DNA of 64,000 nt from contig JAHLLR010000004.1 of assembly GCA_020444075.1 (NCBI GenBank), forward strand, positions 1 through 64,000, written 5' to 3'. The notes below the pieces were generated by a model. The model worked only from the letters and a program-made list of their open reading frames with translations, searched no databases and had not been told where the DNA came from. Positions 1 through 64,000 of the stretch are shown here, in pieces; position 1 is the first letter of the stretch; the number at the start of each line of letters is the position of its first letter. The DNA is from Deltaproteobacteria bacterium. Its GTDB lineage: Bacteria > Desulfobacterota > Desulfobacteria > Desulfobacterales > Desulfosarcinaceae. The position numbers and the translations under genes are program-made.

Positions 1-55
1 AGTGAAGGGTGAAGAGTGAAGGGTGAAGAGTGAAGGGTGAAGAGTGAAGGGTGAA
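1..55. repeat. Short tandem repeat, 14-bp unit, about 4 copies
   Basis: The unit AGTGAAGGGTGAAG is repeated with no mismatches three times and then 13 more bases. The array begins at or before the window edge, so its full length is unknown. It lies directly upstream of the TetR-type gene. Confidence 0.9.
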
Positions 56-83
56 TCATAGGCTCCCTTATCGAGAAACGGTC

Positions 84-785
84 ATGGATCTGAAGTCCTT
101 TGAAAAACAGGTCGCGGTCTCCACAGCGGATATCTGCCGGGAAATTTTCGAGAGCCGATCCCACTCCATTAAAATTAAAAAGGAACCGGTGGCGGTCAGG
201 AACCTGGTGAGAATTTTCAAGGCGACGCTCAAGCTGGCCAATCAGAAGGGATTTCACGCCATGAGCCTGCGGGACCTGTGTGCTGAAAGCGGCATGTCCA
301 TGGGCGGGCTGTACGCCTATTTTAAAAACAAGGAGGAACTGCTGACCCTGATTCAGGAGCAGGGCAGGGCCATTGTGGCCCGGGTGTTGGGGGATCAGCT
401 TGCCGGCATCGACGATGCGGCTCAGGCCCTGGATATGGCCATCCGCAGTCATCTCTATCTGTCCGAAGTGCTGCAGCCCTGGTTTTTTTTCTCGTATATG
501 GAGACTCGCTTTTTCCACGCCGAGGAAGGCAAACGGGCCATCGCGGGTGAACTGCAGACCGAAGCCATCTTCGCCGGCATTCTGCAAAAAGGGATTGCGA
601 GCGCGGGCTTTGCCATACCGGACCCGTTGCTGGTTGCCGCCGCCATCAAGGCCCTGCTTCAGGACTGGTACCTGAAGCGCTGGAAATACCGGCGGCGCAA
701 CATTTCCGTCGAAGCCTATGGGGATTTTGTTATTTCCATGGTCCGGGCCTATGGCGCCGGCCAGACCGCGAAGGGAGAAAAATAG
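84..785 (+). CDS. TetR/AcrR-family transcriptional regulator
   Basis: This is a 233-residue DNA-binding repressor-type protein. The N-terminal third carries a TetR helix-turn-helix, with the typical segments FHAMSLRDLCAESGMS and GGLYAYFKNKEELL. The rest is a helical ligand-binding/dimerisation domain whose ligand cannot be read. I prefer the ATG at 84; a GTG at 51 lies inside the tandem repeat and is unlikely. The gene ends in TAG and the next base starts the ATG of the following phosphotransferase gene in the same frame, so the two are almost certainly one operon, with an SDR gene third. By context it probably regulates this small acyl-CoA-type cassette. Confidence 0.85.
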   Translation: MDLKSFEKQVAVSTADICREIFESRSHSIKIKKEPVAVRNLVRIFKATLKLANQKGFHAMSLRDLCAESGMSMGGLYAYFKNKEELLTLIQEQGRAIVARVLGDQLAGIDDAAQALDMAIRSHLYLSEVLQPWFFFSYMETRFFHAEEGKRAIAGELQTEAIFAGILQKGIASAGFAIPDPLLVAAAIKALLQDWYLKRWKYRRRNISVEAYGDFVISMVRAYGAGQTAKGEK

Positions 786-1853
786 ATGAACGCTCATGAT
801 CCGGCCAAGGCGGTTCGTCCGGGAGAATCCCTGGAGGCCGGGACGATAATCTCTTATTTGAAAGAGAAGCTGCCCGACCTGGAGGGCCCGGTGACCGTCC
901 GCCAGTTTCACAGCGGTTTTTCAAACCTGACCTATCTGATCAGCGTGGGTGAAACCGAACTGGTGCTGCGCCGCCCGCCCTTTGGAAAGAAAGCCAAAAC
1001 GGCTCATGACATGGGCCGGGAATACCGCATTCTCAGCGCCCTGAAGCCTGTATTCCCTTATGTCCCGGAACCATTGGCCTACTGCGACGACCCGGCGGTA
1101 ATGGACGTTCCCTTTTATGTGATGGAACGCCTGCAAGGCGTCATCCTGAGAAAAGAGTTGCCCGAAGCGCTGGTCTTCGGTGCATCGGTTGCCGGTCGAC
1201 TTTGCCGGCGATGGGTGGATGTGCTGGGCGATCTTCACGGCCTGGACTACCGGGCATGCGGTCTGGCGGATCTGGGCAACCCGGAGGGCTATGTGGCTCG
1301 GCAGGTCCGTGGCTGGTCAAAGCGATACCGCGATGCACGAACCGATGACGTGCCGGATTTTGAAAGGGTCATGGCCTGGCTGAGCGCCGGTATGCCGCCG
1401 GATCATCCGAAACCCGCCCTGATCCATAACGACTACAAGTTCGACAACGTGATCCTGGATCCCGCCGACCTGACCCGGATTATCGGTGTGCTGGACTGGG
1501 AGATGGCAACCATCGGCGATCCCCTCATGGACCTGGGTGCCTCCCTGGGGTACTGGGTGCAACCGGATGACAGTGAGGAGCTGAAGCTGATCCGCACCCT
1601 GCCGACCCATGCCCGCGGTATGATGACCCGCCGGCAGATCGTCGAACTGTATGAGAAGAAAACAGGAACAGCCATCAACAATTTCGCCTGGTATTACTGC
1701 TTCGGCCTGTTCCGCCTGGCGGTGATCGCCCAGCAGATCTACTACCGCTTTTTCCACGGCCAGACAACCGACAAGCGCTTCTCGATGCTGGGGGTTGCCG
1801 TAGGGATATTGGAGAAGGCGGCGGAAAAGGTCATGGAAACCGGCGAATATTGA
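786..1853 (+). CDS. Phosphotransferase family protein (ACAD10/11 N-terminal type, APH fold)
   Basis: This 355-residue kinase-fold protein is of the aminoglycoside phosphotransferase superfamily, in the branch related to the N-terminal domain of ACAD10/ACAD11. The catalytic loop HNDYKFDN (about residues 214-221) matches the HxDxxxxN pattern, and LDWEMATIGDP gives the metal-binding aspartate. Members studied in 4-hydroxy acid catabolism (for example LvaA of the levulinate pathway) phosphorylate 4-hydroxyacyl-CoA, and that is a plausible role here rather than drug resistance. It lies between a TetR regulator and an SDR dehydrogenase with no gaps. No acyl-CoA dehydrogenase partner is in view. The substrate is inferred only. 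Confidence 0.75.
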   Translation: MNAHDPAKAVRPGESLEAGTIISYLKEKLPDLEGPVTVRQFHSGFSNLTYLISVGETELVLRRPPFGKKAKTAHDMGREYRILSALKPVFPYVPEPLAYCDDPAVMDVPFYVMERLQGVILRKELPEALVFGASVAGRLCRRWVDVLGDLHGLDYRACGLADLGNPEGYVARQVRGWSKRYRDARTDDVPDFERVMAWLSAGMPPDHPKPALIHNDYKFDNVILDPADLTRIIGVLDWEMATIGDPLMDLGASLGYWVQPDDSEELKLIRTLPTHARGMMTRRQIVELYEKKTGTAINNFAWYYCFGLFRLAVIAQQIYYRFFHGQTTDKRFSMLGVAVGILEKAAEKVMETGEY

Positions 1854-1864
1854 AAGGAGAGATC

Positions 1865-2623
1865 ATGGTGTCATTTGATTTGAAAGATCGGATTGCGATG
1901 GTCACCGGCGCCAGCCGGGGTATCGGCCGGGCCATTGCCGAGACGCTGGCCGAGCATGGCGCCGAGGTGATTGTGGTGAGCCGGAAGTTGGGAAGCCTTG
2001 AACCCGTTGCCGCGGATATCCGTGAAAGAGGCGGCAAAGCGGTGGCTTTCGCGTGCAACATGGGCAGTCTTGCGGACATTGATTTGCTGTACACAAAGAT
2101 TTGCGATAAATACGGCCGGCTTGACATCCTGGTGAACAATGCCGCCACCAATCCCTATTTCGGTGAAATGGCCACCATCGATGAAGGGGCGTGGGAGAAA
2201 ACCCTGAGCGTAAACCTAAAGGGTCCTTTTTTCATGATCCAGAAGGCTGTTCCCCTCATGCAGGTTGCCGGCAAGGGTGCGGTGGTGAACGTCTCTTCGG
2301 TCAACGGCATCCGGCCGGCGGCGTTTCAGGGCGTCTATTCGATCACCAAAGGGGCGCTGATCACCATGACCCAGGCGTTTGCCAAGGAACTTGCGCCCCA
2401 TCATATCCGCGTCAATGCTCTTCTTCCGGGATTCACGGATACCAAATTCTCCTCGGTCCTCATGCAGAACAAGGAGATCTACGACATGGTGGTCGCCCAG
2501 ATTCCGCTGAGGCGCCATGCGGATCCGGCGGAAATGGCCGGTGCCGTGCTGTACCTGGTTTCCGATGCGGCATCCTATACTACCGGTGCGTGCATTACTT
2601 GTGACGGAGGGCTGCTGGCATAG
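1865..2623 (+). CDS. SDR-family NAD(P)-dependent oxidoreductase
   Basis: This classical short-chain dehydrogenase has 252 residues. The cofactor motif TGASRGIGRA is near the N terminus, followed by NNAA, and the active-site YSITK gives the Tyr-x3-Lys pair. The start at 1865 is chosen because AAGGAGA lies just upstream; the frame is open slightly further to 1850. It follows the phosphotransferase gene directly and probably oxidises or reduces a hydroxy/keto acyl intermediate of the same pathway. FabG-like and hydroxy-acyl dehydrogenase roles cannot be separated from sequence alone. It ends in TAG. Confidence 0.85.
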   Translation: MVSFDLKDRIAMVTGASRGIGRAIAETLAEHGAEVIVVSRKLGSLEPVAADIRERGGKAVAFACNMGSLADIDLLYTKICDKYGRLDILVNNAATNPYFGEMATIDEGAWEKTLSVNLKGPFFMIQKAVPLMQVAGKGAVVNVSSVNGIRPAAFQGVYSITKGALITMTQAFAKELAPHHIRVNALLPGFTDTKFSSVLMQNKEIYDMVVAQIPLRRHADPAEMAGAVLYLVSDAASYTTGACITCDGGLLA

Positions 2624-2661
2624 CCAATGGCTTTCAGCCGGATGGGATGACAAACGGAAGA

Positions 2662-2683
2662 ATCCAAATGTCATTTTTTGGAT
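2662..2683. terminator. Weak hairpin between convergent genes
   Basis: A 7-bp stem (ATCCAAA/TTTGGAT) with an 8-base loop lies between the SDR gene and the convergent rhomboid gene. The T-rich loop side and short stem make it only a weak candidate bidirectional terminator. Confidence 0.3.
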
Positions 2684-2692
2684 GCGCTTTGC

Positions 2693-3667
2693 TCAAATGT
2701 GCTGAACCCTGACCTTGAGCATAATGTCGCCCCGGGTGCCGTCGGATTTTGTTTTGCCCACATTCTTTAGCCGCAGCACCTGGCCGTCGGCAATGCCCTG
2801 GGGGACAACAACATTGTACAGGTGATTCTGCAACCCTTTAGGGACGGTGATCAGTTTACGTGCGCCCACCATGGCTTCGTATTGGGTGATGGTGAGGGTG
2901 CCGTAAAGGTTGGCCTCTTCCTCGCCGCCGCCGGTTCTAACCACCTGGAATCGATGGGAGCGCTTCTTTTCGGTGGCGTGGCGCAGCCGGTCGGTAACCC
3001 CGGTGGCCGGAATGCGGTCGAACAGCTTGAGAAAGACGAGGCCGAAGACGAACCCGCCGATATGGGCCCACCAGGCGATTCCCCCGGCTTGCCCGGAACT
3101 TCCCGCTGCATTGAAAATTTGCAGGAGTAACCAGATTCCCAGAAAAAAGAAAGCCGGAATCTCAACGAACCAGGGAATGAAAATGATCGGAATCAGGGTG
3201 AGTATGCGTGAACGGGGGTAGAGGATGAAATAGGCTCCCATGACGCCGGCGATGGCACCGCTGGCACCGATGGTCGGAATGTTCGAGTGGGCATTGAACA
3301 GCAGTTGGGTCATGCCCGATGCCAGGCCGCACAATAGGTAGAAGACGATGTATCGCGCCGGTCCCAACCGATCTTCCACATTGTCGCCGAAAATGTAAAG
3401 GGACCACATATTCCCGATCAAATGCAGGAATCCGCCGTGGAGGAACATGAACGTGAACATTGAAAGGATCCGCTGGCCGAGGGAAAAATATGCCGATACC
3501 TGGGGGATGGTGAACTTGGCCGGTACCAGTCCGTAAAGGTAGACGAAATGGTCCTGGGCCGGCCCCTGGGCCAATTGCACCAGGAAAAACACAATATTGA
3601 TGCCGATGATGGCATTGTTGACCACCGGAACGGTTCTGGTCGGGGTGGTGTCGCGAATAGGAATCAT
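2693..3667 (-). CDS. Rhomboid intramembrane serine protease fused to a DnaJ C-terminal domain
   Basis: The protein has 324 residues. Residues 1-220 are a six-TM rhomboid core with the HLIGNM motif (His82, Asn86), the catalytic serine in GASGAIAG (Ser136) and the catalytic histidine in AHIGGF (His202), so it should be an active intramembrane protease. Residues about 253-322 do not belong to rhomboids. They resemble the C-terminal beta-sandwich of DnaJ/CbpA, including VPQGIADGQVLRLKNVG and a GTRGDIMLKVRV-like ending. That domain would lie in the cytoplasm and could present misfolded clients to the membrane protease. It lies 70 bp downstream of nadC. The rhomboid call is firm; the chaperone-like function of the tail is inference. 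Confidence 0.88.
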   Translation of the reverse strand: MIPIRDTTPTRTVPVVNNAIIGINIVFFLVQLAQGPAQDHFVYLYGLVPAKFTIPQVSAYFSLGQRILSMFTFMFLHGGFLHLIGNMWSLYIFGDNVEDRLGPARYIVFYLLCGLASGMTQLLFNAHSNIPTIGASGAIAGVMGAYFILYPRSRILTLIPIIFIPWFVEIPAFFFLGIWLLLQIFNAAGSSGQAGGIAWWAHIGGFVFGLVFLKLFDRIPATGVTDRLRHATEKKRSHRFQVVRTGGGEEEANLYGTLTITQYEAMVGARKLITVPKGLQNHLYNVVVPQGIADGQVLRLKNVGKTKSDGTRGDIMLKVRVQHI

Positions 3668-3737
3668 GGCATTATCGATTGAGGGATTGGGATATTAAGG
3701 GATTGGGGACTTGGGAACCAAACCATTCCTGAATCCC

Positions 3738-4568
3738 TCAATTCGGATTGATGCGCATGCTCAGGTCCACGGCAACGGCCGAGTGGGTCAGGGCGCCGAT
3801 AGAGATAAGATCCACGCCGGTCTGGGCCAACTCCTTGAGCCTTTCCCGGGTGACGTTGCCGGAAACTTCCACCAGGGCCTTTTTGTCGATCATGCCGACG
3901 GCCTTGCGGATCTGATTCAGATCCATGTTGTCGAGCATGATGACGTCGGCACCGGCGGCCAGGGCCTCATTCACTTCTTCAAAGGTGGCGGCCTCCACCT
4001 CTACTTTTACCAGGTGGGAAATCTGCTGCCGTACTTTCTTTACCGCATTGGCGATGCCGCCGGATACGGCGATGTGATTGTCCTTGATCAGCACACCGTC
4101 GTAAAGGCCCATGCGGTGGTTGTGGGCGCCCCCCATGCGCACCGCGTATTTTTCCAGCACCCGCCAGCCCGGGGTGGTCTTGCGGGTATCCACCAGCTTC
4201 ACCGATGTCCCGGCAACCTCGCCGACAAAGGCATGCGCCTGGGTGGCAATGCCGGACAGCCGCTGAAGAAAATTCAAGGCGGTGCGTTCGCCCCTTAACA
4301 GGGCGCCCAGTGTGCCGTCAATCCTGACCACGGTGCTGCCGGCGGGTATCCGGTCCCCATCTGCGTAAAGGGGCTCGAAACCGATTTCCGGTTCCAATGT
4401 CTTGAAAACCTTTTCGGCCACCTGGAGACCGGCGATCACCAGATCCTGCTTGGCGGTAATCGTGCCCTGTCCCCGGGTACCGGGGGCCACCAGGTTGTCC
4501 GTGGTGATGTCACCGGGGCCGATGTCTTCTTTAAGCGCCAGTTGTATCAGTTCTTCTATGGTATGCAT
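3738..4568 (-). CDS. nadC: Nicotinate-nucleotide pyrophosphorylase (carboxylating)
   Basis: This quinolinate phosphoribosyltransferase has 276 residues, the usual length. It converts quinolinate and PRPP to nicotinate mononucleotide, CO2 and PPi in de novo NAD synthesis. Recognisable landmarks are GDITTDNL near the N terminus, the LSGIATQAHAFV stretch, the RKTTPG active-site loop, and the C-terminal region with VEVEAATFEEV and the EVSGNV segment. The start ATG is four bases from the end of valS, so the two genes are probably cotranscribed. nadA and nadB are not in the window. Confidence 0.93.
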   Translation of the reverse strand: MHTIEELIQLALKEDIGPGDITTDNLVAPGTRGQGTITAKQDLVIAGLQVAEKVFKTLEPEIGFEPLYADGDRIPAGSTVVRIDGTLGALLRGERTALNFLQRLSGIATQAHAFVGEVAGTSVKLVDTRKTTPGWRVLEKYAVRMGGAHNHRMGLYDGVLIKDNHIAVSGGIANAVKKVRQQISHLVKVEVEAATFEEVNEALAAGADVIMLDNMDLNQIRKAVGMIDKKALVEVSGNVTRERLKELAQTGVDLISIGALTHSAVAVDLSMRINPN

Positions 4569-4572
4569 GATC

Positions 4573-7224
4573 TCAACCCATCATGGCCTTTATGCGCTCC
4601 ATGGTCGCTTCCAGGGCATGTTGCTTTTCCAGCATGGCGGCATGCTTTTCACGGACACCGTCCACGACCTCAGCGGGTGCTTTTTTAAGAAAATCCTCGT
4701 TGCCCAGTTTTTTGTTCATGCCCGACAATTCCTTCGACAGCTTGCCGATTTCCTTTTCCAGGCGAATCTGCTCCTGGGCAAAATCGATGATCCCTTCCAG
4801 AAGTACATATACCGTGGCTCCGTCTACCAGGACGGTGGCTGCCGCCTTGGGCCGTTTTATGGCAGCGTCTACGGTGATCCCGTTGAGGCGGGCCAGGTTT
4901 ATGATCAGGTCGCGGTTATTCTCCACCACCGCGGCGGTGTCCGCATCCTCGGGATGGACTGCTACGGACAGGGCCGTGGACGGAGAGATGTTCATCTCAC
5001 CGCGCACGTTGCGGATGCCGGTAATGATGGCCATCGCGGTTTCCATCTGCACCTCGGCCGCCGGGTCCTCGCCGGGTTGGATTCGATCCGGCCAGGTGGC
5101 CCTCATGATCGAACCGTCGGTCCCGGGCAGCGAGTGCCAGATCTCCTCGGTGACAAAGGGGGCAAAGGGGTGCAGCAGGATCAGGGCTTCCCTGAACACA
5201 TGCCACAGCACCGAGAGGGTGGCGGTCTTTTCCTCATCGCCGGTTTTGTCGTACAGGGCGGGCTTGATGGCCTCCAGGTACCAGTCGCACAGTTCATGCC
5301 AGACAAACTGGTAGACGGCCCCGGCAGCCTCGTTGAACTTGTAGGCATCCAAAGCTTCCTCGGTCTGTCGTGCCACCCGGTTCAGCCGCGAGAGGATCCA
5401 CCGGTCCTGGAGGGAGATGTTTTTCTCATCGACGGCCTCAAATCCCTTCTCCAGATGCATGAGGGAAAACCGGGCGGCGTTCCACAGTTTGTTGATGAAG
5501 TGGCGGTAGCCTTCGACCCGCTTTTCACTCATCTTCACATCCCGGCCCTGGGCGGCAAAGGCGGCCAGGGTGAAGCGGAATGCGTCGGTGCCGTACTGAT
5601 CGATGACGTTGAGCGGATCGATGACATTGCCCTTGGATTTGCTCATCTTCTTGCCCTCTTCGTCACGTACCAGGGCATGCACGTAGACATCATGGAAGGG
5701 GATCTCTTTCATGAAGTGGATACCCATCATCATCATGCGGGCCACCCAGAAAAAGAGGATGTCGAATCCGGTGACCAGCACCGAGGTGGGGTAGTAGGTC
5801 TTGAGCAGTTGGGTCTGCTCCGGCCAGCCCATGGTGGAAAAGGGCCACAAGGCCGAGCTGAACCAGGTATCCAGTACGTCGGTTTCCTGGACCAGGTCGG
5901 TTGAACCGCAGTCCGGGCAGACATCGGGTGCGTCCATGGCCACGATCATCCTGCGGCAGGCCTGACAGGTCCAGGCCGGAATCTGGTGGCCCCACCAGAT
6001 CTGGCGGGAAATGCACCAGTCGCGGATATTATACATCCATTCGTAGTAAGTCTTGGTCCATGATTCGGGGATGATACGGGTTTTTCCCGTCTCTACGGCT
6101 TCAATGGCCTTTTCGGCCAGGGGTTTGGTCTTGACGAACCACTGGCGCGATAGATTGGGTTCCACTACGGTCTTGCAGCGATAGCAATGGCCCACGCTGT
6201 GCCGGTGCGGCTCCACCCGTTCAAGAAGCCCTTCGGCCGTCAGGGCTTCCACCACGGCCTTGCGGCAGGCGAAGCGGTCCATGCCTTTAAACCGGCCGGC
6301 CGCATCGGTCATGCTGCCGTCGTCGGCGATGACCTTGATGCTGGGCAGGTCGTGGCGGACGCCAATTTCAAAGTCATTGGGGTCGTGGGCCGGAGTCACC
6401 TTCAGGGCGCCGGTGCCGGTGGACAGGTCCACATAGGTGTCACGGATAATGGGGATCTCCCGGTTCATCAGCGGCAGGATCACGGCGGTTGCCGACAGGT
6501 CGGCATAGCGCGCGTCGTCCGGGTGAAGGGCCACGGCCGTGTCCCCCAGCATGGTCTCCGGGCGGGTGGTGGCTACGGTGAGGGACCCGGACCCGTCGGC
6601 ATAGGGATAACGGATGTGGTAAAAGTGGCCGTCCAGGTCTTCGTGCTCCACCTCCAGGTCGGACAGTGCCGTGTGGCAGCGGCAGCACCAGTTGATGATG
6701 TAGTCCCCCTGGTAAATCAGGCCTTCATCGTAGAGCTGGACGAATACTTTTCTCACCGCCCGGGAGAGACCTTCGTCCATGGTGAACCGTTCCCGGTCCC
6801 AGTCGCAGGAGGCACCCAGGCGCTTGAGCTGGTTAATGATGGCGTTGCCGTATTCCTTTCGCCAGCCCCATACGGCTTCGATGAACTTCTCTCTGCCCAG
6901 CTGGTGCCGGTCGGTGCCATCGACAGCCAGCTTCTTCTCCACCACGTTCTGGGTGGCGATGCCGGCATGGTCCGTTCCGGGCATCCACAGGACGCTGTCC
7001 CCTTTCAAGCGGCGATAACGGCACATGATGTCCTGCATGGTGTTGTTCAGGGCGTGGCCCATGTGAAGCACGCCGGTGACGTTGGGCGGCGGGATCACGA
7101 TGGAATAGGGCTTTTTCGTCGTATGCTCATCCGCGGCGAACAGTTTTTCCTGCTCCCAGTAAGCGTACCAGCGTTTTTCAACTGCTTCGGGTGAATAACT
7201 TTTTTCCAGCAAATCGCGACTCAT
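4573..7224 (-). CDS. valS: Valyl-tRNA synthetase
   Basis: This class I aminoacyl-tRNA synthetase has 883 residues. It shows the HMGH signature (residues 54-57), GTDHAGIATQ, and the KMSKSKGN loop near residue 525. The editing (CP1) domain contains TTRPETMLGDTAV. The C-terminal part has the anticodon-binding helices and a final coiled coil (from about residue 820) typical of ValS. It charges tRNA-Val with valine. It is followed closely by nadC, and a strong terminator lies upstream of it, separating it from the acidic repeat gene. Confidence 0.96.
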   Translation of the reverse strand: MSRDLLEKSYSPEAVEKRWYAYWEQEKLFAADEHTTKKPYSIVIPPPNVTGVLHMGHALNNTMQDIMCRYRRLKGDSVLWMPGTDHAGIATQNVVEKKLAVDGTDRHQLGREKFIEAVWGWRKEYGNAIINQLKRLGASCDWDRERFTMDEGLSRAVRKVFVQLYDEGLIYQGDYIINWCCRCHTALSDLEVEHEDLDGHFYHIRYPYADGSGSLTVATTRPETMLGDTAVALHPDDARYADLSATAVILPLMNREIPIIRDTYVDLSTGTGALKVTPAHDPNDFEIGVRHDLPSIKVIADDGSMTDAAGRFKGMDRFACRKAVVEALTAEGLLERVEPHRHSVGHCYRCKTVVEPNLSRQWFVKTKPLAEKAIEAVETGKTRIIPESWTKTYYEWMYNIRDWCISRQIWWGHQIPAWTCQACRRMIVAMDAPDVCPDCGSTDLVQETDVLDTWFSSALWPFSTMGWPEQTQLLKTYYPTSVLVTGFDILFFWVARMMMMGIHFMKEIPFHDVYVHALVRDEEGKKMSKSKGNVIDPLNVIDQYGTDAFRFTLAAFAAQGRDVKMSEKRVEGYRHFINKLWNAARFSLMHLEKGFEAVDEKNISLQDRWILSRLNRVARQTEEALDAYKFNEAAGAVYQFVWHELCDWYLEAIKPALYDKTGDEEKTATLSVLWHVFREALILLHPFAPFVTEEIWHSLPGTDGSIMRATWPDRIQPGEDPAAEVQMETAMAIITGIRNVRGEMNISPSTALSVAVHPEDADTAAVVENNRDLIINLARLNGITVDAAIKRPKAAATVLVDGATVYVLLEGIIDFAQEQIRLEKEIGKLSKELSGMNKKLGNEDFLKKAPAEVVDGVREKHAAMLEKQHALEATMERIKAMMG

Positions 7225-7273
7225 GGGCTAAACGCTCCTTGTTCAAAACGGCATGGTGATATAATTTTGGCTC

Positions 7274-7307
7274 AAAAAAATGGAAAAGGGGATTAAGGAT
7301 AATCCCC
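7274..7307 (-). terminator. Rho-independent terminator for the acidic repeat gene
   Basis: A perfect 8-bp stem GGGGATTA/TAATCCCC with a 4-base loop (7288-7307) is followed on the minus strand by TTTT and then seven T residues. It lies between the acidic repeat gene and valS and would stop minus-strand transcription coming from the former. Confidence 0.75.
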
Positions 7308-7347
7308 GTTTAAGGTTGTTGATTGCTGATTGAGGGTGGTTGCCTGG

Positions 7348-8415
7348 TTATCCGACCGTATCGTCGTCATCCCCCAGGAGTGCATTTTTGATTCTCGCGA
7401 TTTCTTTTGTCACGGTCTTTTCGATCGCCCGGATCATCAACTGCTCAATCTTTTCGCCGTAAATCTTTTCGATGGTCCGCTCCAGCGCCGCTTCCACCTG
7501 CGCTTCGGTCAGAGAGATCGGCTCGGACGTCGACACCGGGGAAAACAGCATGCCGTCAGCGACCGGTTCGGGCATTTTCGGTTCGTTCTCAACGATAGCG
7601 GAGGGGGCACTTTCGTCAGTGATTGCCGTACCGTCTTCGAAAACCATGAAGTCGCTGTCCGGTCCGGCTGTTTCGGCCGCCTCCTCGGGCGTTTCATAAT
7701 CAAAGGCATCCGTAGCGTCGGTCAATATGGCTTGCGCCCTGGTTTCCAGGTCGGTAAGTTCGTCATCCGCATCAACAGCTGTTTCTGCTTCTTCCGATGG
7801 TGGCTCCACGGCATCCAACAAGTCAATGATCGGCTCATCCTCTTCCGTGATTCCGGTCGTCTCTTCAGATATGGTGGCATGGTCCGGCAACTCAGCATCG
7901 GCGGTATCGGCTTCCGGGGTTGTTGCCACATCCATCAGATCGATCACATCATCCTCATCCTCGGTTTCCGAAACCGATGCATCTGACATTGTGGCAGGGA
8001 CGTCCGGTTCCGCTTCGGCCATATCGGTTTCAAGGGTGGTCGCCACATCCATCAGATCGATCACCTCTTCATCCCCTTCATCTTCATCGGGCATTGGGGC
8101 GGACTCCGCAATCGGTTTGACGGCAGGCGTTTCCGGGGCTGCGGCCACCGCCGTCAGTTCGATGATTTCATCATCCGTGTCTTCCGGCAAGTCGGTCGAT
8201 GGGCCTGTGGAAATGGTATCTACCAGGGGGATAATGGCTTCTTCGGGTTCAACCCCATCGTCCAGTGCCTGTTCCGGTCCCTCCAGAATTTCGGTGAGAT
8301 CGATGATGTCGCCGTTATCTCCCCCTTCGACAATCTGCGTCAAATCAATGGCCTGCTCATCGTTCAGTTCATTCTCGTTTTCAGGTTGCGGATCGGGCTC
8401 GTGACGACCGTCCAT
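7348..8415 (-). CDS. Acidic repeat protein of unknown function
   Basis: The protein has 355 residues and is very rich in Asp, Glu, Ala and Thr, with almost no aromatic residues. A short motif of the form I-[DE]-L-[TML]-x-[VI] recurs six times (for example IDLTQIVEG, IIDLTEILEG, VIDLMDVATT twice, IIDLLDAVE) separated by acidic linkers. This suggests a disordered chain of short helical binding motifs. The last 60 residues change character to a predicted amphipathic helix (LERTIEKIYGEKIEQLMIRA) with basic residues. Two copies of a 23-bp stretch are identical at the DNA level (7925-7947 and 8042-8064). I do not recognise a family. No signal peptide or TM segment is evident. Confidence 0.75.
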   Translation of the reverse strand: MDGRHEPDPQPENENELNDEQAIDLTQIVEGGDNGDIIDLTEILEGPEQALDDGVEPEEAIIPLVDTISTGPSTDLPEDTDDEIIELTAVAAAPETPAVKPIAESAPMPDEDEGDEEVIDLMDVATTLETDMAEAEPDVPATMSDASVSETEDEDDVIDLMDVATTPEADTADAELPDHATISEETTGITEEDEPIIDLLDAVEPPSEEAETAVDADDELTDLETRAQAILTDATDAFDYETPEEAAETAGPDSDFMVFEDGTAITDESAPSAIVENEPKMPEPVADGMLFSPVSTSEPISLTEAQVEAALERTIEKIYGEKIEQLMIRAIEKTVTKEIARIKNALLGDDDDTVG

Positions 8416-8657
8416 AGTGTTCCCCCGTTAACCGTGTTAAATAAAAAAGCCTGCCTTTCGGCCATACCTCGTACCAATTGGAATCTGCCTTGTATTCATC
8501 GCTGCTGGTTACGCGCGATGCGGGATTGCCGATCCCGGGCAAAATATTATCGGAGAAAAGCTACCATAAGGTGCCAACCCTGTCAAGTTATTTGGATTCT
8601 TGACAAAATCTACGATTTTCCGATTCAGGCACCCGGCACCAAACCCTGGAGAACCTC

Positions 8658-9572
8658 TCATCTTTTGGAGACCTGTTTGCGATGGATCCGAACGGTGTCC
8701 CAGGAATAGATGGCCAGTGCCGTCCAGATGAGTCCGAAGGTTACGGCCTGAATTCCGGTAAACGGCTCTCCGAACAGGGTGATTCCCAGTAAAAGCATGC
8801 CTGTCGGGGCCGTGTATTGGATAAATCCCAAGGTGGCCAGGGTGATGCGTCTGGCCCCGAGATTGAAAAGCAGCAAGGGGGTGGCCGTGAGGATCCCCGT
8901 GCCCAATAGCAGAAGATCGGTCTTAATTCCGGTGTGCAAAAAAGCTCCGGAGTGGATGTGATGCAGGTGAAACACCCATATGCCAGCCGGAACGGTCAGC
9001 AGCAGCGTTTCCACGGTCAGGCCTACCAGGGCCCCCACCGCCGCGACCTTGCGGACCAGTCCGTAAATGCCGAAACTGAATGCCAGCGCAAGGGAAACCC
9101 AGGGGAATACACCATAGCGAAAGGTGAGGTTGAGTACCCCCAGGGTCGCCAAAACTACGGCTGTGGCCTGAGCCTTGCGCAGCCGTTCGCGGAGGAACAC
9201 CATGCCCAGGACGATGTTGACCAGCGGGTTGATGTAATAGCCCAGGCTGGCCTGGAGCACGCGGCCGTTGTTGACCGCCCAGATGTAGATGAGCCAGTTG
9301 GCGCCCACCAGAATGGAGGTGGCCAGGAGCGTGGAAAGCATTTTTGGGCTTTTAATCGTTTTTTTGAATTCGGCCCAGTGGCGGCCAACACCTACCAGCG
9401 GCATGAGAAACGCAAATGACCAGAGGATGCGGTGCAGAATGATCTCGAAGGCCCCCACTCCGTGAAGGGCTTTCCAGTAGATCGGGCTCAACCCCCAGAT
9501 GAGGAAGGCCAAAAAGGCGAAAAGGGCACCGGCACCAGCCTGCCGGTCCGCCACCAGTTGGATAGGGTTCAT
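8658..9572 (-). CDS. rarD: EamA-family transporter, RarD type
   Basis: This integral membrane protein has 304 residues with about ten TM segments, of the drug/metabolite transporter superfamily. The segments AFLIWGLSPIYWKAL near the N terminus and NWLIYIWAVNNG in the middle, with a C-terminal RRITLATLGFIQYTAPT stretch, are characteristic of RarD proteins. The transported substrate of RarD is not well established. It stands alone, divergent from the region that follows. Confidence 0.85.
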   Translation of the reverse strand: MNPIQLVADRQAGAGALFAFLAFLIWGLSPIYWKALHGVGAFEIILHRILWSFAFLMPLVGVGRHWAEFKKTIKSPKMLSTLLATSILVGANWLIYIWAVNNGRVLQASLGYYINPLVNIVLGMVFLRERLRKAQATAVVLATLGVLNLTFRYGVFPWVSLALAFSFGIYGLVRKVAAVGALVGLTVETLLLTVPAGIWVFHLHHIHSGAFLHTGIKTDLLLLGTGILTATPLLLFNLGARRITLATLGFIQYTAPTGMLLLGITLFGEPFTGIQAVTFGLIWTALAIYSWDTVRIHRKQVSKR

Positions 9573-9599
9573 CAGCGGAAAATCGGCTCATAGTTTGTA

Positions 9600-9769
9600 C
9601 CCATCCATAAATGGCTATTTTGCCCGATCTCTGCGTTGCGCGGAAAATTTTATCCTCGGACTATCAACAAGATGTACCCCAAGGGCACTTCTTTCAGGGC
9701 GCCTCCGGTAAAATTTTTCGCACGCCTTGATCTCGACCAAAATCCCTCATTTCTGGACGGACACTAGTT
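9600..9769 (+). repeat. Dispersed intergenic repeat, copy 1
   Basis: This noncoding stretch shares order and sequence with 22229-22350. Both contain TCTCTGCG/TCTCGCG-like starts, GCCTCCGGT, a CTTG-(A/T)C segment, CATTTCT-(G/A) and an ACTTG/ACTAGTTG ending in the same orientation. It begins with a small inverted repeat around CCATCCATAAATGG. It looks like a family of short dispersed repeats; the copies are diverged. Confidence 0.5.
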
Positions 9770-10134
9770 GAATTGGCAGAAAAACTACTCTTTTACCAGA
9801 AACAGGGGGAGGGTCAATAGGGAATCAACCATTTGCTGGATGCCGGCGCGTGAACCGATGGTCATGGCCGTGAACTTTCTTTGCTCTCTTAAAATCAACC
9901 CCAAGCAGTTGCCTGCCATCCTGAATTCAGTTCGGGGTGCGCGCGACTTCATCAAAAATGGACTGATTCGCTTTACCCGATGGTAAGGGGCGGACGACCG
10001 AAAATCTGGATTGGTTGACACCACAGCAGTTTATAGTAGTATGGAAGATAATCGCAAACCGCTGCTTCAAGGCGACCTGAAGCTGCTCTTTACGCGTTCG
10101 TCGATGGTATTCGCACTTAAACACCGGAGAGAAT
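9770..10134. other. Intergenic stretch with no recognised gene
   Basis: About 365 bases lie between the repeat copy and the hotdog thioesterase gene. Short open frames exist on both strands, but none has a convincing ribosome site, codon pattern or recognisable product. I see no RNA structure that I can name. Confidence 0.5.
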
Positions 10135-10509
10135 ATGCAAATTAACGGTCAGATTGAATTTACGATTACAGAAAAAACGTCCGACCACGTTACCGCTGAG
10201 ATGCCGATACAAGCTGGCATATTAAACCCATTCGGCACGGTTCATGCCGGCGCCACCCTTTGGTTTGCCGATGTAACGGCAACGGTTCTCGTGCTTGAAA
10301 GCTTTGATGCCACCGAGGGAATGAAAGGATTTCCGCTGGCAATCAACCTGAATGCCCATTTGACGGGCAATAGCAAAAAAGGAATTTTTCATGCTCAAGC
10401 AAAATATGTAAAGCGGGGGAAGTCGGTAAGCATTGTCAGAACAACGGTTACAGATAATAATGGCCGCCTTGTTGCTGAAGTCACGACCAGTCATGTGCCA
10501 TCCGCATAA
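10135..10509 (+). CDS. PaaI-family hotdog thioesterase
   Basis: This is a single hotdog-fold protein of 124 residues. The segment NPFGTVHAGATLWFADVTAT contains the HAG motif and the following acidic residue expected for the PaaI/thioesterase active site, and the C-terminal strands (KYVKRGKSVSIVRTTV) complete the fold. It probably hydrolyses an acyl-CoA; the acyl chain is unknown. AGAGA lies upstream of the ATG. Its A+T-rich codon use (AAA, AAT, ATA) is lower in GC than that of its neighbours, as is the next gene, which may indicate acquisition from outside. Confidence 0.85.
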   Translation: MQINGQIEFTITEKTSDHVTAEMPIQAGILNPFGTVHAGATLWFADVTATVLVLESFDATEGMKGFPLAINLNAHLTGNSKKGIFHAQAKYVKRGKSVSIVRTTVTDNNGRLVAEVTTSHVPSA

Positions 10510-10601
10510 CAGGGAGTTACGGGATGGTGTGGGGCGGCGGGTGACCGCTATTTCCTCCACGACTGCGGAAAATGAACCTTATAAACGATTAGGGTGAAAA
10601 G

Positions 10602-10889
10602 ATGGACAAAATATTCGATGGTAAAAAAACAGCTAAATTGGGCACTCCGACGAATCCTGCCATTATCAATGTTCAAACAGCGGAAAGAGAGAAGGAATTA
10701 GAATCCGTGTTTGAAGAAAACGGGTGGACGTATACCATTGCGTTGGAACCCGATAAACCGGAAAATATTAAAGACCTGGAGATATTGTTGCATCCCCTGA
10801 AAACAAGGATTGCCGGGAAGAGTGTGGGGCGCAACGAATCCTGCCCCTGTGGAAGCGGCAGAAAATATAAAAAATGCTGTGGTAAGTAA
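10602..10889 (+). CDS. SEC-C metal-binding motif protein (PBPRA1643 family)
   Basis: This is a small protein of 95 residues. The C terminus [18 protein letters not shown] is a complete SEC-C zinc-binding motif (CxCxnCC), as at the end of SecA. The N-terminal part matches the small PBPRA1643-type SWIM/SEC-C proteins. The function of this family is not established; the SEC-C domain suggests ribosome or protein contact. Codon use is A+T-rich like the thioesterase just before it. Confidence 0.8.
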
Positions 10890-10957
10890 GGCTTTTTTTA
10901 TATTGAAAAGAAACGTTTAATATCAGGGTCAGGCGGACCGACCTGGCCGGCCTGCTG

Positions 10958-12298
10958 TCACCGCCCGCTGACCGGGACTCCCGCTTTTTTGTTGAGGGCC
11001 TGCCAGTACCTGCGGTACGCCCAGCCGGGCGGACTTTCAACCGGCATCGCGTCGACGCGTTCGACCCAGGTTCGGGTCAGTTCTTCGGCTTGCTTGAAGG
11101 CCTTTCGGCAGAGAGTTGTATTTTCCTCACCGGCAGTTTTCGTTGATTCCTCGACAAAAGATCGCTCCAACCCGTCCCGTGCGTCGGCAAAGGCGGAAAG
11201 TCGGTTCCCGTAATCCATGAGGATGAGGCGATGAAGGCGCTCGTGCCGCCACCACAGGCTGCGTTCGTCGTAAGCCGCGCCGGGGGCCGTGCCCGTGTCG
11301 GGCATCCCATGCATTTCGAATCTCATCGGCTTGAAGATACCCGTGCAAGGCGCCGATGTGCCTGTGGCCCAGTATGTGGGTGCATGCGGTGTCAGGTGAG
11401 CCACCAGCGATCCGGTGGTCTGAAAACCTCTGGATACCGGGTTGGCGGCGTGCATGCAGATCCGGTCCATGAACAGATGGGCGGCGGGACGGTATCCGGT
11501 CGTGGCATGGTCCCGCAGGCTGCGCAGGGCGCCGGCAAAGTCCAATTTTCCGGATACTGCCGGCGGCAGGGCGGCGAGTTGCTGCCGGCATCGGTTCTGG
11601 CGGGCTGCCGAGAAGGAGAAGGTGGTGTTGAACCAGTCCGAATAGCACCTCTTGAAGCTGAAGGTGCGGCCCGGCTTCAGCCAGCCCTTGTGCCTTGCCG
11701 TGTCGATCAGCTGGGGATGGCTGCGGTCGAAGTCGTCGTCCAGGGTGAGGCGATTGGAGATGGCCCAGGAATCGGTGATCCGTTTGGCCGCCCACAGTTC
11801 TCCGGAGGTTTCCAGTATCCAGGCGTCGTAAGGGTCCGCACAGAGAAAACTGTTGTGGTAGGCCATACGCCGGTCCGTGTACCCGCAAATGCCGCCCTGG
11901 CCGTGGTCGGCCAGAAGTCCCACAATAACTTCCACCGCCTGCTCGGCGCTTCCGGCGCGTTCCAGGGCCAGGCGCAGGAGATCCATGCCGGTGAGGGCTT
12001 TGCCCCGGTTGACCGGCATGCGGGTGAAAACCGCTTCGTTGCCGATGACAAGGCCATTCTCATTGGCGCCCATCTCGGCGCCCCACATCCAGAAGGGGCG
12101 GCAGATCAGAATATCAAAGGTTAGTGGAGCCTGGGGAATGGCAACGGAGGTGCAATGCACCAGCTCATCGGGGCCGTGGGTTCCACCGGCAACAAATTCC
12201 AGGGCCATGGCCTCGTTGGGTTCCCGGTCGCTGTTCTTGCCGAAGATCACCGATCCGTCAGCAGTTGCGGATTTCAGGGCCACAAAGGTGTCACACAT
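10958..12298 (-). CDS. C69-family peptidase (secernin-like, Ntn hydrolase)
   Basis: The protein has 446 residues and begins MCDTFVALKSAT. Removal of Met would expose Cys2 as the N-terminal nucleophile, the hallmark of the C69/secernin and related Ntn hydrolases. FGKNSDREPNEA and GANENGLVIGNEAVFTR are conserved family stretches. Relatives are dipeptidases or amide hydrolases. It lies 64 bp downstream of the PPi-phosphofructokinase gene on the same strand, but I see no functional link. Confidence 0.85.
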   Translation of the reverse strand: MCDTFVALKSATADGSVIFGKNSDREPNEAMALEFVAGGTHGPDELVHCTSVAIPQAPLTFDILICRPFWMWGAEMGANENGLVIGNEAVFTRMPVNRGKALTGMDLLRLALERAGSAEQAVEVIVGLLADHGQGGICGYTDRRMAYHNSFLCADPYDAWILETSGELWAAKRITDSWAISNRLTLDDDFDRSHPQLIDTARHKGWLKPGRTFSFKRCYSDWFNTTFSFSAARQNRCRQQLAALPPAVSGKLDFAGALRSLRDHATTGYRPAAHLFMDRICMHAANPVSRGFQTTGSLVAHLTPHAPTYWATGTSAPCTGIFKPMRFEMHGMPDTGTAPGAAYDERSLWWRHERLHRLILMDYGNRLSAFADARDGLERSFVEESTKTAGEENTTLCRKAFKQAEELTRTWVERVDAMPVESPPGWAYRRYWQALNKKAGVPVSGR

Positions 12299-12361
12299 GC
12301 CTCACCCTAATTTTGCATTACAAAACCGGTTTCTCCGGGCCAGGATTCTTTACTCGGCTGC

Positions 12362-14476
12362 CTACTCATCCGGTGCGGAAAGATGCCCTCCCATGGCGTT
12401 GAGCAGCAGGGTGATGGGGCGGTTTTCCTCGCTGTTGCCGGCAAAGCGGATGGGGCCCGGGTGACGGTAGTGGTCTTCTCCCGGGGTGGCGGCCAGCCAT
12501 TTGTCGCGGAATGTTTTCACGACTCTGTATGCCGGTGAGTTTACGTCCACGATGCTTTTTTCCAGCACCAGTTCCAGCTTGCCTTTGCGTTCCTCCAGGT
12601 GCATGAGCGGGGCGATGGGAATGCCGATGGGCCGCCAGTTGTGAAAATCCTGCTCCAGGTTCAAGATGGCGGCCATCTGGCCGGTAGAACCGTTGGCGAT
12701 CAGGCTGAATACGGTCTGGCCCAGGTTGTAGGTGTAAATGCAGTCGAACCGGGTGGGGTCGCTGCCCCTTCCGTCGTAGCCGTAGAAGTGGGTCTGGGTT
12801 TTGAATTTGGGGACGGATTGTTCGTAGATTTTTTCGATGGGAGCCGGGATGGGTTCGTCGTCGCCTAAAAAACCGGCTTTGACCAGAGCCGTCTTGAGGG
12901 TTTTTTTGGAGATGATGGTTTTTTTGATCATCAGGTACTGGGCCTGCTTCCAGTTCTCGAAGAGAATGGGCCCGTAATGCTCCGGATCCAGTTCCCCCTT
13001 TTGCATTGTCTTGACGAACTGGGCATTCTGGATGCCGATTTTATATTGGCCTTTCTCCTTTAAAATGCCCAGGTAGTCTTTTACCAGGTCAAGGAGGACT
13101 TTTTCCGTCTTGACCTGGGAGAACTGGAAATTGCCGTGGCTGTCCCGCTCGGTGAGCAGCCCTTCCTGGAAGAACCCGGGAATGTCGTTGAACAACTCGT
13201 CGTCCCGGGCATTCCACACATTGTAGGAAACATCCTTGCGGATTCCCCGAACCAGCCGACGCAGATATTCCAGTTTTTCGTCCAGAGTGGGAAAGGCGGA
13301 ATGAAAATCCCGATCATGCATTTTGTTGTAGTTGCCGATGATCGTGTTGAGTTTGATGATGAATACCTGGATCTCGTTGATGAACTCCAGTACCCCTTCG
13401 GGGATCACCAGGACGCCGTAGTTCTTTCCCACGGCGGCCCTTTGCATGATGGCGTCGCAGGTTACCCGGGAGAGGTGCCGCAGGGTCATGCCGTAGGCGG
13501 TGTAGTCCACTATCCCTTCTTTTTCGGCTTTCTCGAGCCGGGCGTAGTCCACGTAGTCCGCCAGGTCTTCACCGATCAGGGTCATGTTGGCATGGGTCTG
13601 CAGGGCCACCTCCAGAGCGAGGTGGCTGGCCACGCGGCCCATGACCTTGCACACATGCCAGTATTTTACGTCGGAACTGGCGTCGGTGCACAGGTTGGCG
13701 ATGGCCTGGGAGAAGGCGCGGGCGGCGGTGTGAAAGCCGAAGGACATGGCGCACAGCACCTGGCCCCGGGCGTCGCGGACCTGGATGTCGCCGTCGATGG
13801 TCTTGGGAACGCCGATGACCTGAACGCCATCCTCGAACATTTCCTGGGCGAGAAAGGCGGCGTTGGTGTTGGAGTCGTCCCCCCCCACCACCACCAGGGC
13901 GTCCAGCTCAAGCTGTTTGCAGGTTTCCCGGGACAGGTCCATCTTCTTGCGGTTGTCGATCTTGGTGCGCCCGGTCCTGATCATGGTGAACCCGCCAATA
14001 TTTCTGTACTGATCCACCCGCTCGCGGGTCAGTTCCATGTAGTCGCCGTCGATGATGCCGTCGGGGCCCATGAGGAATCCAAAGATCCGCGTCCGGGGGT
14101 TGACCTTCCTGGCGGCGTCGAACAGACCGGCGATAACATTGTGGCCGCCGGGTGATGGTCCGCCGGAGAAGACGATGCCGATGTTGCGCGCCTTTTTGTA
14201 ATTCTCTTTGACTTCATCGGCGGCATCATCGCAGCCTTCGACCCGCTGGACCGTGTTGGCGATGATATGCGACAGCTGCCGGTGAGCTTCCTTGTCGATC
14301 TCGAAGTGGTACTGCGCATCGGTCGCCAGCATGGTGAAAGGGCTTTTGAATACAGCGCACACGGGGGGCTGGTAGGCCACTCTTTCCTTCAGCTCCAGGT
14401 TAACATCGGCAACGGCGTCCATAACCGCGGGATGATCGAGCAGCTTGTCGATTCGGATGGTGGATGGTTCCGGCAT
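12362..14476 (-). CDS. pfp: Diphosphate-fructose-6-phosphate 1-phosphotransferase (PPi-PFK, long type)
   Basis: The enzyme has 704 residues. The phosphate-binding loop has FSGGPSPGGHN, the GGDDSNTNA motif near residue 195 has aspartate where ATP-dependent enzymes have glycine, and PKTIDGD carries the catalytic aspartate. These mark a PPi-dependent, reversible phosphofructokinase of the long, plant-type clade. It interconverts fructose 6-phosphate plus PPi and fructose 1,6-bisphosphate plus phosphate, saving ATP, which suits an energy-limited anaerobe. It ends in TAG with a TAA three codons later. Confidence 0.93.
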   Translation of the reverse strand: MPEPSTIRIDKLLDHPAVMDAVADVNLELKERVAYQPPVCAVFKSPFTMLATDAQYHFEIDKEAHRQLSHIIANTVQRVEGCDDAADEVKENYKKARNIGIVFSGGPSPGGHNVIAGLFDAARKVNPRTRIFGFLMGPDGIIDGDYMELTRERVDQYRNIGGFTMIRTGRTKIDNRKKMDLSRETCKQLELDALVVVGGDDSNTNAAFLAQEMFEDGVQVIGVPKTIDGDIQVRDARGQVLCAMSFGFHTAARAFSQAIANLCTDASSDVKYWHVCKVMGRVASHLALEVALQTHANMTLIGEDLADYVDYARLEKAEKEGIVDYTAYGMTLRHLSRVTCDAIMQRAAVGKNYGVLVIPEGVLEFINEIQVFIIKLNTIIGNYNKMHDRDFHSAFPTLDEKLEYLRRLVRGIRKDVSYNVWNARDDELFNDIPGFFQEGLLTERDSHGNFQFSQVKTEKVLLDLVKDYLGILKEKGQYKIGIQNAQFVKTMQKGELDPEHYGPILFENWKQAQYLMIKKTIISKKTLKTALVKAGFLGDDEPIPAPIEKIYEQSVPKFKTQTHFYGYDGRGSDPTRFDCIYTYNLGQTVFSLIANGSTGQMAAILNLEQDFHNWRPIGIPIAPLMHLEERKGKLELVLEKSIVDVNSPAYRVVKTFRDKWLAATPGEDHYRHPGPIRFAGNSEENRPITLLLNAMGGHLSAPDE

Positions 14477-14886
14477 TCAGCCCTCCTGATTAGGTGGTTG
14501 ATCGTGTTGGTGGAATTCGTCTCCCGTGGTGCGAAGCGATTCGTCGGATAGATCAATTCTATTATCCCCGGGCCGCGGTTCAAGTCAAGGTAATTGTATC
14601 TCCCTACGGGGCGTTCCCTCCGTCATAACCCATTGAGAGCAAAGCACAAGTGCGTATTGTGACCCTATGCGGACAGAGCCATGACGGGCAATTCCGGAAG
14701 GAGAATCTTGACAACACCGATGCGAGCCGCTATTGAAAATGGCTCCGTTTTTCATGAGGAATTCGTGAAACGGCCACCATCCGGGTTGAACCATATTGTC
14801 AGACCGGCTGCGGTCAATATGGTTGCCTTGTCCCTGGACGGGGTAAGCGTTCCTCAACCTTAATTTCAAAAGGATGAGCATCCTCT
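14477..14886. other. Intergenic stretch with no recognised gene
   Basis: About 410 bases separate the divergent PPi-PFK gene and the glutamine amidotransferase gene. The only open frames are short, lack ribosome sites and match nothing I know. It must hold promoters for both genes, but I cannot place them with confidence. Confidence 0.5.
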
Positions 14887-15597
14887 ATGAAGCCCATCGT
14901 CATCGTCAAGACAGGGGGAACCTATCCGGACATGGCAGCCCGGTACGGTGACTTCGAAGACTGGTTTGTCGCGCGAATGGACCGGTCGGCGGGAACCTTT
15001 GAAACCGTCAGCCCGTTTTCAGGGGACCCTCTGCCGCCGCCGGCCTCGTTCGGCGGCATCATCATCACCGGGTCCCACGACATGGTGACCGAAAAACATC
15101 CCTGGAGCGAGAAGACCGCCGACTGGGTCAAACAGGCTGTTGAGGCAGATATTCCTCTGTTGGGGGTCTGCTACGGTCATCAGCTGCTGGCGCATGCGAT
15201 GGGCGGTGTGGTCGGCGACAACCCCAGGGGGAAAGAGATGGGCACCGTATCGATCCGGCTCAATCCGGATGGGCGGCAGGACCGGCTGTTTGAGGGGACC
15301 CCGGAAACGTTCGTTGCCCATGCCTGCCATAGTCAGAGCGTGATGCAACTGCCGGCCGGTGCAACCCTGCTGGCGTCATCGGACATGGATCCCCATCACG
15401 CGTTCGTCATCGGGAGGCGGGCCTGGGGCGTTCAGTTTCATCCCGAATTCGACGGGCAGATCCTCCGGCTCTATGTCCACCGGTTCGCCGATGATCTCAA
15501 GGCGCAGGGCTGTGATGTGGAACGGCTGCTGGCCGAAATCAGGGAGACACCGGAAAGCGAAGCATTGCTGCGCCGGTTTCAGCGGGTATGCGACTGA
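14887..15597 (+). CDS. Class I glutamine amidotransferase domain protein
   Basis: The protein is a stand-alone GATase1 domain of 236 residues. The nucleophile elbow GVCYGHQ places the catalytic cysteine at 95, and QFHPEFD supplies His185 and Glu187, so the triad is complete. It resembles the GMP synthase amidotransferase-like proteins, including gamma-glutamyl hydrolases of polyamine breakdown, but there is no synthetase partner. Either it cuts a gamma-glutamyl amide itself or it feeds ammonia to an enzyme elsewhere. Confidence 0.85.
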   Translation: MKPIVIVKTGGTYPDMAARYGDFEDWFVARMDRSAGTFETVSPFSGDPLPPPASFGGIIITGSHDMVTEKHPWSEKTADWVKQAVEADIPLLGVCYGHQLLAHAMGGVVGDNPRGKEMGTVSIRLNPDGRQDRLFEGTPETFVAHACHSQSVMQLPAGATLLASSDMDPHHAFVIGRRAWGVQFHPEFDGQILRLYVHRFADDLKAQGCDVERLLAEIRETPESEALLRRFQRVCD

Positions 15598-15828
15598 ATC
15601 GGACGGTGAATGCTTCATGGCTGCCAATCAGGGCTTTACTTTACTTGTATCTTATTATAAAAGTTAATTGTATTTTTGGTTCACCTTTTTTAATGAATGA
15701 CATTTATCCCGATATCGAATGACCCTTCGGGGTTCTCCCGGAACGGGGTTTTCTTCAGTCAATCTGTGGATCCAGCCGTCGGTTTGCGGCTTTGCTATGT
15801 TCTAATCTACCAAGGAGGAGGAGCACGT

Positions 15829-16653
15829 ATGAAAAGAGGTTTATTGACCACATTGGCGATTGTTGCCGCAGTGACCTTTTGCATGGGAACGGCCTTCGGC
15901 GCGGACATCGAGCTGGCCAAGAAATCCCACATCCAGAAAATCCTGGAGCGGGGCGAACTGCGCGTGGGTTTCGAATCCGGTTACATGCCCTTTGAGATGA
16001 CCAACAAAAAAGGCGAGTTCATCGGCTTCGACATGGATTTCGGACGGCAGATGGCCAAGGCCATGGGCGTCAAGTTCGTTCCCGTCAACACGGCCTGGGA
16101 TGGCATCATTCCCGCCCTGGTCACCGACAAGTTCGACATCATCATGGGCGGCATGACCATCACCCAGGAGAGAAACCTGAAAGTCGCTTTCGCCGATCCC
16201 TACATCGTCGTGGGCCAGGCCATTCTTCTCAACAAGAAAAATGAAGGCACCGTTAAATCCTACAAGGACCTCAACGACCCCAAATATATCCTCACTTCCC
16301 GCATGGGCACCACCGGTGAGCAATCCATCAAACGCATGATCCCCAAGGCGACCTACAAAGGGTTCGAGTCCGAAGCCGAAGCCGGCATGGAAGTGATCAA
16401 CGGCAAGGCCGATGCCCTGATTTACGATCTTCCCTTCATCGGTATCCTTTACTCCAGCCAGGGCAAGGGCAAAACCGTGTTCCTGGATCAGCCGTTCACC
16501 TACGAACCCCTGGCCTGGGCCGTCAACCAGGGCGACCCCGACTTTATGAATTTTCTGAACAACTTCCTCCGGCAGTGCAAGGGTGACGGATTCTATGAAA
16601 AAACATACAACAAATGGATCCTGAGTTCGGACTGGAAGAAAGAGCTCGAGTAA
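15829..16653 (+). CDS. ABC transporter substrate-binding protein, polar amino acid family (family 3)
   Basis: The protein has 274 residues with a signal peptide (about residues 1-23, ending near FGA). The mature part has the family 3 SBP signatures ERGELRVGFESGY and FIGFDMDFGRQMAKAMGV and the ligand-contact segment RMGTTGEQS. The start at 15829 is fixed by AAGGAGGAGG upstream. It captures an amino acid or related cation in the periplasm for the permease and ATPase that follow. The ligand cannot be read. A GC-rich hairpin follows the stop and may keep its transcript more abundant than the rest. Confidence 0.88.
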   Translation: MKRGLLTTLAIVAAVTFCMGTAFGADIELAKKSHIQKILERGELRVGFESGYMPFEMTNKKGEFIGFDMDFGRQMAKAMGVKFVPVNTAWDGIIPALVTDKFDIIMGGMTITQERNLKVAFADPYIVVGQAILLNKKNEGTVKSYKDLNDPKYILTSRMGTTGEQSIKRMIPKATYKGFESEAEAGMEVINGKADALIYDLPFIGILYSSQGKGKTVFLDQPFTYEPLAWAVNQGDPDFMNFLNNFLRQCKGDGFYEKTYNKWILSSDWKKELE

Positions 16654-16693
16654 CCGATTAACTGAAACCGATTGGTGATCATGATCCTTACCC

Positions 16694-16722
16694 AGGCCGG
16701 CCGGACCTTTCTCGGCCGGCCT
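16694..16722 (+). terminator. Intercistronic hairpin after the binding-protein gene
   Basis: A 9-bp perfect stem AGGCCGGCC/GGCCGGCCT with an 11-base loop lies between the binding-protein and permease genes. Only CCATTTT follows, so it is more likely a transcript-stabilising or partial terminator than a full stop. Confidence 0.55.
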
Positions 16723-16795
16723 GTGCCATTTTGGAGCCGGATCCCCTGAACCCATTGCCTTCACGCTTTTACCCCAGCAGGAAGAAGATGCGATC

Positions 16796-17806
16796 ATGAG
16801 CGAAGAAAACAGTCAACGGATAACCGGACGACGCGCCGACTATAGCAAGTGGGTCATTATTTTCTGCATCGGTGTACTGATATTTTTGGGCTTGTTCTAC
16901 TATGCGACCCAGAAGATTCAATATAACTGGAGATGGAACCGGACGCCGATCTATTTTGCTTACCAGGATGACATCTATGTGACCTCCGCCATTGAAGGGG
17001 AAGTATCATCCATCCGCACCGAGGGTGGCAAATCGATCATCACGGTGAAAGGCATTGACGAGGAGGAGAGCTACACCGCGCCCGCCAAGAGCCTGCGGGT
17101 GGAGGAAGGGGAAAGCATCTATTCCGGGGATACCCTGGCCAGATATAAGAAATGGAAGCCCGGCCTGCTGGTTATCGGTTTGTGGATCACCCTCAAGATC
17201 AGCGTGATGTCCACGATATTCGGCGTGATTATCGGCATCATCAGCGGGTTGATGCGTATTTCCGACAACCCGGCACTGCGGTGGACGTCCGTCGTGTATG
17301 TAGAGCTGATCCGTGGCTCTCCGCTGATGGTTCAGATCCTGATCTGGTATTTCGTTCTGGGAACGCTGATCAACGACCTGCTCTACGCATACGGCTTCGG
17401 GCAGATCCCGGCCTTCTGGTACGGCGTTGCCTCACTGGCCTGTTTTGCCGGCGCCTACGTGTCGGAGATCGTCCGGGCCGGCATCCAGTCGATCCACCGG
17501 GGGCAGACCGAAGCGGCCCGCTCATTGGGCATGAGTTATGCCCAGTCCATGCGCTACATCATCCTTCCCCAGGCGCTTCGCCGGATCCTTCCGCCTCTTG
17601 CCGGGCAGTTCATCAGCCTGATCAAGGATTCCTCCCTGCTGGGGATCATCGCCATCCGCGAGTTGACCAAAGCAGCCCGGGAAGCGGTTACGGCAACCCT
17701 TCAGCCCTTCGAAGTATACATTCTTCTGGGGGTGTTGTACCTGGTGCTTACCTTTACCCTTTCCATGTACGTGCAACATCTTGAGAGGAGGATGGCGACA
17801 TCGTGA
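16796..17806 (+). CDS. ABC transporter permease, polar amino acid type, with extra N-terminal periplasmic domain
   Basis: The protein has 336 residues, about 100 more than usual. The C-terminal 220 residues are a standard HisM/GlnP-like permease with the [16 protein letters not shown] segment and the EAA-type loop [20 protein letters not shown] that contacts the ATPase. The N-terminal 115 residues hold one TM helix (about 20-40) and then a beta-rich stretch predicted to be periplasmic before the usual first TM. This insert is odd for the family and could contact the binding protein. Its stop overlaps the ATPase GTG start. Confidence 0.88.
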
Positions 17807-18534
17807 TACAGGCAAAGAATGTATATAAAACTTTTTATGCACCCCATGAGATCCCTGCCCTGGTGGATGTGACGGCCAGTATCAAAGCCGGCGAGGTGGT
17901 CGTGGTGATCGGCCCGTCGGGTTCCGGCAAAAGTACTTTCCTGAGATGTCTCAACCGTCTGGAGCATGCCACCCGCGGCCATATCTTTATCGACGGCATC
18001 GACATCCTGGCCCAGAAGACCGACATCAACAAGGTCCGGGCGGAAGTGGGGATGGTATTCCAGTCCTTCAACCTGTTTCCCCATAAGACGGTGCTGGAAA
18101 ACGTGACGCTGGCCCAGAAAGTGGTGCGTAAACGGTCGGGGGACGACAGTGAAAAGAAAGCCATGGCCCTGCTCGAAAAGGTGGGCATCGTGGACAAGAA
18201 GGACGTCTATCCGGACCAGCTCTCCGGCGGGCAGCAGCAGCGGGTGGCCATCGCCCGTGCGCTGGCCATGGATCCCAAGGTGATGCTGTTCGACGAACCC
18301 ACCTCTGCGCTGGACCCGGAGATGATCGGTGAGGTGCTCGACGTGATGAAGACCCTGGCCAAAGAAGGCATGACCATGGTGGTGGTGACCCACGAAATGG
18401 GTTTTGCCCGGGAAGTGGCCGACCGGGTGATTTTCATGGATGCCGGCGCCATCGTGGAGGAGGGGACACCGGAACATTTCTTCGTCAACCCCACCCACGA
18501 CCGGACCAAGCTGTTTCTCAGTCAGATCCTTTAA
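17803..18534 (+). CDS. ABC transporter ATP-binding protein, polar amino acid type
   Basis: This ATPase has 243 residues, with Walker [10 protein letters not shown] (37-45), signature LSGGQQQR, Walker [13 protein letters not shown] and the H-loop [10 protein letters not shown]. It matches GlnQ/HisP-type subunits. It starts with GTG overlapping the permease stop, so translation is coupled. A strong bidirectional terminator follows the gene. Confidence 0.93.
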
Positions 18535-18570
18535 GCGGTCGCTACCGGCGGCCTTTCCCCTTCAAAATAT

Positions 18571-18606
18571 AAAAGGCCCGGATATATCATTGTATCCGGG
18601 CCTTTT
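18571..18606. terminator. Bidirectional rho-independent terminator
   Basis: A perfect 14-bp stem (AAAAGGCCCGGATA and its complement) with an 8-base loop has A/T runs at both ends. It lies between the convergent ABC transporter operon and the mtbC-ended methyltransferase operon and would stop both. Confidence 0.9.
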
Positions 18607-18624
18607 ATCGTTTATTTGAACGGA

Positions 18625-19269
18625 TCACGCGGGTTCAAGCAGTGCCTTGGCCATTTTTACCGCCGCCGATGCATTTTCCGCAAAGGCATCGGCGCCGATG
18701 CGCTTGGCCCACCGCTGGGTTACCGGGGCGCCGCCCACCATGGTCTTGAACCGCTCCTTGAGGCCGGCTTTTTTTAATTCGACTTCCAGCCGGCGCTGAC
18801 CCTCCATGGTGGTGGTCAACAGGGCGCTGGTGCCGATAATATCGGCGTTGAACTTATCCGCCTCTTCGATGAACCGGTCCGTGGACACATCCCGACCTAG
18901 ATCCATCACTTCAAACCCGTTGGCTTTGAGCAGGGAAACCACGATGGTCTTGCCGATGTCATGGACATCCCCTTCCACCGTTCCGATAATGAACCGTCCC
19001 CGGGACTGCCCCTGACCATCGGGGATCGCCGCGTTGATGACGTCGGTGGCATTCTGCATGGCGTTGGCCGACAGGATCAGCTCCGGCAGAAACAGCCGGC
19101 CTGAGCCGAAAAGGTCGCCGACCGTGTTGATCCCCGGGATGAATCCTTCGTTGATCAGGATTACGGGGTCGATTCCCTCGCCCAGGCCTTTTTTGGCCGC
19201 CTCCACCGCTTTGTCGGAATCGCCTTTCAGGATGGCGTCGGCGGCGCTTGCAAATATATCGTTACTCAT
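18625..19269 (-). CDS. mtbC: Dimethylamine-type corrinoid methyl-carrier protein
   Basis: The protein has 214 residues. An N-terminal helical cap is followed by the Rossmann-like B12-binding domain. DVHDIG gives the lower-axial histidine (His103), and TSALLTTTM and VGGAPVTQRWAKRIGAD are the other B12 contacts. It accepts the methyl group from MtbB (and probably MttB) on its cobalt. AAAAGGAGA precedes the ATG. It is the only corrinoid protein gene in the cluster, although there are three methyltransferases. The TAG that ends mtbB is in frame with this gene. Confidence 0.9.
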   Translation of the reverse strand: MSNDIFASAADAILKGDSDKAVEAAKKGLGEGIDPVILINEGFIPGINTVGDLFGSGRLFLPELILSANAMQNATDVINAAIPDGQGQSRGRFIIGTVEGDVHDIGKTIVVSLLKANGFEVMDLGRDVSTDRFIEEADKFNADIIGTSALLTTTMEGQRRLEVELKKAGLKERFKTMVGGAPVTQRWAKRIGADAFAENASAAVKMAKALLEPA

Positions 19270-19287
19270 TAAACATCTCCTTTTCAG

Positions 19288-20700
19288 CTACCCGGGAAAA
19301 CCCATCTGGGACTTGAACAGCGCCACGGAGCGGATATTGATGCCGAGCAGGTCGGCAATCCTGTATTTTGCCCGTATACCCTTGGGGCCGCCTGCGATTG
19401 ATGTGACCGTGCCGATTCCCAGGTCCTTCCTGATGTCGCGCATGATCTCTTCATCGGTCAGGTCGATGATGCCCACACCTAATTTCTCCGCCACATATGC
19501 CTTGGCTTCATGAATTCTCATTTTTCGGGTCATCTGCATCCAGGCCACCAGATCTCCGGAAGTCCGAATGCCTCCCATGCATGAGGCCATGATATGGGCG
19601 ATATGCATTCCCATGGGATCGCCGACGCCAATCTACAATCCGTCGGCTTTACCGAGCTGCACCAGGGCCTTGGAGACCCGTGTCACCGAATCGATGGGCG
19701 GCTGTTCCATCATGGGAATCCCGCATACCCCCATACCGACATTGGCGTGAACGGGGATATTCGAGGCTTCGGAGGCGGCCTTGACAAAGGTGACCGCCCG
19801 GGCCAGGTTGTATGGCAGCGATTCCGTTGTGGCGGTGTTGATGGCCACCCCGGCAATGTCGGCGCCGGCCGTTTCGATGATCCTGACCTGGTCCTGGGGA
19901 TAAAGCCCGGCCAGACGTGTGCCCGCGTACTCAACCTCCCCGTGCATGCCGAGAATGAATTCTCCGGATGCGCCCATGAGGATGGGCAGATCCGGCACCC
20001 TGCGCTTCAGCTCGGCCACCGCCTGGAGGGCGGCCATAAAATCGGCGTCGCCGGCAGATCCGCTGGTGTCGAAGTTCAGGCCCTCGAGCCCCACGTCGGC
20101 CAACCGGCTGCCCACGAACACCAGATCCTTGGTCAGATGGCCGGCAGCTTCCTCCTGGGCCCGGCGGGCTTCGTCGATCTTGCCCATGGGCATCAGTTCG
20201 GCGGCATTGGGGCAGGGGCCGTCGGGCTGGAAGTAAAGCCCCAGGTTGGGCTGGGCCCCGTAGAAGAAGGGGGCCGTGGTCATCATGGAGGTGTTGTAGT
20301 AGTCGTTGGCTTCAAAGTTGATAATCGGCTTGACGGGCTTGTAGCTGTAATCGCTGTGGCCGAGTGAGGTGGTGTCCGCCCCGCAGGCCCGTTCGTAGGT
20401 CAGTACCGCCTGCATCCGGCTCAGCGGCGCCCCGACCCCGCCGCCGTCCTGGCCGGAGTAAAAACTCATCGTGCAGCCGTCATCGGTGACGATGACCTCC
20501 TCTCCGGGTTTGACGCTGACGATGCGGGAAGGATCGGCGATGATGTCGAAGAGTTGCTCCTGCTCCTGGGCCGTCAACTCGGGGATGCCGCCGCGCTGGG
20601 CCGCATCGGCGGTGCCGGCCTGGATGTCCTCGCGGATCTCCTCGGCCGACAGCGATACCCGTTCGCCGTCACCCATTCGGGTTACGATGTCGTTGCTCAT
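19288..20700 (-). CDS. mtbB: Dimethylamine methyltransferase with in-frame pyrrolysine codon
   Basis: The gene encodes 470 residues if the TAG at 19633-19635 is read as pyrrolysine. That codon is residue 356, and the flanks are KADGL and [15 protein letters not shown]. Known MtbB has Pyl at the same place and continues the same way, so this is one gene and not a truncation. The protein moves a methyl group from dimethylamine to the corrinoid of MtbC, with Pyl activating the amine. The ATG overlaps the mttB stop (ATGA). The gene ends in a second TAG with no backup stop, in frame with mtbC. Confidence 0.93.
19633..19635 (-). other. Amber codon read as pyrrolysine in mtbB (Pyl356)
   Basis: TAG interrupts the mtbB frame. 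The homologous protein sequence resumes directly after it, and the window encodes tRNA-Pyl and the complete pyl gene set. Confidence 0.93.
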
Positions 20701-22181
20701 GTTTCCTCTCCTGGTTGGATGCCCCGTTCCGCCTCGGCCTGTTCGACGATGCCCCTGATTTTGGCAAGGACCTCTTCCGGCAGCGGTTTGGGGTGATGGT
20801 TGTCAAGGATCCAGCGCGCCTTCTGCATGGCCCGTTCATAGGCGGTGGTGGCGCCTGCGGCCTCCCACACCCCTCTCATCCTGCGGTCGATGATTTCCGG
20901 CCTGGATTGATTCCGCATACCCTTGAAGGTCGTCGGGTGCATGAGAAAATCACGGCCCGGACCGATCTCCTTGATCGCGTCCACGGCGAGTGTTTCGTCA
21001 TTTACCGGGATTCCCTGAACCGTAAATTTGATCATTCGGGCGATTTCGCAGTCTAACACCAGTTGGCCGTAATCGAAAGTGATGCCGCTTTCAAGCATTC
21101 CCAGACCGTAGATCATATTGGCACCTGCCAATGCGGGCAACAGTCCGGTGAGCGTCTTTTCGTGGCCTGTCTGGGTGTCGGATATTTTTGAATCGCCCTA
21201 ACCACCGGCGACATAACTCGGCAGGGCATAGTAGCGGGCCAGGCGCGCCACGGCTCCGCTGATCAGGGCGCACTCCGGCGTTCCTACGGTCGCCGCGGCA
21301 ATTTTCAGGTCCATGGCGGTGGTCGAACTGCCGTAGATCACCGGCGCCCCCTTGCGGGTCAGCTGGCTCAGGGTGATCCCGCTGAGGATTTCCGCATTAT
21401 GGGTCACCAGGGTGCCGGCCAGGGTCACCGGTGCGGTGCCGCCGGACATGGCCATGGAGAGAATGTTGCACACCACGTTGTTGCGGGCCGATTCCATGAT
21501 GATTTCGCAGCAGTCCGTGATCAGCTTCAGCGGACTGACCGGGCAGGTGGTGAACGACACGATGGGCCGTTCCTTCAATTTTCTGACGCCGCCGACGATG
21601 GCTGCAGCCATCTCCAGAATTTTGTTCAACAGCCGGCCGTTTCCCGGGCCGAAGGCGCAGTGCTTGGTCGTATGGGTCAGGTAGGCCTCGGCGTTGTGCA
21701 GGGGGACGACATCCTGGTTGACGTCGTGGGCGCCCAGGGCTTTTTCACAGAAATCAACCTCGTCGAGGTAGTCGATCACCCGGGCGGTGTCGGCAAGGTC
21801 CTGCTTCACCGGCGTCCGGTTCTCGCCGGTATGGGGGTCATTGATCTTCACCCCTTCGCTGAAGTTGGTAAAGTGAACCCGGTTGCTTTCCAGCACGATG
21901 TCGTGCCGGGGGTCCTGGCCGGCCAGGATGACCTTGGCCGGCGCCGACCGGATGGCGTCTTCGATCAGATAGGGCGGGATCCGCACGATCCGGCTTTCCC
22001 GATCCACCCGGGCACCGCCGTTTTCGAAGCGATCCAGGGCGGCCTCGTCTTCCACATAGATGCCTGTTGTCTCAAGCAGTTCGAGGGTCCCGAGATGAAT
22101 CTCGTCGAGCTCATCCTCAGTGAGGATGTTGAGGCTCAACCCTCCGTTGCGCTGCTTGCCTGCGTGCAAGTTTCGTTTCAT
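20697..22181 (-). CDS. mttB: Trimethylamine methyltransferase with in-frame pyrrolysine codon
   Basis: The gene encodes 494 residues if the TAG at 21198-21200 is read as Pyl (residue 328). The flanks YALPSYVAGG and GDSKISDTQTGHEK match Pyl-containing MttB, which is 495 residues with Pyl near 334. The product demethylates trimethylamine-type substrates to a corrinoid protein. The start at 22181 (MKRNLHAG) is chosen because AAGGAAA lies upstream and MttB similarity starts there. The frame stays open upstream through a repeat into the preceding reductase stop. The mttC corrinoid gene is not present here. mtbB follows with an ATGA overlap. Confidence 0.93.
21198..21200 (-). other. Amber codon read as pyrrolysine in mttB (Pyl328)
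   Basis: TAG splits the MttB frame between VAGG and GDSKISD, exactly where MttB carries Pyl. The downstream half keeps MttB similarity to the end. Confidence 0.93.
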
Positions 22182-22228
22182 AGGCAGATTTCCTTGTTTG
22201 TGCCGATCAAGAAACGGCATCTTGCGGC

Positions 22229-22350
22229 CCGGGCCGGCGTTCTCGCGCTGTCGAAATCCTCGACGTAGCGCTGCTACGCCTCCGGTTTCAACCTCGCTGC
22301 GGCCTTGTCCCGAACCACAATCTACCATTTCTAAACAGCCACTTGTTAGG
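22229..22350 (+). repeat. Dispersed intergenic repeat, copy 2
   Basis: This stretch lies between the reductase gene and mttB and shares the same ordered blocks as 9600-9769: GCCTCCGGT, GGCCTTG, CATTTCT, CACTTGTTAG. It holds the palindromic CGTAGCG-CTGCTACG core. It separates the mttB pair from the upstream lysine genes within one minus-strand array. Confidence 0.5.
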
Positions 22351-22400
22351 GTTGTTTTGTGAATACAAACGCGTGGGAATGGTTGCGGATGCTCCTTCAC

Positions 22401-23714
22401 CTACTTTTTTAGATGGGCGTTAAGGTACTCATATGCCCGGGTCAGCCGTCCGTTGTAGACAATCACGGCCCTTTTTATCTCGGGGGGCAGGCCTGAGGAT
22501 TCAAGGGTACTGTGATAATCGGCCTTTAACAGACCGGGGACGAACGGCTTCAGTTGGTTGCTGAAAAACGATGAGGAGTCGTTGGGCAGTTCGCAGGGCA
22601 GGTTGTCCACGGCCAGCAGCACGATCCCGTCTCCCAGGTGGCCGTCGTGGGTCGTCCCCGCGACCGGGTCCACCCGATAGGCCGGCATGTCGCTGTCGGT
22701 CGACTTGACATTGCACTCGATTGAACCAAAGGTGTCGCAGGTGATGTCGGCAATGCCGCTGAGCTTGATCGTCGGTCCGGTCTCGGCCAGACGCTTCAAC
22801 CCCGCCCAGGTGACGAATCGGGGATAGCGCTTCTCCCAGTATACCGCGTTGACCAGCAGGGTGAAGCTGGGCAGGAAACCCTCGAACCGGCTCTCGTAGC
22901 GTTCCGGGTGATCGAAATAGTCCTGCAGGTCGAAGGCCGCCTCCGCAGCGATCGGTTTGACCAGGTCCTGCTCCTTAAAAACCGTTACATAGACGGTATG
23001 GCGGTCACCCCGACCTTCGCTCACAAAGGCATTGATCTCGTCGGCCGCAATACGCTCGGTCGGCAGGCAGTCGAAGATCTGCTGGGCGCCTCCGGAAACA
23101 TTGCCGTAGCCCAGGATGCCGACGGTGAATGGGCTCAATTCCGGGGGAAAGCCTATCCGGCGAATTTCCCGGCCGATTTCGGTAAGGTGTTCCCTGGCCG
23201 CTTTCACCGAGTCGTACTGGTGTGCCCGCCTGACCCGGGCCAAAGGGGTCTCGATGCCCTTGTCGGTCCAGTGTTCGCCCATGAGCGAGAGAATGTCGAT
23301 GGCCCCGGCATCCCCGGCATAGGGGCCGAAATAGATCAGGCGGCGGCCGTTTTCGTCGGTTATTTTTTCATAGTCGATAAGGGTGGACCCGCTGTCGATG
23401 ATCTTTTGCAGCAGGGGCATGTTGCCTGCCTGCCCCTTGATGGTATGGGAGAAAAAGAGATAGGTCTTGCCCTCCAGGAGCTTTTCGATGGGAATCTCTT
23501 TCACGCCGAGAATAACATCCCCCTCGGTCATGTCCTCGCAGCTCACGGCTCCAGCTGCCTCGTATTGGTCTTCACTGAAAAAGCGTTTGCCCGATTTTTC
23601 CACAAAGGCCCGGGCGCCGGTGTCGCGCAGGATGGCTGCCAGGTCTGCCGGAACGACCGGTGAACGGCGCTCCCAGCGGTTTTTGTCTTCGGCACGAATT
23701 AACAGTCGCTTCAT
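22401..23714 (-). CDS. Lysine-ketoglutarate reductase-type saccharopine dehydrogenase (N-terminal domain family)
   Basis: The protein has 437 residues and begins MKRLLIRAEDKNRWERR, the N-terminal signature of the lysine-2-oxoglutarate reductase half of eukaryotic AASS/LKR-SDH. The segment TYLFFSHTIKGQ is also conserved, and VGILGYGNVSGGAQQIFD is the Rossmann loop. It would join lysine and 2-oxoglutarate to saccharopine using NADPH. The start at 23714 has a GGGGGG purine tract upstream. The saccharopine dehydrogenase gene is four bases before it, so together they form the split LKR/SDH pair. The gene ends in TAG. Lysine is also the sole precursor of pyrrolysine. Confidence 0.85.
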   Translation of the reverse strand: MKRLLIRAEDKNRWERRSPVVPADLAAILRDTGARAFVEKSGKRFFSEDQYEAAGAVSCEDMTEGDVILGVKEIPIEKLLEGKTYLFFSHTIKGQAGNMPLLQKIIDSGSTLIDYEKITDENGRRLIYFGPYAGDAGAIDILSLMGEHWTDKGIETPLARVRRAHQYDSVKAAREHLTEIGREIRRIGFPPELSPFTVGILGYGNVSGGAQQIFDCLPTERIAADEINAFVSEGRGDRHTVYVTVFKEQDLVKPIAAEAAFDLQDYFDHPERYESRFEGFLPSFTLLVNAVYWEKRYPRFVTWAGLKRLAETGPTIKLSGIADITCDTFGSIECNVKSTDSDMPAYRVDPVAGTTHDGHLGDGIVLLAVDNLPCELPNDSSSFFSNQLKPFVPGLLKADYHSTLESSGLPPEIKRAVIVYNGRLTRAYEYLNAHLKK

Positions 23715-23718
23715 TTTT

Positions 23719-25071
23719 TCAATCCCCCCAATAGCTGCGTTCATCGGCATCCAGGTCGGATCGCCGTTCTTTGAAACAGATGCCCAGGCGGCGGCATTCC
23801 GCCAGGATGGGTTCATAGATCTGCGGATGAACCGGCCTCAGTACGCCGGTTTGGGTGATTTTCCCTTCAGCCACCAGGCCGGCGGCGATCCCTACCGGGT
23901 ATCCCACGGTTCGGGACATGGAGCTGTCCCCCCCGGGAATGCCGCAGTCGATAAGGGTGGACTGGATGCGCTGGCGGGGCTGGTCGGGATAGATGGCTTC
24001 GAATTCGTGGTGCATGACCAGCAGATCCATTTCGCCTTCATCATACACCAGGCGGTTTTTGAGCGTATGGGCGAACATATCGAAGACCGATGCCGTGCCG
24101 ATTTTCAGCTTGCGGTCGGAGAGCAGTCCCAGCCATTCCAGCTTCTTGAGGGTCAGGGAGTGTTCCGGAATCTTGAGGTATTTGGAAATACCCGCACGCA
24201 GATCCTTGCCACGGCAGTTGACGATGTTGGCCAACACCTCGCGGGGGGTGACTTCATCGAAATTGAACATCATCTTTCGGTTGAGCAGCCCCAACTGCTT
24301 GATGAAATCCCAGGTTTCGCAGTAGCCTACGTTGCGCAGGGTGCCGCGATACATGCCGGCGGCATCATCGATGCCGTAAATGCTCAGGTAGGGCAGGGCG
24401 TCGCGGTTGACGTAGGCTTCGAAGACGCCGGCGCCGGGAACGCTTTTCAGCCAGTAGTGCTTGAACAGCTGGTCCCCGGGCACTTCAATCACCTTGCCGT
24501 GCTCCTTGTACCGGCCATCGTTGGTAGCCGCCAGCATGGCCCCTTCGGGACTCCAGGAGAATTTGTACCCCAGGGGGTTGTTGTTGCTCTCCAGGGCCGG
24601 AAGGCCGCCGCAGTATGAGAAGAAGCTGTCGATGCGCCCTCCGTCGCGTCGAACCGCGTCGATAATCTGCATAGCCGACATGTGGTCCAAACCCGGGTCC
24701 ACGCCCACCTCGTTGAGAAAGATCAGGCCCTTTTCCCTGGCCGGCGTATCCAGGGCCTGCATCTCGTCCTTGACATAGGAGGCGGTGATCATGTGTTTGC
24801 CGTGGGCCAGGCATAGGCGGGCAATGACCGGATGCAGGGTCCACGGCAGCAGGCTGACCACGATGTCGGATTGCGTGATCTGGCGCGCCAGCAGGGTTTC
24901 GTCTTTTGCGTCCATGCGGACGGCCCTGCCGTTGGCGTGCCCTGCGATGATGGCCTCGGCCTTGTCCACCATCTGGTCGGCCAGAACCACCTGAAGTCCG
25001 CCTTTTTCAAGCAGGTAGCGGACTGCCGGCCGAGCCACCAGACCGGCACCCAAGATCAATAGTTGCTTCAT
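23719..25071 (-). CDS. Saccharopine dehydrogenase, glutamate-forming type
   Basis: The protein has 450 residues. It begins MKQLLILGAGLVARP with the GxGxxA nucleotide-binding motif, then VDPGLDHMSAMQIID, YCGGLPALESNNNPLGYKFSWSP-like stretches (given here only as landmarks) and GCRGKDL-type segments of the SDH half of LKR/SDH. It converts saccharopine to glutamate and 2-aminoadipate semialdehyde with NAD. It forms an operon with the reductase gene that follows and with the MttB-family gene 28 bp before it. Confidence 0.87.
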   Translation of the reverse strand: MKQLLILGAGLVARPAVRYLLEKGGLQVVLADQMVDKAEAIIAGHANGRAVRMDAKDETLLARQITQSDIVVSLLPWTLHPVIARLCLAHGKHMITASYVKDEMQALDTPAREKGLIFLNEVGVDPGLDHMSAMQIIDAVRRDGGRIDSFFSYCGGLPALESNNNPLGYKFSWSPEGAMLAATNDGRYKEHGKVIEVPGDQLFKHYWLKSVPGAGVFEAYVNRDALPYLSIYGIDDAAGMYRGTLRNVGYCETWDFIKQLGLLNRKMMFNFDEVTPREVLANIVNCRGKDLRAGISKYLKIPEHSLTLKKLEWLGLLSDRKLKIGTASVFDMFAHTLKNRLVYDEGEMDLLVMHHEFEAIYPDQPRQRIQSTLIDCGIPGGDSSMSRTVGYPVGIAAGLVAEGKITQTGVLRPVHPQIYEPILAECRRLGICFKERRSDLDADERSYWGD

Positions 25072-25098
25072 GACTCCTCCCCCAAAGGTATCTTCTAT

Positions 25099-26520
25099 TT
25101 ACCTAATCGTATCGATAAAACGGCGGCCCCGATCCATCAGTTCATCGTGGTCCCCCGGCGGTTCAAGGCCGTCGATCACCTGCAGGACGTGTTTTCTCAA
25201 TGTCTCATCCGCGCAGGTCGAGCCCTTCGCCAGCCATTGGTCCAGGGTCATGGACGGCCAGATGGGGCTTTCGTAGGGCATCTGCCGGAATAGCCGGCAG
25301 GTGAGCCCGGACATGAGGAAATTGCCGCCGGGGCCGATGGAACGGATTTCATCGTGGGCCACGGCGGCGTCATCCAGTTCAAAACCGTCGGCAAACATCC
25401 GGGACAGCCGGATCACCTCGTCGGCATAGACCACGGCCGCCGGTGAAAAGACCATGGAATCGAAATTGCCGCCGACGAAAGGGGCCAGACCCACTTTGCC
25501 CAGAAGGCTTGAGAAATGATTCATCCAGAACCCGCCCGCTGCCAGCAGATCCGGGCCCCAACCGGGCCCGCTGCCCGAGGTCCCCGAATGGGGCAGGCTG
25601 TAATAAGCCATCATTTCCGCACATGCCAGGTTCAAGAGCATGGTGTGCGGGGTATACAGGCTCATCATGCTTTTCATGTCAAATCCCGCCGGCAGGCTTC
25701 CGAGGATGACGGGGGACCCCGGTTTGACCAGTTGGGCGAAGACCAGACCCGCCAGCAGCTCCGCATTGAGCAGGGCCAGCGTGCCCCCGGGGGTGATAGG
25801 TGTCGTGGCCCCGGACATGCCGTAATTGTTGAAGATAAATGGCAGCCCCCGGTCGATGGCCATCATCATTTTTTCAGTCGTTTCATTGTTGAGGACCAGC
25901 GGTGAAATGGGATTGACGTAAGGGATGGCAAAGGGCTGTTCAGTCAGGCGGCCGCTGATGTGTTCAAGCAGATCCAGCACAGGGCCGAAGCGGCTGTGTT
26001 CCGATACGAGGACCACCAGCGGTTTAGTGGTGTTGGCCGCCATCGCCAAGGTGGTATGCAGGTCGGCAGTCTGCTGGGAGATGTCCTGGGCAATGCCCGG
26101 GGTGGACAGCATATCGAACTGGTTTAACCGTTGCGCCAGCTGTGCGGCAGTAGCCGCATGGGCAATTGAAAAGGGCGCGATGCCATCGGTTGCCGGATCC
26201 TGGTAGTGAAGGTTGGTGACGCCGATGCCGAATCGGGTCTGGTTTTGGGGGTGCCGGCCGACGGTGAAGGCCGGATTGCCGTTGCGATCATAGATATCGA
26301 CGCTGTCGGGGGCGCTTTGGATGGCCCATTGCACCCGTTCGGGGGGAATGAAGACCCGATTGTCCGGCAGCACCCGGCAGTCTCCTTGGGCAAACCGGGT
26401 TCTGGCCGCATTCGAATCCACGCGGACGCCGACGTCTGACAGGATTTTCAGCGAATAGCCGTGTACGCGGGCACACTGGTCCCGGGTCAGGCAGTTGATC
26501 AAGGGGCTGACGGTCCCCAT
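25099..26520 (-). CDS. MttB-family methyltransferase without pyrrolysine (COG5598)
   Basis: The protein has 473 residues and is homologous to MttB over its length, but it has no internal TAG. At the place of Pyl, the segment YYSLPHSGTSGSG aligns serine (codon AGC) with Pyl. Relatives lacking Pyl include MtgB (glycine betaine), MtpB (proline betaine), MtcB (carnitine) and MtyB (gamma-butyrobetaine), so a quaternary amine substrate is expected. It is the first gene of the minus-strand operon and is followed by saccharopine dehydrogenase and reductase genes. That context suggests a lysine-related methylated substrate (inference). A promoter and an operator lie 80-120 bp upstream. Confidence 0.87.
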   Translation of the reverse strand: MGTVSPLINCLTRDQCARVHGYSLKILSDVGVRVDSNAARTRFAQGDCRVLPDNRVFIPPERVQWAIQSAPDSVDIYDRNGNPAFTVGRHPQNQTRFGIGVTNLHYQDPATDGIAPFSIAHAATAAQLAQRLNQFDMLSTPGIAQDISQQTADLHTTLAMAANTTKPLVVLVSEHSRFGPVLDLLEHISGRLTEQPFAIPYVNPISPLVLNNETTEKMMMAIDRGLPFIFNNYGMSGATTPITPGGTLALLNAELLAGLVFAQLVKPGSPVILGSLPAGFDMKSMMSLYTPHTMLLNLACAEMMAYYSLPHSGTSGSGPGWGPDLLAAGGFWMNHFSSLLGKVGLAPFVGGNFDSMVFSPAAVVYADEVIRLSRMFADGFELDDAAVAHDEIRSIGPGGNFLMSGLTCRLFRQMPYESPIWPSMTLDQWLAKGSTCADETLRKHVLQVIDGLEPPGDHDELMDRGRRFIDTIR

Positions 26521-26578
26521 TTCGGATCTCCCTTTTGGTCCTGTTTATTTCGATTCGGCAGACAGGAATAAAAAAGAT

Positions 26579-26606
26579 TTGATTTTTCAATAGACAGATT
26601 TATAAT
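26579..26606 (+). promoter_or_regulatory. Candidate sigma-70 promoter of the pyl operon
   Basis: TTGATT (26579-26584), a 16-base spacer and a perfect TATAAT (26601-26606) point toward tRNA-Pyl. The predicted start lies near 26613, just before the palindromic operator. Confidence 0.6.
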
Positions 26607-26626
26607 GGTCGAAAATTTGTTGTCAC
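26599..26626 (-). promoter_or_regulatory. Candidate promoter of the MttB-family operon
   Basis: On the minus strand, GTGACA (26626-26621), 16 bases and TATAAA (26604-26599) form a sigma-70-like promoter about 80 bases before the ATG at 26520. Its -35 box lies inside the operator at 26619-26638. Confidence 0.55.
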
Positions 26627-26638
26627 GAATAGGACAAC
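26619..26638. promoter_or_regulatory. Palindromic operator between the divergent methyltransferase and pyl operons
   Basis: GTTGTC-N8-GACAAC is a perfect inverted repeat. It covers the -35 box of the leftward promoter and lies just downstream of the start of the rightward promoter, a place where a bound repressor blocks both. The same arrangement occurs at 35976-35995 on the promoter of the TrmB-family regulator gene, including the matching spacer bases AC-AAT-G. Confidence 0.7.
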
Positions 26639-26675
26639 ATTTATCAAGCGGTTGAAATGGTGTCAAGGGCATTTT

Positions 26676-26690
26676 AGCGATGAGATCGCT
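26676..26690. promoter_or_regulatory. Short inverted repeat upstream of tRNA-Pyl
   Basis: AGCGAT-GAG-ATCGCT is a perfect 6-bp inverted repeat with a 3-base centre in the leader before tRNA-Pyl. It could be a small RNA hairpin or a second protein site. It differs from the operator at 26619. Confidence 0.35.
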
Positions 26691-26740
26691 ACATCCGGGT
26701 TGAAAAATGCATAGAGGTGTGAAACGGTAACCGTGTTTGC

Positions 26741-26814
26741 GGGGGGTGGATCGACAGCTGATCGCGTGGACTCTAAATCCACGTAGCTCGGTGCAACACC
26801 GGGACTCCCCGCCA
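26741..26814 (+). tRNA. pylT: tRNA-Pyl (anticodon CUA)
   Basis: The 74-base gene folds into a cloverleaf typical of tRNA-Pyl. The acceptor stem GGGGGGT/ACTCCCC has 7 bp with one G-U pair, and discriminator G and CCA are encoded. One base joins acceptor and D stems; the D stem is GATC/GATC with a 7-base loop lacking GG. The anticodon stem has 6 bp (CGTGGA/TCCACG), and the loop CTCTAAA carries the anticodon CTA at 26773-26775. The variable loop is only 3 bases. The T stem CTCGG/CCGGG has loop TGCAACA. It is the first gene of the pyl operon and decodes UAG. Confidence 0.95.
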
Positions 26815-26877
26815 TTTCAATACTGTTAAACGACCGGTGCAACAGGGTGCATCGACCCGAAAAAGCAGTGACGAACC

Positions 26878-27717
26878 ATGAGCCTTTACTGGACGGATAT
26901 CCAACGCAAACGGTTGGTGGAACTGGATGCCGACGCCAATACCCTGGAGCGGGCATTCGACGATAAGGACCAGCGCAACCGGGAATTCCAGACCCTGGAA
27001 AAAGGGCTTGTCGCATCCCACCGCCGCCAGCTTGACGCCCTGCGCAGCGGCCCTCGACGTCCCCGGTTGTGCCGGCTGGAGGACGTATTGGTGGAATCGC
27101 TGGTGTCTCACGGCTTTGTTCAGGTCTCCACGCCGATGCTGATGTCCCGGGGGTTGCTGGCCAGGATGGCCATTACGGCCGATCACCCCCTGTTCCAGCA
27201 GGTCTACTGGGTGGACAGGGATAAATGCCTGCGTCCCATGCTGGCGCCCCACCTTTACTATGTGATCAAGGACCTGCTGCGGTTATGGGAAAAGCCGGTC
27301 CGGATATTTGAAGTGGGCACCTGCTTTCGCAAAGAGACGGAGGGTGCCAGACACGCCGCCGAGTTTACCATGCTGAATCTGTGCGAGTTCGGGTTGCCTG
27401 AAACCGATCGCCAGCAGCGGCTGGAATCGTTTGCCGCCCTGGTCATGGAGAGCGCCGGGATCGACGGCTATCGATTGGAAACGGAAACATCGGCGGTGTA
27501 CGGTTCCACCCTGGACGTGGTTTCCGACGACGGGCTGGAGCTCGGCTCCGGCGCCATGGGTCCCCACCCCCTTGACCGGGCCTGGCGCATTACCGATACG
27601 TGGGTGGGCATTGGTTTCGGACTGGAGCGTCTGCTCATGGATGCCGAGGGAGGTTCCAACCTGTCGCGTTTTGGCCGGAGCATCTCCTACCTGGACGGCA
27701 TCCGCCTGAACATCTGA
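26878..27717 (+). CDS. pylSc: Pyrrolysyl-tRNA synthetase, catalytic domain protein
   Basis: This class II synthetase has 279 residues and corresponds to the C-terminal catalytic half of archaeal PylS. Motif 2 is FEVGTCFRKETEGARHAAEF (residues 144-163), and motif 3 is GIGFGLERLLM (244-254). The ending NLSRFGRSISYLDGIRLNI matches the PylS C terminus. It attaches pyrrolysine to tRNA-Pyl. It begins 63 bases after the tRNA with a poor ribosome site, which may keep its level low. The N-terminal tRNA-binding half is encoded separately by pylSn at the other end of the operon, as in bacterial pyl clusters. Confidence 0.95.
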   Translation: MSLYWTDIQRKRLVELDADANTLERAFDDKDQRNREFQTLEKGLVASHRRQLDALRSGPRRPRLCRLEDVLVESLVSHGFVQVSTPMLMSRGLLARMAITADHPLFQQVYWVDRDKCLRPMLAPHLYYVIKDLLRLWEKPVRIFEVGTCFRKETEGARHAAEFTMLNLCEFGLPETDRQQRLESFAALVMESAGIDGYRLETETSAVYGSTLDVVSDDGLELGSGAMGPHPLDRAWRITDTWVGIGFGLERLLMDAEGGSNLSRFGRSISYLDGIRLNI

Positions 27718-27737
27718 AAAGAGAAGGTCAGACCATC

Positions 27738-28883
27738 GTGAACAAGGACTATTCGGCCATCGTCATTCCCGCGCACGGGCGGGGGAGAGACGATCTGGAG
27801 GCTATCGTTGAACAAGCGGCGGACAACACCGGAATTTCCCCGGCGGCGATGATCCGCCTGCTGGATTCTCCGGCGCCGGGCCTGCTGGACAAGCTGTTTG
27901 CCGCTGCCAGACGGCAGCGCGACCGCAATTTCGGCAATTTCGTGTTTCTTTATGGGTTTTTATACATCAGCACCCATTGCCGCAATCGATGCGGTTTCTG
28001 TTTTTACCGCAGGACCAACACCCGGGCGATCCGATACCGCAAGACCCGGGCCGAGATTTTAGAATCGTCCCGACTGCTGGCTCGGTCGGGTGTCCATCTC
28101 ATCGACCTGACCGCCGGTGAAGATCCCCGTTTTTTCACGGATGACGAAAACGGCTTTGACCCGGTGATCGGCATCGTACAATCCATCAGGGCGGAAACCG
28201 GCCTGCCGGTGATGGCCTCCGTCGGCGTGGTTCCGGATATGATTCTCGACAGACTGGCCGCAGCCGGCGCCGATTGGTATGCCTGCTACCAGGAGACTCA
28301 CAACCGGCAGCTGTTCGATCAGCTTCGGGTGGGCCAAAGCTTCGAGGCCCGCTGCCGGAGCAAGGTGGCAGCCAAAGCCAGAGGCATGCTCGTGGAAGAG
28401 GGTCTGCTTTGCGGCGTGGGTGAAACATCGCGTGACCTGGTCAACTCCTTCGATGCCATGTTCCGCCTGGGAGCCGATCAGGTTCGGGCGATGACTTTCG
28501 TTCCCCAGGCCGGAACCCCCATGCATGACCAGCCGCCTTCTTCCTCCCTGCGGGAAATGATCACGATTGCCCTGATGCGCATCGCCTTTCCCGATCGGCT
28601 CATTCCGGCCTCACTGGATGTGGACGGCCTGGCCGGCCTGAAACAGCGGCTGGATGCCGGTGCCAATGTGGTGACGTCGCTGGTTCCACCGGGCCGGGGG
28701 TTGGCCGGTGTGGCCCGGAGCGCCCTGGACATCGAAGACGGCCGGCGCACCGTGGAAGGCATTGCACCGGTCCTTCGTACCTGCGGGCTCCAACCGGCAA
28801 CCGCCGATCAGTACCGGAACTGGATCGCTGACCGAAAACGAACCACCTGCCTTCCTGATCGCAGGATGGCAACCGCATGTTAG
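27738..28883 (+). CDS. pylB: 3-methylornithine synthase (radical SAM)
   Basis: The enzyme has 381 residues from the GTG at 27738, which has GAGAAGG upstream. CRNRCGFC (Cys81, Cys85, Cys88) is the radical SAM [4Fe-4S] motif in the CxxxCxxC form, within a biotin synthase-like barrel. PylB rearranges lysine to (3R)-3-methyl-D-ornithine, the first step of Pyl synthesis. Its stop is TAG, embedded in the pylC start (ATGTTAG). Once Pyl-tRNA accumulates, read-through could lengthen PylB by about 57 residues in a frame that does not encode PylC. Confidence 0.95.
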   Translation: MNKDYSAIVIPAHGRGRDDLEAIVEQAADNTGISPAAMIRLLDSPAPGLLDKLFAAARRQRDRNFGNFVFLYGFLYISTHCRNRCGFCFYRRTNTRAIRYRKTRAEILESSRLLARSGVHLIDLTAGEDPRFFTDDENGFDPVIGIVQSIRAETGLPVMASVGVVPDMILDRLAAAGADWYACYQETHNRQLFDQLRVGQSFEARCRSKVAAKARGMLVEEGLLCGVGETSRDLVNSFDAMFRLGADQVRAMTFVPQAGTPMHDQPPSSSLREMITIALMRIAFPDRLIPASLDVDGLAGLKQRLDAGANVVTSLVPPGRGLAGVARSALDIEDGRRTVEGIAPVLRTCGLQPATADQYRNWIADRKRTTCLPDRRMATAC

Positions 28884-30040
28884 CGGCCATCGTCGGCGGC
28901 AGGCTCCAGGGGGTGGAACTGGCCTGCCTGGCCCGCCATGCCGGCTGGCGGACCCTGCTGGTCGACCGCAAAACCGATGTTCCCGCCCAGCGGCTTTGCG
29001 ACCGGTTCCTCCAACTGGATGTCAGGCAGGCATCCGCTTTGGACGACGCACTGAAAACCGTGGACCTGGTGATCCCCGCCCTTGAAGATCAGGCGGCCCT
29101 GGATGGGTTGGTTGGCTGGTGCCGGGACCGGCGGATCCCGCTTGCCTTCGATTCCGAAGCCTACGCCCTTTCCAGTTCCAAAATCGACTCGGACCGGTTG
29201 TTTGCGTCCCTGGGGATTCCCGCTCCCGAACCGTGGCCCCGGTGCGGATTCCCGGTGGTGGCCAAACCCAGCTGCGCCAGCGGCAGCGACGGGGTGGTGA
29301 TCCTGAACAACCCAAGCGATGCCGACGCACTGTTCCCGCAGGGGTTCCCGGAAAAGGGGTGGGTGTTCCAGCAGTATCTCGACGGACCGTCCTTTTCCCT
29401 GGAGCTGATCGGCAGCCCGGGCAACTATGCGCCGATTCAGGTGACCCAGCTGTTCATGGACGCCGTATATGACTGCAAGGCGGTGGCTGCACCCTGCCCG
29501 TTGACCGCCGGCCAGATCCGGGAAATCGAGACCCTGTCCGTTGAAATTGCCGAAGCCATCCGCCTCACGGGATTGATGGATGTGGAGGTGATCCTTCACG
29601 AGGGGCGCTTCAAGGTGCTGGAGATCGACGCCCGGTTTCCCAGCCAGACCCCCCTTTGCGTATACGCATCCACGGGATGCAACATGATCGAAATGCTGGC
29701 CGATCTGTTTCTGAAGGGGAAAACGATATCCCAGCGGCCGGACACGACCGTCCGAGGTTCAATTCTCGAACATATCCGCGTCACGCCGCAGGCGGTCATT
29801 GTCGACGGTGAACATATCATGGCCGGTGCGGGGCCCCTGGACCGGGTGCCCGGATTCTTCGGTGCCGATGAGGCCATCACCAGTTACCGGGACGGGGCAT
29901 CCGCGTGGGTGGCCACACTGATCGTCACCGGTGAAACCCGACAGCACGCCGCGGAAAAACGCAACCGGGTGCTGGCTTCGATCCAGCGCCGCTTCAACCT
30001 TGGGGAAATCATAGACCGCGGTCCGGGAGACCCCGTATGA
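28877..30040 (+). CDS. pylC: 3-methylornithine-lysine ligase (ATP-grasp)
   Basis: This ATP-grasp ligase has 387 residues. VGGRLQGVELACLA is the N-terminal nucleotide-fold loop, FPVVAKPSCASGSDGV the ATP-grasp lysine/glycine loop, and VLEIDARFPSQTP the metal-binding end. It joins 3-methylornithine to the epsilon amine of a second lysine, using ATP. It overlaps pylB by seven bases and ends in ATGA, overlapping pylD, so the three biosynthetic genes are translationally coupled. Confidence 0.94.
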   Translation: MLAAIVGGRLQGVELACLARHAGWRTLLVDRKTDVPAQRLCDRFLQLDVRQASALDDALKTVDLVIPALEDQAALDGLVGWCRDRRIPLAFDSEAYALSSSKIDSDRLFASLGIPAPEPWPRCGFPVVAKPSCASGSDGVVILNNPSDADALFPQGFPEKGWVFQQYLDGPSFSLELIGSPGNYAPIQVTQLFMDAVYDCKAVAAPCPLTAGQIREIETLSVEIAEAIRLTGLMDVEVILHEGRFKVLEIDARFPSQTPLCVYASTGCNMIEMLADLFLKGKTISQRPDTTVRGSILEHIRVTPQAVIVDGEHIMAGAGPLDRVPGFFGADEAITSYRDGASAWVATLIVTGETRQHAAEKRNRVLASIQRRFNLGEIIDRGPGDPV

Positions 30041-30927
30041 CCCGGCTGACCACCGACGACATCGAAGGTATCCGCGCCCGGCTGGTCGAGTACGATCGGC
30101 AATTGGTCTCGGTCACCGGGCGGACTCTGCTGGGAATCGGTGTCTGGGCGTCGGGCCGTGAGGATGAGGGCCGTCTTCACCGCCTCGCCCCGGGGATAAA
30201 AATGGCCGTGGTGCCCATTCGCAGCGGCCTTGGCGTTATCTCGGGCTTTGCAGAGACGGTCTGCGGCATCCTCTTGCATTTAGGCTTCGATGCAACGACT
30301 GCCGGGTGTTCGGATGTGGCCGGTTTTGCCGATGCCCTGGACATGGGCGCCCAGGTGATCCTGGCGGCCGATGACGACCGCTTCGTTGCTTTCTGCCCCC
30401 GCCAGGGAAGAACCGTGGACAATTCCCGCGCCACGGCAGGGGGGTTCGTCGCGGGCCTCGATCTCATGGCCGGTGGACTGGACGGCAAGGGCGTGCTGGT
30501 GCTCGGATGCGGACCCGTGGGGCGTTGGGCGGTCGAGGCGTTGTTGATGCGCAAGGCAAGGGTCTGCGTGGTTGATCGCGTGGAGGAAAAGGCCGGGGAC
30601 CTGGCCCGATGGGCCCGGAATGCCTTCCAAATGAACGTCCAGGTGGGCCCGGATCTGGAGCAGGCGCTGTCGACCCATGATCTCATTGTAGATGCCACCA
30701 ACGCGGCGGATGTGATTCATGCGCGCCACGTCACTGCCGACACCCGTGTCACCGCTCCGGGGATGCCCTGCGGCGTTACCCTGCATGCCCGGGAAAAACT
30801 GGCCGGCCGAATTCTGCACGATCCGCTGCAAATCGGCGTGGCCGCCATGGCCTGCGAAGCGATGCGCATCATCCTTGGAAACCCCCTTCCCGTCCACCCG
30901 ACGGACCATGATGGAAAATCCGCATGA
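30037..30927 (+). CDS. pylD: Pyrrolysine synthase (dehydrogenase)
   Basis: The enzyme has 296 residues. VLGCGPVGRWAVEALL is the NAD-binding loop of a Rossmann domain in the C-terminal half, and IVDATNAADVI and GMPCGVTLHARE follow as in PylD. It oxidises the methylornithyl-lysine intermediate and closes the pyrroline ring. The start overlaps pylC and the stop overlaps pylSn (ATGA on both sides). Confidence 0.94.
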   Translation: MTRLTTDDIEGIRARLVEYDRQLVSVTGRTLLGIGVWASGREDEGRLHRLAPGIKMAVVPIRSGLGVISGFAETVCGILLHLGFDATTAGCSDVAGFADALDMGAQVILAADDDRFVAFCPRQGRTVDNSRATAGGFVAGLDLMAGGLDGKGVLVLGCGPVGRWAVEALLMRKARVCVVDRVEEKAGDLARWARNAFQMNVQVGPDLEQALSTHDLIVDATNAADVIHARHVTADTRVTAPGMPCGVTLHAREKLAGRILHDPLQIGVAAMACEAMRIILGNPLPVHPTDHDGKSA

Positions 30928-31271
30928 ACGATGGTGCATCCAGAACCAAGCCGGCAAAAAGGCGCTTCTACCGCAAACGGGTGGACCTGTTCCGGCTCAT
31001 CGACAAAATCAAGATCTGGCCGTCGCGCAAAGGGCTGCTGCACGGCATCAAGACCATCGAAGCCATGGGCGACCAGGCCCGGATCACCACCCACTGCAAC
31101 AAAACCTTCATGGTGAACAACTCCAGGAACAGCCGGGCCGCGCGATGGCTGCGCAACAAATGGTTCAAAGGGGTCTGCCCGGCCTGCGGCGTACCCGAGT
31201 GGAAGCTTGAAAAATACGCCTCCACGCATTTTCGGCGGCATCACGGCTCACTGCTGATGTCTGACGACTGA
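30924..31271 (+). CDS. pylSn: Pyrrolysyl-tRNA synthetase, N-terminal tRNA-binding protein
   Basis: This small basic protein has 115 residues and equals the N-terminal domain of archaeal PylS. KRRFYRKRVDLFRLIDKIK and SRKGLLHGI are the conserved start. Cys85, Cys88, His102 and His106 or His107 form the expected zinc site, and WLRNKWFKG contacts the tRNA. It binds tRNA-Pyl, including its short variable loop, and helps PylSc. The split SynSc arrangement is the bacterial form. The UroD-family gene follows 30 bases later. Confidence 0.94.
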   Translation: MNDGASRTKPAKRRFYRKRVDLFRLIDKIKIWPSRKGLLHGIKTIEAMGDQARITTHCNKTFMVNNSRNSRAARWLRNKWFKGVCPACGVPEWKLEKYASTHFRRHHGSLLMSDD

Positions 31272-31301
31272 AGTCCGATTGAAGCGGACGGGACACGAAA
31301 G

Positions 31302-32258
31302 ATGAGCATCCGGCAATCAGCCTCAAGCCGCCAGCGGGTAAGAAACGCCATCCGCCACCAGCCCGGAACCGGTATCCCCGCCGGGGAACTGACCATGGAC
31401 CGTCGGTTCATGGTAGCGCTGCTGTCCTGGAAAGGCGTACGCAATATAGAGAAGATGGACGACATGCAGATGCTGATCGAATGCAGCCGCCTCCTTGGCC
31501 ATGACCTGGTCTGTCTTCAATCCGATTCTGTGGAAAGCGATGGGCCGGATTCATCCACGCGTCTGAGGAACATCTCGCGGGCCGCCGGCGAAGGACTGTT
31601 TGTCTTCTGGGTCGTGGACGGTGCCTTCCAGCGGACCCTGCACCGCCATGACTTCATGGCACTCATGAAGGCTATCGCCCGGAGACCGGACGACGTCGCC
31701 GGGGAAATGGAGCGAGCGTCCGCAGCGGTGACCCTGCTTATCGAACAGGGACTCAACCATGGCGCCCACGGCATCATCATCGCCGACGATATTGCCTATC
31801 AGCAGAGCACCTACATTTCCCCGGCCTTTGGCCAGCGTTATCTTCTGCCGCTCTGGCGCAAACAGGTGATGACCGCCAAGGCCCATGACCTGCCGGTGTT
31901 TTTCCATTCAGACGGCAACCTCAACGGTTTTCTTTCTATCATCGTCGACGCGGGCTTCGATGGGCTGCAGTGCATCGAACCGGCAGCCGGTATGGATATC
32001 TTCACTATCAGTAGAACCTATGGCACCCGTCTGTGCCTGATGGGCAACATCGACCCGTCTCTGCTTTGCGACCCGGATAATAGTGTGGTCGGCGAAAAGG
32101 GATGCCAAAAGCTGGACCGGACCATAACCGACCTGATCACCGCGGTCGGCGGCAGCGGAGGACTGATAGTGGGATCCTGCAGCGGACTGCACGCAGCAAT
32201 GTCGCCCGAGCGGGTTTACCATATGTATGCGCGGGTATCGCAAAGTAAACGGGCTTGA
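31302..32258 (+). CDS. Uroporphyrinogen decarboxylase-family corrinoid methyltransferase (MtbA-like)
   Basis: The protein has 318 residues with the UroD fold used by MtbA/MtaA and MtgA enzymes, which take the methyl group off a corrinoid protein and pass it to coenzyme M or tetrahydrofolate. Zinc ligands in these are usually His-x-Cys and a later Cys. Here His202 and Cys293 (GSCSGLH) are present, but the middle ligand is Asp204 (HSDGN). As the last gene of the pyl operon it is the best candidate for linking MtbC to the one-carbon pathway. THF is likely in a bacterium. Acceptor and activity are inferred. Confidence 0.8.
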   Translation: MSIRQSASSRQRVRNAIRHQPGTGIPAGELTMDRRFMVALLSWKGVRNIEKMDDMQMLIECSRLLGHDLVCLQSDSVESDGPDSSTRLRNISRAAGEGLFVFWVVDGAFQRTLHRHDFMALMKAIARRPDDVAGEMERASAAVTLLIEQGLNHGAHGIIIADDIAYQQSTYISPAFGQRYLLPLWRKQVMTAKAHDLPVFFHSDGNLNGFLSIIVDAGFDGLQCIEPAAGMDIFTISRTYGTRLCLMGNIDPSLLCDPDNSVVGEKGCQKLDRTITDLITAVGGSGGLIVGSCSGLHAAMSPERVYHMYARVSQSKRA

Positions 32259-32352
32259 AATCGCTACATTGAGCGTATTTTCCCCGCCTGGCCAGCTTGA
32301 CCCTCCTGTCCGTCGTGGGGAAGATACCCTCCCGGGATATTCCGGAAAACGA

Positions 32353-33117
32353 CTACTTGAGAATATGGGCCAGAAATTGCCGGCTGCGGCTGTGCTTGGG
32401 ATTGGTGAATATCTCCTCCGGCGGTCCCTCTTCGACCCAGTTTCCATCGTCCATGATGACCACCCGGTCGGCCACATCCCTGGCAAAATGCATTTCGTGG
32501 GTGACGGCAATGATGGTCATCCCTTCGTTGGCCAGGCGCTCCATCACATCGACGACTTCCCCCACCAACTCCGGATCCAACGCTGATGTCGGTTCGTCGA
32601 AGAGCATCACCTTGGGCTTCATGGCCAGGCTGCGGGCGATGGCCACGCGCTGCTGCTGCCCGCCGGAAAGGCGTGACGGATATTCATCCCGTTTATCGTT
32701 GAGGCCCACCCATTCGAGGAGTTCTTCGGCATAGGGAACGGCATCTTTCCTGCTCTGGCCGAGCACTGTCAAGGGTCCTTCGATGATGTTTTCGATGGCA
32801 GTCATATGTGGAAACAAGTTGAAAGACTGAAAGCACATGCCCGCCTTTTTGCGGATTTGCAGGATGTGCGCGTCCCGTGCCTTGCCCCGTTCACCTGCGG
32901 AGAGGGTTATTCCATCTACCTCGATGCTGCCGGCTGTGGGTTCTTCGAGGAAATTGACGCAGCGCAGCAGCGTGCTTTTGCCGGACCCTGACGGGCCGAG
33001 AATAACGACCACTTCCCCGGTTTTCACTTCCAGGTCAATGCCGCGCAGCACGTGAAGGTCCCGTCCGAAAACCTTGTGCAGATTTTTTACCCTGATCATC
33101 GGTCGCTTCTGGCTCAT
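32353..33117 (-). CDS. ABC transporter ATP-binding protein, polar amino acid type (second system)
   Basis: This ATPase has 254 residues, with Walker [38 protein letters not shown] and [10 protein letters not shown], of the GlnQ/ArtP type. I set the start at 33117 because it overlaps the permease stop (TGATG); the frame is open 24 codons further but inside the permease gene. It ends in TAG and converges on the UroD-family gene. Confidence 0.92.
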
Positions 33118-33980
33118 CAGCTTACCCTCCGGTCCCCGCGGGCCATGTGGCTTTCGATTCGTTCCTGAACGGACTGCAGGATGATGCACATGACCCAGTA
33201 GATCAGCGCCACCATGATGAGCATTTCAAGGGATTGGAAGTAGCGGCGGCCGATTTTGATGGCCCGGTAGCTCAGTTCCCACACCCCCATCAGGGATACC
33301 AGGGAGGAGTCTTTGATCATGGCGATGAATTCATTGGATACGGGAGGAATGATCACCCGGAGGGCCTGGGGGAAGATCACCCGCCGCAACGTCTGGCGAC
33401 GGGTCATGCCCAGGGCTTTGGCCGCTTCGGTCTGCCCGATTTTGATCGACTGGATTCCTGCCCGGACGGTTTCGGTCATGTAGGCCCCGTAACATACGCC
33501 CAGGGCCAGCACACCGGCGGGGATGGCCGGCAGGGTGAATACGTACTGCATGCCCTGGAGTCCCAACTCCTCAAGGGCTTTGCCGACCTGCGGCAGCGCC
33601 AGATACCACATGTAAACCTGCACCAGCAGGGGGGTGCCGCGGATCAGCGACACATAGGCGGTGGCCATGCTGTTGGCGATGGGGTTGCCGGACAGTCGGC
33701 CCAGGGCCCCGATCACAGCCAGAATACAGGCCAGGGTGATGGCCAGGAAAGAAACCAGCAGGGTATAGCCGATCCCGGTCATGATGAAACCCAGCCAGTT
33801 GAACATGAATTTGAAGTCGAGGCGGATGATCATAAACCCGGATAGAAGGCCGGCCAGCAGAACGGCAAAGGCAATGGTCAGATTGACCTTGAACCGTTTG
33901 CGATCCTGGTCGATTCTGTCCAGTACACGTATGGCTTCCTGGGGGATGGTATCTGGTGCAGTGTCCGCTAAATCGCTCAT
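33117..33980 (-). CDS. ABC transporter permease, polar amino acid type (second system)
   Basis: The protein has 287 residues. A short cytoplasmic N terminus of about 40 residues is followed by one TM, then the standard permease core with [16 protein letters not shown] and the EAA loop [26 protein letters not shown] precedes the ATG at 33980. It lies between the ATPase gene and the binding-protein gene and forms the membrane channel of the same importer. Confidence 0.92.
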
Positions 33981-34119
33981 TGGGGGCCCTCCGAGGCCTG
34001 GGTGGACGACGTTGCCGGGCTTTTGATCATCGGGAACGCCATCGAATACGGGCGACACATAAAAATCCGGTTTCCCGCCGGCAGTGGCTTGACGGGAAAC
34101 CGGGTTGTCGATCGGATTG

Positions 34120-34971
34120 CTACAGTTTGGGGATCAGGTCGGTTTTGTAGAACTTCATGGAGAGGTTGACCAGGGTCCCGTCGGCATACATTCCTTTGAG
34201 GATCTCGTTGAGTTTGGCCACCAGGGTTTCGCTGTTGGCGCGGCTTTTGTCCAGGGCGAAACACAGCGGCTCGAAATAGGGCGGTTCCCCCAGCATCTTA
34301 ATGGGGCAGCCGTTGCCACATCCGGACTCAATCGCCTCAGCCAGGGTCTGGCGGGAGGTGAAGACGGCATCCAGGCGGGCGCCATCGCCCAGGGAGAGAT
34401 CTTCGATGTGGTTGGCGTCGGTGGGGTAGGTTTTTAATTCACCGGGCTCCCAGGTCTGGTAAACGATGTTGACGTCTTCGATTTTCAGATTGCGCTGCAA
34501 GTAGCGTTCGTTGGTCGTCTCGGAGGCGATGCCGATCCTTTTCCCGGCCAGGTCGCTCAGGGTTTTGATGGTGGTGTTGGCCTTATGGATGGCAAACTGG
34601 GCCGGTGAGCTGTAATAGGGCATGGTGAACAGCAGGGCCTGTTTGCGTTCCGCCGTCGGGGTCATCGAACCGATGGACAAATCCCAGCGTTTGCCCCATT
34701 TCCCGGCAGTGATCAGATCCCAGTCCGGGGTAATGAAATCGACTTTTACGCCCAGCCGCTTGGCCACCTCTTTGGCGACGCTGATGTCAAACCCTTCCAG
34801 TTCACCCTTGTCATTCAGATAGCTCTGGGGCGCGTAATTGGCATCTGTCGACACTTTGATCGTACCAGCGGCCAGAATCTCTTCCAGCACGGTTTGACCG
34901 GCAACACTCGTCCCCGCCATGCCCACCATCATTCCAACCAGCAATACAGCGACAAACCAATTTCTTTTCAT
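34120..34971 (-). CDS. ABC transporter substrate-binding protein, polar amino acid family (second system)
   Basis: The protein has 283 residues with a signal peptide (about residues 1-24, ending SVAG). GTIKVSTDANYAPQSY and LEGFDISVAKEVAKRLGV are family 3 SBP landmarks. CAGGAGC lies before the ATG at 34971. It is 200 bases downstream of the TrmB-family regulator, and its ligand might be that regulator's inducer (inference). A GC-rich hairpin lies in its leader. It ends in TAG. Confidence 0.88.
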   Translation of the reverse strand: MKRNWFVAVLLVGMMVGMAGTSVAGQTVLEEILAAGTIKVSTDANYAPQSYLNDKGELEGFDISVAKEVAKRLGVKVDFITPDWDLITAGKWGKRWDLSIGSMTPTAERKQALLFTMPYYSSPAQFAIHKANTTIKTLSDLAGKRIGIASETTNERYLQRNLKIEDVNIVYQTWEPGELKTYPTDANHIEDLSLGDGARLDAVFTSRQTLAEAIESGCGNGCPIKMLGEPPYFEPLCFALDKSRANSETLVAKLNEILKGMYADGTLVNLSMKFYKTDLIPKL

Positions 34972-35004
34972 CCTGCAGCTCCTGTTCAATGTGTTGTCAA
35001 TATT

Positions 35005-35025
35005 CCCCGGGCTTTCGCCCCGGGG
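35005..35025 (-). other. GC-rich hairpin in the leader of the binding-protein gene
   Basis: On the minus strand the sequence folds as CCCCGGGGC-GAAA-GCCC-type stem with one bulged base and a GNRA-like loop. It has no T run, so it is not a standard terminator; it may protect the transcript. Confidence 0.35.
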
Positions 35026-35172
35026 GGCAGTTAAGGGGCCGGCGCCCCGCTTCATATGTGAACTGACGATCGATCAGCCTGTTTACAGATATTGCATCCC
35101 CATTGTGTCGAAGGGCTGTATCGCACTTCAATGATTTCCCGCAGCACTGTCCGGTCGCGGGCGGTTTTAAGG

Positions 35173-35961
35173 CTACATATCATTCTGGATGATCTCATAT
35201 ACCTTTTTTTCATTTTCATCCAGCGCCTGACGCAGGTTGTGGGTCTTGTATAGGAAGTAGTGAAAAAAATCGTGGCGCAGGCTGTCCCGCCCGGCAGTGA
35301 CGAACCACCGGTTGCGGCCCCAGTTGATACGGCACTCTTCTATATTTTCGGTGGTGAACATGCCGCCGATAAACTCCTCCTTGTCCACCACCAGGTCAAA
35401 GGATCGCCCTCCCAGATTACGTTCCACCACTTCATGCTGCGGGTGAATCACCTGGATGACGAAGGTTCTGGGAAAAGGTTCCATGAAAATGCATTTTACC
35501 TGCACCGCTCTTTTCTCAGCTTTTTTCAGGGCGCGGATGAGTGTTTCAGCTTCCTGCGGGAAAAGGCGGATGTAGATCTCCGTCTGGGCGGCATCGATCA
35601 TTTCCCTGGCCTTGTCCATGACCCGCTGGTACCCGGTGACGGTCCATATAAAATCGTGGTCGGCAGGCCTCTGGGCCTCCCTGGCCAGATCTTCGAAGCG
35701 ATCAAGGTCCTCCTCATAGTCCCGCCGCAATTGCTTGATCAGTTCATCGGGCGGCAATGGAACGAATATCCCCTTGCCGGCTTCCGCGACAAAGCCGCGC
35801 TTTTTCAACGTGCGAAGAAGATCGTAAATTCTTGCGCGAGGGATTCCCGATTGCTTGCTTAACTGAGATCCGTTGACGGGGTGGTGTTGAAGTAGTGACA
35901 GGTAGGCGTGTATCGCGTAGTCAGACAGACCGATGTTGACCAGGTTATAGGATTTTTGCAT
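35173..35961 (-). CDS. TrmB-family transcriptional regulator
   Basis: The protein has 262 residues. The N-terminal winged helix (about residues 8-75) has SDYAIHAYLSLLQHHPVNG and SKQSGIPRARIYDLLRTLKK, the TrmB signature. A coiled linker and a phospholipase-D-like effector domain follow (with IYIRLFPQEAETLIRALKKA). TrmB proteins bind a small ligand and act as repressors or activators of transport and catabolic genes. The gene lies upstream of an amino acid importer. Its promoter carries the same palindrome as the divergent methyltransferase/pyl promoter, so it probably controls itself and the Pyl island. It ends in TAG followed two codons later by TAA. Confidence 0.87.
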   Translation of the reverse strand: MQKSYNLVNIGLSDYAIHAYLSLLQHHPVNGSQLSKQSGIPRARIYDLLRTLKKRGFVAEAGKGIFVPLPPDELIKQLRRDYEEDLDRFEDLAREAQRPADHDFIWTVTGYQRVMDKAREMIDAAQTEIYIRLFPQEAETLIRALKKAEKRAVQVKCIFMEPFPRTFVIQVIHPQHEVVERNLGGRSFDLVVDKEEFIGGMFTTENIEECRINWGRNRWFVTAGRDSLRHDFFHYFLYKTHNLRQALDENEKKVYEIIQNDM

Positions 35962-35975
35962 GCCAGACCCTTTTT

Positions 35976-35995
35976 GTTGTCACAAATCGTACAAC
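35976..35995. promoter_or_regulatory. Palindromic operator on the trmB promoter
   Basis: GTTGTC-N8-TACAAC has one mismatch from a perfect inverted repeat and matches the site at 26619-26638 in both arms. It covers the predicted transcription start of the regulator gene, consistent with self-repression. Confidence 0.7.
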
Positions 35996-36001
35996 TTTTT
36001 T

Positions 36002-36030
36002 TGATTAACAGTCCTGACGTTTCTTGTCAA
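36002..36030 (-). promoter_or_regulatory. Promoter of the TrmB-family gene
   Basis: On the minus strand a perfect TTGACA (36030-36025), a 17-base spacer and TAATCA (36007-36002) form a sigma-70 promoter. The start would fall near 35995 at the edge of the operator, giving a short leader before the ATG at 35961. Confidence 0.65.
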
Positions 36031-36118
36031 GCTGGCAAAGGGGGCGCTTTTCAGTTGATTTTCAGAATGCTTCCAATTAGCATCAACCCATCTTGACCAG
36101 ACAAAAATGAGGTAGACC

Positions 36119-36478
36119 ATGAAAATCCTTTTTTGTCACATGCCTTCCCGGTGCAGGCGTTTGATTGCCCTGATCGCGATGGTACTCGCCGCTTATGGCT
36201 GCGCTTCCGGGCCAACCCTCGTTGGGAGCTGGAAAGCGGTGGAAGGGGCCGCCACTGTGAATTTTGCTGCCGATGGAGAATTCCAGGCCGTTGACAACCA
36301 GGGGATGCCCGTTTCCGGAAAATACCGGCTGGTGGGAGCAGACGTCATTCAATTCGAGATCGCGCACGATGGAGAGAATACCGAAACCATCGAGGCCAGA
36401 GTACTCCGGACGGGTGAGCGCCTGACCCTGGCTTTTCCCGGCGAGAATGCGGTTGAATCCTACGAGCGCATTCCTTAG
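36119..36478 (+). CDS. Small lipoprotein, lipocalin-like
   Basis: The protein has 119 residues. A signal peptide ends in the lipobox LAAYGC, so Cys28 is the lipidated residue. The mature part has short beta strands (LVGSWKAVEGAATVNFAADG and SGKYRLVGADVIQFE), as in small DUF5640-like lipocalin-type domains. It would sit on the outer or inner membrane facing the periplasm. The function is unknown. It ends in TAG. Confidence 0.7.
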   Translation: MKILFCHMPSRCRRLIALIAMVLAAYGCASGPTLVGSWKAVEGAATVNFAADGEFQAVDNQGMPVSGKYRLVGADVIQFEIAHDGENTETIEARVLRTGERLTLAFPGENAVESYERIP

Positions 36479-36642
36479 ACACTATAACCGGTACGACGGC
36501 CGTCGTTAGGGTGGCGTTGCCGGCTCCGTTTTTTGACTCCGTTGCCATCTGCTTGACACCCGACAGCGTCCGGGCATGCCGGCGACCCTGTTCTTATGGT
36601 GAAAAGACCGGCCTTTTTCTCCCTGTAGACCATCCATTTCTG

Positions 36643-36658
36643 TGGCACGAAACTTGTA
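36643..36658 (+). promoter_or_regulatory. Candidate sigma-54 promoter
   Basis: TGGCACG-AAAC-TTGTA matches the -24/-12 consensus TGGCACG-N4-TTGCA with one mismatch. It lies about 87 bases upstream of the PilZ-domain gene. No enhancer-binding protein gene is in the window. Confidence 0.5.
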
Positions 36659-36744
36659 GTTTCGATTTCCGATTCACCTTTTCGTTCAACCGATGACTCG
36701 ACCCACGTGGGGCTGCGATGCTGTTTTTTAAGGGAAAGGAAGAC

Positions 36745-38091
36745 ATGGGACTGGAAGCGAGCCTAAAGTTGCTGGATTTGTCGCCGGATGCCACCATCGA
36801 TGACGCCAACCAGGCATATGCCTATCTTCACCAAATGATCGACCTGTTTCATCAGGATGCCGACGCCGGTGACCGGGGAGGCCGGAACGAGGATATGGAT
36901 CTGCTCACCTGCGCCTATGAAAAAGCGGTGGCGTATCTATCTGACCGGGATCCCCAAAGCGCACCATCCGTGCCGCCTCGATCTTCTTTTAGTGATGGGC
37001 ACCGATCGACGGATCTTCACTTTACTATCAATGTGTCCGCCGATGCGGATCAGGATGGGTCCCTCGACGACATCGGAGCATTGCCCGCGCCGAATGCCCG
37101 AACCGTTGAAGACGCCATCTCAATCACTTCCCGGCGTCTGCACCAGGCGGAATCGGCGCTGCCGGCGGCCCGACAGGCGGTGGATTCGGCAATGGCGGCG
37201 GCAGAGGCCGCCAAGCGACGGCATGAACGGGCAAGACAGGCAAGACTGACTGCCGTGGTCGCCGCCAAATCAGCAAAAAACCGGGCGCTGCTGCTGGAGA
37301 TCGAAGCCAAGCGAACCATGCAGGAGGCCATCGCCGTGGCGGAAAAGGCTCGGGACCGGGTTGTCGCAGCCAGACAGGCGGTCAGGGACGCCACGGCTTC
37401 ATGTGAAAAAGCCCGGGAGCAGGCCAGCCGTGTCAAAAAATCAGAGGAGACAGCCGCCGCCGAAGCGGTTTGTGCCGAAGACTGTCTGGAAAAGGAAAAG
37501 GCCAGGCTGAAAGCATTGACCCACACCCTGGTGGAAACCCGCAGCCGGATGCGGATGTTCCGGGGCACAGGCGAAGGGATTGAGAACCAGGATCCTGACG
37601 AGAGTATCGATTCCCCGCCCGTGATCTCCCACATCGGGTCTTCCTCATCGCGGCCGGCTGGCGGGGAAATGACCTCCCGGCAGCAGATCATGTCCGATCT
37701 GCTGGAAATCGAGGCATCCCTCAATGCCAGAAAGGGGGATTCGACGCCGGGGGATGCCAGCGGTGCCCCTCTTCCTGACGCTGCCGGGCGAACCGGGGAG
37801 CGGCGGCGGCACCATCGCGTCATCTACCCGCCTGGCCAGTGTCCGCTGCTTACCGTTGACGGTCGAGGGATACCCATCATTGACCTGAGCACCGACGGCA
37901 TGCGCCTGGAACCGGATGCGGCCATGGCCTGTTCGCGCCTCGTCCGGGGCGTGATCGCTTTTTCCGGTCGTCCTCCGGTGAAGGTTACCGGCAAAGTGGT
38001 CCGGCAGGATGACGCCGGTCTTGGATTGAAGCTGGTGACCCGCATCGGCAACCACATCCTGGACCAGGAGCGCCTTCGCCTGAGCGCTTAA
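36745..38091 (+). CDS. J-like/coiled-coil/PilZ domain protein
   Basis: The protein has 448 residues. The first 75 resemble a degenerate J domain (LKLLDLSPDATIDDANQAY and a later FHQD in place of HPD). Residues about 125-270 are Ala/Arg/Lys/Glu-rich long helices, likely a coiled coil. The C-terminal 97 residues are a PilZ domain with RRRHHR (353-358) and DLSTDG (380-385), both c-di-GMP-binding motifs. It is probably a c-di-GMP receptor that acts through its coiled coil. I chose ATG 36745 because GGAAAGGAA lies upstream. A sigma-54-like site precedes it. Confidence 0.8.
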   Translation: MGLEASLKLLDLSPDATIDDANQAYAYLHQMIDLFHQDADAGDRGGRNEDMDLLTCAYEKAVAYLSDRDPQSAPSVPPRSSFSDGHRSTDLHFTINVSADADQDGSLDDIGALPAPNARTVEDAISITSRRLHQAESALPAARQAVDSAMAAAEAAKRRHERARQARLTAVVAAKSAKNRALLLEIEAKRTMQEAIAVAEKARDRVVAARQAVRDATASCEKAREQASRVKKSEETAAAEAVCAEDCLEKEKARLKALTHTLVETRSRMRMFRGTGEGIENQDPDESIDSPPVISHIGSSSSRPAGGEMTSRQQIMSDLLEIEASLNARKGDSTPGDASGAPLPDAAGRTGERRRHHRVIYPPGQCPLLTVDGRGIPIIDLSTDGMRLEPDAAMACSRLVRGVIAFSGRPPVKVTGKVVRQDDAGLGLKLVTRIGNHILDQERLRLSA

Positions 38092-38217
38092 CCGTTGACG
38101 TTGCTGCCTGGATCCATTGTCCCGTATTTTATGGCCACATCTTGACACCGGAGGCGGAAAGGTTTATTCATTTTTTTTCCAAAAGCAACCACGACCATGA
38201 TTTTGAAGGAACGGGAC

Positions 38218-38652
38218 ATGACACAGATCCAGGCGGCAACGTCAGCTGAAACCAAAACCATCGAGGAGATGCTGACCGCATCCGGCTATTCTCAAACGGC
38301 CATCGATTACTACATTAACAAGCCCTACATGGGCCAGATTCCCGATGCGGATATCACCTCGGAGATGACCGGCACCTGCGGTGACACCATGGGCATTTAC
38401 ATCAAGATGGACAACGGGGTGGTGGGCGATGCCAAATACCAGGTCATGGGATGTGCGGGAGCCATATCCGCCGCCATGGCGGTAGTTGACCTGATCAAGG
38501 GCAAGGATCTGGATTATGCCCGAACCATCGACGACGGCACCGTGTTCAAGGTCCTGCAGGAGATCCCCGTGAAAAAGCACCACTGCATCCAGCTGGCCGT
38601 AAAGACCCTGCACAAGGCTCTGGACGCGCACCGCCTTCAACAATCGGCTTAG
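38218..38652 (+). CDS. NifU/IscU-like Fe-S scaffold protein
   Basis: The protein has 144 residues of the NifU N-terminal family. TGTCGDTMGIYIKM has the first conserved cysteine, KYQVMGCAGAISAAM the second, and VKKHHCIQLAV the third, so the three-cysteine cluster site is complete. It builds Fe-S clusters for target proteins. AAGGAACGG precedes ATG 38218. It lies 225 bases before a cysteine desulfidase-type gene, which could supply sulfide. It ends in TAG. Confidence 0.85.
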   Translation: MTQIQAATSAETKTIEEMLTASGYSQTAIDYYINKPYMGQIPDADITSEMTGTCGDTMGIYIKMDNGVVGDAKYQVMGCAGAISAAMAVVDLIKGKDLDYARTIDDGTVFKVLQEIPVKKHHCIQLAVKTLHKALDAHRLQQSA

Positions 38653-38876
38653 CGCCTGGTCCTTCCCGCGCTTTTGAAAGGCCGCCGCCGGCATTGATCC
38701 GGCTGCGGCCTTTTTACGTTCGGGTGCCACTCTGCTTTTTCTGGTTTTTACCCGCTTGCCGTTCATTGCCTGGGAGACATGGCCCTGGGGTAATTGAAAA
38801 AATACGAAAAAAACAATATGATGGCACCCGTGGAGCTAATCCGAATACCCATATCTATTGTGGAGCAGGAAACAAA

Positions 38877-40196
38877 ATGGCCTATACCGTCAAGGATATC
38901 TTAAAAATTCAGGTGGCACCGGCATTGGGCTGTACCGAACCGGTGGCCATCGCCCTGGGTGCGGCTGCGGCCGCGTCGCTGCTGCCGGATAAGCGGATCG
39001 ACGAGATCGAAATCTGGGTTGATCCGAATATCTATAAAAATGGCCTGGCCGTGTCCATTCCCGGTACCGGCGGGCTCAGCGGGCTGGATATGGCATCGGC
39101 CTTGGGAGCTCTCGGCGGCGATGCGGCCCTGAAACTGGAAGTGCTGGATTCGGTGGATGGTGAGGCCATCTCGGCCGCCCAAAAGATCGTGAAAGCGGGG
39201 CGGGTGAAAGTCAACCTGCTCAGGGACCAGGTGGGCCTTTTCATCAAGACCGTCGTCAGTGGCAACGGGCACACGGCGGAAGCCGTCATTACCGGTCTGC
39301 ACGACAACATTGTTTCCCTGACGGTGGACGGCAGGACCCTGACAGACCATGTGCTGCTGCCCAAGGCCGGATCCGGTGATGGCAACCGCCGACTGGCCGA
39401 CCTGGAAGCCTGGCTCAAGGATCTTTCCCTGGACCAGCTTCTTGAACTGCTGGACGACCTGGATGACGAGGATCTGCAGTTTTTGGAATCCGGTGTCGAC
39501 GTCAACATGTGCCTGGCGGACTACGGACTCAAGCACGGCCCCGGACTGGGGGTGGGGCGAACCATGGAGCGTCTGGTCCGCCAGGGGCTGATGAAGCGGG
39601 ACATGATTACCGCGGCACGGATTCTGGCCTCATCGGCAGCCGATGCCCGCATGTCCGGCGTCAAGCTGCCGGCCATGAGCAGCGCCGGGTCGGGCAACCA
39701 CGGCCTGACGGCCATCCTGCCCATTGTCGCGGTCGAAAAATTCATCGCGGTGGACCATCGCACCATGTTGGAGGCCATCGGCCTGAGCCATATCATCACC
39801 GCCTATGTGAAAGCCTACACCGGCCGCCTGTCCGCCATCTGCGGCTGCTCGGTTGCCGCCGGCGCCGGGGCCACGGCCGGCGTCACCTACCTGATGGGCG
39901 GAACGAAGCTGCATATTGCCGGCGCCATCAAAAACCTTACGGAAGATCTTGCCGGGGTGATCTGCGACGGGGCCAAGGGCGGATGCGCCCTGAAACTGGC
40001 TACCGCTGCCGGAACGGCCGTTCAGGCCGCCTTGTTCTCTCTTCAGGGGGTCAATGTCAGCTTCACTGACGGCATCATCGGCCGTTCTTCTGAAGACACC
40101 ATGAAAAATATCGGCACCCTGACCACCCAGGGAATGATCGAAACCGATCGGACCATCCTCAATATTATGCTTGAGAAGCAGTTTTCCGATGTCTGA
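38877..40196 (+). CDS. cyuA: L-cysteine desulfidase family protein (CyuA/UPF0597)
   Basis: The protein has 439 residues and matches the UPF0597/CyuA family, once annotated as serine deaminase alpha subunit. APALGCTEPVAIALGAAA near the start carries the conserved cysteine, and SSAGSGNHGLTAILP and ICDGAKGGCALKLA supply further cluster cysteines. CyuA splits cysteine into pyruvate, ammonia and sulfide with a [4Fe-4S] cluster. The start at 38877 is preceded by GGAGCAGGA; the frame is open upstream, but that part is not conserved. It overlaps the flippase gene by eight bases. Confidence 0.87.
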   Translation: MAYTVKDILKIQVAPALGCTEPVAIALGAAAAASLLPDKRIDEIEIWVDPNIYKNGLAVSIPGTGGLSGLDMASALGALGGDAALKLEVLDSVDGEAISAAQKIVKAGRVKVNLLRDQVGLFIKTVVSGNGHTAEAVITGLHDNIVSLTVDGRTLTDHVLLPKAGSGDGNRRLADLEAWLKDLSLDQLLELLDDLDDEDLQFLESGVDVNMCLADYGLKHGPGLGVGRTMERLVRQGLMKRDMITAARILASSAADARMSGVKLPAMSSAGSGNHGLTAILPIVAVEKFIAVDHRTMLEAIGLSHIITAYVKAYTGRLSAICGCSVAAGAGATAGVTYLMGGTKLHIAGAIKNLTEDLAGVICDGAKGGCALKLATAAGTAVQAALFSLQGVNVSFTDGIIGRSSEDTMKNIGTLTTQGMIETDRTILNIMLEKQFSDV

Positions 40197-41862
40197 TTCC
40201 CCAGACCCTATGCCTCCCCGGGAAGGCGGTCCTTCCCGCAATGATGAGGCCGCTGAAGGATCTGAACCACCGCCTGAAACCGCCGGAAGCCGTTTTCCAG
40301 ACCGCTTGAACCAGCCGGTACGCAACCATTGGGGGAACCAATGGACGGCGCGTGCCTTTACGTGGCTGGATGACTCCCTTTCCCGAAAAACCGGCAGGGA
40401 GGATCCCTTCTACCTGAAAACCATCCTGCCGGTGATGGACCGGTTGGCCGGCATCGGGACCAGTCTGATTGCCATGATCATGGTGGATTACCACTACGGT
40501 CCTGCAGGCCTGGGTGTTTTTGCATGGTTTTTCTCCCTGCTGGCTATCGTCGGTTATCTCGGCCGATATGGCATCCCCATCTATGTCGAAAATGGCATCG
40601 CCCGATTCCCCGAATCCATCGCTGAACGTTCTGCGGATGCCCTGGCGGCCCTGGTGGCCCTGGGTGTTGCCGCCATCCTCCTGTGTGGACTGACCGCCTT
40701 CTGGTTCGTTGGGCCGGGGTGGGGAACAGGTGACAGCATCCTTTACCTGCTGCTTGGCCCCACCGTTTTTTTTCAGAATATCAACTCTTTGCGGCTGGCG
40801 ATGCTCAACGGAACGGGGCGCCACCGCGCGGCCGCCGGACTGAGAATCCGCCAGCGTGTCATTTTCCTGGCGGCTACCCTGGGGCTTTGTATGGCCGGTG
40901 TACCCGTTCACCTGTTGGCCGCCGCATTTCTCATCAGTCACGTGGTGATGATGGGGATGGGCCGAAAGACCGTCGCCCTGCCTGCCATTTCCGGCATGCT
41001 TGCCGGCAGGAAGCATATTTCAACGGTTATAGACAATGGCAGGGCCTTCCTGTTCACCGACAACCTGCTGGATGTGATATTTTACCTGGACATGTTGATC
41101 CTGGGCTGGTTTGCCAGCCCGGTGGAACTGGGTATATACGCCAGGGCCTTGATTCTGGCCCGCCTGTTTCTGGTCATCCCGGGAGGATTCCGGCCCGTTT
41201 TCCGGAGGCTGGCCAACGAACGGGTCGCAGCGGGAATGGATGGCCGGCTGTTCGCATTCATGGCCCGCGCCACCCGAAGCCTGTTTTTTGCCCACGGGTT
41301 GCTGGCCATCCTTATCCTGGTGAATTTCCCCCGGGTGATGACCATGGTCTTCGAAATACAGCAATGGGCGGGCGAATCTTTTACCATCTTTGCCCTGGTG
41401 CTGCCGGGGCTGATCTTTTTTTCCGCCGTGACGGGCCTGGAGCCGATCTTCGAGGCCAGGCAACAAACCGACCGATTGAAGCAGATGACCCTGGTCGTTG
41501 CCATCGCCAATCTGATACTCAACCTCAACCTGATCCCTTTTGCCGGGCTCGCGGGTGCGGCCATGGCGACGGCAGGGGCCATGTTCATCCATTTTTTACT
41601 TTTTTGCCGGATGCTGCCGTCCGAGCTTCGCAGCATCGGCATCTTCTGGCCCGGCGCGGCATCGGCCCTTTACCTGGCCTATGTGCCGCTTGCCTTTTTT
41701 AAAGTCGGGATGGCCGCCACCATATTACTGGCCCCGGTGCTGTTTGGGGAGCTACTGTGGATGGTCGGATTTTTCAACCCGTTGTGCGGCAAAACGTCAT
41801 TTAGTGGTGTATCCGGCAATAAACCGATAGAACCTCAGTCGGCCCGGCCGGCTCAGATATGA
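40189..41862 (+). CDS. Polysaccharide flippase-type membrane protein (Wzx/MATE-like)
   Basis: The protein has 557 residues. About 75 hydrophilic N-terminal residues are followed by 12-14 TM segments, arranged as in Wzx/MVF lipid-linked oligosaccharide flippases. TM-rich segments include SLIAMIMVDYHYGPAGLGVF and NLLDVIFYLDMLILGWF. It probably moves a lipid-linked sugar across the inner membrane. No glycosyltransferase genes surround it, so the substrate is unknown. The start overlaps the end of the desulfidase gene. Confidence 0.75.
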   Translation: MSDSPDPMPPREGGPSRNDEAAEGSEPPPETAGSRFPDRLNQPVRNHWGNQWTARAFTWLDDSLSRKTGREDPFYLKTILPVMDRLAGIGTSLIAMIMVDYHYGPAGLGVFAWFFSLLAIVGYLGRYGIPIYVENGIARFPESIAERSADALAALVALGVAAILLCGLTAFWFVGPGWGTGDSILYLLLGPTVFFQNINSLRLAMLNGTGRHRAAAGLRIRQRVIFLAATLGLCMAGVPVHLLAAAFLISHVVMMGMGRKTVALPAISGMLAGRKHISTVIDNGRAFLFTDNLLDVIFYLDMLILGWFASPVELGIYARALILARLFLVIPGGFRPVFRRLANERVAAGMDGRLFAFMARATRSLFFAHGLLAILILVNFPRVMTMVFEIQQWAGESFTIFALVLPGLIFFSAVTGLEPIFEARQQTDRLKQMTLVVAIANLILNLNLIPFAGLAGAAMATAGAMFIHFLLFCRMLPSELRSIGIFWPGAASALYLAYVPLAFFKVGMAATILLAPVLFGELLWMVGFFNPLCGKTSFSGVSGNKPIEPQSARPAQI

Positions 41863-41899
41863 CTACCCTAACCCATACGCAAAAGTAAGGAGGATACTG

Positions 41900-42997
41900 A
41901 TGGCAGAGAAGACCTCGCAAGGGGCGGAACTGTTCAATATGGTAAAAAAGAAGCGGATTTCCATCCCCACGCTCAAGATTCCCGGCGGTGGCAAATTCAA
42001 GTATCTGGTGATCGCCGCCGCCATCGTAGTGTTTGCCTACAACCTGCTGTTCGTCTATGTCGAGCCCAACGAGTTCGGCATCAAGGTGGTGCGTCTGGGG
42101 ATGAACCGCGGGGTTCAGAAAGAGGTGCATACGGCCGGTCTCAACCTGGTGATCCCCGGTATGCAGCAGATGTATCGTCTGCCGCGGGATGTGCAGGTGC
42201 TGGAACTTACCGACTATCCGCGAACGGCCGCCGACCTGGCCCGCAAGGACCGGGTGGCCCACATCCAGACGTCTGACGGCTTTTTCGTGGACGTGGATGT
42301 GTCCATTTTATACCGCATCGAGGATCCCTACCTGGTTTTCACCAAAATCGGACCCGGCAGCCTGTTCGAGGACAACGGCATCATCCCCAAAGCGGAGCCG
42401 GCCTTAAAGGAGACCCTGGGCAAACTGACCACCGAGGACTTCTACAACAGTTTCATGCGCGTGAAGAAGGCCCAGGAAGCCCGGGATCTGCTCAATGCTG
42501 AGCTGAACAACAAAGGCATCCGGGTGGAGCACGTGCTGGTGCGCTATTTCCGCTACAGTCCGGAGATCCAGAAAAACATCGAAGAGAAGAAGCTTCAGGA
42601 CCAGCTGGTCTTCACCAATCGTGCGGCGGCCCGGGCCGCCACCGAGGAAGCCCAGCTGAAGAAGATCGTTCAGGAGGGTCGCGTCGTCGTGGACGTGGAA
42701 ATGGAGCAGGGGCGGGCCTACGTGACCCGCAAGATCGCCGAGAAGGACCTGTATGTGAGGTCCAAAAATGCCGAGGCGGACCTGCTGGTCAAGCTGGCCG
42801 AGGCGGAGAAGGTCCGCCTGAAAAACGACGCCCTCAAGGGGGTGGGTTCCGAACGGATGGTGGGGCTGAAGATGGCTGATGTCTACAAGGGATTGGATCT
42901 TATCGTGCTGCCCAGCGATGGGGTTGCCGGCGTCAACCCGCTGGATCTGGACAATGCGCTCAAGCTTTTCGACGTGCGTAAAGGAGGTGCCCGATGA
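41900..42997 (+). CDS. SPFH/band 7 domain membrane protein
   Basis: The protein has 365 residues. A basic N terminus is followed by one TM segment (about residues 32-52, YLVIAAAIVVFAYNLLFVYV), the SPFH domain (about 55-250) and a charged C-terminal helix. It resembles prohibitin/HflK proteins, which form large membrane rings. It overlaps the next SPFH gene by four bases (ATGA), so the two probably form a heteromeric complex like HflK/HflC. No protease gene is adjacent. Confidence 0.85.
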   Translation: MAEKTSQGAELFNMVKKKRISIPTLKIPGGGKFKYLVIAAAIVVFAYNLLFVYVEPNEFGIKVVRLGMNRGVQKEVHTAGLNLVIPGMQQMYRLPRDVQVLELTDYPRTAADLARKDRVAHIQTSDGFFVDVDVSILYRIEDPYLVFTKIGPGSLFEDNGIIPKAEPALKETLGKLTTEDFYNSFMRVKKAQEARDLLNAELNNKGIRVEHVLVRYFRYSPEIQKNIEEKKLQDQLVFTNRAAARAATEEAQLKKIVQEGRVVVDVEMEQGRAYVTRKIAEKDLYVRSKNAEADLLVKLAEAEKVRLKNDALKGVGSERMVGLKMADVYKGLDLIVLPSDGVAGVNPLDLDNALKLFDVRKGGAR

Positions 42998-44019
42998 AGC
43001 GGATCATCTGGATTGTCATGGCTGTCTGCTGGATGCTCACCACTACCGGATGCGTCTTCTACACCACCGGTGAAACCGAAGTGGGCGTGCGCACCCGCAA
43101 ATTCTCCTTTTCCGGAAAAGGCGTGGAAGACAAGGCCTATGCGCCGGGTTCCACCTATATTTTCATGCCCTTTATCAACGACTGGCACACCTTCGATACC
43201 AAGCTTCAGAACCTGGAGATGGTTTTCGAGCAGACCCGCGGTGACCGTCGGACCCGCGACGACCTGCTCTTTAAAACCATCGACGGCAACGACATCAGCC
43301 TGGATGTGATCATCGCCTACCGCATCGATGCAGAAAAAGCCCCCTTTATTCTGCAGACCGTGGCCGACAACGACCGCACCCTGCGGGACAAGATCGTGCG
43401 CACCATCGCCCGCAGCAAACCCCGGGACATCTTCGGGGAGCTGACCACCGAAGAGTTCTACGTCGCCGACAGCCGGGAAAAACAGGCCCAGAGGGCCAAG
43501 GATGTGCTCCAGGAAATACTCGGCCCCATGGGTATCGTGGTGGAAAAAGTTCTCACCAAGGACTACCGCTTCAACAAGGAGTATCAGAAGGCCATCGAGG
43601 ACAAGAAGGTGGCCGACCAGCAGGTGCAGAAGAACAAATCCGCCCAGCATGCGGCCCTCGAGGAGTACAAACGCAAGCTGGAGGAAGCCAAGGGCGAGGT
43701 GAACAAGCTCATCGCCGATGCCGACGGCGTTTTCCGCAAGGCCAAGATCGAAGCCGACGTATACTACGAGAAGCAGATGCTGCTGGCTGAAGCCATCAAA
43801 GCCGAGGGAATTGCCGAGGCCAAGGGCATCCAGGAGATGAACAACGCCCTGGCCGGTTCCGGCGGCGAGGCGCTGGTGAAGCTGCGTATCGCCGAGGCCC
43901 TGCAGAATAAAAAGATCATGCTTCTGCCCGTCTCCGAAGGCGGGATGAACCTGAAGACCACCGACATCAATCAGTTGATCAACACCATGGGGGTCAAGTC
44001 GCTGGCGGGGGAGAAATAA
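42994..44019 (+). CDS. SPFH/band 7 domain lipoprotein-like protein
   Basis: The protein has 341 residues. The N terminus ends in LTTTGC (Cys20), a plausible lipobox, then GETEVGVRTRKF starts the SPFH domain (about 25-210). A long charged coiled coil follows (about 190-290, with KKVADQQVQKNKSAQHAALE). It pairs with the upstream SPFH protein. A lipidated anchor in place of a TM helix is unusual for the family. Confidence 0.85.
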   Translation: MKRIIWIVMAVCWMLTTTGCVFYTTGETEVGVRTRKFSFSGKGVEDKAYAPGSTYIFMPFINDWHTFDTKLQNLEMVFEQTRGDRRTRDDLLFKTIDGNDISLDVIIAYRIDAEKAPFILQTVADNDRTLRDKIVRTIARSKPRDIFGELTTEEFYVADSREKQAQRAKDVLQEILGPMGIVVEKVLTKDYRFNKEYQKAIEDKKVADQQVQKNKSAQHAALEEYKRKLEEAKGEVNKLIADADGVFRKAKIEADVYYEKQMLLAEAIKAEGIAEAKGIQEMNNALAGSGGEALVKLRIAEALQNKKIMLLPVSEGGMNLKTTDINQLINTMGVKSLAGEK

Positions 44020-44053
44020 GATGACAAGCCTGTTAGTCGGTTTGATTTGTTGT

Positions 44054-44294
44054 TTGGTTTGATTGGATAGATACGTCCAGAACAGGTCGATGCGTAACCG
44101 GATATAATTGATGGCCTCGTAAAAAGTCCCCGATGTGTCATTCCCGCGGGGCACGTAGTGAAGCTTTAGCGCTATCTATAACTATTTGAAACTTATGGAT
44201 CCCCGCCTACACGGGGATGACAATAAATCTGAGATTTCGACTTTTTACGATTCCATCAGAATTAATTATGAACCAATTCAACCAATCAAACCAA
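44054..44294. repeat. Inverted repeat enclosing a MITE-like element
   Basis: TTGGTTTGATTGG (44054-44066) is repeated as its exact complement at 44282-44294, a 13-bp inverted repeat. It encloses the MITE-like element at 44110-44257. The outer arms lie in a simple AACCAATC-type sequence. Confidence 0.7.
44110..44257. mobile_element. MITE-like noncoding element, 148 bp
   Basis: Terminal inverted repeats GATGGCCTCGTAAAAAGTC and its near complement (17 of 19) bound the element. The inner part has GTCATTCCCGCG and a hairpin GATCCCCGCCTACACGGGGAT. There is no coding sequence. The sequence type is common between genes in Deltaproteobacteria. The 346-base gap between the SPFH and pentapeptide-repeat genes holds nothing else. 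Confidence 0.8.
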
Positions 44295-44365
44295 TTCAAC
44301 AAGCGGGACCAATCGTCCGGACGATCTTAACAGCCATTTGTCCAGTTCTCACCATCACCTGTGAT

Positions 44366-45313
44366 CTACTGGTTGCACCGGCCGATGGAGCCGGCCGTGC
44401 AGCGTTTGCCGTTGACCCAGACGGCGCCCGCCAGGTAGGCGTCGGTGAAGGTTGCCCCGTCTATGGCGGCACCCACCAGGTTGGCGTTTTCCAGGTTCGC
44501 GCCGGTCAGGATCGCCCGGCTCAGATCCGCCGTTTTGAGGCTGGCGCCGGAAAGGTCGGCTCCCGCCAGGCGGGCGGCGGTCAGACGGGCCCCGTGGAAG
44601 ACGGCTTGCCGCAGGTCCGCCTTTTCCAGAACTGCATCCGTCAAGACGGCATTCACCATGAGGGAATTTCTCAGGTATGCCTCTGAAAAATCGCTGCCGG
44701 TGAGGTCTGCGTCGGTGAAATCGACTTCCAGCAGGAGACTTTTCTGAAACCCGGCATGCCGGGCCACCGCCAGGCTCAGGTTGGCCCGTGTCAGGTCCGA
44801 ACCGGCGAGGCTCGCGTGGGAGAGTACCGCCCGCGACAGGTTCGCCCCTTTCAGAAGCGCACCATCCAGGTCCAGCGCCGCCAGGGTGGCTGATTTAAGG
44901 TTGCAACCGGGGCAATGGCGCGAGGCCGACAGGGCGGCGGTATCCGGCGTCAGACATTGTCCGATCGAACCCGGTCCGCAGGTCTGACCGTTGACCCAGG
45001 TGGCGCCGTCCAGCACGGCATCCTGAATGCGGGCATACCTGATATCGGCATGGGTCAGATCGGCATGGGTCAGCAGTGCACCGGTCAGATCCGTTTCCTT
45101 AAAAATGGCGCCGGTGAGATCGGCACCGCTCAGGTCGGCTCCCTTCAAATCCGTCCCGCTCAGGTCGCAGAGCCGGCAGGCTCGGCTGGCTTCCAGCCGC
45201 TCGCGCATGCTTTTTGGGGCGAGCAGACGGCTGAACATGCCAAAGAGCACGATCATCGCCGCCAGCGCACCGATGGCCATCATGATTTTTTTAAGCGTTC
45301 GGGGCACCGTCAC
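44366..45313 (-). CDS. Pentapeptide-repeat protein with N-terminal membrane anchor
   Basis: The protein has 315 residues. One TM helix (about residues 9-32) precedes a short linker and about 50 pentapeptide repeats of the form A(D/N)LxX, for example ADLSGADLTGA, forming a right-handed beta-helix outside the cytoplasm. Two blocks each end in a similar cap, WVNGQTCGPGSIGQC and WVNGKRCTAGSIGRC, each with a cysteine pair likely to be a disulfide. This shows an internal duplication. The function is unknown. It ends in TAG. Confidence 0.85.
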   Translation of the reverse strand: MTVPRTLKKIMMAIGALAAMIVLFGMFSRLLAPKSMRERLEASRACRLCDLSGTDLKGADLSGADLTGAIFKETDLTGALLTHADLTHADIRYARIQDAVLDGATWVNGQTCGPGSIGQCLTPDTAALSASRHCPGCNLKSATLAALDLDGALLKGANLSRAVLSHASLAGSDLTRANLSLAVARHAGFQKSLLLEVDFTDADLTGSDFSEAYLRNSLMVNAVLTDAVLEKADLRQAVFHGARLTAARLAGADLSGASLKTADLSRAILTGANLENANLVGAAIDGATFTDAYLAGAVWVNGKRCTAGSIGRCNQ

Positions 45314-45452
45314 TGCCTACTCCGGCCGGTCGTCTGTGCTTCCGGACCGGCATATGCTGCGGCTGCGCGAGAAGGTAAAGAAAAGTAAAATGGCGTGGTC
45401 CCCGGCCTGGGCCTTGAGAACCATTTCCTCCCCCGGTTTTTCTTTGATGAGG

Positions 45453-47699
45453 TCATGGACCATGGTTAACTCTGCGTTTCAATGGCAGTTTGACGGTGAA
45501 CGTGGTTCCCTTTTCGGGTGCGGCGGCCACGGAAAGTATGCCGTCGTGGTTTTCGGTCACGATGAAGTAGGCGATGGACAAGCCCAGCCCGGTGCCCGAA
45601 CCGGTGGGCTTAGTGGTGTAAAAGGGCTCGAAGATGCGTTTTCGGGTCTCCTCGTTCATGCCGGGGCCGTTGTCCGTGATGGAGATGCATCCATGTTCCC
45701 GGTCTGCATATACTTTGAGGATGAATTGGGGTGCCCGGTGGCGTTCCGCCGTTTCCCACATGGCCTGGGCCCCGTTTTTAAAGATGTTGAGCAATACCTG
45801 CTGGATCTGGGTCGCGTCGCAGGCAATCGGGGGCATATGCGGTGCATAGTCGCGCACCATTTTTATCTGACGGAAATCGTGTCGTCGTTTGAAATGGAAA
45901 TCATTGCCGGCCAGCACAACGGTCTGGTCAACCAGTTCCGCAAGATCCTGATTGGAAAAGACGGCGTCGCTTTTGCGTGAAAAAGCAAGCATGTTGCGGA
46001 CAATGGTGGCCGCCCGTTGACAGGACTGGTCAATGGCCTCGATCATTTCCATGATGCCCCGCTTGCCCAGGTACGCCCACATCTGTTTGAAATCCAGTCC
46101 GCATTCCTCCGCGGCACTGAGATTGGCCGGCAAATCGCTGAGCAGGCGCATGCGCATGACCTGGATGCTGGAGAGGATCCCGGCCAATGGATTGTTGATC
46201 TCGTGGGCCATCCCTGCTGCCAGGCCGCCCAGGGAAATCATTTTTTCAGTCTGGATCAGGTACTCCTGGGTTTTCTTGCGTTCAGTGATATCGCGGACAA
46301 TGCCCACCGCGTGCCACTGACCGTTCAGTTTCAGGGGGGAGAGAGACAGTTCCGCGGGAAAGATGTCGCCGCTTTTGCGAACACACTGGATTTCGATGGT
46401 TTTCCCCAGTACCTGGCCGTTTCCGGTCCGCTGAAAGCCTGAAAAGGCGTTCCGGAATTGCGTCTGATATTCCTTAGGGGCAAGATGGCCGTGCAGGTCT
46501 TTTCCTAAAATTTCATCCTGATGGTAGCCGAATATCTGCTCAGCCGCCTTATTCCAGAAGGAGACGCGCCCCGAGGGATCGATCATGATGATGCCGTCCA
46601 GGGCATTGGCGCTGATGCTGCGGAATTTTTCCTCGCTTTCCCGAAGGGCAATTTCATTGCGCCGCTGTTCGGTGATGTCCTGAAGTGTGATCAGCCGGCC
46701 GCAGGGCGTCTGGCCGCTCCCGTAGAGCTTGGAAATCCTTATACGCCACAACACCATAGTGCCATGGATGGCTACGGACATCTCTGCGTCATCCGTTCCG
46801 GACATCAGGCTTTGATTCATGAGTTCATAAAGGTCAGGGAACAGGGCCGACAAGGTTTTTCCCACGATTGCTGCCGTTTTTGCGGAAATCATCTGTTTGG
46901 CGACAGTGTTCAGATCGATGACCCGATTTTGGAGGTCCAGCACGAAAACGGCGTCTTTCATGCTTTCGATCACCGCATCGCGGGCAATGGGGATCAGTTC
47001 CAGAATTTGATGCCTGATGACACCCCAAAAAAAGGTGACCCCGCTGATCGCGAAGGCAAAGGGGGTAAGGTCCAGATGACGGATGGGGGCAATCTCTATC
47101 AGGTAAAGGATGTTGCTCACCCATGGGGCCGCCAGGCCGACCATCAGCACAAAAAAGTTTCTGCGTTCAAGCTTTCCGGTTCCGAGAAAGGTGTGAAACA
47201 GAACCAAGGTGGCCGCCAGGAGAAGGCTGTAGGAGAATCCCACAAATACCCAGAATCCGATGCCGCGAAGGTAGGCCATGGTCGGCACCGGGCCGCTGCT
47301 CTCGATCCAGGCGGAGACCCAGATCAGGTGGTGGCGGTCGTTGGTATAGACCCCGACAAGCGTCAGCAGGGGGACAATGAGCAGGCTCCAGCTTTTGGGG
47401 CCGGCCAGCCAGGATTTCCTTCCGGAAATAGCCATGGAAAACCGGAAAAACAACAATCCCGTCCAGGCGGCGCCCAGATATTCGGCGCGAACCCATCCGA
47501 GTTTGGTCTCCAGCGCGGGGCTTTTGAATTCCATCCCGTAGCAGAAGGACCAGATTGCCACGGATCCCATCAGCAGCAGCAGCGATCGTGTGCTGGGGGT
47601 GTGCCACTGTGGTATCAGGTAGACGATCAGCGCCGCGGATATGGCTGAGGCGGCAAAGGCCTGGATGATATAAAAGAGTTGCAGATCGATTCCGAGCAA
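45453..47699 (-). CDS. Histidine kinase with 7TM sensor and PAS domains
   Basis: The protein has 748 residues. Residues 1-230 have seven TM segments (HisKA_7TM type), followed by two PAS domains (about 240-350 and 365-480, the second with FGYHQDEILGKDL). The phosphoacceptor His499 lies in MAHEINNPLAG. The ATPase domain has NGAQAM, TDNGPGM and GTGLGLSI. It autophosphorylates on His in response to a membrane or cytosolic signal that is unknown. No response regulator lies next to it. It is 15 bases from a DadA-like gene on the same strand. Confidence 0.88.
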   Translation of the reverse strand: MLGIDLQLFYIIQAFAASAISAALIVYLIPQWHTPSTRSLLLLMGSVAIWSFCYGMEFKSPALETKLGWVRAEYLGAAWTGLLFFRFSMAISGRKSWLAGPKSWSLLIVPLLTLVGVYTNDRHHLIWVSAWIESSGPVPTMAYLRGIGFWVFVGFSYSLLLAATLVLFHTFLGTGKLERRNFFVLMVGLAAPWVSNILYLIEIAPIRHLDLTPFAFAISGVTFFWGVIRHQILELIPIARDAVIESMKDAVFVLDLQNRVIDLNTVAKQMISAKTAAIVGKTLSALFPDLYELMNQSLMSGTDDAEMSVAIHGTMVLWRIRISKLYGSGQTPCGRLITLQDITEQRRNEIALRESEEKFRSISANALDGIIMIDPSGRVSFWNKAAEQIFGYHQDEILGKDLHGHLAPKEYQTQFRNAFSGFQRTGNGQVLGKTIEIQCVRKSGDIFPAELSLSPLKLNGQWHAVGIVRDITERKKTQEYLIQTEKMISLGGLAAGMAHEINNPLAGILSSIQVMRMRLLSDLPANLSAAEECGLDFKQMWAYLGKRGIMEMIEAIDQSCQRAATIVRNMLAFSRKSDAVFSNQDLAELVDQTVVLAGNDFHFKRRHDFRQIKMVRDYAPHMPPIACDATQIQQVLLNIFKNGAQAMWETAERHRAPQFILKVYADREHGCISITDNGPGMNEETRKRIFEPFYTTKPTGSGTGLGLSIAYFIVTENHDGILSVAAAPEKGTTFTVKLPLKRRVNHGP

Positions 47700-47714
47700 T
47701 TCTGTTTTCCTGTT

Positions 47715-48977
47715 CTATCCGAACCGTTTTAGTGAAAAGGGCCGGGGATCGAAGGGCGGCTGCCTGCCAAGAATCATATCCGTGATCAGCCGGCCGGTTC
47801 CCGTCGCGGTGGAGAGCCCCAGCATGCCGTGGCCGGTGGCGATATAGAGATTGTTCAAACGGGGTGTGCGGTCGATGACGGGCAGGTCGTCCACACTCAT
47901 GGGGCGCAGCCCCGTCCATCGTTCGGTCACTCGCCGGCCCAGCGGTGTTTTCAGGTAAAGCGCCGCCGATGTTTCCAGGTTGTTCAGCCGCCGTTCGTTC
48001 AATCGGTCATCGAAACCGGAAAACTCCATGGTGCCGCCGAGGCGGTAGCCGCTCCGCCATGGGGTGACGACGACGTTTCTTTCAACGAGATAGCAGGGTG
48101 TTCGGGGGCAGACAGCCGGCCGGTCCATGGTGATGCTGTACCCTTTGCCCGGCTGGACGGGGATGCGGACTCCCAGTTGGCGACCCATGGCCGGTGTCCA
48201 GGCGCCGGTGGCCAGAATGAACTGGTCGGCCGTAAAACGGCCGGTGCTTGTCAGCGCGCCGGTGACCTTTCCCTTGCGGATGTCGAAACGTTCCAGCCGG
48301 CAGCCCTCATCGATGCGCACACCCTTTTCCCGGGCCGCCCGGGTCCAGGCGGCCATGAGCAATTCCGGCCGCAGGTGGCTGTCCGCCGGGTGGTGCCATC
48401 CGCCGCAGACCCGTTGGTTCAGGGCTGGCTCGGTCTGCCGGACGGCCTTGCGATCGAGGAAGGTCGCGGCCCGGCCGAAGGGCTCCAGCAGACGGTTGGT
48501 TTTTTCATAGTCCTGCATGGTCGCCGGGTCGGTAAAGGCCATGAGCACCCCGCGGTGTTCGAAATCGCAGGCCAGATCCTCCTCGGCAAACAGCTCGCTG
48601 AAGAGTTCTCCTGAAACCCGCAGTATGCCGTCACGAGCCTTGATGGCGTGATTCAGGTGGCGCCGGTTGCAGTTGGCGGCAAACCGGACCAGCCAGAAGG
48701 CCAGGGATAGATCCGGCCGCGGTTTGATATACAGGGGCGAGGTTCCTCGGAGCGTGCGGATCAGTTCATGGCCGATGGCGCCCGGGGCGCACAGGGGCGG
48801 CAGGTCGCTGACGAAAATCAGGCCGCAATTGCCGTGGGAGGCGCCGGCGCCCATGCTTTCCTGCTCGATGATGCGGACCGATTGTCCGGCCCGGGCCAGG
48901 TAATAGGCGCAGGCCAGACCGATGACGCCGCCGCCGGCTACCAGGATGTCGCTGTGACGGGATATGTTCTGGCTCAT
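47715..48977 (-). CDS. DadA-like FAD-dependent amino acid oxidoreductase
   Basis: The protein has 420 residues. LVAGGGVIGLACAYYLARAG is the FAD-binding dinucleotide fold near the N terminus, and GMLGLSTATGTGRLITDMI near the C terminus closes the FAD site. It belongs to the glycine/D-amino acid oxidase family (DadA, ThiO, sarcosine oxidase), most like D-amino acid dehydrogenase. The substrate is not read from sequence. AAGGAGC lies before the ATG. It ends in TAG. Confidence 0.85.
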   Translation of the reverse strand: MSQNISRHSDILVAGGGVIGLACAYYLARAGQSVRIIEQESMGAGASHGNCGLIFVSDLPPLCAPGAIGHELIRTLRGTSPLYIKPRPDLSLAFWLVRFAANCNRRHLNHAIKARDGILRVSGELFSELFAEEDLACDFEHRGVLMAFTDPATMQDYEKTNRLLEPFGRAATFLDRKAVRQTEPALNQRVCGGWHHPADSHLRPELLMAAWTRAAREKGVRIDEGCRLERFDIRKGKVTGALTSTGRFTADQFILATGAWTPAMGRQLGVRIPVQPGKGYSITMDRPAVCPRTPCYLVERNVVVTPWRSGYRLGGTMEFSGFDDRLNERRLNNLETSAALYLKTPLGRRVTERWTGLRPMSVDDLPVIDRTPRLNNLYIATGHGMLGLSTATGTGRLITDMILGRQPPFDPRPFSLKRFG

Positions 48978-49340
48978 GATGAGCAGCTCCTTTTAAGATT
49001 TATTGGGTTTCGCGACGCCCTTATAACCAAACTGGCGATGAATTGAAATATCGATTAGAAATTTATCGGATGGCTGCCACCACCCCTCGGTTGCTGTTCC
49101 CTGGGAGCCGGTCAGGTGTCCCGGCTTGCCTGCCGCTGTAATTCTGAGACCATTGCGACCGGCTTTTATATGTTCATCATGGATAGGGCCGCGCCTGGAA
49201 TGAATCGCGATCCGGGGTAATTGGGGGGGGTGGGTTACTCCGATTGGGTTTAAGAAGGGCCGGCAGACGGTCGATCCGGCGATAATCCCCAGCTGCCTGC
49301 GCGCATGACGGTGCTCTTCATCCGGCTGTCAGGGTTAAGG
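48978..49340. other. Intergenic stretch holding a riboswitch-like sequence
   Basis: About 363 bases separate two minus-strand genes. I see no gene. The plus strand of 49085-49165 resembles a cobalamin riboswitch core, described separately. The rest has G-runs (TTGGGGGGGGTGG around 49221) and no clear promoter. Confidence 0.5.
49085..49165 (+). promoter_or_regulatory. Possible cobalamin riboswitch core or remnant
   Basis: The order GGGAGCCGGT, then GTCCCGGC, CTGCCGCTGTAA and CTGAGACC follows the cobalamin riboswitch core (GGGAA, GGTG hairpin, GCCACTGT and the B12 box). The match is imperfect and no plus-strand gene follows. Confidence 0.28.
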
Positions 49341-49715
49341 TCAGGACGAGCGCTGCAGCGCGTCTTCTATTTTCTTGATTTCCTTTTCCAGGGCCTCGGT
49401 ATCCAGCGGTTTGTTGAAAAAGGCGCAGGCGTCCAAATCAAAGGCCTGGCGGGCCAGGTCACGATCGCCGTGGCCGGTGATGACGATGACTCGTGTTTCC
49501 GGCGCCAGCGATTTGATCTGGCGCAGCACGGCAAAGCCGTCTTTCCCGGGCATTTTGATGTCGGTGAGCACAATTGGCGGACGATGGGTGGTAAAAACCG
49601 CTATCCCTTTGGATTCATTTTCCGCCGTCAGGACCTCGTGACCGCAAACTTCAAGATAGAGTTTGAGCATCTGCAAGGTCGGTTTTTCGTCATCGATGAT
49701 GAGGATTTGCGTCAT
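49341..49715 (-). CDS. Stand-alone response regulator receiver protein
   Basis: The protein has 124 residues and is a single REC domain. IDDEKPT holds the acidic pair, LTDIKMPGKDG the phospho-accepting Asp, VITGHGD the conserved Thr, and FFNKPLD the Lys. With no output domain it probably acts by protein contact or as a phosphate shuttle. I place the start at 49715 because GGAGAG precedes it; an upstream ATG at 49730 is possible. It follows the PAS kinase by about 50 bases and is its likely partner. Confidence 0.87.
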   Translation of the reverse strand: MTQILIIDDEKPTLQMLKLYLEVCGHEVLTAENESKGIAVFTTHRPPIVLTDIKMPGKDGFAVLRQIKSLAPETRVIVITGHGDRDLARQAFDLDACAFFNKPLDTEALEKEIKKIEDALQRSS

Positions 49716-49764
49716 GGTCGCGCTCTCCATGAATTTTTAATTATCCGGTGTTCCCATTCTCAGT

Positions 49765-51900
49765 TCATGCGTGTTTGAACCGCATTTCAAAGCGAGTCCC
49801 TTTGCCCACCTTGCTTTTTACGGTGATGTTGCCGCCATAGTCCCGGACGATGCCGTAGGTGATGGCCAGCCCCAGCCCCATGCCTTTGCCCACTTCCTTG
49901 GTGGTGAAAAAAGGCTCGAAAATTTTATCGCGGTTCTCGTCGGGAATGCCGCTGCCCGTATCCGCCACCGCGCACACCACGTCATCATGCTCCCCATAGG
50001 TTTCGATGACGATGCTGCGCGCATCGATGCCGCCGGCATCGTCCGGCAGCTGTCCGATGGCATCCCGGGCATTGGTCACCAGATTGAACAGGACCTGCTC
50101 CAGCCGGTTTGGGTTCGCCAGGATCGTCGGCAGATTGTCCGCCAGGTGGTAGGATACATTGATGTTGTTCAGCGACAACTGCTGACCGATGATTTTCAGC
50201 ACGTCCGTGATGATGGTGTTGATGTTAACCGGCTCTTTCCTGAAATCGGGTTTGCGTCCGAATTCACGGAGCCTGTTGATGATTTCCGAAGCCCGCTGTA
50301 CCTGATCGGTGACCGCCGTGGCCACCCGGTTCAGTTCCTGGCGGGTAACCGGATGTCCTTTTTCGATTTTCCGCTTCAGATAATCGTTGCCGATCTTGAT
50401 GGCGTTGAGGGGCTGGGTCAATTCGTGGGCGATACCGGCGGACATCTCCCCCAACGTCGTCATCTTGCTGGATTGGAACAGCTGGGCGTCCTTTTCGATG
50501 GCTTCGGTGATGTCGGTAGCCGCCAGGATCAGCGCCTCCCGGTCCTGGTACTTGATGGGGCAGGCCTTGACGCGGAGGTAAATGGGGGTGCCGTCTTTTT
50601 TCAGGTGGCGGGCCTTCTGGTTGATGATACACGAGTCCAACCCGTTCGACGCGGAATCGAGGCCCAGTCCCGTTTCGGTGATCTCGAAATCTCCCAGTTC
50701 ACCGAAGGAGCGTCCCAGCAACTCCTCCTTGGTGTAGCCGTAGGCATCCAGAACCGCCGGATTGACATCCAGGATGCGAAGGTCGGCGGGCTCGAGGACG
50801 AAAATAGGGTTGGGACCGCTGTCGAACAGGGAGCGGTATTTCTCCTCGGAGTCGTGCAGGGCCGCTTCGGCCATTTTCCGCTCGGTGATGTCCAGAAAGG
50901 CGCCGCTGATGAAATCGATCTGCCCGTTTTCATCGCACACGATCTGGCTGCTGGCCTGCAGCCAGACGATTTCGCCGCTTTTCTTGCGGATACGGTATTC
51001 GCGGATGTACTGGCGATTCGTCCTGAGCGCATCGATGAATATCTTCCTAGCCAGCGTCTGATCGTCCGGAATAATCAGATCGGTCCATTTCAATGCTTTG
51101 GTCAGGAACATCTCTTTCGGGTATCCGGTAAAGGCCTCGACCTTGTCGTCGAAAAAGTCGATGGATCCGTCCGGATATCCCTTGAAAACGATATTGGGGA
51201 TGTTGTTGATCAGCAGCCGGTAATTGCGTTCGCTTTCCCGCAGGGCGATTTCGGAGCGCTTCTTTTCGGTGATGTCCGTGGCAATGCACAGAAAGCCGTT
51301 GAACATGCCGTCCGTGTCACGCAGGGGGTTGATGGAAAGGGTGACCGGAAACGCGCTGCCGTTCTTGTTCAGGTAGGTCCATTCCCGCTGCTCCTGGTCC
51401 GCGTGCATGGCGAAGTGATAAAACAGGTTGATGCCCTCAATTGGCTGCATGGCTTCGGCACGGGCCAGGATCGACTTTTCCTGGAGGTCCAGGGGGTCGT
51501 GGAAAACCAGGGGGGTCAGACGTCCGATAACCTCGTCGGCACGGTAACCGAGCAGGTTTTCAGCGCCCTTGTTGAAGACGGTGATGATGCCCCGCTTGTC
51601 GGTGGCCACAATGGCCATGTGGGAGGCCGAGTCCAGCACGGCCTTGCGCTGGGCGTTGGCCACCTGGAACCGCTGGAGAATCCGTTCGGTCTCCTCGAAC
51701 TGCTTGACCACCAAACTGGCGGTGATCTCCGCCGATTCACGGGAGACCCGGATTTCCTCCTTCAGGATTTCGTTTTCCACCACGAGATCCTGAACCGGGC
51801 AGTTTTCCCGGTCCTGGCAGTGTTCGCATCGTTTGGGCCACCGGTAGGAGGTGTGAAACGGGATCCGGGATTGAATGGATGCTTGCGCCGCGGGTGTCAT
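49765..51900 (-). CDS. Cytosolic PAS histidine kinase next to the hydrogenase sensor
   Basis: The protein has 711 residues with no TM segment. The N terminus has a Cys25-x2-Cys28-x5-Cys34 group, a possible metal site, then a short helix and three PAS domains (about 90-210, 225-345 and 350-470). His492 is in [12 protein letters not shown], and the ATPase domain has [22 protein letters not shown] and GLGLAI. Its position after a group-2 type hydrogenase pair recalls HoxJ, the PAS kinase of the H2-sensing HoxBC system. The receiver protein follows. Its kinase core is close to that of the RND fusion gene upstream. Confidence 0.88.
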
Positions 51901-51943
51901 GTTGTCGACCTCTTCGCCGTCGTCAATTGGAAATCACCGGCGA

Positions 51944-53437
51944 TCATCGGGAAAGATTGATCGCGTGAACCGTGCAGACCAGGCAGGGATCAAAGGACCG
52001 GACGACCTGTTCCACTTCAACCGGGTCGTCCGGATTGCGCACCGCTGTCCCCGTGATGGCCTGCTCCCAGGGTCCCGGGATTTCGTTTTTATCCCTGGGG
52101 GAGCCGTTCCAGGCAGTCGGCGTAATGACTTGATAATTGGCGATTCTTCCGTCTTTGATCACCACCCAGTGTCCTAAAATACCCCTGGGCGCAGTAACGG
52201 TGCCGAAGCTTCTGGCCGACAGCGGTTTCAACGTGTCCGTGTAATATTGGGCGTTGGCATGGGCCATTCCGGCTATACACTGTTCCACCGCCGGCAGGAG
52301 CATGGCCGGTCGGACCAGGCGGGCCAATTCCCTGATGAACACGCTGGCGCCATTTGAACGGACCCAGGCGACGAACAATGGTGTGCCGGCCATCAGCTGG
52401 TCGGCCAACGGTCCGGTTTCCGCCGGTTGGCCGTCGTATCGGGGCGCTTTGGCCCATGAGTATTTCCGTTCATCCTCGGTATAGGGGTCGGCAATGGTTC
52501 GGCTGTCAAAGGGGTGGCCAGGGGTTTCCTTGAAAAAGGAGTGGGTCACGTCCTCGGATATTTTTTCAGGATCCAGGGGAGCCGTTCCTTCCGGGGAGAA
52601 GATTCCGGCCGGAAAAAGAGGGCGGCTCCCACCGTCTGGCCGGGGTAGATCCGGCCCGCCGGCGCTGATGAAGCGGTCGTGCCCCCGCCCCAGGCTGTCG
52701 AGGCCGCTGGAAAGCGCCATGCGGATGAAAAAACCCAACTCGCTGTCCCGATGGGACGGCTTTTCCGCCAGCCAATGCTGCAGGTCGTCCCAGGTGCTCA
52801 CCATCTGCCACCGGTGGAGCGTGCAGCCTAACACCCGGGATTCATACCACTTGCGGAAGCTGGACAGAATATGGCTGCATTGGGCGATATCGCTCCCGCC
52901 CGGTACGGACACCACCCCGCCGGGAACCATGAAGGAAGAGTGGGGCCACTGGCCTCCCAGGATGGCAATGATTTCGATGAGTTTTTTAGTCTCCTGAAGG
53001 GTCTGGACGGTGGATTGACCCTTGAGGGGCCGGTAGCGGGTGACCGCCTCTTCGTAAAGGGGATGGTCGGCATAGCGGGGCCGGGTGAAATCGGGCATGA
53101 ACAGCAGGAAGAGGTGACGAAGGTCGTTTTGCAGCTGTTCCACCATCAGGGTCGTGCTCCTCAGCCGATGGGCATCGGCGGGGATGGAGACGTTATAGGC
53201 CATGTCCAGTGCCTTGGCAGCGGCGTTCAGGTGGGCCGTGGTGCAGATGCCGCAGATTCGAGGCGTGATGACCAGGCTGTCCAGCGGGCCCCGGCCGGTC
53301 ATCAGGTTCTCGATGCCCCGGTACATGGTGCCCACGCTTTTAGCTGCGGTCACCACGTTGTCCCGGTCCAGTTCCAGGTGGATCTCCAGGTCCCCCTCCA
53401 CGCGATTCAAAGGGATGATTTTCCTGATTGTTGTCAT
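51944..53437 (-). CDS. [NiFe] hydrogenase large subunit, regulatory (H2-sensing) type likely
   Basis: The protein has 497 residues. RICGICTTAH (Cys62, Cys65) and DPCLVCTVH (Cys485, Cys488) give the four Ni-Fe cysteines. After the last His only six residues follow, so there is no C-terminal peptide for the maturation protease. This is a feature of regulatory HoxC/HupV subunits. It binds the Ni-Fe site and reacts with H2. It has no Tat-linked partner and no electron-transfer gene. A PAS kinase gene follows 43 bases later. Group 2 uptake enzymes are the alternative. Confidence 0.83.
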   Translation of the reverse strand: MTTIRKIIPLNRVEGDLEIHLELDRDNVVTAAKSVGTMYRGIENLMTGRGPLDSLVITPRICGICTTAHLNAAAKALDMAYNVSIPADAHRLRSTTLMVEQLQNDLRHLFLLFMPDFTRPRYADHPLYEEAVTRYRPLKGQSTVQTLQETKKLIEIIAILGGQWPHSSFMVPGGVVSVPGGSDIAQCSHILSSFRKWYESRVLGCTLHRWQMVSTWDDLQHWLAEKPSHRDSELGFFIRMALSSGLDSLGRGHDRFISAGGPDLPRPDGGSRPLFPAGIFSPEGTAPLDPEKISEDVTHSFFKETPGHPFDSRTIADPYTEDERKYSWAKAPRYDGQPAETGPLADQLMAGTPLFVAWVRSNGASVFIRELARLVRPAMLLPAVEQCIAGMAHANAQYYTDTLKPLSARSFGTVTAPRGILGHWVVIKDGRIANYQVITPTAWNGSPRDKNEIPGPWEQAITGTAVRNPDDPVEVEQVVRSFDPCLVCTVHAINLSR

Positions 53438-53514
53438 TCGTACCCGTTTTCACCGTTAAGGGTTGGTCTGGGAAATCAGTCGGCAAACCGTCTGAAACGT
53501 TTCGTCGCAGGCCG

Positions 53515-54453
53515 TTAAATGCTGGTTTTGCGTTCCATCAGACGCTTCGGGGCCGCCGCCGCGGCCATGCCTTTGTAGGCCATGTAATGGGCACGGCTCA
53601 CGCCGTCGGGAAGTTCGATGGGGATGCCCTCGATGTTGCGTGTCTCGAAAAAAGGGTACTGCTGGGGGAAATCGGGCCGGGTACAGCCGAAACAGGGCAC
53701 TCCTACGCGGGTCTTGGACGATCGCCGGTTCCACAGCGCCTTGTTGCAGGGGCCGGTGACCAGCGGCCCGTGGCAGCCCATGTAGAAGAAGAGACATCCC
53801 CGTTCACCGAAGCGCTTTTCTTCCACCCGGTACTCGTGGTACTCGTTGCGGGTGCATCCCTGGTGGACCATCACCCCGTACCAGTCATTGGGGGTGTTGT
53901 AATGTCCCAGGTTGACGACGACATCCGCGGCCAGCGCCGACAGGGTCCCCACCACCACATCGCAGTGGCAGGGGCATCCGGGCAGGTTGATCACGGGGTA
54001 TCCTCCGCCGGACAGGAAGGTCTGCCCCAGGAGCCCCCCCATCTCCCACTTGTTGAATTGAAGCCCCCCGGCCATGGTTTCACTGTCTGCACCGATGCCT
54101 CCGAAGCTGGCGCAGGTGCCCACCGCCAGAACGACCTGAGCCCGCTGGGCCAGGTCATACAGGAAGTCTTTGCGGGGACGATCGGGCAGCATGTCGAAGC
54201 GGCCGGTGCCGTCCGGTCCGTTGATTACCGAGCCTTCCACACAGAGAATGTCCAGGGGCTGATCGCCAGAAAGGATACGCCGATTGAGCGCCACCAGATC
54301 CTTCGCGGAAGTGGTGCTGAGCGCATGGTGCCAGAGTACTTCAATGTCGAATGCCTCGAAGAGCTCCACGGGATCCGGCGTATCGGCATTCATCAGGGAC
54401 CAGGTGTCGCCGCCGCAACTGCCGCCCTGGATCCAGTATAAGGTCTTCGGCAT
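53515..54453 (-). CDS. [NiFe] hydrogenase small subunit, cytosolic type
   Basis: The protein has 312 residues. It starts at the mature end (MPKTLYWIQGGSCGG), with no Tat signal peptide, so it is cytosolic. Cysteines in GGSCGG, GTCASFGG, LPGCPCHCD, HQGC and VPCFGC bind the Fe-S clusters that carry electrons from the Ni-Fe site. Absence of a signal and of a C-terminal anchor fits group 2 hydrogenases, including the H2-sensing HoxB/HupU. The large subunit gene is 77 bases downstream. Confidence 0.87.
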   Translation of the reverse strand: MPKTLYWIQGGSCGGDTWSLMNADTPDPVELFEAFDIEVLWHHALSTTSAKDLVALNRRILSGDQPLDILCVEGSVINGPDGTGRFDMLPDRPRKDFLYDLAQRAQVVLAVGTCASFGGIGADSETMAGGLQFNKWEMGGLLGQTFLSGGGYPVINLPGCPCHCDVVVGTLSALAADVVVNLGHYNTPNDWYGVMVHQGCTRNEYHEYRVEEKRFGERGCLFFYMGCHGPLVTGPCNKALWNRRSSKTRVGVPCFGCTRPDFPQQYPFFETRNIEGIPIELPDGVSRAHYMAYKGMAAAAAPKRLMERKTSI

Positions 54454-54583
54454 GCTTGCCTCCCGTGAACCGTGAAAGTAATCGTATCCCCCCTGGCCTG
54501 ACGCGGGGAGGTGTCAATGGCAGACGACCGGGTCTGCCGTCAGCTATTCTAAATCAGACCGCCGCCATTAGGCAAGGATTGGT

Positions 54584-57547
54584 TCAGACTGCCTGTTTCA
54601 GGGCCGGAAAGGTCAGGGTCACCGTCGTTCCTTTTCCCGGCCGGCTGGCCACGCTGATGCGCCCGCTGCTGTCGCGGACGATCTCCTGGCTGATGGACAG
54701 CCCCAGCCCCTTGCCCTTGCCAGCGCTCTTGGTGGTAAAGAAGGGTTCGAAAATCCGGTCAAGGATGTGATCGGGGATGCCCACACCGGTATCCGTGATG
54801 CTGACCATGACCGAGCCGCTGATTTCAGCTGCGTCAACGGTAATCGTGTGGTCCCGTTCCTCCTCCTCCGCTTCCCTCCGGCGCGCGATGGCTTCGCGGG
54901 CGTTGTCAATTATATTGTAGATTACCTGAACCAGCCGGCCGTGATGGCCCATGATCAACGGCAGGTTCGGTTCGATGTGCACGGACAGCGAAATCGACTC
55001 GAGCGTGAGCTGGTTTTCCATAAAAGCCAGGGTGTCTGCGAGGGGCTGTTGAATCTGAAGGGGCGCCTTTTCGAACGCCGGTGCCTGACTCATTTCGCTG
55101 AGGCGCTGAATCATCTGTGACGCCCGCGCCACCTGGCTGCCGATCTCTCCGGCGACGGCAGCCAGATGGGAGGCCTTCAGCGGGCCCTTCTGCCGCGCCA
55201 TCATTTTGAGAAAATCGCTGCCCACCTTGATGGCGTTGAGCGGCTGGTTCAACTCGTGGACCGTGGCCGGAGAGATGCCGCCCACGGTGGGCATCATCTT
55301 GAGCAGGTCCCAGGCCGTCACCAGTTCCACGTGCATCATCATGGCCGGCAGCAGGATGATGTCGCCGATCAAGGCTGAAATCATGGTCACGACCATCAGG
55401 AAACCGAAGATGGCGGTGGGTTGAAAATGAGAGAAAATCAACACGGAAAATCCCAGACTGATGGTCAGGGAGGTGAAGATGATGGGCCTTCCCACGTTCA
55501 TCAAGGTGTCGCGCATGGCCCGATCCTTGTCCAGGTCCCGTTTGAACTCCGTGTTGTAGCGCACCAGATAGTGGATGGTGTCGTCCACGGCCAATCCGAT
55601 GGCCACGCTGGCGATCAGGCTGGTGGCCACCGAGAGCGGGATTCCCAGCAGCCCCATGAATCCGAAATTCACCACGATGGGAAACAGGTTCGGCACTACC
55701 GCGATGAGGCCGACCTTGCTGGAAACGAACAGCACCACCATGACGGCGAAGATCAGCACCAGGGAAATGATCAGGCTCTTGACCTGTCCCAGGGTGAGCA
55801 GATGGCTGGAGGCGGCGATGACCAAGCCCAGTCCGGTCACCTCGAGGGTGGCCTCATTGTCGAAGGCGATTCCGGCGTGGTTCAAGATCCGTTCACGCGT
55901 ATGGAGAAAGTCACGTGAGTTGGCAATATGGGTAAGCATGAGGATGTTGACCCGGCTGTAGTCGGCACTCAGGAAGCGCTGCAGCAGATCGTTGCCCAGG
56001 ATGATTTTGAAGTTGTTCATCAGCATCCTGAGTTCATAGCTGTCCTCGGGCAGCACATAAAACTTCGACTCGAACCGGTTGGTAACGTAGTTGATCAGCT
56101 TGAGGTAATCGGCCAGCGAGATGGTTTTGTCAACTCCGGGCAGCCGGTCCAGAAAGGACTGCAGCCGGGCGATGCTGGCCACATTGGCGGGGGTTTCGAA
56201 GTAGTCCGCTTCTTTGCCGGACATGATCACGTTGATGGGAAAGCTTCCCGACATGTCCCGGTAAATATCATGGAAATGCATGCTTACATCGGTGCTGCGC
56301 TTGAAAAAGGCAACCGGGTTGGTTTCTACGCGGACCCGCAACATGCCCACGATGCAGACGACCGACACGAGGCCGATGGCGATCAGGCAGGGTTTCCGGT
56401 GCTTCAGGTTCAAGGTGATAATGCCTGCCAGCATCTTGTCGAAAAATCGATCGATGGCCGATGCTCCGGCGTCGGTGACGCGGGGCAACGGCAGCCAGGC
56501 GAGCATGGCCGGGAAAAAGGTGAGCACAATGACCAGCAGACTGAGCATGCCGAAGCAGGCAAACAGGGCAAACTCCTGGATGGCCGCAATGCGGTTGGCC
56601 CCGAGCGATCCGAGGCCGATGAGCGTGGTGGCCACCGCCAGGGTGACGGGGAAGGCCAGACGGCTGAATGTGGACAGGCTGGCAGCGCTGTTCGACGGCG
56701 AGGTTTTGATCTGCTGAAGGTATTCGGTGCAGATGTGCAGACAGTAGGCCGTGCCGACGGCAATGAGAAATACCGGGATGATGATCGTGAGCATGGACAC
56801 GGAAATGCCGCTCAGGGCCATCAGCCCGAACGTCCAGCAAACGGCGAGGGTGACACACGAAAGGGGCAGGACCAGGCAGTGCAGATTGCGGAACAGGCCC
56901 GCCAGCAGCACGGCGATAACGATCAGGGTGACGGGCGTCAGGTGGAAAAAATCCTGCCGGGTATATTCCGCCAGCGCTTCGGAGACCAGGGGCATGCCGG
57001 TCTGGTAAAGGCGCAGGTCCTTGCCCGTCGTCTCGAAGAGCCGTCTCACCGCAACGATGGCCGCATCCTTGTCTGCCCGGGCGTCGAGAACCAGCGTGAT
57101 GATGGTGGTTTTCCGGTCGGTCGAGATCAGGTTGCGCTGAAACAGTTCCACCGGCGCCAGCATGGCGGCGAAGGTGGCCATGTCCCATTGATTGCCCCGA
57201 TCGACGCTCTTTCTGACTTCCGGCAGGCTGATGATTCTTACGACTCCCTCGATTTGCGCTGCCGCCTCGGACAACTGGGTGATTTTGGCAAAAGTGACCG
57301 GGTCGAGAATGTCGTCGGCCTTGACCACCAGCCGAATGATCTCATCGGAGCCGAATTGCGCCAGAAACTGATTGTAGCGGACGGATTCGTCCAGGTCTTC
57401 GATAACCAGGTCGTAAACCGTGGTCTTAAAGGAGAGTTTCGGAAGGTGCCAGGCAAAAAAAAGGGTGATGGCGGCGCAGCCCAGGATCACCCATCCAGGC
57501 ATTTTGACCACCATGTTGAGGTAGGCGTTGAAGGAGAACCGTTTCAT
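54584..57547 (-). CDS. RND/MMPL transporter fused to a histidine kinase
   Basis: The protein has 987 residues. Residues 1-740 are an RND/MMPL-type exporter (COG1033-like), with 12 predicted TM helices and two large periplasmic loops; IVIAVLLAGLFRNLHCLVL and VAIGLAVDDTIHYLVRY are typical TM4 and TM10 segments. About 24 residues after the last TM helix a complete kinase begins: His764 in [37 protein letters not shown] and GKGLGLSIS. The kinase resembles that of the nearby PAS kinase. I take ATG 57547; an upstream TTG at 57640 is less likely. I infer that transport, or the binding of a transported lipid-like substrate, is sensed directly. Confidence 0.88.
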   Translation of the reverse strand: MKRFSFNAYLNMVVKMPGWVILGCAAITLFFAWHLPKLSFKTTVYDLVIEDLDESVRYNQFLAQFGSDEIIRLVVKADDILDPVTFAKITQLSEAAAQIEGVVRIISLPEVRKSVDRGNQWDMATFAAMLAPVELFQRNLISTDRKTTIITLVLDARADKDAAIVAVRRLFETTGKDLRLYQTGMPLVSEALAEYTRQDFFHLTPVTLIVIAVLLAGLFRNLHCLVLPLSCVTLAVCWTFGLMALSGISVSMLTIIIPVFLIAVGTAYCLHICTEYLQQIKTSPSNSAASLSTFSRLAFPVTLAVATTLIGLGSLGANRIAAIQEFALFACFGMLSLLVIVLTFFPAMLAWLPLPRVTDAGASAIDRFFDKMLAGIITLNLKHRKPCLIAIGLVSVVCIVGMLRVRVETNPVAFFKRSTDVSMHFHDIYRDMSGSFPINVIMSGKEADYFETPANVASIARLQSFLDRLPGVDKTISLADYLKLINYVTNRFESKFYVLPEDSYELRMLMNNFKIILGNDLLQRFLSADYSRVNILMLTHIANSRDFLHTRERILNHAGIAFDNEATLEVTGLGLVIAASSHLLTLGQVKSLIISLVLIFAVMVVLFVSSKVGLIAVVPNLFPIVVNFGFMGLLGIPLSVATSLIASVAIGLAVDDTIHYLVRYNTEFKRDLDKDRAMRDTLMNVGRPIIFTSLTISLGFSVLIFSHFQPTAIFGFLMVVTMISALIGDIILLPAMMMHVELVTAWDLLKMMPTVGGISPATVHELNQPLNAIKVGSDFLKMMARQKGPLKASHLAAVAGEIGSQVARASQMIQRLSEMSQAPAFEKAPLQIQQPLADTLAFMENQLTLESISLSVHIEPNLPLIMGHHGRLVQVIYNIIDNAREAIARRREAEEEERDHTITVDAAEISGSVMVSITDTGVGIPDHILDRIFEPFFTTKSAGKGKGLGLSISQEIVRDSSGRISVASRPGKGTTVTLTFPALKQAV

Positions 57548-57662
57548 TCCATCATCAACTCTGCTTGTCTGAATAGCTGAGGTTCCGCTCAAGACGTCGG
57601 CGACGTTTTTACTGTTAACACCAAACCTGCGAGGGTGCAAGCCGCGCAGTGGTGGCCGGGTG

Positions 57663-58415
57663 CTATGACATCCTTTTCCAGCTTGTAGAGAGCCGGCAAT
57701 ATTCTATCGGCTCCGGCTCACCCACCAGCTGGTGAATGAATTGGGGCCGGCCGCCAGGGTCCTGATGCTGCTGGATCAGGGATTGGATGGTGTCGCCATA
57801 CCCTGCCGATTTGAAGAACGAGATGTCGATGCGATCAGGCATATGATTTCCCATGATCGGTCCGGGAAGGCTTTCCAGGGCGAAAGTGATGTAGCGGGTA
57901 TTGTTTACGTGGCGGTTCAGATCGAGGTCATCCCGGCGGACATGAATCCGGGTGGATCGGTCCGGGAGATCGACGGCCGGCAGCGCCTGGAAATCGTCCT
58001 CGAAGACCCTCTCGTCCGCAATGGGATACCGGGGGATGTGATCGATTGGAGAGACCGGCCGGCTGGTGGAGCGATCCAGCAGGATGAAGATGCCCCGGGC
58101 CCGGGCGATGGTCCGGTTGTCGGCATCCAGGATCACGAATTCCCGGGGTGCGGTGTGATCCTGCTGCGGCGAGCGCCAGGTGGTCACCCGGATGCGTTCC
58201 TGCCAACGGGGATAGCGGCAGACGTTGACCCGGTAGCGCGATACCACCCAGGTGAGGCCGCGATCCATCAACTCGCGGATGGAAAACCCCAGGCAGGCGC
58301 TCTGTTCGCTGGCCGCATCCTGGAAACAATCGAAGAGCAGGCTCGGCCGGGCCAGGCCGTTGGAGCCGATGTGGTGCAGGTGAACACTGAATTCGGTGGT
58401 GTGTCTGGGGTTCAT
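57663..58415 (-). CDS. Acyl-ACP thioesterase
   Basis: The protein has 250 residues with two hotdog domains, as in FatA/FatB-type bacterial acyl-ACP thioesterases. The second domain has DDLDLNRHVNNTRY, containing the catalytic NxH pattern (Asn and His). It releases free fatty acids from acyl-ACP. The gene is about 115 bases upstream of the RND-kinase fusion on the same strand, so free fatty acid release and the transporter may be connected (inference). It ends in TAG. Confidence 0.85.
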   Translation of the reverse strand: MNPRHTTEFSVHLHHIGSNGLARPSLLFDCFQDAASEQSACLGFSIRELMDRGLTWVVSRYRVNVCRYPRWQERIRVTTWRSPQQDHTAPREFVILDADNRTIARARGIFILLDRSTSRPVSPIDHIPRYPIADERVFEDDFQALPAVDLPDRSTRIHVRRDDLDLNRHVNNTRYITFALESLPGPIMGNHMPDRIDISFFKSAGYGDTIQSLIQQHQDPGGRPQFIHQLVGEPEPIEYCRLSTSWKRMS

Positions 58416-58575
58416 GGTGCGGCTTCTCGATTGGATGAAAGCGATTTAAATGAATGTTGTCGGGATTCAAGCGGCGGATGATCCACCGGAAGCCGGTCGG
58501 CATGGACAGACGGCGAACGGGGGTTGCCAGGCAATGGCGGGTCCAGGCGCGTCTCTCCGGGCTGAATGGGATGTT

Positions 58576-59532
58576 TCACGCCGGTTGGATGCCGAAAAGA
58601 TGCTCCTGTCCGGTTCGGCCCCGAATTTCCTGGTCCCCCAGGTCCATGAGCGGCAGTTTCTGTATCACCCGGGATGCGGTTTCCCGGCACAGGACAATGG
58701 GCGCGGGCAGTGTCTTGTTGGCCATGGAGGAGAGACGGAACGCCAGGTTGATGCAATCTCCCACCAGAGCCAAGCCGGCGGACCGGGATCCGTAATGGGA
58801 AAGGGTGGCCTGGCCGGTGGTCAGTCCCCACCCCAGCACCGGCGGGGGGATTAGAAAACCCCGGTCCGTCAGTTGCCGGTGGATTTCCGGAACGCTGTGC
58901 AGCTGGCTGATGGCGGCCTGGCAGGCTGCCAGCGGTTGGTCGGCGGAAAAACCCTCGGGGTGCTCCCAGAAGGCGAAGACGGCGTCACCCGCATAATCTT
59001 TGACCGTGCCCTGGTGTTCGTTCACAATGGTGCTGAATCGGGAGAAAATCTCCTTGATGAGGGTGTAGACCAGCGCCGAATCGGTCTTCTGGGAAAATGC
59101 GGAGAATCCCCGAACATCGGCCACGAGGCTGGTGATGCAGACTGCCGAGGGTCGGATGGCGGTCTGCTCCATCCAGTTCTCCTCTTCCTCCCGGGCTGCC
59201 AGATCCGGGCAGGAAATGTGGATGGATGTACCCCCCAGGGTGATGCGATCCCCATCTTCAAGCCGTCGGGAGGCGCCCGGGGCCATGCGGACGTCGTTGA
59301 TCCAGGTTCCGTTTTTGCTCATGTCGGTGATTTCGACGCCTTGCCGGGTCAGCCGAACCACGGCATGGTCACGGGAAACCATTGGATTGCGGACGAGGAT
59401 GCATTTGTCCCTCTCAATGCCGCGGCAAACCCGGCCGAGGAATATCTTGTCGGTCAGGGCGAGCTGGTGGGGGACACCGTTTTCGTCCTGCCATTGCAGG
59501 CTGGGTTCGGAGGTCAGACCTTCGGATGGCAT
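58576..59532 (-). CDS. FHA domain-class III nucleotidyl cyclase protein
   Basis: The protein has 318 residues. An FHA domain (about residues 25-105) has RNPMVSRDHAVVRL and SKNGTWINDVRM for phosphothreonine binding. The C-terminal class III cyclase domain (about 130-310) has VADVRGFSAFSQ and DYAGDAVFAFWE, each with a metal-binding aspartate. It would make cAMP or cGMP under control of a phosphorylated partner. The frame is open upstream to a GTG at 59697, but that part has no conserved domain. It lies 160 bases upstream of the thioesterase gene. Confidence 0.8.
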   Translation of the reverse strand: MPSEGLTSEPSLQWQDENGVPHQLALTDKIFLGRVCRGIERDKCILVRNPMVSRDHAVVRLTRQGVEITDMSKNGTWINDVRMAPGASRRLEDGDRITLGGTSIHISCPDLAAREEEENWMEQTAIRPSAVCITSLVADVRGFSAFSQKTDSALVYTLIKEIFSRFSTIVNEHQGTVKDYAGDAVFAFWEHPEGFSADQPLAACQAAISQLHSVPEIHRQLTDRGFLIPPPVLGWGLTTGQATLSHYGSRSAGLALVGDCINLAFRLSSMANKTLPAPIVLCRETASRVIQKLPLMDLGDQEIRGRTGQEHLFGIQPA

Positions 59533-59870
59533 CTTGGTTTTCTTTGCCTCATGAACGGTTTCCTGGATGTCACTCCCGAATGGACCACCTGTTCGGACCG
59601 GATCAGTGCCATTCTGACGGGAGGCGGCAGTGGCGATATCCCGATCCCGGAAAACGCTGTCGGCTGAATCGGAGTGTTGGGGTCGAGATCGTCGCACTGG
59701 GAAAGTACACTATTCTTAACACATGGAAAGGTCCGCAGCAACGGCAACATGCCTGGATAAGGGTTGGTTACTATAAAGAAGCATTCTTCTATGTCTGAAA
59801 AGTTCCATTCGCGAACCGTTTTTCCGGAAAGGAACCGGAGGTTCGCGACGGGGTCTGCCGGTTGAGCGTG

Positions 59871-60323
59871 TCAGGGCAGTGTGGCCGCCATGGCGAAATT
59901 GGACAGAGCCTGCTCCATCTTCTGGACGGCTTCTCCCATTTCGCTGATGCCGTGTCGGTGGACCAGGTAATCCGGGGCGTTGTAGGTGAACCAGACCTGT
60001 CCCGCACGGTCTTCCCAGATCAAGGCCTTTAAGGGGAGGTCGATGCCAATGGAGCGGCTGCGCTGGATCAGTGGCGTTCCCATGGCCGGGCTGCCGAAGA
60101 TGATCAGCAGGGTGGGCTTCAGTGTCTGGCCCACCTGCTGGGCGCCGGCCGCATGGTCGATCCGCGCAAACACGGTGACGCCCTTTTCTTTCAAGGCGCT
60201 TTCCAGCCGGTTGGCGGTGGTAACCACATCATGGCTGCTTTTTACACTGACCAGTCCACCCTGGGCGGCGGCCGAACCGGCCATGAAAACCGTCAATACA
60301 AGCATGAGAATGATCTTTTTCAT
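59871..60323 (-). CDS. DUF302 periplasmic protein
   Basis: The protein has 150 residues with a signal peptide (about residues 1-20). The mature part is a DUF302 domain, with SHDVVTTANRLESALKEKG, VFARIDHAAGAQ, LLIIFGSPAMGTPLI and IDLPLKALIWED typical of the family. DUF302 proteins have an alpha/beta fold and no established function. AAGGAGAAAT precedes the ATG. Confidence 0.88.
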   Translation of the reverse strand: MKKIILMLVLTVFMAGSAAAQGGLVSVKSSHDVVTTANRLESALKEKGVTVFARIDHAAGAQQVGQTLKPTLLIIFGSPAMGTPLIQRSRSIGIDLPLKALIWEDRAGQVWFTYNAPDYLVHRHGISEMGEAVQKMEQALSNFAMAATLP

Positions 60324-60372
60324 GAGTATTTCTCCTTTTTGTCCAAAAACGTTCAGCTTTCAGTCAAAGCAG

Positions 60373-61578
60373 CTAAACCACCCGGCACACCAGCCCCTTG
60401 AGATAGCTGCCTTCGGGAAAATTCAGCGCCGTGGGGTGATCCGGCGACTGGCTCAGCCACTGCAGAATCACCCCACGGCGGCCTGCATCCAGGGCGGCGT
60501 CGGCCACGATCTTTTGAAACAGGTCGCGTCCCATCAGGCCGGAGCAGGAAAAGGTGAAGAGCGTGCCGCCGGGACGCAACAGTTCAAAGGCCAGCCGGCT
60601 GATGTCCTTATACCCCCGGCTGGCCCTCATCAGGTCGCCTTTGGAGCTAACGAATTTCGGCGGATCGAGCACAATCCCATCGAAGGTCCGCCCATCCGTG
60701 CGGTACCGGCGCAGCAGGCTGAACACATCGCCGGCCACGTGATCCACCCGGGTGCCGTCGAGTTCATTCAGTTCCATATTGATGCGGGCCAGCTCCAGGG
60801 CGGCTGCGGAGGAATCGATGTTGACCACATGGGCGGCACCGGCCTTGAGGGCGGCAACGGCAAACCCGCCGGTGTAGGCGAAGCAGTTGAGCATGTCGGC
60901 CCCCCGCGCATAGGCGGCCACGCAGGCCCGGTTTTCCCGCTGATCGAGGTAAAAGCCGGTTTTATGTCCGCCTTTGAGGTCCACCCGGTAGCGGCAGCCA
61001 TTCTCGCTGATGTCGACATGGTCGGGCGGTTCTTTTCCGGACAGGCTGCCGGCAACCATGGCCAGCCCCTCTTTGTTGCGCACATCCACGTCCGATCGCT
61101 CGTAGATGCCTGACAGGTCGGGCATGAGATCGGTGAGGCAGCGGACGATGGCGGCTTTCCAATACTCGCTCCCAGCGCTGAGAAACTGGCAGACCGCCCA
61201 GCGGTCGTAGCGGTCGACAATCAATCCGGGCAACCCGTCCGATTCCGCACATACGAGCCGGTAGGCATTGGTAGCGGAGCTTGCCAGGATCTGCCGGCGA
61301 AGATCCAGCGCCTGCTGCAGGCGTGTTTCGAAAAACCGCGTGTCTATCTCTTCCGCCGGATCGAATGACCAGATGCGGACGCGGATCTGGGATCGGGGTG
61401 AATAGGCTCCCCGGGCCAGCCAGCGGCCGTCGCCGGTGAGAACATCAACCGTATCTCCCGGCCGAGGGTCCCCGTCAACCCGGGCGATGGCGCCGGAAAA
61501 CACCCAGGGGTGGCGGTTGAGCAGCGATTTTTCCCGTTTGGGTTTGAGGATGATGGCTTCAGGCCGACTGCTTTGCAT
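60373..61578 (-). CDS. rlmI: Class I rRNA large subunit methyltransferase, RlmI type
   Basis: The protein has 401 residues. An N-terminal PUA-like domain (about 10-85, with HPWVFSGAIARVDG) precedes a SAM-dependent methyltransferase domain. ADMLNCFAYTGGFAVAALKAGA is the SAM-binding region, and VLDPPKF the catalytic loop. RlmI methylates C5 of a 23S rRNA cytosine. The PUA plus methyltransferase layout fits RlmI, not RlmK or RlmL. It ends in TAG. Confidence 0.88.
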   Translation of the reverse strand: MQSSRPEAIILKPKREKSLLNRHPWVFSGAIARVDGDPRPGDTVDVLTGDGRWLARGAYSPRSQIRVRIWSFDPAEEIDTRFFETRLQQALDLRRQILASSATNAYRLVCAESDGLPGLIVDRYDRWAVCQFLSAGSEYWKAAIVRCLTDLMPDLSGIYERSDVDVRNKEGLAMVAGSLSGKEPPDHVDISENGCRYRVDLKGGHKTGFYLDQRENRACVAAYARGADMLNCFAYTGGFAVAALKAGAAHVVNIDSSAAALELARINMELNELDGTRVDHVAGDVFSLLRRYRTDGRTFDGIVLDPPKFVSSKGDLMRASRGYKDISRLAFELLRPGGTLFTFSCSGLMGRDLFQKIVADAALDAGRRGVILQWLSQSPDHPTALNFPEGSYLKGLVCRVV

Positions 61579-61745
61579 TGCGTTTACCCTATCACTGATT
61601 GCTCACCCTGACGGTGTAATAAAAAAGGATCCAAGGGGTCAAGGATTCCAGGGTTCAAGTGGCTGCCCCGAACCCATCCATAAATTTTGAATGGGAATCG
61701 TTGTCTTTGAGTGCAGTGTTTATTGAAACGACCAGCACCCGTTTG

Positions 61746-64000
61746 CTATTTCGATTTCTCCCTTGATTCCTCGACTCCTCGAACCCTTTTTCCATTTGTG
61801 CATTGATCCACCAGGACCATGATGGATCGGTAGGGGATGCCGCTGTGATGGGACAGGCCGATTTCGCAGGTGCGGCTGTTAGCGTAGCCGGCCGTGCAGC
61901 CGGCGACGGCCGTTCTCAAGCCGGCCAGGGCCGATGCATTGAGTTCCGGTACGTTGAAACCCCGGTCTCCGGCAAATCCGCAGCATTCGATGCCATACGG
62001 AACCACCACGGTTTCGGCACAGGCCTTGGCTACGGTCATGAAGGCGTTGTCCAGACCCATTTTCCGCGCACTGCAGGTGATGTGCAGGGCCACCGGATCT
62101 TCGGTTTTGGTGATGGCCAGGCGGTCCAGCAGATGGGCGGCGGTGAATTCCACCGGCTCAAAAAGGGTCAGCTGCGGCCCGAAGGTGCGGCGCATGCGCT
62201 CCAGGCAGGGGCTGGTATCGCACAACACGGGCAGCCGTCCGTTGCCGGAGGCGGCCAGCAGCGCTTTTTCCAGATCGTCGGATTTGCGGTTCGCCTGGTC
62301 GAAGAATCCCTTGCTCTCGAAGGGCAGCCCGCAGCACAGGCCGTCCATTTTCTCGGGATAGATCACCCGGTAGCCGGCCCGGCGCAAGACCCTTTCCGTA
62401 ACCACATGCAGCGGGTCGGTCAGCGGGTCGCCCGCCGCGGGTCCCATGGTCCGGCTGACGCAGGCCGGAAAATAGACCACCGCCCGTTCTCCCTGAGCGG
62501 TGGATCGGGCCCGGGGAGGTGCAGCCGCCGTCGGCAGTGAAGGCAGCCATACCGGCAGACGGTCGCCGGACAGGCGCCTCAGGGATCCGGCCAGGTGCTT
62601 CATGGCTCCGGTGCCGATGAGGCGGTGCAGAGCGTCGGCCGCTTTGAGCCCGGCCCGGATGCCGGCGGTCAGGGGGCCGAAATGATCGGCTGCCTGATCG
62701 GCCATCCACTGGTAGGGTCGGCCGTTGACCGCCCGCCCGCGGAAGGCCTTGGTGAACTTGCCCGTGTCCACATCCACCGGGCAGGCCACTCCGCACAGGC
62801 CGTCGGCGGCACAGGTGGCTTCACCCTGCCAGTTGTACCCTTTTTTCAGTTCAGCCAACCGGGCCGCATTCTCACCCGATGAGGTGAGGCGGGCGATCTC
62901 CCGCTGGATCACGATGCGCTGGCGGGGGGTCAGGCTCAGGTTGCGTGAGGGGCAGTGACATTCGCAGAAACCGCACTCCATGCATGCGTCGATCAGCGGA
63001 TCGGCCGGCGGCAGGGGCTTGAGGTTCTCCAGGTGAACCGTCGGATTGGAATTGAGAATCACGCCGGGGTTCAGAAGACTCCCGGGATCGAAGATCTCCT
63101 TGATCTCCCGCATAAGGCCGTAGGCATTGCTGCCCCACTCTTTTTCAACAAAGGGGGCCATATTGCGGCCGGTGCCGTGCTCGGCCTTGAGCGACCCGTC
63201 ATAGACATCTACCACCATGTGGGCGATATCGTCCATGAAGCGGGCGTAGCGGTCCAGTTCGGCCGAATGCCCCAAATTGGGCGAAAAGACGAAATGCAGG
63301 TTGCCGGCCAGGGCATGACCGAAAATGATGGCCTCCCGGTAGCCGTGCTTTGAAAAAAGGCTCTGCAGATCCAGGGTGGCCGGGGCCAGACTGTGGATGG
63401 GAAAAGCCACATCCTCGATGAGCACCGTGGTGCCCAGGTTCCGAACGGCACCCACGGAGGGCAGCAGTCCCTTGCGGACCTTCCACAGGCCGTCGCTGCG
63501 GCCGGCGTCATCCGTGAAGGTCGCCGAAAAGGCCTGGTTTGTTCCCGCCAATTGCCATACGTGAGTTCCACCATCGTCGGTTGTGCGCATCGTCACCCGC
63601 TTTTCCAATGCGTCGGCAATGGTCTGGATATTGGTCGACAGGGTGGCAAAGTCAGCCGCATGGGTTTCCACCAGCAAGGCGGTGGTGGTGGGGGAGACAC
63701 CACGAATCATGGATGGCATACCCGCCTTTTCCTCCACGCTGCTCAGGGAGGCCCGGTCCATCAATTCAGCCGCGGCCACGGGCAGGGCCTGCATCCGATG
63801 GGCCGTCTGGCAGGCACCCTCGATCTGTGGAAACATCATCAAGGCCGAAGCTTTGAAGGGCGGGGATGCCACCGTCCGGTAAACGATCTGGGAGATAAAT
63901 GCCAGGGTCCCCTCGGAGCCGATCATCAGGTGGGTGATGATGTCGAAGGGGTCGCTGAAATCCACCAGAGCATTGAGGCTGTAGCCGGTGGTGTTCTTGA
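61746..64000 (-). CDS. FAD-binding and Fe-S dehydrogenase (D-lactate/D-2-hydroxyglutarate type), partial
   Basis: About 750 residues are visible and the N terminus lies beyond the window. The visible start is the FAD-oxidase-type region (GYSLNALVDF, HLMIGSEGTLAFISQI). The C-terminal half has two Fe-S cluster motifs (CMECGFCECHCPS, CAADGLCGVACPVD) and two cysteine-rich CCG-type repeats (GLCCGLPFESKG, ECCGFAGDRG). This GlcD-plus-GlcF fusion oxidises D-lactate or another D-2-hydroxy acid and passes electrons onward. The exact substrate is not read from sequence. It ends in TAG. Confidence 0.85.
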   Translation of the reverse strand, partial: KNTTGYSLNALVDFSDPFDIITHLMIGSEGTLAFISQIVYRTVASPPFKASALMMFPQIEGACQTAHRMQALPVAAAELMDRASLSSVEEKAGMPSMIRGVSPTTTALLVETHAADFATLSTNIQTIADALEKRVTMRTTDDGGTHVWQLAGTNQAFSATFTDDAGRSDGLWKVRKGLLPSVGAVRNLGTTVLIEDVAFPIHSLAPATLDLQSLFSKHGYREAIIFGHALAGNLHFVFSPNLGHSAELDRYARFMDDIAHMVVDVYDGSLKAEHGTGRNMAPFVEKEWGSNAYGLMREIKEIFDPGSLLNPGVILNSNPTVHLENLKPLPPADPLIDACMECGFCECHCPSRNLSLTPRQRIVIQREIARLTSSGENAARLAELKKGYNWQGEATCAADGLCGVACPVDVDTGKFTKAFRGRAVNGRPYQWMADQAADHFGPLTAGIRAGLKAADALHRLIGTGAMKHLAGSLRRLSGDRLPVWLPSLPTAAAPPRARSTAQGERAVVYFPACVSRTMGPAAGDPLTDPLHVVTERVLRRAGYRVIYPEKMDGLCCGLPFESKGFFDQANRKSDDLEKALLAASGNGRLPVLCDTSPCLERMRRTFGPQLTLFEPVEFTAAHLLDRLAITKTEDPVALHITCSARKMGLDNAFMTVAKACAETVVVPYGIECCGFAGDRGFNVPELNASALAGLRTAVAGCTAGYANSRTCEIGLSHHSGIPYRSIMVLVDQCTNGKRVRGVEESREKSK

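Follow-up and report, generated by a model that had tools for sequence, protein, structure and literature searches.

Introduction

Can a transporter of the RND superfamily act as the sensory part of a histidine kinase? The question is raised by one gene in a stretch of 64,000 nucleotides from a member of the Desulfosarcinaceae (contig JAHLLR010000004.1, positions 1 to 64,000; hereafter the window). A first-pass annotation of the sequence had read this gene as an RND exporter joined to a kinase core, with the transporter reporting substrate or proton flux. Fusions of transporters and kinases are rare, and those that have been studied are, to our knowledge, SLC5-based. In CbrA, a secondary transporter and a histidine kinase form one chain, described in the available part of PMC13022988 as a rare 'transceptor'; this text and that of PMC7096432 state that the CbrA chain can have both transport and kinase activities. 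Further accounts of the SLC5-STAC kinases CbrA and CrbS are found in the excerpts of PMC7096432 and PMC9100948. No RND-kinase was named in titles or abstract openings among the matches listed for open PMC papers, nor in the portions retrieved of PMC8277102 and PMC11109136.

Results

Anatomy of the RND-kinase

The gene is a single uninterrupted frame of 987 codons on the reverse strand. Translation from the ATG at 57547 gives 987 amino acids, and the frame extends to a TTG at 57640, from which 1018 amino acids would be made. Its parts are as follows:

54584..57547, reverse strand: RND-histidine kinase fusion; the RND part spans residues 1-739 and the linker 740-763, followed by the DHp with H764 and an ATP-binding domain that ends near 985
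55334..57547, reverse strand: MMPL/RND domain of two repeats, with 12 predicted TM helices and D655 and D656 in TM10
55259..55330, reverse strand: cytoplasmic linker, residues 740-763, containing VELVTAWDLL
54584..55258, reverse strand: histidine kinase core with phospho-acceptor H764 and the N, G1, F and G2 boxes

In the RND half, Pfam matched MMPL in two stretches (E 9.4e-36) as well as the Sterol-sensing and Patched families. The profile matches among solved structures were MmpL4 (5e-35), MmpL5, HpnN, NPC1 and Patched, and the score against TIGR00921 (HAE3) was 216.3 bits, under the cut-off of 351.9. An AlphaFold model of the fusion from a nine-row alignment was weak (mean pLDDT 57, pTM 0.45) and served for helix boundaries and fold only, not for the linker. 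Together with the family and profile matches, this weak model points to two homologous MMPL repeats and two periplasmic domains, and by our own assignment of the TM helices it has twelve long helices at the places expected for an RND protein:

Helices 1 to 6: residues 17-37, 187-218, 222-246, 253-282, 286-317 and 321-351
Helices 7 to 12: residues 384-402, 573-606, 610-634, 640-671, 674-705 and 709-739

Foldseek returned MmpL4, HpnN and MmpL3 as the best matches of the weak model. Residues 740-774 had a pLDDT below 50, and a continuous helix across the linker was not seen in the model. Judged by its repeats and fold, the RND half appears to be a member of the RND superfamily of HAE3/MMPL type, in which transport is a prediction. 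It shares its pair of MMPL repeats and its general fold with HpnN, MmpL3/4/5, Patched, NPC1 and Dispatched, whereas the fused C-terminal kinase, the TM4 helix lacking an acid and the TIGR00921 score below the cut-off set it apart from HAE3/MMPL proteins.

The proton relays of RND proteins usually carry an acid in TM4, and charged residues in TM4 and TM10. An alignment of 23 fusions was made, in which the RND halves were mostly 47-59% identical to that of the window. The TM4 relay position had no acid (G-T-A-Y-C-L-H, with A267 in 23/23), and TM10 had D655 in 23/23 and D656 in 22/23 sequences; the aspartate pair was also invariant in a mixed alignment of 14 rows. The annotated complete 12-TM RND domain is recovered as two MMPL repeats and twelve helices of the weak model, with the correction that TM4 lacks the usual acid. 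This makes it doubtful that the RND half senses the proton motive force, and the suggested reporting of proton flux, whose relay would be without an acid in TM4, was not borne out.

The last 230 residues of the fusion gave a strong Pfam match to HATPase_c (E 1e-25; 90.7 bits against a gathering score of 26.4), and the solved relatives of the kinase half were ZraS and FixL-type kinases. The kinase core is intact in its motifs, as H764, N878/N882, D919/G921/G923, F936 and G947/G949 were invariant in all 23 fusions, window included; the earlier description of it as complete must be qualified in that HisKA was weak, with 19.6 bits and below the Pfam gathering score of 26.9. Between the two halves, 24 residues separate the end of TM12 (739) from H764, and Pfam gave no match to PAS or HAMP, both in agreement with what had first been described.

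Recurrence in the phylum

Across the phylum of the window, 31 genomes carry the same domain order at 32 loci, window included; 29 of the loci were whole, one was cut by a contig end and two had a broken frame, and G143 has two of them. Together with the single 987-residue frame and the Pfam domains, this count bears out the reading of an RND protein joined to a kinase core. In the order to which the window belongs (389 genomes, its own included), 20 loci in 19 genomes matched the whole fusion in one frame (E <= 1e-120). A second class of the phylum (85 genomes) contributed 11 loci, nine of them whole, one broken inside the kinase (L160 in G831) and one cut at a contig end (G800). The other broken frame, that of D. 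cetonica (L041 in G006), lies inside the RND domain. A phylum-wide sample of 395 genomes gave six whole fusions, all already in the two sets, and a further N-truncated copy in G148 was left out of the 32 loci. These counts are minima because the thresholds were strict. The searches of genome sets covered the phylum of the window, and RND-kinases may occur in other phyla; a contig search for close relatives over all phyla found only four loci, whose record titles all name Desulfosarcina or Desulfobacteraceae. The window genome is Desulfosarcina-like, its nearest named records being a Desulfosarcina sp. MAG (88%, RND part) and D. cetonica (71%).

Linker and selection

From P734 at the end of TM12 to H764, no insertion or deletion was present in the 23 aligned fusions, and the same proline stood 30 residues before the histidine in all seven further second-class proteins that span the junction, L161 included. 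The linker is hence of fixed length, and its motif VELVTAWDLL (740-749) was the best-conserved stretch measured, with a mean modal share of 0.93 versus 0.58-0.78 elsewhere (TM8-12 0.78, DHp 0.63, CA 0.58).

Purifying selection acts on both halves: for the window and an orthologue of 85% identity, dN/dS was 0.175 for the RND half and 0.156 for the kinase half. For the same pair the synonymous divergence was 0.37 over the RND half and 1.08 over the kinase half, an increase which only hints at recombination near the junction because other genes at the locus also vary, from 0.38 to 0.99.

That an error of sequencing or assembly joined two genes has a negligible probability and was rejected: the frames of L041 and L160 are broken in draft genomes, yet neither break is at the junction, the stop between the domains that the first-pass annotation had named as a sign of such an error was seen in no relative, selection acts on both sides of the join, and the whole loci are spread over 14 families and two classes and include a single-contig assembly (G714). 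The RND-kinase is a genuine fusion and a recurring class.

Histories of the two halves

The kinase cores of the fusions formed one clade (25/25 rows, 99/97), including the piece from D. cetonica and the truncated G148 copy. With the second class added, 32 rows again fell in one clade (99/97) together with L160_HK, which is the kinase part of the broken fusion in G831, and the cores thus share a common origin. In the first of these trees a wider clade (98/98) joined the fusion clade to 19 cassette kinases and to L005, one other kinase of the window genome.

The RND halves with kinase tails did not form one clade (24 rows versus 38, AU p = 0.0036) in a tree that had long branches flagged and was built before eight later second-class loci. 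A single origin of the RND-kinase backbone was accordingly rejected for the RND half, whereas the kinase half supports one origin. The split histories suggest that tails were exchanged, or repeatedly lost, on related backbones in the manner of plug-compatible modules, an interpretation that is uncertain owing to the long branches of the RND tree.

Sister forms with another tail

The window genome also encodes a 54% identical RND protein which ends in a cNMP_binding domain and a degenerate GGDEF domain instead of a kinase. Tail domains of this sister form were scanned in two examples. The pattern GG[DE]EF was missing from the last 250 residues in 30/30 RND proteins of the cNMP-GGDEF form, making an active cyclase unlikely, and a motif similar to VELVTAWDLL was found by pattern in 25 of the 30.

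As a control, 30 non-kinase RND loci were surveyed, several of them on short contigs and including the distant L036 and L109 with a cNMP tail only. A structural gene of an uptake hydrogenase was present in 10/30, and uptake hydrogenase or hyp/protease genes in 14/30; a 2c-like hydrogenase was found in none of the 30, several being on short contigs. One control locus, L098, additionally carries the truncated kinase copy from G148. Among further loci, hydrogenase genes were found at L139 and L140 and a protease gene at L142, L141 evidently repeats the contig of L042, and no hydrogenase or protease genes were found at the distant L144-L146. The control counts indicate that hydrogenase clusters are associated with the RND core itself, and the 2c-like hydrogenase with the kinase tail; the link to uptake hydrogenase and hyp genes is not about the kinase, since it is seen in loci without one. 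An apbE-like gene was often located before the RND gene in hyp clusters, which raised flavinylation of the RND protein by ApbE as a possibility.

The cassette in the window

Downstream of the fusion gene, the same strand carries the genes for a hydrogenase small subunit, its large subunit, a PAS-kinase and a receiver, with gaps of 130, 77, 43 and 34 bases. The RND-kinase thus probably heads an operon of five genes; promoter and terminator scans at the locus were at chance level and were not used as operon evidence. Sensory hydrogenases have a small subunit without signal peptide and a large subunit without C-terminal extension, and the remaining genes read as follows:

53515..54453, reverse strand: [NiFe] hydrogenase small subunit of sensory type, in which no signal peptide was seen by eye
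51944..53437, reverse strand: [NiFe] hydrogenase large subunit, with the L2 motif of group 2c (SFDPCLVCTVH) plus 6 residues and no long C-terminal extension
49765..51900, reverse strand: three-PAS histidine kinase (Pfam), kinase core closest to that of the fusion in the genome
49341..49730, reverse strand: stand-alone receiver domain, proposed common phosphoryl acceptor

The kinase core of the fusion had its best match elsewhere in the genome, at 43%, in the PAS-kinase of its own cassette, and the receiver has no output domain. The consensus SFDxCLVCTVH, reported for group 2c [NiFe] hydrogenases in the available text of PMC4853749, is matched exactly by the large subunit of the window. Among 16 neighbouring large subunits, window included, 13 had the exact 2c motif, L030 and L073 were one residue off and L079 was incomplete. 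Six residues follow the motif in the window versus 15 in the uptake type (by eye), and longer tails of 24 residues were seen in L030 and L075. Assigned by motif, the neighbouring hydrogenase would be of the group 2c sensory type.

Neighbours across the loci

Neighbouring genes were surveyed by tblastn within 9 kb of the fusion, often less at contig ends, and a hydrogenase was called 2c-like at 45% identity or more to that of the window. All 21 loci in the order of the window had a [NiFe] hydrogenase structural gene within 9 kb; the 2c-like type was present in 17 and the uptake type in 12, some loci having both. A receiver was found in 18 and a second related kinase in 17 of these loci. In the second class, the corresponding counts in 11 loci were 4 for a hydrogenase, 8 for a receiver and 7 for a second kinase. 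A universal partnership with hydrogenase, suggested by the first set, was not upheld in the second; the H2 link is not general, as seven second-class loci showed no hydrogenase in the available DNA, L161 and L162 of these lying at a contig end. By our estimate, a hydrogenase would be adjacent by chance within 9 kb at about 2% per locus, the loci being related and not independent. By our count from split matches, the 5.6 Mb of the window genome contain about six NiFeSe_Hases loci.

Over all loci, a receiver like that at 49341-49730 was near 26/32 and a second related kinase near 24/32. The first-pass annotation, which recommended a look at conserved neighbours and pointed to this receiver, had missed the link to the hydrogenase and the PAS-kinase. 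At loci without 2c hydrogenase, a Peripla_BP_6-type binding protein was detected at L078 by Pfam and at L077, L136, L137 and L155 by similarity, and a Cache-HAMP-PAS kinase at L136 and L156 by Pfam. One or both of these seem to take the input place there; L073 has both kinds of input. With these substitutes, the survey suggests that the commonest unit is the RND-kinase with a second kinase and a receiver, hydrogenase being the main but not the sole input.

Discussion

The RND-kinase resembles CbrA and CrbS in that a single chain unites a complete secondary transporter and a histidine kinase. In CbrA an SLC5 symporter is followed by STAC and PAS before the kinase, whereas here an RND/MMPL protein is joined directly through the 24-residue linker. 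Neither a symporter family nor STAC was among the Pfam matches of the fusion, and there are just 24 residues from TM12 to H764, at the place that in SLC5-STAC kinases is taken by STAC, a small four-helix bundle. The RND-kinase is a variant of the transporter-kinase kind, outside the SLC5-STAC family. The systems for H2 sensing in group 2b go under the names HupUV and HupT, or HoxBC and HoxJ. The sensory [NiFe] hydrogenase HupUV is accompanied by the kinase HupT according to the excerpt of PMC9789115, and a regulatory hydrogenase forms a complex with a kinase according to that of PMC5665086. In these systems, as in the window, the hydrogenase adjoins a histidine kinase, but the window differs in its L2 motif, which is that of group 2c, in its receiver without output domain and in having a pair of kinases, of which one is RND-fused. 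Compared with group 2c systems, the partners here are the PAS-kinase, the receiver and the RND-kinase.

At slightly better than even chances, we favour the RND-kinase as a transceptor, in which the RND domain is the sensory input of the histidine kinase and works with the PAS-kinase on one receiver, largely in connection with H2. The TM helices of the RND half would be shifted when a hydrophobic ligand binds or moves, or when the aspartate pair of TM10 is protonated, and TM12 with the VELVTAWDLL linker would relay the movement to the DHp helices. H764 would then autophosphorylate and pass its phosphoryl group to the lone receiver, which would also take phosphate from the PAS-kinase, in the window a reporter of H2 via the group 2c hydrogenase. 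In this way the receiver might integrate 'H2 present' with a second signal, on the membrane or energy state, and tune H2 metabolism accordingly. Kinase activity, signalling direction, sharing of the receiver, ligand and target genes are what we infer from sequence comparison.

Signalling could also run in reverse, the RND half being a working exporter and the C-terminal domain its regulator, for a hydrophobic substrate that is needed when hydrogenase is made. The switch would be the phosphorylation state of the kinase or, in the sister form, cNMP together with a nucleotide on the degenerate GGDEF domain. The sister tail makes this a serious rival, as cNMP_binding and a GGDEF domain devoid of its motif look like cytosolic input domains; the TM10 aspartates invariant also in the mixed alignment and the uptake hydrogenase, hyp or protease genes near non-kinase RND loci are in keeping with it. 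We nevertheless regard it as unlikely, since the full catalytic boxes and the co-travelling receiver point to phosphotransfer as output.

Somewhat less probable is an RND half that is a mere membrane anchor or dimerisation platform, with the kinase controlled by the PAS-kinase in a hetero-dimer or by the hydrogenase. The kinship of the fusion core to the cassette PAS-kinases makes mixed dimers conceivable, and the hydrogenase adjacency in the order of the window would fit such control; yet some loci have no 2c hydrogenase, and an anchor would have no need of the purifying selection seen on the RND half or of a TM8-12 region more conserved than the kinase. Loss of kinase activity, leaving the RND-kinase as a phosphatase or pseudokinase that tunes the pair of PAS-kinase and receiver, would agree with two related kinases beside a single receiver gene and with the weak HisKA match, but is improbable given the invariant His, N, G1, F and G2 residues.

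Beyond the transceptor itself, the RND core may, as a tentative generalisation, represent a family of membrane 'energy-state' receptors, largely for hydrogen metabolism in Desulfobacterota, with exchangeable cytoplasmic tails, either a kinase or a cNMP-binding domain plus a degenerate GGDEF, on one conserved linker. If so, a pump fold related to Patched and NPC1 would report the state of quinones, lipids or protons to gene regulation, in parallel to H2 sensing by group 2c hydrogenases. The RND-kinase raises the question of whether a receptor function is possible for RND proteins of the Patched/NPC1 fold, and its indel-free linker, with no signalling domain in between, makes it a compact system for the coupling of a pump cycle to a kinase. 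Through the link to hydrogenase, the group 2c hydrogenases, for which signalling has only been proposed, gain a partner and perhaps another input, and the sulfate reducers a testable circuit for H2 control.

Features around the RND-kinase gene

Upstream of the RND-kinase gene in L029, the locus of genome G012 that holds the orthologue of the window gene, a second and broken RND fragment was found:

L029 10479-10970, (-) strand, disrupted RND fragment (50% over 70 aa)

This fragment may have been left behind when RND genes recombined with each other. When the window gene (54584-57547) was compared with its L029 orthologue, the synonymous divergence rose sharply, from 0.37 to 1.08, at the RND/kinase junction near codon 750. 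A shortened form was detected in genome G148:

L098/L143 7298-9031, (-) strand, N-truncated RND-kinase frame

It is flanked on one side by an intact gene of the sister form RND-cNMP-GGDEF and on the other by uptake hydrogenase genes.

Neighbouring genes

The hydrogenase-linked clusters L033, L034, L035, L039, L077, L078 and L091 displayed the order hypE, ApbE-like (FMN transferase) gene and RND gene, the ApbE assignment being confirmed by Pfam only for L078 and made by eye for the other six; some of these clusters carried EtfBA-like genes on the other side. At L077, L078, L136, L137 and L155, all devoid of the 2c hydrogenase, the second kinase was adjoined by a gene for a periplasmic binding protein of the branched-chain amino acid type, identified in L078 as Peripla_BP_6. 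Locus L073 contained both a periplasmic binding protein gene and the 2c hydrogenase.

Other features of the window genome

Elsewhere in this genome a further hydrogenase frame was located:

G000:C161:22124-23611, reading frame for the large subunit of a [NiFe]-type hydrogenase, containing a single in-frame TGA

It possibly encodes a selenocysteine (NiFeSe) enzyme. The window itself harbours, within 25099-28883:

26741-26814, tRNA-Pyl

Genes for an MTTB methyltransferase, a class II tRNA synthetase-like protein and a radical SAM protein adjoin it, and the region resembles a pyrrolysine (pyl) cassette that includes a gene for a trimethylamine methyltransferase.
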